DNA of 13,049 nt from Actinomycetales bacterium (GTDB lineage Bacteria > Actinomycetota > Actinomycetes > Actinomycetales > Cellulomonadaceae), in NCBI GenBank assembly GCA_015655615.1, contig JAATES010000196.1:1-13049 (forward strand). The letters are read 5' to 3'. Position 1 is the first letter of the stretch. Every line of letters starts with the position of its first letter. Below the pieces are notes generated by a model. It was given only the letters and a program-made list of their open reading frames with translations. It was not told the DNA's origin and did not search any database. Below are positions 1 through 13,049 of this stretch, in pieces. The position numbers were made by a program, and so were the translations under genes.

Positions 1-1
1 C

Positions 2-778
2 AACACCGGATTCGCCGCCATGGAGCAGCAGCTCGATCTGTGCGACCTCGCGGACACGGCCTACGACATCGGGTTCCGGCCGTCGCTGACCAACGGCGAG
101 GACTCCTCCGACGGATACTTCACCGACGACGGAGTCGAGGTCACGCCCTCCATGACGCTAGGGGTTCAGAACACCTCCCCGCTGGCGCAGGCTGCCGCCT
201 ACGCCACGTTCGCCAATGAGGGAAAGTACTGCGATCCCATCGCCATCGTCTCGGTCAAGGACGCCTCCGGCAAGAAGCTCAAAGTGCCCGACGCCGACTG
301 CCGCCGCGTCGTCGATGCCGACATCGCCAATGCCGTGACCTATGCGCTGCAAGGCGTCATCAGGCCAGGAGGCGGAGCGCCCGCGCTCTCGTTGTCGGGA
401 GGACGCCCGGCAGCGGGCAAGACCGGTACGGCAGGCAACAACACGCATACCTGGTTCGTCGGCTACACCCCGCAGCTCAGCACCGCGGTGTGGGTGGGAA
501 ACCCCACCAAGGACCTCGAGATGCGCCACATCAGCGTTGCGGGTCGTGCCACTCAGAACATCTACGGGTCGACGATCGCCGGACCGACCTGGAAGACCTT
601 CATGGACACGGCACTGGCCAAGAAGTCGGCCAAGTCCTTCCCGGCCGTCAATTACTCCCTGGTCGGAAAAGCCTACGTCGCCCCCAAGAAGGCGGACGAC
701 TCGAAGTCGACCGACAAGAAGTCGTCGGACAGCAAGAAGTCGACTAGTTCGAAGAGCAAGGGCAAGAAGAAGTCGTGA
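2..778 (+). CDS. ponA: Class A penicillin-binding protein, C-terminal part (5' truncated by window edge)
   Basis: This is the C-terminal part of a peptidoglycan transpeptidase that cross-links the cell wall outside the membrane. The frame is open from base 2, so the Met at 20 is not the true start. The third active-site motif of penicillin-binding transpeptidases, KTGT, lies at 419-430 (residue 140 of the visible part), followed by the typical WFVGYTPQLSTAVWVG stretch. Before it is the family-like segment TPSMTLGVQNTSPLAQAAAY with YATFANEG. The catalytic SxxK Ser and the glycosyltransferase domain would lie upstream of the window. The protein ends in a low-complexity Ser/Lys/Asp tail of about 30 residues, common in actinobacterial bifunctional PBPs. 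The stop overlaps the next start by 4 nt, so the two genes are cotranscribed. The class A assignment is inferred from the C-terminal region and from the neighbour, which matches the ponA2-Rv3683 order of Mycobacterium tuberculosis. Confidence 0.9.
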   Translation, partial: NTGFAAMEQQLDLCDLADTAYDIGFRPSLTNGEDSSDGYFTDDGVEVTPSMTLGVQNTSPLAQAAAYATFANEGKYCDPIAIVSVKDASGKKLKVPDADCRRVVDADIANAVTYALQGVIRPGGGAPALSLSGGRPAAGKTGTAGNNTHTWFVGYTPQLSTAVWVGNPTKDLEMRHISVAGRATQNIYGSTIAGPTWKTFMDTALAKKSAKSFPAVNYSLVGKAYVAPKKADDSKSTDKKSSDSKKSTSSKSKGKKKS

Positions 779-1740
779 GCGGGTCTTCCCTGCCCGCGAT
801 GCGACACCCCATGCTGCGCGACCTGGCCGTCACGGCAGGTGCCGCCACTGCCCTCGCTGCGGCTGGCGTGGCGGCAGCCGCTTGGGAGGCGCACCGCTTC
901 GAGTTGCGTGAGGCGACGGTACCCGTGCTGCCGCCCGGTTCACCGCCGCTGCGCGTGCTGCACGTTTCTGACATCCACCTGATCCCTTCGCAGGCCGACA
1001 AGGTCGCCTGGCTCCGCGACCTGGCAAGCCTCGGTCCTGACCTGGTCATCGACACGGGAGACAACTTCGGCCACCCCGACTCGTTGTGGCCGCTGCTGCA
1101 TGCCCTGGAGCCACTGCTGGGCTTTCCGGGGGCCTTTGTGCTCGGCTCCAATGACTACTTCGCCCCCGGTCGCAAGAACCCCTTGAGGTACCTGTTGCCG
1201 GGCATCGGGGCGCACCACCACCGTGAGAAGGCTCCCGACCTTCCCACCGCAGTGTTCACCTCGCGGCTGAGGTCAGCCGGATGGACTGACCTGACGAACA
1301 GACGGGATGCCATCACCCTCCGGGGAACTCACGTCGCCCTGGTGGGCATGGACGATCCCCACATCAACCGGGACACCATGCCCGCCCCCGGGTCCGCTTC
1401 TGACTCGACCGGCCTGCGGCTGGGCGTCGTCCACGCGCCCTATGCGCGGGCCCTGGCGGCCCTCTGGCGAGACGGCGCGGACATGATCCTGGCGGGGCAC
1501 ACCCATGGCGGCCAGCTCTGCCTGCCGGGCATCGGGGCCCTGGTCACCAATTGCGATCTGGACCGCGAGCGTGTCGCCGGGCTGCACGGCTGGCCCGGCG
1601 ACCGCCCCGACTCCCCCGCGGGCCGGGCAGCGGACTCGACGTGGCTGCACGTCAGCGGCGGAGTCGGCACCAGCCCGCAGGTCCGGTTGCGCTTCGCCTG
1701 CCGCCCGTCCGCCACGCTGCTGACCCTGGCGGCCCGGTGA
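775..1740 (+). CDS. Membrane-anchored metallophosphoesterase (YkuE/YaeI-like, Rv3683-like)
   Basis: This is a calcineurin-like metallophosphoesterase of 321 residues. All metal-binding motifs are visible: VSDIH (Asp66, His68), DTGDN (Asp93, Asp96), GSND (Asn126), a His in GVVHAP (His220) and GHTHGGQ (His242, His244). The N-terminus has one hydrophobic Ala-rich segment (about residues 17-37), a membrane anchor that probably places the catalytic domain outside. The start is GTG at 775 inside the stop of the PBP gene (GTGA overlap). ATG at 799 or 811 are in-frame alternatives that keep the anchor. Close relatives such as Bacillus YkuE and E. coli YaeI act on phospholipid or nucleotide-sugar phosphoesters, but the substrate here cannot be read from sequence. 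Translational coupling to a PBP gene suggests an envelope-related role; that is inference. Confidence 0.88.
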   Translation: MSGSSLPAMRHPMLRDLAVTAGAATALAAAGVAAAAWEAHRFELREATVPVLPPGSPPLRVLHVSDIHLIPSQADKVAWLRDLASLGPDLVIDTGDNFGHPDSLWPLLHALEPLLGFPGAFVLGSNDYFAPGRKNPLRYLLPGIGAHHHREKAPDLPTAVFTSRLRSAGWTDLTNRRDAITLRGTHVALVGMDDPHINRDTMPAPGSASDSTGLRLGVVHAPYARALAALWRDGADMILAGHTHGGQLCLPGIGALVTNCDLDRERVAGLHGWPGDRPDSPAGRAADSTWLHVSGGVGTSPQVRLRFACRPSATLLTLAAR

Positions 1741-1751
1741 CGCGACTCGGT

Positions 1752-1781
1752 TTCCTGTCAGCGCCCCTGGTCAGGTAGAGT
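1752..1781 (+). promoter_or_regulatory. Putative tRNA-Pro promoter
   Basis: A good -10 box TAGAGT is at 1776-1781, with a weak -35-like TTCCTG at 1752-1757 (18-nt spacer). Transcription would start about 10-12 nt before the mature tRNA 5' end at 1800. Only the -10 match and the spacing support it. Confidence 0.4.
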
Positions 1782-1799
1782 GAACTCGCTTCATGGCCA

Positions 1800-1876
<77 letters not shown>

Positions 1877-1892
1877 GCTGAAGATGCAGACA

Positions 1893-1940
1893 GCAAGAGC
1901 CCGGTCCCACGTCAGGTGGTTCCGGGTTCTTGCGTTTCTT
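1893..1940 (+). terminator. Rho-independent terminator after tRNA-Pro
   Basis: A 12-bp stem pairs GCAAGAGCCCGG (1893-1904) with CCGGGTTCTTGC (1922-1933), with one G-T pair. An inner CCAC/GTGG stem extends it. It is followed by a T-rich stretch, GTTTCTT. Its place 17 nt after the tRNA 3' end fits a tRNA terminator. Confidence 0.8.
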
Positions 1941-2061
1941 GGACAGAGAACTCGGGGCCATCCCGGGGGCTCGCGGCAAGAACGTGTGTCTCCTTCTGGC
2001 GCGTCATTGGCTTCGTCCGGCCACCCGTTGCGGGTCCACCACCGGGATCGTCTGAAGAGCG

Positions 2062-2383
2062 GTGTGTGAGTCCGGTCTGATCCGGAAGGAGATGGCCGTG
2101 GCTGATGCGGCCGAGACTATGGAGAACGCGGAGCTGACCGAGATCGGTCCGGTCGAAATCGAGGTTCCCAGGGACCGCGAGGGCCAGTTCGACCCGGTCT
2201 ACGGCGCGAAGGTCTCCCAAGGACGGCCCCGTGCAAGGCTACGGCGTTGACGCGCCTGATCTCGTGAAGCAGTCGCCTGACCCCACCGGTGGGGGCCGGG
2301 CATGCTGGGTGATGAGGGGGAAGCGCGCGATCAATGCATTCGCGATCACCGTCGCTGGACGGTTCGAGAGGACCACTCACTGA
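2062..2383 (+). pseudogene. IS256-family transposase remnant (internally deleted and frameshifted)
   Basis: Pieces of an IS256-type (Mutator-like DDE) transposase can be recognised by family motifs. In frame 1, residues encoded around 2131-2199 read LTEIGPVEIEVPRDREGQFD, the conserved N-terminal block of this family. This runs directly into VYGAKVS, normally found about 40-50 residues later, so sequence between them is missing. At about 2214-2220 one extra base shifts the frame: in the next frame the sequence continues as KDG. From 2279 to 2383 it reads DPTGGGRACW, then INAFAITVAGRF, ending ERTTH and stop. That matches the C-terminal end of actinobacterial IS256 transposases (DPTG, NAFAITF). 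The central catalytic part is gone, so it cannot be active. The 5' part (2062-2118) does not match anything I recognise. The family call rests on remembered motifs. Confidence 0.75.
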
Positions 2384-2404
2384 TGAAGACCGCCGGAGCC
2401 CCCG

Positions 2405-2426
2405 CACCGTTTGACGGACAGTCCCC
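2405..2426 (+). mobile_element. Putative right terminal inverted repeat of the IS256 relic
   Basis: The segment at 2405-2426 contains TTTGACGGACAGTCCC. It resembles the terminal ends of actinobacterial IS256 elements and sits about 20 bp after the transposase stop, where an end would be expected. I could not find the matching left end upstream of 2062, so the other side seems eroded. Confidence 0.35.
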
Positions 2427-2456
2427 ACGGAGGTGGCCCGACTCGGACGTCAGCGA

Positions 2457-3461
2457 CTAGTGGGGCAGATTCGTTTCTCTAGTAACCGCAGATGCTGGTT
2501 TGCCGGTATAGTCAATAAACGGCACAATGCGGTAGGTACTGACAAGTGGGTCACCGTCAGTGTCTTCAAAGAAGACGTCAATTGCGGTGTATCCATCATC
2601 AGACTCGTAAGGCTTACTCGTCTTCGTAATCACGGAGGCCCGGTTCTCAAAGGTTTGTTCTGCAGCCATAGTAAGGATTGTCTCGTCGCGTGGTGAAGGA
2701 ACTGGCATGTTTGTAACTTGATTCATAAAGCCTGCATAAAGACTATTATCCTCACCACTGTGTTGTGTTGCAACTACAACCTTTAACGCTTCATTAAGGT
2801 CACGTTTAGTGGGGTCGCTAGGGTCAAATAGAGTGAGTGCCATTCTATCATAGGCAGCAACCCTGTTGACCAACTGTTGCCCCGTGTTTGTTTCGGCAAC
2901 CGGGACAATATCCTTCGCCCATTTACTACCCGTTACTAAGGCATAGTCTGCGTCAAAGTCATCTTGTCGCTGAGATATCCATGACCATAATTTAAGTTGC
3001 TCCTCTTTTGGCTGTTGTTTAAACTCTTCTAATGGCATGTCATAAAGCGCCCTGAGGTGGTCCGGCAGCGGAGTGCGTTCGTAATACGCCCGGTCGAGAC
3101 TGTCGTTGCCCTGCTCCGCTCCCGTATCAACCGGATCGGCGGTTGCGGAGGGACTCGGATCGGCCGGTTCCTGGGTCACCCCCGCGAGGGGCTGCGGAGA
3201 TGCTGCCGAGGCTTCGGCCACCGGCAGAGCCAACGGCGGGCGGTGGCCCTGATGAGCGACCACGGCCACGACGCCCAGGCTCACTGCGGCCACCCCGACC
3301 GCCGCACCGGCCAGCACGGCAATCTGCTGCCCGCGGCTCCGCCTCCGGGCTCCATCGCCCGGGGCAGGGGCAGGGGAAACCCCAGGGGCAGGGTCGGGGG
3401 CAGGGACAGGTGCAGGCACATCCCCGTCTGCCGGAGAGCCGATTCCATTGACGTCACTCAT
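2457..3461 (-). CDS. Single-pass membrane protein of unknown function, compositionally chimeric
   Basis: The protein has 334 residues when started at ATG 3461, and its function is not recognised. In order it shows a Pro/Ala-rich cytoplasmic segment with PAP repeats (about 15-36), an Arg cluster (39-44), one transmembrane helix (about 46-70), a Ser/Pro/Ala-rich linker (80-120), and an extracytoplasmic domain (about 125-334) rich in Asp, Glu and Thr without Cys. Similar architecture occurs in hypothetical actinobacterial membrane proteins. Start 3461 is preferred because AGGAGG lies 10 nt upstream. ATG 3524 would add 21 residues and is an alternative leaderless start. The base composition is odd: the part encoding residues up to about 138 is GC-rich (45 of 60 in 3241-3300). 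From about 3055 down to 2462 it is AT-rich (25 of 60 in 2941-3000; 28 of 60 in 2461-2520) and uses codons such as TTA, CTT and AAA. This suggests an imported C-terminal domain, next to an IS256 relic. Confidence 0.8.
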   Translation of the reverse strand: MSDVNGIGSPADGDVPAPVPAPDPAPGVSPAPAPGDGARRRSRGQQIAVLAGAAVGVAAVSLGVVAVVAHQGHRPPLALPVAEASAASPQPLAGVTQEPADPSPSATADPVDTGAEQGNDSLDRAYYERTPLPDHLRALYDMPLEEFKQQPKEEQLKLWSWISQRQDDFDADYALVTGSKWAKDIVPVAETNTGQQLVNRVAAYDRMALTLFDPSDPTKRDLNEALKVVVATQHSGEDNSLYAGFMNQVTNMPVPSPRDETILTMAAEQTFENRASVITKTSKPYESDDGYTAIDVFFEDTDGDPLVSTYRIVPFIDYTGKPASAVTRETNLPH

Positions 3462-3530
3462 ATGCGGCGAGCCTCCTGGTGGCGGGGGGGTCGAGAGCGC
3501 CACTGCGCGGCCACTCGCGACCATGCCCTC

Positions 3531-3559
3531 ATGCTACTCAACAGTAGCGCAGCAGACAA
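3531..3559 (-). promoter_or_regulatory. Putative promoter of the membrane-protein gene
   Basis: On the minus strand TTGTCT (3559-3554) and TAGCAT (3536-3531) are separated by 17 nt, a good sigma70-type match. Transcription would begin near 3525, giving a leader of about 64 nt to the ATG at 3461, which has an AGGAGG site. The predicted start falls right at the alternative ATG at 3524. Confidence 0.55.
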
Positions 3560-3594
3560 TGCGGAGCGGCCGCCCCCACCAGGGTTCCCGCCCA

Positions 3595-3617
3595 TCAGGG
3601 CCCAGGCTCAGCCCTGA
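3595..3617 (-). terminator. Weak hairpin at the end of the DAHP synthase gene
   Basis: A 7-bp perfect inverted repeat, TCAGGGC (3595-3601) and GCCCTGA (3611-3617), spans the DAHP synthase stop codon. No T-run follows, so termination is uncertain. Actinobacterial terminators often lack a T-run. Confidence 0.3.
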
Positions 3618-4678
3618 CGACGTGCGCGCACCGCGGCCGCCAGCTCCCGCAGCAAGTCGGCTGTCGTATCCCAGTCGATGCACTTGTCCGTCACGGACTG
3701 GCCGTACACCAGGCCGTCCGGTGCGGGCGGCTGGCTCCCTGCCACGAGGAAGCTCTCCAGCATGACCCCGAAGATGCCCTGATTGCCAGCGGCGATCGAC
3801 GCGGCGAGCTCTCGGGCGACCTCTGCCTGGCGCACCTCGGACTTGCCCGAGTTGCCGTGGCTGGCGTCAACGACCAGACGCTGCGGAAGTCCCGCGCCGG
3901 CGACGATCTGCAGAGCGTGCGCGATCGAAGCATCGTCGTAGTTGGGGCCGGTCGCGCCGCCGCGCAGGATGACGTGACAATCCGGGTTGCCCGCGGTCTC
4001 GACCGCGGCAGCGCGCCCCTGCGCATCGATCCCGAAGAAGACGTGCGAGCTGGCAGCGGTGATGCACCCGTCCACCGCAGCTTGCACGCTGCCCTCAGTC
4101 GCGTTCTTGAAGCCGACGGGCATCGACAATCCGGAGGCGAGCTGGCGGTGCGCCTGGCTCTCGGGATTGCGGGCACCGATAGCTCCCCATGACACCGCAT
4201 CGGCGATGTACTGCGGACTGGTCGGTTCGAGGAACTCGCAGGCTGCGGGCAGCCCCGCAGCGAGCACATCGAGCAGCACCCGGCGTGCCAGTCGCAGACC
4301 GCCTTGGATGTCGTGCGATCCGTCCAGGTGCGGATCGTTGATCAGTCCCTTCCACCCGATGGTGGTGCGGGGCTTCTCGAAGTAGACCCGCATCACGATG
4401 ACCAGGTCACGGTCCAGTTCCGGAACCAGTGCGGACAGTCGACGCGCGTAGTCGAGGGCGGCCACCGGGTCATGGATGGAACACGGGCCGACCACCACGA
4501 CCAGGCGGTCGTCCTCGCCGTCGAGCACCGCGCGGATCTCGTTCCGGCTGCGCCGCACCAGGTCCGCACTGCTCGGCGGCAAGGGCTGGTCGGTTCGGAC
4601 GGTCAAGGGAGCCGGAAGCGGCTCCAGCGCACGTACCCGCAGATCGCTGGTCTGGGGTGAATCGACGTGGACGGTCAT
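3608..4678 (-). CDS. aroF: 3-deoxy-7-phosphoheptulonate (DAHP) synthase, type I (AroF/G/H family)
   Basis: It condenses phosphoenolpyruvate and erythrose 4-phosphate to DAHP, the first step of the shikimate pathway to Trp, Tyr and Phe, in the cytoplasm. The 356 residues match the E. coli isozymes (about 350) along the whole length. Visible blocks are VVGPCSIHD (64-70), RVYFEKPRTTIGWKGLINDP (98-117), SWGAIGARNPESQ (163-175), GFKNATEG, CHVILRGG (234-241), VDASHGNSGK (270-279) and GVMLES (304-309). Metal ligands by analogy to AroG are Cys66, His274, Glu308 and Asp331. ATG 4678 is the start; the frame stays open upstream to 4867 but that part shows no homology and overlaps the attenuator. The leader upstream encodes a Trp/Tyr/Phe peptide, indicating control by aromatic amino acid supply. 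Which amino acid inhibits the enzyme cannot be read directly, so the symbol is family-level. Confidence 0.95.
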   Translation of the reverse strand: MTVHVDSPQTSDLRVRALEPLPAPLTVRTDQPLPPSSADLVRRSRNEIRAVLDGEDDRLVVVVGPCSIHDPVAALDYARRLSALVPELDRDLVIVMRVYFEKPRTTIGWKGLINDPHLDGSHDIQGGLRLARRVLLDVLAAGLPAACEFLEPTSPQYIADAVSWGAIGARNPESQAHRQLASGLSMPVGFKNATEGSVQAAVDGCITAASSHVFFGIDAQGRAAAVETAGNPDCHVILRGGATGPNYDDASIAHALQIVAGAGLPQRLVVDASHGNSGKSEVRQAEVARELAASIAAGNQGIFGVMLESFLVAGSQPPAPDGLVYGQSVTDKCIDWDTTADLLRELAAAVRARRQG

Positions 4679-4722
4679 GGGTTCATTCCGTTCGCAGAGT
4701 GGGGAACCAGACGAGCCGATCC

Positions 4723-4743
4723 GCACGGCTTCACAGGAGCCTG
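4723..4743. repeat. Downstream copy of a hairpin-forming direct repeat in the DAHP synthase leader
   Basis: The segment reads GCACGGCTTCACAGGAGCCTG on the plus strand and is nearly identical to 4827-4848, with one substitution and one missing base. It is self-complementary (GGCTTC with GGAGCC, one G-T pair, around ACA). The two copies flank the attenuator terminator. Confidence 0.7.
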
Positions 4744-4759
4744 CCCGTCTGAACGACGA

Positions 4760-4790
4760 AGGGCCCGGACGCAATGGCGTCCAAGGCCCT
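4760..4790 (-). terminator. Attenuator terminator hairpin in the DAHP synthase leader
   Basis: On the minus strand AGGGCC (4790-4785) pairs with GGCCCT (4765-4760), and inside it GGACGC pairs with GCGTCC around the loop CATT. The only interruptions are an unpaired TT and one G. The following bases are TCGTCGTTC, only partly T-rich. It lies 22 nt after the leader peptide stop and 82 nt before the DAHP synthase start, where an attenuator terminator should be. Confidence 0.65.
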
Positions 4791-4792
4791 GT

Positions 4793-4846
4793 GGCTCCAG
4801 GTGGAAGGTTGGTCAGGCGCGCGCCTGCACGGCTCCACCAGGAGCC
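4793..4846 (-). promoter_or_regulatory. Alternative-pairing region of the aromatic attenuator
   Basis: On the minus strand, segment 1 (GGCTCCTGGTGG, 4846-4835), inside the leader peptide gene, can pair with segment 2 (CCACCTGGAGCC, 4804-4793) in 11 of 12 positions. Segment 1 can instead close a local hairpin, GGCTCC with GGAGCC (4846-4841 / 4836-4831) around TGGT. The two folds exclude each other, and a ribosome moving past the Trp-Tyr-Phe codons would cover segment 1. Segment 2 also carries GGAGCC, which can pair with GGCTCC at 4741-4736 downstream of the terminator stem, a possible antiterminator closure. Which fold favours read-through is not certain from inspection. Confidence 0.5.
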
Positions 4847-4890
4847 TGCATAAAGCGCAGATACCAACGGGTTCCAGTCACGACAATCAT
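4813..4890 (-). CDS. Leader peptide with Trp-Tyr and Phe codons (aromatic attenuator)
   Basis: This small reading frame encodes 25 residues: MIVVTGTRWYLRF, then MQAPGGAVQARA. All three aromatic amino acids, the end products of the DAHP synthase pathway, occur within five codons: TGG TAT CTG CGC TTT (4866-4852). TAT and TTT are uncommon choices in such GC-rich DNA, which would make the ribosome more sensitive to charged tRNA supply. The stop TGA (4815-4813) is followed by a terminator-like hairpin and then the DAHP synthase gene. No strong Shine-Dalgarno precedes ATG 4890. A -10-like TAGCAT overlaps that ATG and lies 7 nt before an in-frame GTG at 4881, so a leaderless 22-residue peptide starting at GTG is an alternative. 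The regulatory role is inferred from codon content and layout, as for classical trp-type leader peptides. Confidence 0.75.
   Translation of the reverse strand: MIVVTGTRWYLRFMQAPGGAVQARA
4827..4848. repeat. Upstream copy of the hairpin-forming direct repeat
   Basis: This copy reads GCACGGCTCC, ACCA, GGAGCCTG on the plus strand, with a perfect 6-bp stem and a 4-nt loop. It lies within the leader peptide gene just after the Phe codon. Arms of this copy can pair with arms of the copy at 4723-4743, giving folds that enclose the terminator. Confidence 0.7.
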
Positions 4891-4894
4891 GCTA
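4889..4894 (-). promoter_or_regulatory. Putative -10 box for the DAHP synthase leader transcript
   Basis: TAGCAT on the minus strand (4894-4889) fits the TANNNT consensus. No -35 match is seen at 16-18 nt upstream, where the sequence is the foot of the preceding terminator hairpin. If used, transcription would start near GTG 4881. Confidence 0.35.
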
Positions 4895-4914
4895 CACCAA
4901 CCCTGGGAACAGCG

Positions 4915-4952
4915 GCTCGGGGTGGGAAGGGGTCACCCCTCCCACCCCGAGC
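4915..4952 (-). terminator. Strong 17-bp hairpin terminator after the glycosidase gene
   Basis: Arms GCTCGGGGTGGGAAGGGG (4915-4932) and CCCCTCCCACCCCGAGC (4936-4952) pair over 17 bp with one bulged base and a 3-nt loop. It lies 34 nt after the glycosidase stop and before the DAHP synthase leader, so it separates the two units. It has no T-run, which is common in GC-rich actinobacteria. Confidence 0.7.
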
Positions 4953-4964
4953 GCGTCCTGCTGA

Positions 4965-4988
4965 GTGACTCAGTGACTCAGTGACTCA
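4965..4988. repeat. Three tandem copies of GTGACTCA at the glycosidase stop codon
   Basis: Perfect 8-bp repeats lie at 4965-4972, 4973-4980 and 4981-4988. The last copy includes the glycosidase stop (TGA on the minus strand, 4988-4986). The tract can also fold through GCTGAGT (4990-4984) and ACTCAGC (4968-4962 region). Confidence 0.9.
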
Positions 4989-7900
4989 GCGGCGGACCTT
5001 CACCGTGACCTTCTTGCTCACGGACGTCAGCCCCGCATTGCCCGTGAACGTCACCTTGACCTTGTGCTTGCCCACCCGCTTGCTCAGGTGGATCTTGACC
5101 TTCTTCGACCCGGCCGCGCCGACCTTGACCGTGGCCACCGTCCGCTTGCCGTCCTTGATCCTGACGACTCCGGAACGGCTCAGCCCGCTGGGCGCCGAGA
5201 CCGCGACCTTGACCGTGAGCTTCTTGCCGCGCTTGACCGACTTCTTCGCCTTCGCCTTCACGGCGGAGGCGGCTTTCGTCACCCCGACCCGAACCTGGCC
5301 GTTGGCGGCACTGACCTCACTGCTTCCCTGGTAGGCGGCCTGCACGGTGTGCGATCCAGCCGTCGTGAAGGCAGGCAGCGTCACGGTGGCGCGTCCACCG
5401 GCACCCAGTCTGACGGTCGCAAGAGTCTTGCCGGACTCGGACAGTGTGACCGTGCCCGTCGGGACGACCCCCGTCGCCTTGACGACCACCGTCGCCACCG
5501 ATGCGGTGCCGGCGACCACGGATGGCCGTGACGTGGTCACGGTGAGCTGCGGAGCCGCCTTGGTCACCGTCAGCGTCCGGGGATCCGAGGCGGAGGGCTC
5601 CCAGCGTGGGTCGGACTCCGGGTAGCGCGCCGTGAGGTGATGCGCTCCCACGGAGAGCGTCGCGGGCAGCGCAACCGTCACAGCCCCATCCACCAGCGCC
5701 CCCGAGGCGATGACGGCCGACCCATCGAGGATCTCGACGGTGCCACTCGGCTTCGCGGTCCCCGATCCCGCAGCCACTGCCACAGCGGCCTGAACCGGAG
5801 CCGCGCCGCGAGTCTGGGTGGCCGCGCTCAAGGTCAGCGTGGTCGTGGTGGTGGTCGTGACAGTCAGGGCGACTGGCACGGCCGTCTGCTTGCCATCGGC
5901 ATCGGTGACCGTCACGGTGAAGGAGTAGCTCCCCGGCTCCGTCAGGGTTCCGGTCAAGTGACCTCCGGTCGTCAGCCCAAGGCCTGCGGGCAGGGTCCCT
6001 GAAGTGACCGCGAAGCTGACGGGGCTATGCCCGCCACTCGCCGCAAGCTGCTGGTCCACAGGGCTTCCGGCCACGATGGGCTCTGCGCCCAGGTCGGTGA
6101 TCGCGATGTCCGTGGCCCGGAAGCCGATCCAATCGAGGTTCACCCGTCCGTTGTCGCCCGCGTCCCACTGCAGCGTGAGCGCCCCCGGGCTACCTGTGAG
6201 GTCGACACCGGGTACGGTGACCTCCGACCACGAATCCCAGCTTCCAGTCGGCGGGAAGGCGACCTGGCCGACCTTGTCACTGCCGCTGTACAACGACAAC
6301 GTGCGGTTGTCGCCGTAGCCATTGGCGTAGCGGATGACCACGGAACCCGGCTGCGAGGCACTCGTGGCCTTGCCGACCTGGAAGGCCACGGAGTCGCCTT
6401 GATCCCACATACGGCCCGCGAAATCGCCTCCGCTGGCACCAGCGTGCGCGTCGCCACCACGGTAGGTGTTGGTGAAGACCGCGTCCTCGGCCTCGATCTT
6501 CCAGCCGTCAGGGCATCCTTGCAGCTCAGTCGTTCCCGCGGAGACCAGGCACTGGTCGGTCGCATCAGGGGTGCCGTCGCTGTCGTAATCCGCTGTGCCG
6601 TCCGCACCGGTGAGGGTGATCACCACGGAGTGGCTTCCGGTGAGGTCGGAAGGAATCACCGCGTCTGCCAGCGCCGCACCGTCGAGCGACACGGCGGAGA
6701 CCTCGTTCCCTGCACCACGCAGCGTGATGTCGAGTGTGGCCTGACGATACGGCAGACCGGTGATCGTGGCGTCACCCCAGCCCGCCGGGAGCGTCGGCGT
6801 CAGGGTCATGCCCTCGGTCGTCAATCCGACCCCGAACACGCCGTTGAGGATCATGCGCAGGTAGCCGCTGGCCGACCAGGTCTGGTCGTCCCGGGGCGAG
6901 TTCAGCGAGCCCGTCTGCCACCCGCCGTCGGGCTCGCCCGTGATCGAGTTGTAGATCTCCGAGAAGTCCCCTGACCCGCGCTGCAGCAGCGACAGGTTCA
7001 GGATCTCGTCAGAGAGCTGTTCCTGACCGCCGGCAGTCGCCGCCGCAGCGCCCCAGAAGCTCTGGACCATCGGCCAGATCGAGTTGTTGTGCCGCCCCTG
7101 CTTGGTGTCGGAATAGCGGGAGAATGCAGGCCACACGTCGGTGACACCCCACGGGGAGCTCTGGACCGAGGCGAGGACCTCATCGGCCCGGGCTCCGTCG
7201 GCAATGCCGAACTGCAGCGCGAAGGCGATGCCCGCACCCTCCTGATAGTTCTCCAGGGTGTAGTTCTCGGCAGAGTCGCCATCCGTGCCGGTCTTCACCA
7301 GGGTGTAGCCGTACTGATGTGTCGAGTCGTTCCACAGATGGGCGTTGATGGCGGTCTTGATCGAGGCAGCCTCGTCCTGGAAGCCGCTGACCGTTCCGGC
7401 GTCCGCGCCAAGCCGCTCGGCCATGGCCGCAGTGAGCTGGTAGGCCTGGTAGTACAGCGCGTTCGTGCTGAGCGCCAGCTGGGTCCGAGCCCTCGGGTAC
7501 GACGTCCCGCTGCCCCCATCGATGAAGCTGCCGTGCGACTCTGTTCCGGCAATCGACTCCGGGTACCCGGCGATGCCGTCGTTGAAGAACGACGGGCCTT
7601 GGAACAGCCCGACTCTCGCGTTGAAGTCCCGTTCCCGCCGCGCGTTCAAGGTGTTGACCGCCGTGGTGTAGGCCCGCCCGAGGAATTCGTCGTCGCCGGT
7701 GACCAGGTACTGGTTCCATGCGGCGACGATCCATACCACCTGATCCCACCACTGCGCCTCCGACTCCTGGCCGACGTCGTGCTGCTGCACGATGAGGGAA
7801 TCCTCCCCCGCCTCTTTGGTGACGACCGCCCACAACGTGTTGGATGCCACATCAGGGGCGAGCAGGCTCCCCGCATTCCAGGAGTTGACGGAAGCATCCC

Positions 7901-8207
7901 GGGTCCACGGCAATGCATAAAAACCACCGGCACGGAAGAAAGTCCCTGGATCTGACTTCAGGAATCCGGTCGAATTAAACTTCGCCTCGTAAGGGACGTT
8001 GTTGGTCACCAACAGGTTCTTGAGTGCCTCTGCGTACGAGCTGCCGATGAGGCGGTCGACCTCTGGGTTGGCGAAGGAGACGGTGGGATTTGCCGCCGAG
8101 GCCGTGGTCACGGTCGCCGCGCTCGCGCTTCCCGCCGGGACAAGCGTGGCGAGGACGAGTGCGCCGATGGCCGCTGCCGCCCAGCACCTATTCGCTCGAT
8201 CAGTCAT
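4986..8207 (-). CDS. Secreted multidomain glycosidase: six-hairpin catalytic domain, CBM, Ig-like repeats
   Basis: The protein has 1073 residues. A signal peptide (1-31) has positives, a hydrophobic core and cleavage near SASA. Residues about 45-500 look like an (alpha/alpha)6 glycosidase of the GH63/GH37/GH15-like superfamily, with FYALPWTRDASVNSW (97-110), QWWDQVVWIVAAWNQYLVTG (152-171), a WPAFSRY/GRHNNSIWPM block (359-380) and SEIYNSITGEPDGG (416-429). Asp104 and Glu417 are candidate catalytic acids by analogy. A DYDSDGTPDATDQC motif (540-553) resembles a thrombospondin type-3 calcium repeat. Residues 570-697 (IEAED to LDWIGF) look like a CBM6/35-type module, 700-785 like a putative Ig domain, and 790-970 like Ig-like repeats. 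The Lys-rich C-terminus (980-1073) may bind the wall. Start 8207 is chosen because GGAG lies 7 nt upstream and it begins directly at the signal peptide. It probably cleaves an extracellular carbohydrate, but family and substrate are not established. Confidence 0.85.
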   Translation of the reverse strand: MTDRANRCWAAAAIGALVLATLVPAGSASAATVTTASAANPTVSFANPEVDRLIGSSYAEALKNLLVTNNVPYEAKFNSTGFLKSDPGTFFRAGGFYALPWTRDASVNSWNAGSLLAPDVASNTLWAVVTKEAGEDSLIVQQHDVGQESEAQWWDQVVWIVAAWNQYLVTGDDEFLGRAYTTAVNTLNARRERDFNARVGLFQGPSFFNDGIAGYPESIAGTESHGSFIDGGSGTSYPRARTQLALSTNALYYQAYQLTAAMAERLGADAGTVSGFQDEAASIKTAINAHLWNDSTHQYGYTLVKTGTDGDSAENYTLENYQEGAGIAFALQFGIADGARADEVLASVQSSPWGVTDVWPAFSRYSDTKQGRHNNSIWPMVQSFWGAAAATAGGQEQLSDEILNLSLLQRGSGDFSEIYNSITGEPDGGWQTGSLNSPRDDQTWSASGYLRMILNGVFGVGLTTEGMTLTPTLPAGWGDATITGLPYRQATLDITLRGAGNEVSAVSLDGAALADAVIPSDLTGSHSVVITLTGADGTADYDSDGTPDATDQCLVSAGTTELQGCPDGWKIEAEDAVFTNTYRGGDAHAGASGGDFAGRMWDQGDSVAFQVGKATSASQPGSVVIRYANGYGDNRTLSLYSGSDKVGQVAFPPTGSWDSWSEVTVPGVDLTGSPGALTLQWDAGDNGRVNLDWIGFRATDIAITDLGAEPIVAGSPVDQQLAASGGHSPVSFAVTSGTLPAGLGLTTGGHLTGTLTEPGSYSFTVTVTDADGKQTAVPVALTVTTTTTTTLTLSAATQTRGAAPVQAAVAVAAGSGTAKPSGTVEILDGSAVIASGALVDGAVTVALPATLSVGAHHLTARYPESDPRWEPSASDPRTLTVTKAAPQLTVTTSRPSVVAGTASVATVVVKATGVVPTGTVTLSESGKTLATVRLGAGGRATVTLPAFTTAGSHTVQAAYQGSSEVSAANGQVRVGVTKAASAVKAKAKKSVKRGKKLTVKVAVSAPSGLSRSGVVRIKDGKRTVATVKVGAAGSKKVKIHLSKRVGKHKVKVTFTGNAGLTSVSKKVTVKVRR

Positions 8208-8371
8208 GTGAGTGCTCCGATGTGAGATCCAGTGGTGCGTCATCCCCTCAGCAGCATTGCCTCAGTCGGGGGATCGAGCACATTAGGAAGGTTGGACCCG
8301 CAGTCACCCTTATCGCGGCACTGACAGCCAATGTCGGCCCACGAGGAGGAAAGACGTACGTTAAGTCCCCC

Positions 8372-8400
8372 ATCCTGCACCAGCAAGATTGTGCAGTCAA
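8372..8400 (-). promoter_or_regulatory. Putative promoter of the glycosidase gene
   Basis: On the minus strand TTGACT (8400-8395) and CAGGAT (8377-8372) are spaced by exactly 17 nt. The 5' leader would be about 160 nt. An imperfect palindrome near 8321-8337 (CTGACA, 5 nt, TGTCGG) lies downstream and could be an operator, but this is weak. The stretch between the two genes is otherwise featureless and AT-richer. Confidence 0.45.
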
Positions 8401-8440
8401 GACAAGGGCGTCACCCTGGGATATCGCTTATGACAAACTT

Positions 8441-8457
8441 AATTCAGGGAGCTGAAA

Positions 8458-8459
<2 letters not shown>
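8441..8459 (-). terminator. Weak hairpin at the end of asd
   Basis: TTCAG and CTGAA form a 5-bp stem with a CTCC loop right at the asd stop codon, followed by AATTAAGTTTG on the minus strand. It is short and only moderately convincing. Confidence 0.3.
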
Positions 8460-9549
<1,090 letters not shown>

Positions 9550-9611
9550 TTACCTTATTCGTGGCTGTGGTGACTGGAACGTCTCGCCGGATCGACGGTG
9601 AGGACCGATGG

Positions 9612-10130
9612 TCAGCGGCCCGTTCCACCGTAGATGACCGCGTCTCCTGACGCGTCGAGCGCGAAGGCTGTGTGCACGGCCCGGACCGCGTCATCGAGCG
9701 TGTCGATCCGCGTGACCACCGAGATGCGGATCTCCGAGGTCGAGATCATCTCGATGTTGATGCCCGCATCGCGCAGTGCACCGAAGAGCCGGGCAGAGAC
9801 CCCGGGACTCGAGCGCATCCCCGCTCCGATCAGTGACAACTTGCCGATCTGGTCATCGAACTTGAGCTCATCGAAGCCGATCTCCTGCCGGCTGTTCGTC
9901 AGCACCTCGAGCGTTGCCGGCGCATCAGCGGCCGGGAGCGTGAAGGAGATGTCCGTCAGGCCGGTCTGAGCGGCCGAAACGTTCTGGACGATCATGTCGA
10001 GGTTGGCGCCTGCCTGCGCCACGATCTCGAAGAGCCGTGCCGCCGTGCCAGGGACATCGGGGAGCCCCACCACGGTGATCTTCGCTTCGCTGCGGTCGTG
10101 AGCGACTCCGGTGATGATCGGAGCTTCCAT
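9612..10130 (-). CDS. lysC: Probable aspartate kinase beta subunit from an internal in-frame start in lysC
   Basis: Met269 of LysC (ATG at 10130) is preceded by the purine-rich GAGGAGGAC (about 10143-10135), a Shine-Dalgarno match at good spacing. Translation from here gives 172 residues covering only the two ACT domains. In Corynebacterium glutamicum and Bacillus, lysC is known to yield such a beta subunit from an internal start, forming an alpha2beta2 enzyme, and the length agrees with the corynebacterial one as I remember it. Use of this start is inferred from the site. Confidence 0.6.
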
Positions 10131-10934
10131 GCTGTCCTCCTCGTTGCCGGTGGAATCGCTGGGAACATCCTCTGGCAGCAGGCCAGGAATCGTGCGGCCG
10201 GGAACATCGGTGACCAGGGTTCCGACACGCCCGGAGAACGACGACCTCACATGGATCGGGACGTCATAGCGCCGGCCGTACTCGACACAGCGCAAGGCGA
10301 GGACCTTGGCGCCGCTGGCTGCCATCTCCAGCATCTCCTCGTAGCTGATGCGCTGGACCTGGCGGGCTGCCGGGACAATGCGCGGATCTGCGGTGAAGAC
10401 GCCGTCCACATCCGTGTAGATCTCGCACACGTCGGCGCCCAGTGCGGCCGCGAGCGCCACGGCGGTCGTGTCCGAGCCTCCCCGACCCAATGTGGTCACG
10501 TCGTTGGTCTCCTGGTTGACGCCTTGGAAACCGGCCACGATCGCGACGTGTCCCTTGTCCAGGGAGAGCCTGATGCGGCTGGGGGTCACATCGATGATCC
10601 TGGCCTTGCCGTAGGCGGCATCGGTGATGACACCCGCCTGCTGGCCGGTGTAGGACTTCGCCTTCACGCCCAGGGAGTCGATGGCCATGGCGAGCAAGGA
10701 CATCGAGATCCGCTCCCCGGCTGTCAGCAGGATGTCCATCTCCCGGCGCGGAGCCTTATGGCTGAGCTCGTTCGCCAGATCGATGAGCTCATCGGTGGTG
10801 TCGCCCATCGCGGAGACCACCACGACGACGTCGTTGCCCGCCTGGCTGGTCTGAGCGATACGTCTCGCGACTCGCCGGATGCTGGGAGCGTCGCTGACGG
10901 AGGAGCCGCCGTACTTCTGGACGATGAGGGCCAC
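9612..10934 (-). CDS. lysC: Aspartate kinase, alpha subunit (LysC)
   Basis: It phosphorylates aspartate, the committed step of the aspartate family. The protein has 440 residues. The kinase domain starts with [11 protein letters not shown] (2-12), followed by [10 protein letters not shown] (41-50), LTAGERIS (70-77), [15 protein letters not shown] (148-162) and [15 protein letters not shown] (171-185). Two ACT domains fill about 280-440, including [10 protein letters not shown] (314-323) and STSEIRISV near the C-terminus, the lysine/threonine feedback region. By my remembered alignment, the Corynebacterium positions Ser301 and Thr311 correspond to Ser320 and Ser330 here. GTG 10934 is the start, with GGAG 6 nt upstream. 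The linker between kinase and ACT domains (about 247-268) seems longer than in Corynebacterium and contains an internal start for a beta subunit. asd follows at 71 nt. Confidence 0.97.
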
Positions 10935-10984
10935 AACAGACTCCGGGTCGGGACCGGTGTGAACCGATCAGGGGCAGACACCAG

Positions 10985-10990
10985 ATTGTA
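10985..10990 (-). promoter_or_regulatory. Putative -10 box of the lysC-asd operon
   Basis: TACAAT on the minus strand (10990-10985) matches 5 of 6 consensus positions. It would give a leader of about 44 nt to GTG 10934. No good -35 is seen, since the upstream bases are the end of the hydrolase gene. Read-through from that gene is also possible (gap 72 nt). Confidence 0.4.
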
Positions 10991-11006
10991 GGTCGGCTGG
11001 TGGCCG

Positions 11007-13049
11007 CTATGTGGAGCCGCCCGGATTGCGGGACGGATCCTCCTGTGGTGGCTGCCCGGCAAAGAGCTGCTCCCGGGCCAGCTCACGCGCCCTGACCGCG
11101 GCCTCGATCCGTCCCATCACCTCATCGGACACCGGCAGGTCGAACGCCGCTGAGAGGAATCTGGGCAGGTCCGGCCGGTAATCATGCGCTTGTGCCTCAT
11201 ACCCCTGTGTCCGCTGGGAGTTCTTCATGTCGACGACGCTGTGGAAAAACGAGGTCAGCGGCGACCACCGCATACCGGGAGGGAGGCCACGAGGGCTGGC
11301 CCCTGGTGGCGTGGAGCCGCGGAGGACTGCCCGCCGGGAATCGAACCAGGCAGGACGTCGCACGGCGATGCCCGGCTCGAAGGTGACGACCCCGTCATTG
11401 TCATGGCTCACCAGGAAATACCGCAGCGCCTTCCGGTCCTCCGCGCCGAGTGCCTCGTACTGGGCGAAGTCGTTGAAGATGCGCACTGCGCCCGGCTCGG
11501 AGTCGGGACGGTGATCGTCCAGCACCTGGTGCGGCCACCTGCTGCCCGCCGGAGTCCCGATCCAGAGCGCACGTTCGATGCCCAATGCCTCCGGTCCCAG
11601 CGTCCCCCAGTCGGCGAAAACATCCTGACTGGTGCGGGCACCCAGGCTCTCCCCGAAGATGGCCAGCCGCGGCCGAGGACCCTGCCTGCGGCGCAGCCGA
11701 TTGACGATCTCCAGCCAGAAGAGGCGATTCTGCTCCCGCGCCTCACCCAGCTGGCTCATGGCCAACATCGACGGCCTGCGCGAGTATTGCATCGCCGCGG
11801 TGGCGACATCTCCACGCGACAGGTAGTGGAGGGCAGCGAGCGCAGCATGGTTGATGTAGCCCGTTCCCGTCGGCGAGATGAGGACCAGGAGACTGCGATC
11901 GAAGGCACCCAGCGCATCCATCTCCGCCAGTGCCAGATCGACCCGTTCGCGAGCGGTATCTGCTGAGTCCAACCCGACATAGACCTGAACCGGTGCCGCC
12001 AGCGCCGGCCGGCCTGTCACGTCCTCGATGGAGTCCGACGGCAGGCCCAGTCGCGGGCGCCGGGTGGCGACAGGAGCGACTCCAGAGAGCACATGGCGTC
12101 GGCCTTCCCGGCCCAGGGTCTCCCAGGGCACCAGGCTGCGTGGCCCGCCCGAGACGGTGGGCCCGGCCAGATCGGGACCGCTCACGTCGCGGCGGAGCCG
12201 CTCCTCGACGGATGCATCGGCCTCGATCCGCTGAATCGTCGTCGCCCACAGCGCCACCGAGCCACCAGCGACTCCCGCCGCCGAACCAAGCCGCACCGTG
12301 CGTTGCCACGTCCGCGGTGAACCCGGCAGATGCGCGGACAGCAGGGAACCGAGCTTGTGGGCGGCCGCAGACTCCAGTGCCATCGCTCCCGACAGCGCCA
12401 CTGCGGCACCACCGGCCACCGCCAGAGATCGCCAGCGGCTGGCCGCCCGGTCGCCCGGTGCCATGGAACGGGCCACGTCGGAGACGACCCCCCTGGCGGC
12501 CGACGAGACCGTGTCCACAGTGGACTCGGGGGACAGCGAGGACACCAGCCCATGAGGCTCAGCACCTGGGGCGCCTTCGGGGCCGCGCCGTTCCAGGTCC
12601 CGGAGCAGGGCTGCGAGGTAGCCCAGCGGAATCGCAAGGGGAAGCTGGGTCAGCCGGACGCCGCCTGGCAGCGGCCCGACGCGCGTATCGACCCACCGGA
12701 CCAGGACGTGCGCCCCTGCCAGTCCGGCTCCCGCGAACCCGGCGAGCACCGCCCGCCGACCGGCAGCCCGCACCAGGGCCAGTCCCGGATGCCGGCCGTC
12801 GTCGTCCGGCACGGTCAGGAGCACCGCGGCTCCCAGTGGCACCAGAAGGGCATCGACGCCCACGGCGAATCCCAGATCACGGTTCTCGCCGTGCAGGCGC
12901 TGCCGCCAGAGGTCTGAGTCGGCGAGGTGGCGTGCGACGCTGCGGGAGAGATCAGCCGTCATCGTCGTCGCAAGGTAATGGCTGCCCACGGCCAGAGCGG
13001 TGGCGAGGCCCTGGTCGACAGAAGTCCGCGGCGCCAGCGACGGGGAGAA
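11007..13049 (-). CDS. Membrane alpha/beta-hydrolase (Abhydrolase_9 type), 5' end beyond window
   Basis: This is a predicted polytopic membrane protein with a serine-hydrolase domain; 680 residues are visible. The frame stays open past GTG 12989 to the window edge, and the added residues (FSPSLAPRT, then DQGLATALAVG) resemble the start of the family's N-terminal domain (PF15420), so the gene is 5' truncated. About six hydrophobic helices lie in the N-terminal half. The C-terminal half resembles PF10081: GTGYINHAALAALHYLSRGD, the nucleophile elbow FGESLGA (Ser codon at 11646-11648), ALWIGTPAGS, SHDNDGVVTFEPGI with candidate acidic residues, and SFFHSVVDMKN with a candidate catalytic His. The substrate is unknown; relatives are frequent in mycobacteria and other actinobacteria. 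It lies upstream of lysC on the same strand without an obvious terminator, but no functional link is evident. Confidence 0.85.
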   Translation of the reverse strand, partial: FSPSLAPRTSVDQGLATALAVGSHYLATTMTADLSRSVARHLADSDLWRQRLHGENRDLGFAVGVDALLVPLGAAVLLTVPDDDGRHPGLALVRAAGRRAVLAGFAGAGLAGAHVLVRWVDTRVGPLPGGVRLTQLPLAIPLGYLAALLRDLERRGPEGAPGAEPHGLVSSLSPESTVDTVSSAARGVVSDVARSMAPGDRAASRWRSLAVAGGAAVALSGAMALESAAAHKLGSLLSAHLPGSPRTWQRTVRLGSAAGVAGGSVALWATTIQRIEADASVEERLRRDVSGPDLAGPTVSGGPRSLVPWETLGREGRRHVLSGVAPVATRRPRLGLPSDSIEDVTGRPALAAPVQVYVGLDSADTARERVDLALAEMDALGAFDRSLLVLISPTGTGYINHAALAALHYLSRGDVATAAMQYSRRPSMLAMSQLGEAREQNRLFWLEIVNRLRRRQGPRPRLAIFGESLGARTSQDVFADWGTLGPEALGIERALWIGTPAGSRWPHQVLDDHRPDSEPGAVRIFNDFAQYEALGAEDRKALRYFLVSHDNDGVVTFEPGIAVRRPAWFDSRRAVLRGSTPPGASPRGLPPGMRWSPLTSFFHSVVDMKNSQRTQGYEAQAHDYRPDLPRFLSAAFDLPVSDEVMGRIEAAVRARELAREQLFAGQPPQEDPSRNPGGST

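Follow-up and report, generated by a model that had tools for sequence, protein, structure and literature searches.

A conserved, attenuator-like leader with aromatic amino acid codons upstream of type I DAHP synthase genes in actinobacteria

The window, by which we mean the whole stretch of 13,049 nucleotides that was analysed, contains a type I DAHP synthase gene on its minus strand (Table 1). The encoded protein scored 470.8 bits against the NCBIfam model TIGR00034 (aroFGH), for which the cut-off is 173.2, which bears out the gene assignment made in a preliminary description of this DNA. Upstream of the gene, on the same strand, there is a short frame that contains the residues R-W-Y-L-R-F, and 137 nt separate the first base of its stop codon from the gene. 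The next gene upstream is glycosidase-like and is located at 4986-8243. It encodes a protein of 1085 amino acids that contains Ig-like domains, a weakly matching alpha-L-rhamnosidase-type hairpin domain and a stretch resembling CBM6 that stays below cut-off. An 8-base unit, GAGTCACT, is present in tandem copies at 4960-4988 (minus strand), directly at the stop codon of this gene. Between the gene and the leader there is also a GC-rich hairpin (GCTCGGGGTGGGAGGGG/CCCCTTCCCACCCCGAGC, 4915-4952) without a U-tract, which is perhaps the end of the upstream gene's transcript. Further away, at 8458-10934, the genes for aspartate-semialdehyde dehydrogenase and aspartate kinase adjoin each other and represent another amino acid entry point in the window. 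A search of the window against Rfam at the gathering score gave no leader or riboswitch family, only a tRNA. At E-values up to 10, the region 4560-5010 matched only microRNA-type and viral families, over the hairpin upstream of the leader, and a simple promoter and terminator scan called neither on either strand of 4600-5010.

Table 1. Positions in the window of the DAHP synthase gene and of the elements of its leader, with the basis for each
Feature	Position	Strand	Basis
Type I DAHP synthase (aroF/G/H type), 356 aa	3608..4678	-	NCBIfam TIGR00034 and NF009395 above cut-off
C, GGCTCCTG, candidate alternative partner of B downstream of T	4734..4741	-	Weak to moderate
Imperfect U-tract, TTCGTCGTT, the first T of which also closes hairpin T	4752..4760	-	U enrichment after T in leaders
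T, terminator-like hairpin, 13 pairs, -23.5 kcal/mol	4760..4790	-	Compensatory changes; T5:T3 native better than swapped (0/2000)
B, TCCACCTGGAGCC, pairs with A and in folds also with C	4793..4805	-	A:B duplex evidence
S1b, ACCAAC, beginning with the last base of the stop codon	4808..4813	-	As for S1a
Leader frame from GTG, 22 codons, MTGTRWYLRFMQAPGGAVQARA, probably leaderless	4813..4881	-	Leader in 30/30 fetched related loci including the window; start choice by inference
A, GGCTCCTGGTGGA, in which GGCTCC pairs locally with GGAGCC (4836-4831), or A with B	4834..4846	-	A:B duplex evidence
Control codons TGG TAT CTG CGC TTT	4852..4866	-	Aromatic core conserved; U-ending Tyr and Phe codons against gene codon usage
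S1a, GTTGGT over the Arg-Trp-Tyr codons, pairs with ACCAAC (4813-4808)	4863..4868	-	Compensatory changes; native better than swapped (0/2000 permutations)
-10-like element TAGCAT	4889..4894	-	Sequence; TANNNT spacing in relatives; no -35 identified

A protein search of 59 related genomes, including the window's own, gave matches in 32 genomes at 35 places, and the leader is present in all 30 loci that were fetched from these places, the window included. The leaders in the fetched loci contain R-W-Y-W-R-F or near variants such as R-W-Y-L-R-F, R-W-Y-R-F, R-G-Y-W-R-F and R-Y-W-F. An RNA model built from them matched 44 of the 396 genomes of the order, with six of the matches being only partial. 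Among 33 actinobacterial loci in named genomes, chosen by their DAHP synthase alone from the best 80 matches listed, the leader was identified in 24. Two of these 24 repeat leaders of the window's own family, which, as grouped here, takes in Puerhibacterium (Promicromonosporaceae in the NCBI taxonomy), and a filter that is not specific to the motif recovered the same 24. The leader-bearing genera among these best 80 matches include Isoptericola, Puerhibacterium, Streptomyces, Dietzia, Williamsia, Mycobacterium, Glycomyces, Tsukamurella, Catellatospora, Nocardia, Rhodococcus, Amycolatopsis, Gordonia, Paractinoplanes and Micromonospora. The other nine of the 33 loci lack the leader and belong to relatives of Bifidobacterium (four), Nocardiopsis (two), Streptosporangiales-type bacteria (two) and Gryllotalpicola. 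In one of the two Streptosporangiales-type records (L075, Streptosporangiaceae), the leader motif is present at about position 1310-1400 without a stop codon at the usual place, and the frame runs on.

A class-wide RNA model gave matches at 50 places in 49 of 394 genomes, and each of the best 30 of these 50 matches precedes a DAHP synthase. Two of the 30 were among the loci compared above, and the others are referred to here as the 28 later loci. In 12 of the 28 (the R-R-Y-(P/R/S)-Y-F type), the aromatic core contains no Trp, and in nine Trp is missing from the whole frame. The leaders without Trp in the core are placed before the same gene (L153-L155, L159-L163, L166-L168 and L170). The comparisons below are mostly based on a set of 69 distinct leaders, which excludes 12 repeat loci dropped by hand, two further loci that were identical to others and seven proteobacterial leaders. 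The filter behind this set demands Trp/Tyr-type pairs, so that the presence of W and Y in 69 of 69 leaders is by construction. The preliminary description had proposed that the RWYLRF-type codons and the stems be looked for in relatives; in this comparison the codons are kept, and the leader hairpin and the hairpin T covary.

The 25-codon frame starting with ATG that was originally described is present at 4890-4813 on the minus strand, but the leader probably starts at the in-frame GTG at 4881 instead. The -10-like element TAGCAT (4894-4889) overlaps the ATG at 4890 and ends 7 nt before this GTG. In 62 of the 69 leaders, the window included, a TANNNT element is located with its end 6-8 nt from the start of the leader, counted as that of the shortest fitting frame, and a Shine-Dalgarno-like word precedes the start in only two of the 69. 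The same spacing holds in 17 of the 28 later loci. Based on the TANNNT spacing and the rarity of Shine-Dalgarno-like words, we read the leader as 22 codons that are probably translated from the first base of the transcript.

The aromatic residues of the leaders are encoded in an unusual manner. In the 69 leaders, TAT is used 69 times and TAC three times for Tyr, and TTT 68 times and TTC 12 times for Phe, while the corresponding ratios in the adjoining DAHP synthase genes are 8:364 and 16:416. The 28 later loci show the same bias in their leader codons, with TAT:TAC at 38:3 and TTT:TTC at 28:0. TAT and TTT had been singled out in the preliminary description as standing out from their context, and the U-ending codons in the leaders do run against the usage in the DAHP synthase genes. 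The third bases of the Tyr and Phe codons are unpaired in the consensus fold, and either slow wobble decoding or the need to keep this stretch open is therefore a possible reason for the choice of U-ending codons.

The region folds at -102.1 kcal/mol (z -3.56), with none of 200 shuffles as good. In the family alignment of 30 sequences, the leader hairpin consists of GUUGGU:ACCAAC, then GGCG:CGCC, then the hairpin formed locally by A, and it folds the control codons onto the surroundings of the stop codon. The control codons lie within its 5' arm, with S1a over the Arg-Trp-Tyr codons and the next helix over the codons after Tyr. Taken together, the leader hairpin, T and H had 93.2% of their cells paired in these 30 sequences, with 28 double-change cells compared to 5.9 in shuffles (0/500), while slid versions reached at most 46.8% paired. 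In a structure-free scan of 37 sequences, the top ranks went to T, the leader hairpin stem and the base of the hairpin formed by A.

The two segments that had been noted as complementary, GGCTCCTGGTGG (4846-4835) and CCACCTGGAGCC (4804-4793), match at 11 of 12 positions, and the sequence also contains the stem at 4790-4760 and the local hairpin that competes, as described. The corresponding duplex A:B (GGCUCCNGGUGG:CCACCNGGAGCC) is predicted in all 69 leaders, with a mean of -23.0 kcal/mol and -14.4 kcal/mol for the weakest. For swapped A and B, the mean was -20.7 kcal/mol and none of 2000 permutations was as good as the native pairs. The same test gave 7/2000 in the window's family alone and was not significant in the 28 later loci (516/2000). 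Against shuffled B, the z-score was below -1.5 in 53 of the 69 leaders. Out of 54 leaders listed for alignment, 38 were aligned, and the six core pairs of A:B hold in 35-38 of these 38 sequences. The A:B columns were 86.7% paired, with seven double-change cells compared to 2.4 in shuffles (0/500). In the same alignment, the double-change pairs and the pair types were not above those in shuffles, and slid versions gave as many double-change pairs. With the column counts mixed in this way, the support for A:B comes mainly from its near-invariant pairing and the swapped test. For the alternative pairing B:C, the z-score was below -1.5 in 29 of 58 leaders, and the swapped test gave 0/2000 overall and 65/2000 within the window's own family.

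In 58 of the 69 leaders, the distance from the end of B to T is at most about 6 nt. The other 11 are counted as being without T or with a doubtful T chosen by the script, and they include L009 and L115, in which a T is visible by eye. Nine leaders of the Rhodococcus, Nocardia and Amycolatopsis type have no T adjoining B. The leaders without T keep A and B, and C forms a local hairpin in them. In the 58 leaders with T, the nine nucleotides that follow the hairpin contain on average 4.34 U compared to 1.08 in the background. The T of the window combines a strong stem with a poor U-tract, and the simple scan calls no terminator there. From these comparisons, the leader hairpin, A:B and T appear as the supported structures.

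A leader called aroR was reportedly described upstream of aroF in Corynebacterium glutamicum by Neshat et al. in 2014. In the part of the source covered here, aroR is presented as a Phe-Tyr-Phe leader at aroF (PMC4046766), and the covered part of a review states that transcription of the aroF operon was enhanced under Phe limitation and that the availability of Tyr had no effect (PMC11802643, section 7). Among 401 genomes, one locus (L172) is a near match to the 27-base start of aroF, with three mismatches, and was taken as C. glutamicum-like. Its aroF leader reads M-F-A-A-R-F-Y-F-M-T-G-S-G-A..., and it has the same A:B and an adjacent T that is followed by TTTTTT. Since L172 shares A:B and T with the window and has the Phe-Tyr-Phe of aroR, we read the leader in the window as a variant of the aroR kind. 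The window leader and aroR both contain clustered aromatic codons in a short frame upstream of a type I DAHP synthase gene, and L172 resembles the window also in that A is in the frame, B after the stop codon and T next to B. However, aroR and L172 contain Phe-Tyr-Phe and no Trp, and L172 has a clean U6 tract and A in a different frame, whereas the window contains Trp-Tyr-Leu-Arg-Phe and an imperfect U-tract. An attenuator-like leader with codons for all three aromatics is supported. The suggestion in the preliminary description that a single leader reading all three amino acids would be a distinctive design is softened, since the layout recurs across the actinobacteria and is present with Phe-Tyr-Phe in the C. 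glutamicum-like leader. Judged by its sequence, the element is a widespread, attenuator-like variant of the aroR kind with Trp added, and the regulation itself is predicted.

The attenuators of the trp operons in Corynebacterium and Streptomyces, as presented in the part of the survey covered, share with the window a leader peptide, competing hairpins and a GC-rich terminator, but differ in that they contain double or triple Trp codons only and in that a U-tract is reported for all of them (PMC1262725). That part of the survey also describes complementary triples that are common to the antiterminator and the terminator, and, in the same part, this 2005 study is noted to have reported that phenylalanine and tyrosine operons in Actinobacteria are not preceded by conserved RNA structures (PMC1262725). 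The uORFC-13-1 motif upstream of aroF in Acholeplasma, compared here by its description in the covered part of the source, similarly has an upstream frame and a terminator stem before a DAHP synthase gene; it differs in that a run of U codes for Phe, and the motif is reported there only from Acholeplasma and environmental sequences (PMC8632094, section 26). In the openly accessible literature, judged mostly by title and the opening of the abstract, we recognised no description of such a leader outside Corynebacterium.

The effect of ribosome position was modelled by folding without the RNA that is covered by the ribosome. In the window, this gave 11.9 A:B pairs for a ribosome stalled at Trp or Tyr, 5.3 for a stall at Phe and 5.1 without a ribosome, which suggests that A:B would be a state special to the Trp or Tyr stall in the window. 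The stall at Phe halves A:B, and Phe may therefore act differently from Trp and Tyr. With the ribosome at the stop codon, B pairs downstream (6.6 pairs); only the downstream RNA was folded in this state, so that A:B is absent by set-up. In the window, the choice of the 3' end affects the value for A:B in the ribosome-free state, which falls to 0.02 of full pairing when the RNA is folded to the gene start, and A:B is predicted without a ribosome in many relatives (mean 0.71). In the 58 leaders with T, the probability that T forms was 0.96 without a ribosome, 0.96 with a stalled ribosome and 0.97 with the ribosome at the stop codon. The 5' arm of T (T5) showed less upstream binding in the stalled state (0.14) than at the stop codon (0.39) or without a ribosome (0.61) in the 69 leaders, 11 of which have a doubtful T. 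A and B share no bases with the core of T. Any effect of A:B on T would thus not be explained by shared bases, with T predicted in every state.

We consider it likely that the conserved leader is a ribosome-mediated attenuator of the aroR kind, by which a shortage of charged Trp-, Tyr- or Phe-tRNA is predicted to increase the number of transcripts that extend into the gene. Translation would start at the first base of the transcript, the GTG at 4881. While held up at W, Y or F, a ribosome would sit on the 5' arm of the leader hairpin and melt it, which would allow A to pair with B across the stop codon, while a ribosome that reaches the stop codon would lie between A and B and prevent their pairing. 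As a working choice, we take A:B to be the ON state and free B, or B:C around T, to be the OFF state; A:B would exclude the downstream pairing B:C, which straddles T. The preliminary description had pointed to the layout of ribosome-mediated attenuation with competing helices. The conserved leader, its codons and hairpins agree with that layout, and A:B does compete with the local hairpin, but no pairing that disrupts the stem of the terminator found support.

A broader proposal, which we put forward tentatively and regard as possible but doubtful, is that these leaders belong to one class-wide family of attenuators that act on the entry step of aromatic synthesis and whose switch geometry differs from the textbook. 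Stalling of a ribosome would give rise to A:B over the stop codon, next to a terminator that forms in every case, and the partner of B, either A ahead of the terminator or C behind it, would decide the outcome. The sensor alphabet would be rewritten by lineage (Trp-Tyr-Trp-Phe, Tyr-Trp-Phe, Tyr-Phe-Trp-Phe, Tyr-Tyr-Phe and Phe-Tyr-Phe), with the rare U-ending Tyr and Phe codons kept with few exceptions and sharpening the response.

The recurrence of B:C, the formation of T in all states and the relatives without T, in which A and B are retained and C folds locally, would also fit a leader that uses B:A versus B:C to control the translation of DAHP synthase by hiding its Shine-Dalgarno sequence, or to control Rho-dependent ending, with T as a pause or spacer. 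We find this unlikely, since the U enrichment after T fits an intrinsic terminator, and the predicted access to the Shine-Dalgarno sequence was higher by more than 0.1 equally often in the stalled state (7 of 69 leaders) and in the stop state (7 of 69). Hiding of the Shine-Dalgarno sequence was rejected as the output, as no consistent change in access was seen across the leaders.

In the textbook layout, an attenuator has three alternative helices (1:2, 2:3 and 3:4). Applied to this leader, A:B would be the anti-antiterminator, B would pair with the 5' arm of T when a ribosome masks A, and T would otherwise terminate. B and T5 can indeed pair, with a mean of -8.7 kcal/mol, and a ribosome stalled at Phe, the final aromatic codon, covers some of A. 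However, the native B:T5 pairing was weaker than the swapped in 2000 of 2000 permutations, its mean z-score against shuffled T5 was -0.17, with a value below -1.5 in one of 58 leaders, and A is left free by the Trp or Tyr stalls in the window. The B:T5 antiterminator was rejected as unsupported. It was the only candidate tested, and no antiterminator that shares a strand with T was supported. These results make the classical arrangement improbable.

The conservation of the peptide across several orders could suggest that R-W-Y-W-R-F-x-x-A-P-G-G-A is an arrest peptide, in the manner of TnaC, with a free aromatic amino acid or some other ligand as its signal. However, L172 keeps A in another frame (G-S-G-A instead of A-P-G-G), and another family has the tail A-P-A-V-A or A-P-A-A-A with A:B kept, which indicates that this part is conserved as RNA rather than as peptide. 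An arrest peptide conserved independently of the RNA is disfavoured by these two observations and was rejected, and we hold such a mechanism to be very improbable. That the frame is a small protein gene or a chance frame without a regulatory role is hardly credible, given the association with DAHP synthase in all 30 model matches fetched (the best 30 of 50), the U-ending aromatic codons and the rarity of W, Y and F within six codons, which were found in three of 948 short frames outside the leaders (232,086 strand-bases, 30 loci), or about 0.006 per 450 nt.

How much flows into Phe, Tyr and Trp is determined by DAHP synthase. In the literature covered, an actinobacterial DAHP synthase attenuator is described from one genus, while the element reported here recurs across several orders, mostly with an added Trp codon. 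If the leader is an attenuator of the aroR kind, its natural variants could be used to study the integration of several amino acids by a single leader, to ask whether slow decoding is the reason for the choice of UAU and UUU, and to trace how a stall acts on the terminator when no antiterminator overlaps it. The leader may also serve as a handle for the engineering of aromatic production.

Short frames with aromatic runs are also present upstream of proteobacterial DAHP synthase genes (L102, L113, L123, L130, L131, L137 and L138, and also L106 and L108). The runs, for example FYFWYY, YFWYF and FYFYFY, were seen, among others, in Xanthomonas and Bradyrhizobium and also in Bordetella, and their sequence is unlike that of the actinobacterial leader.
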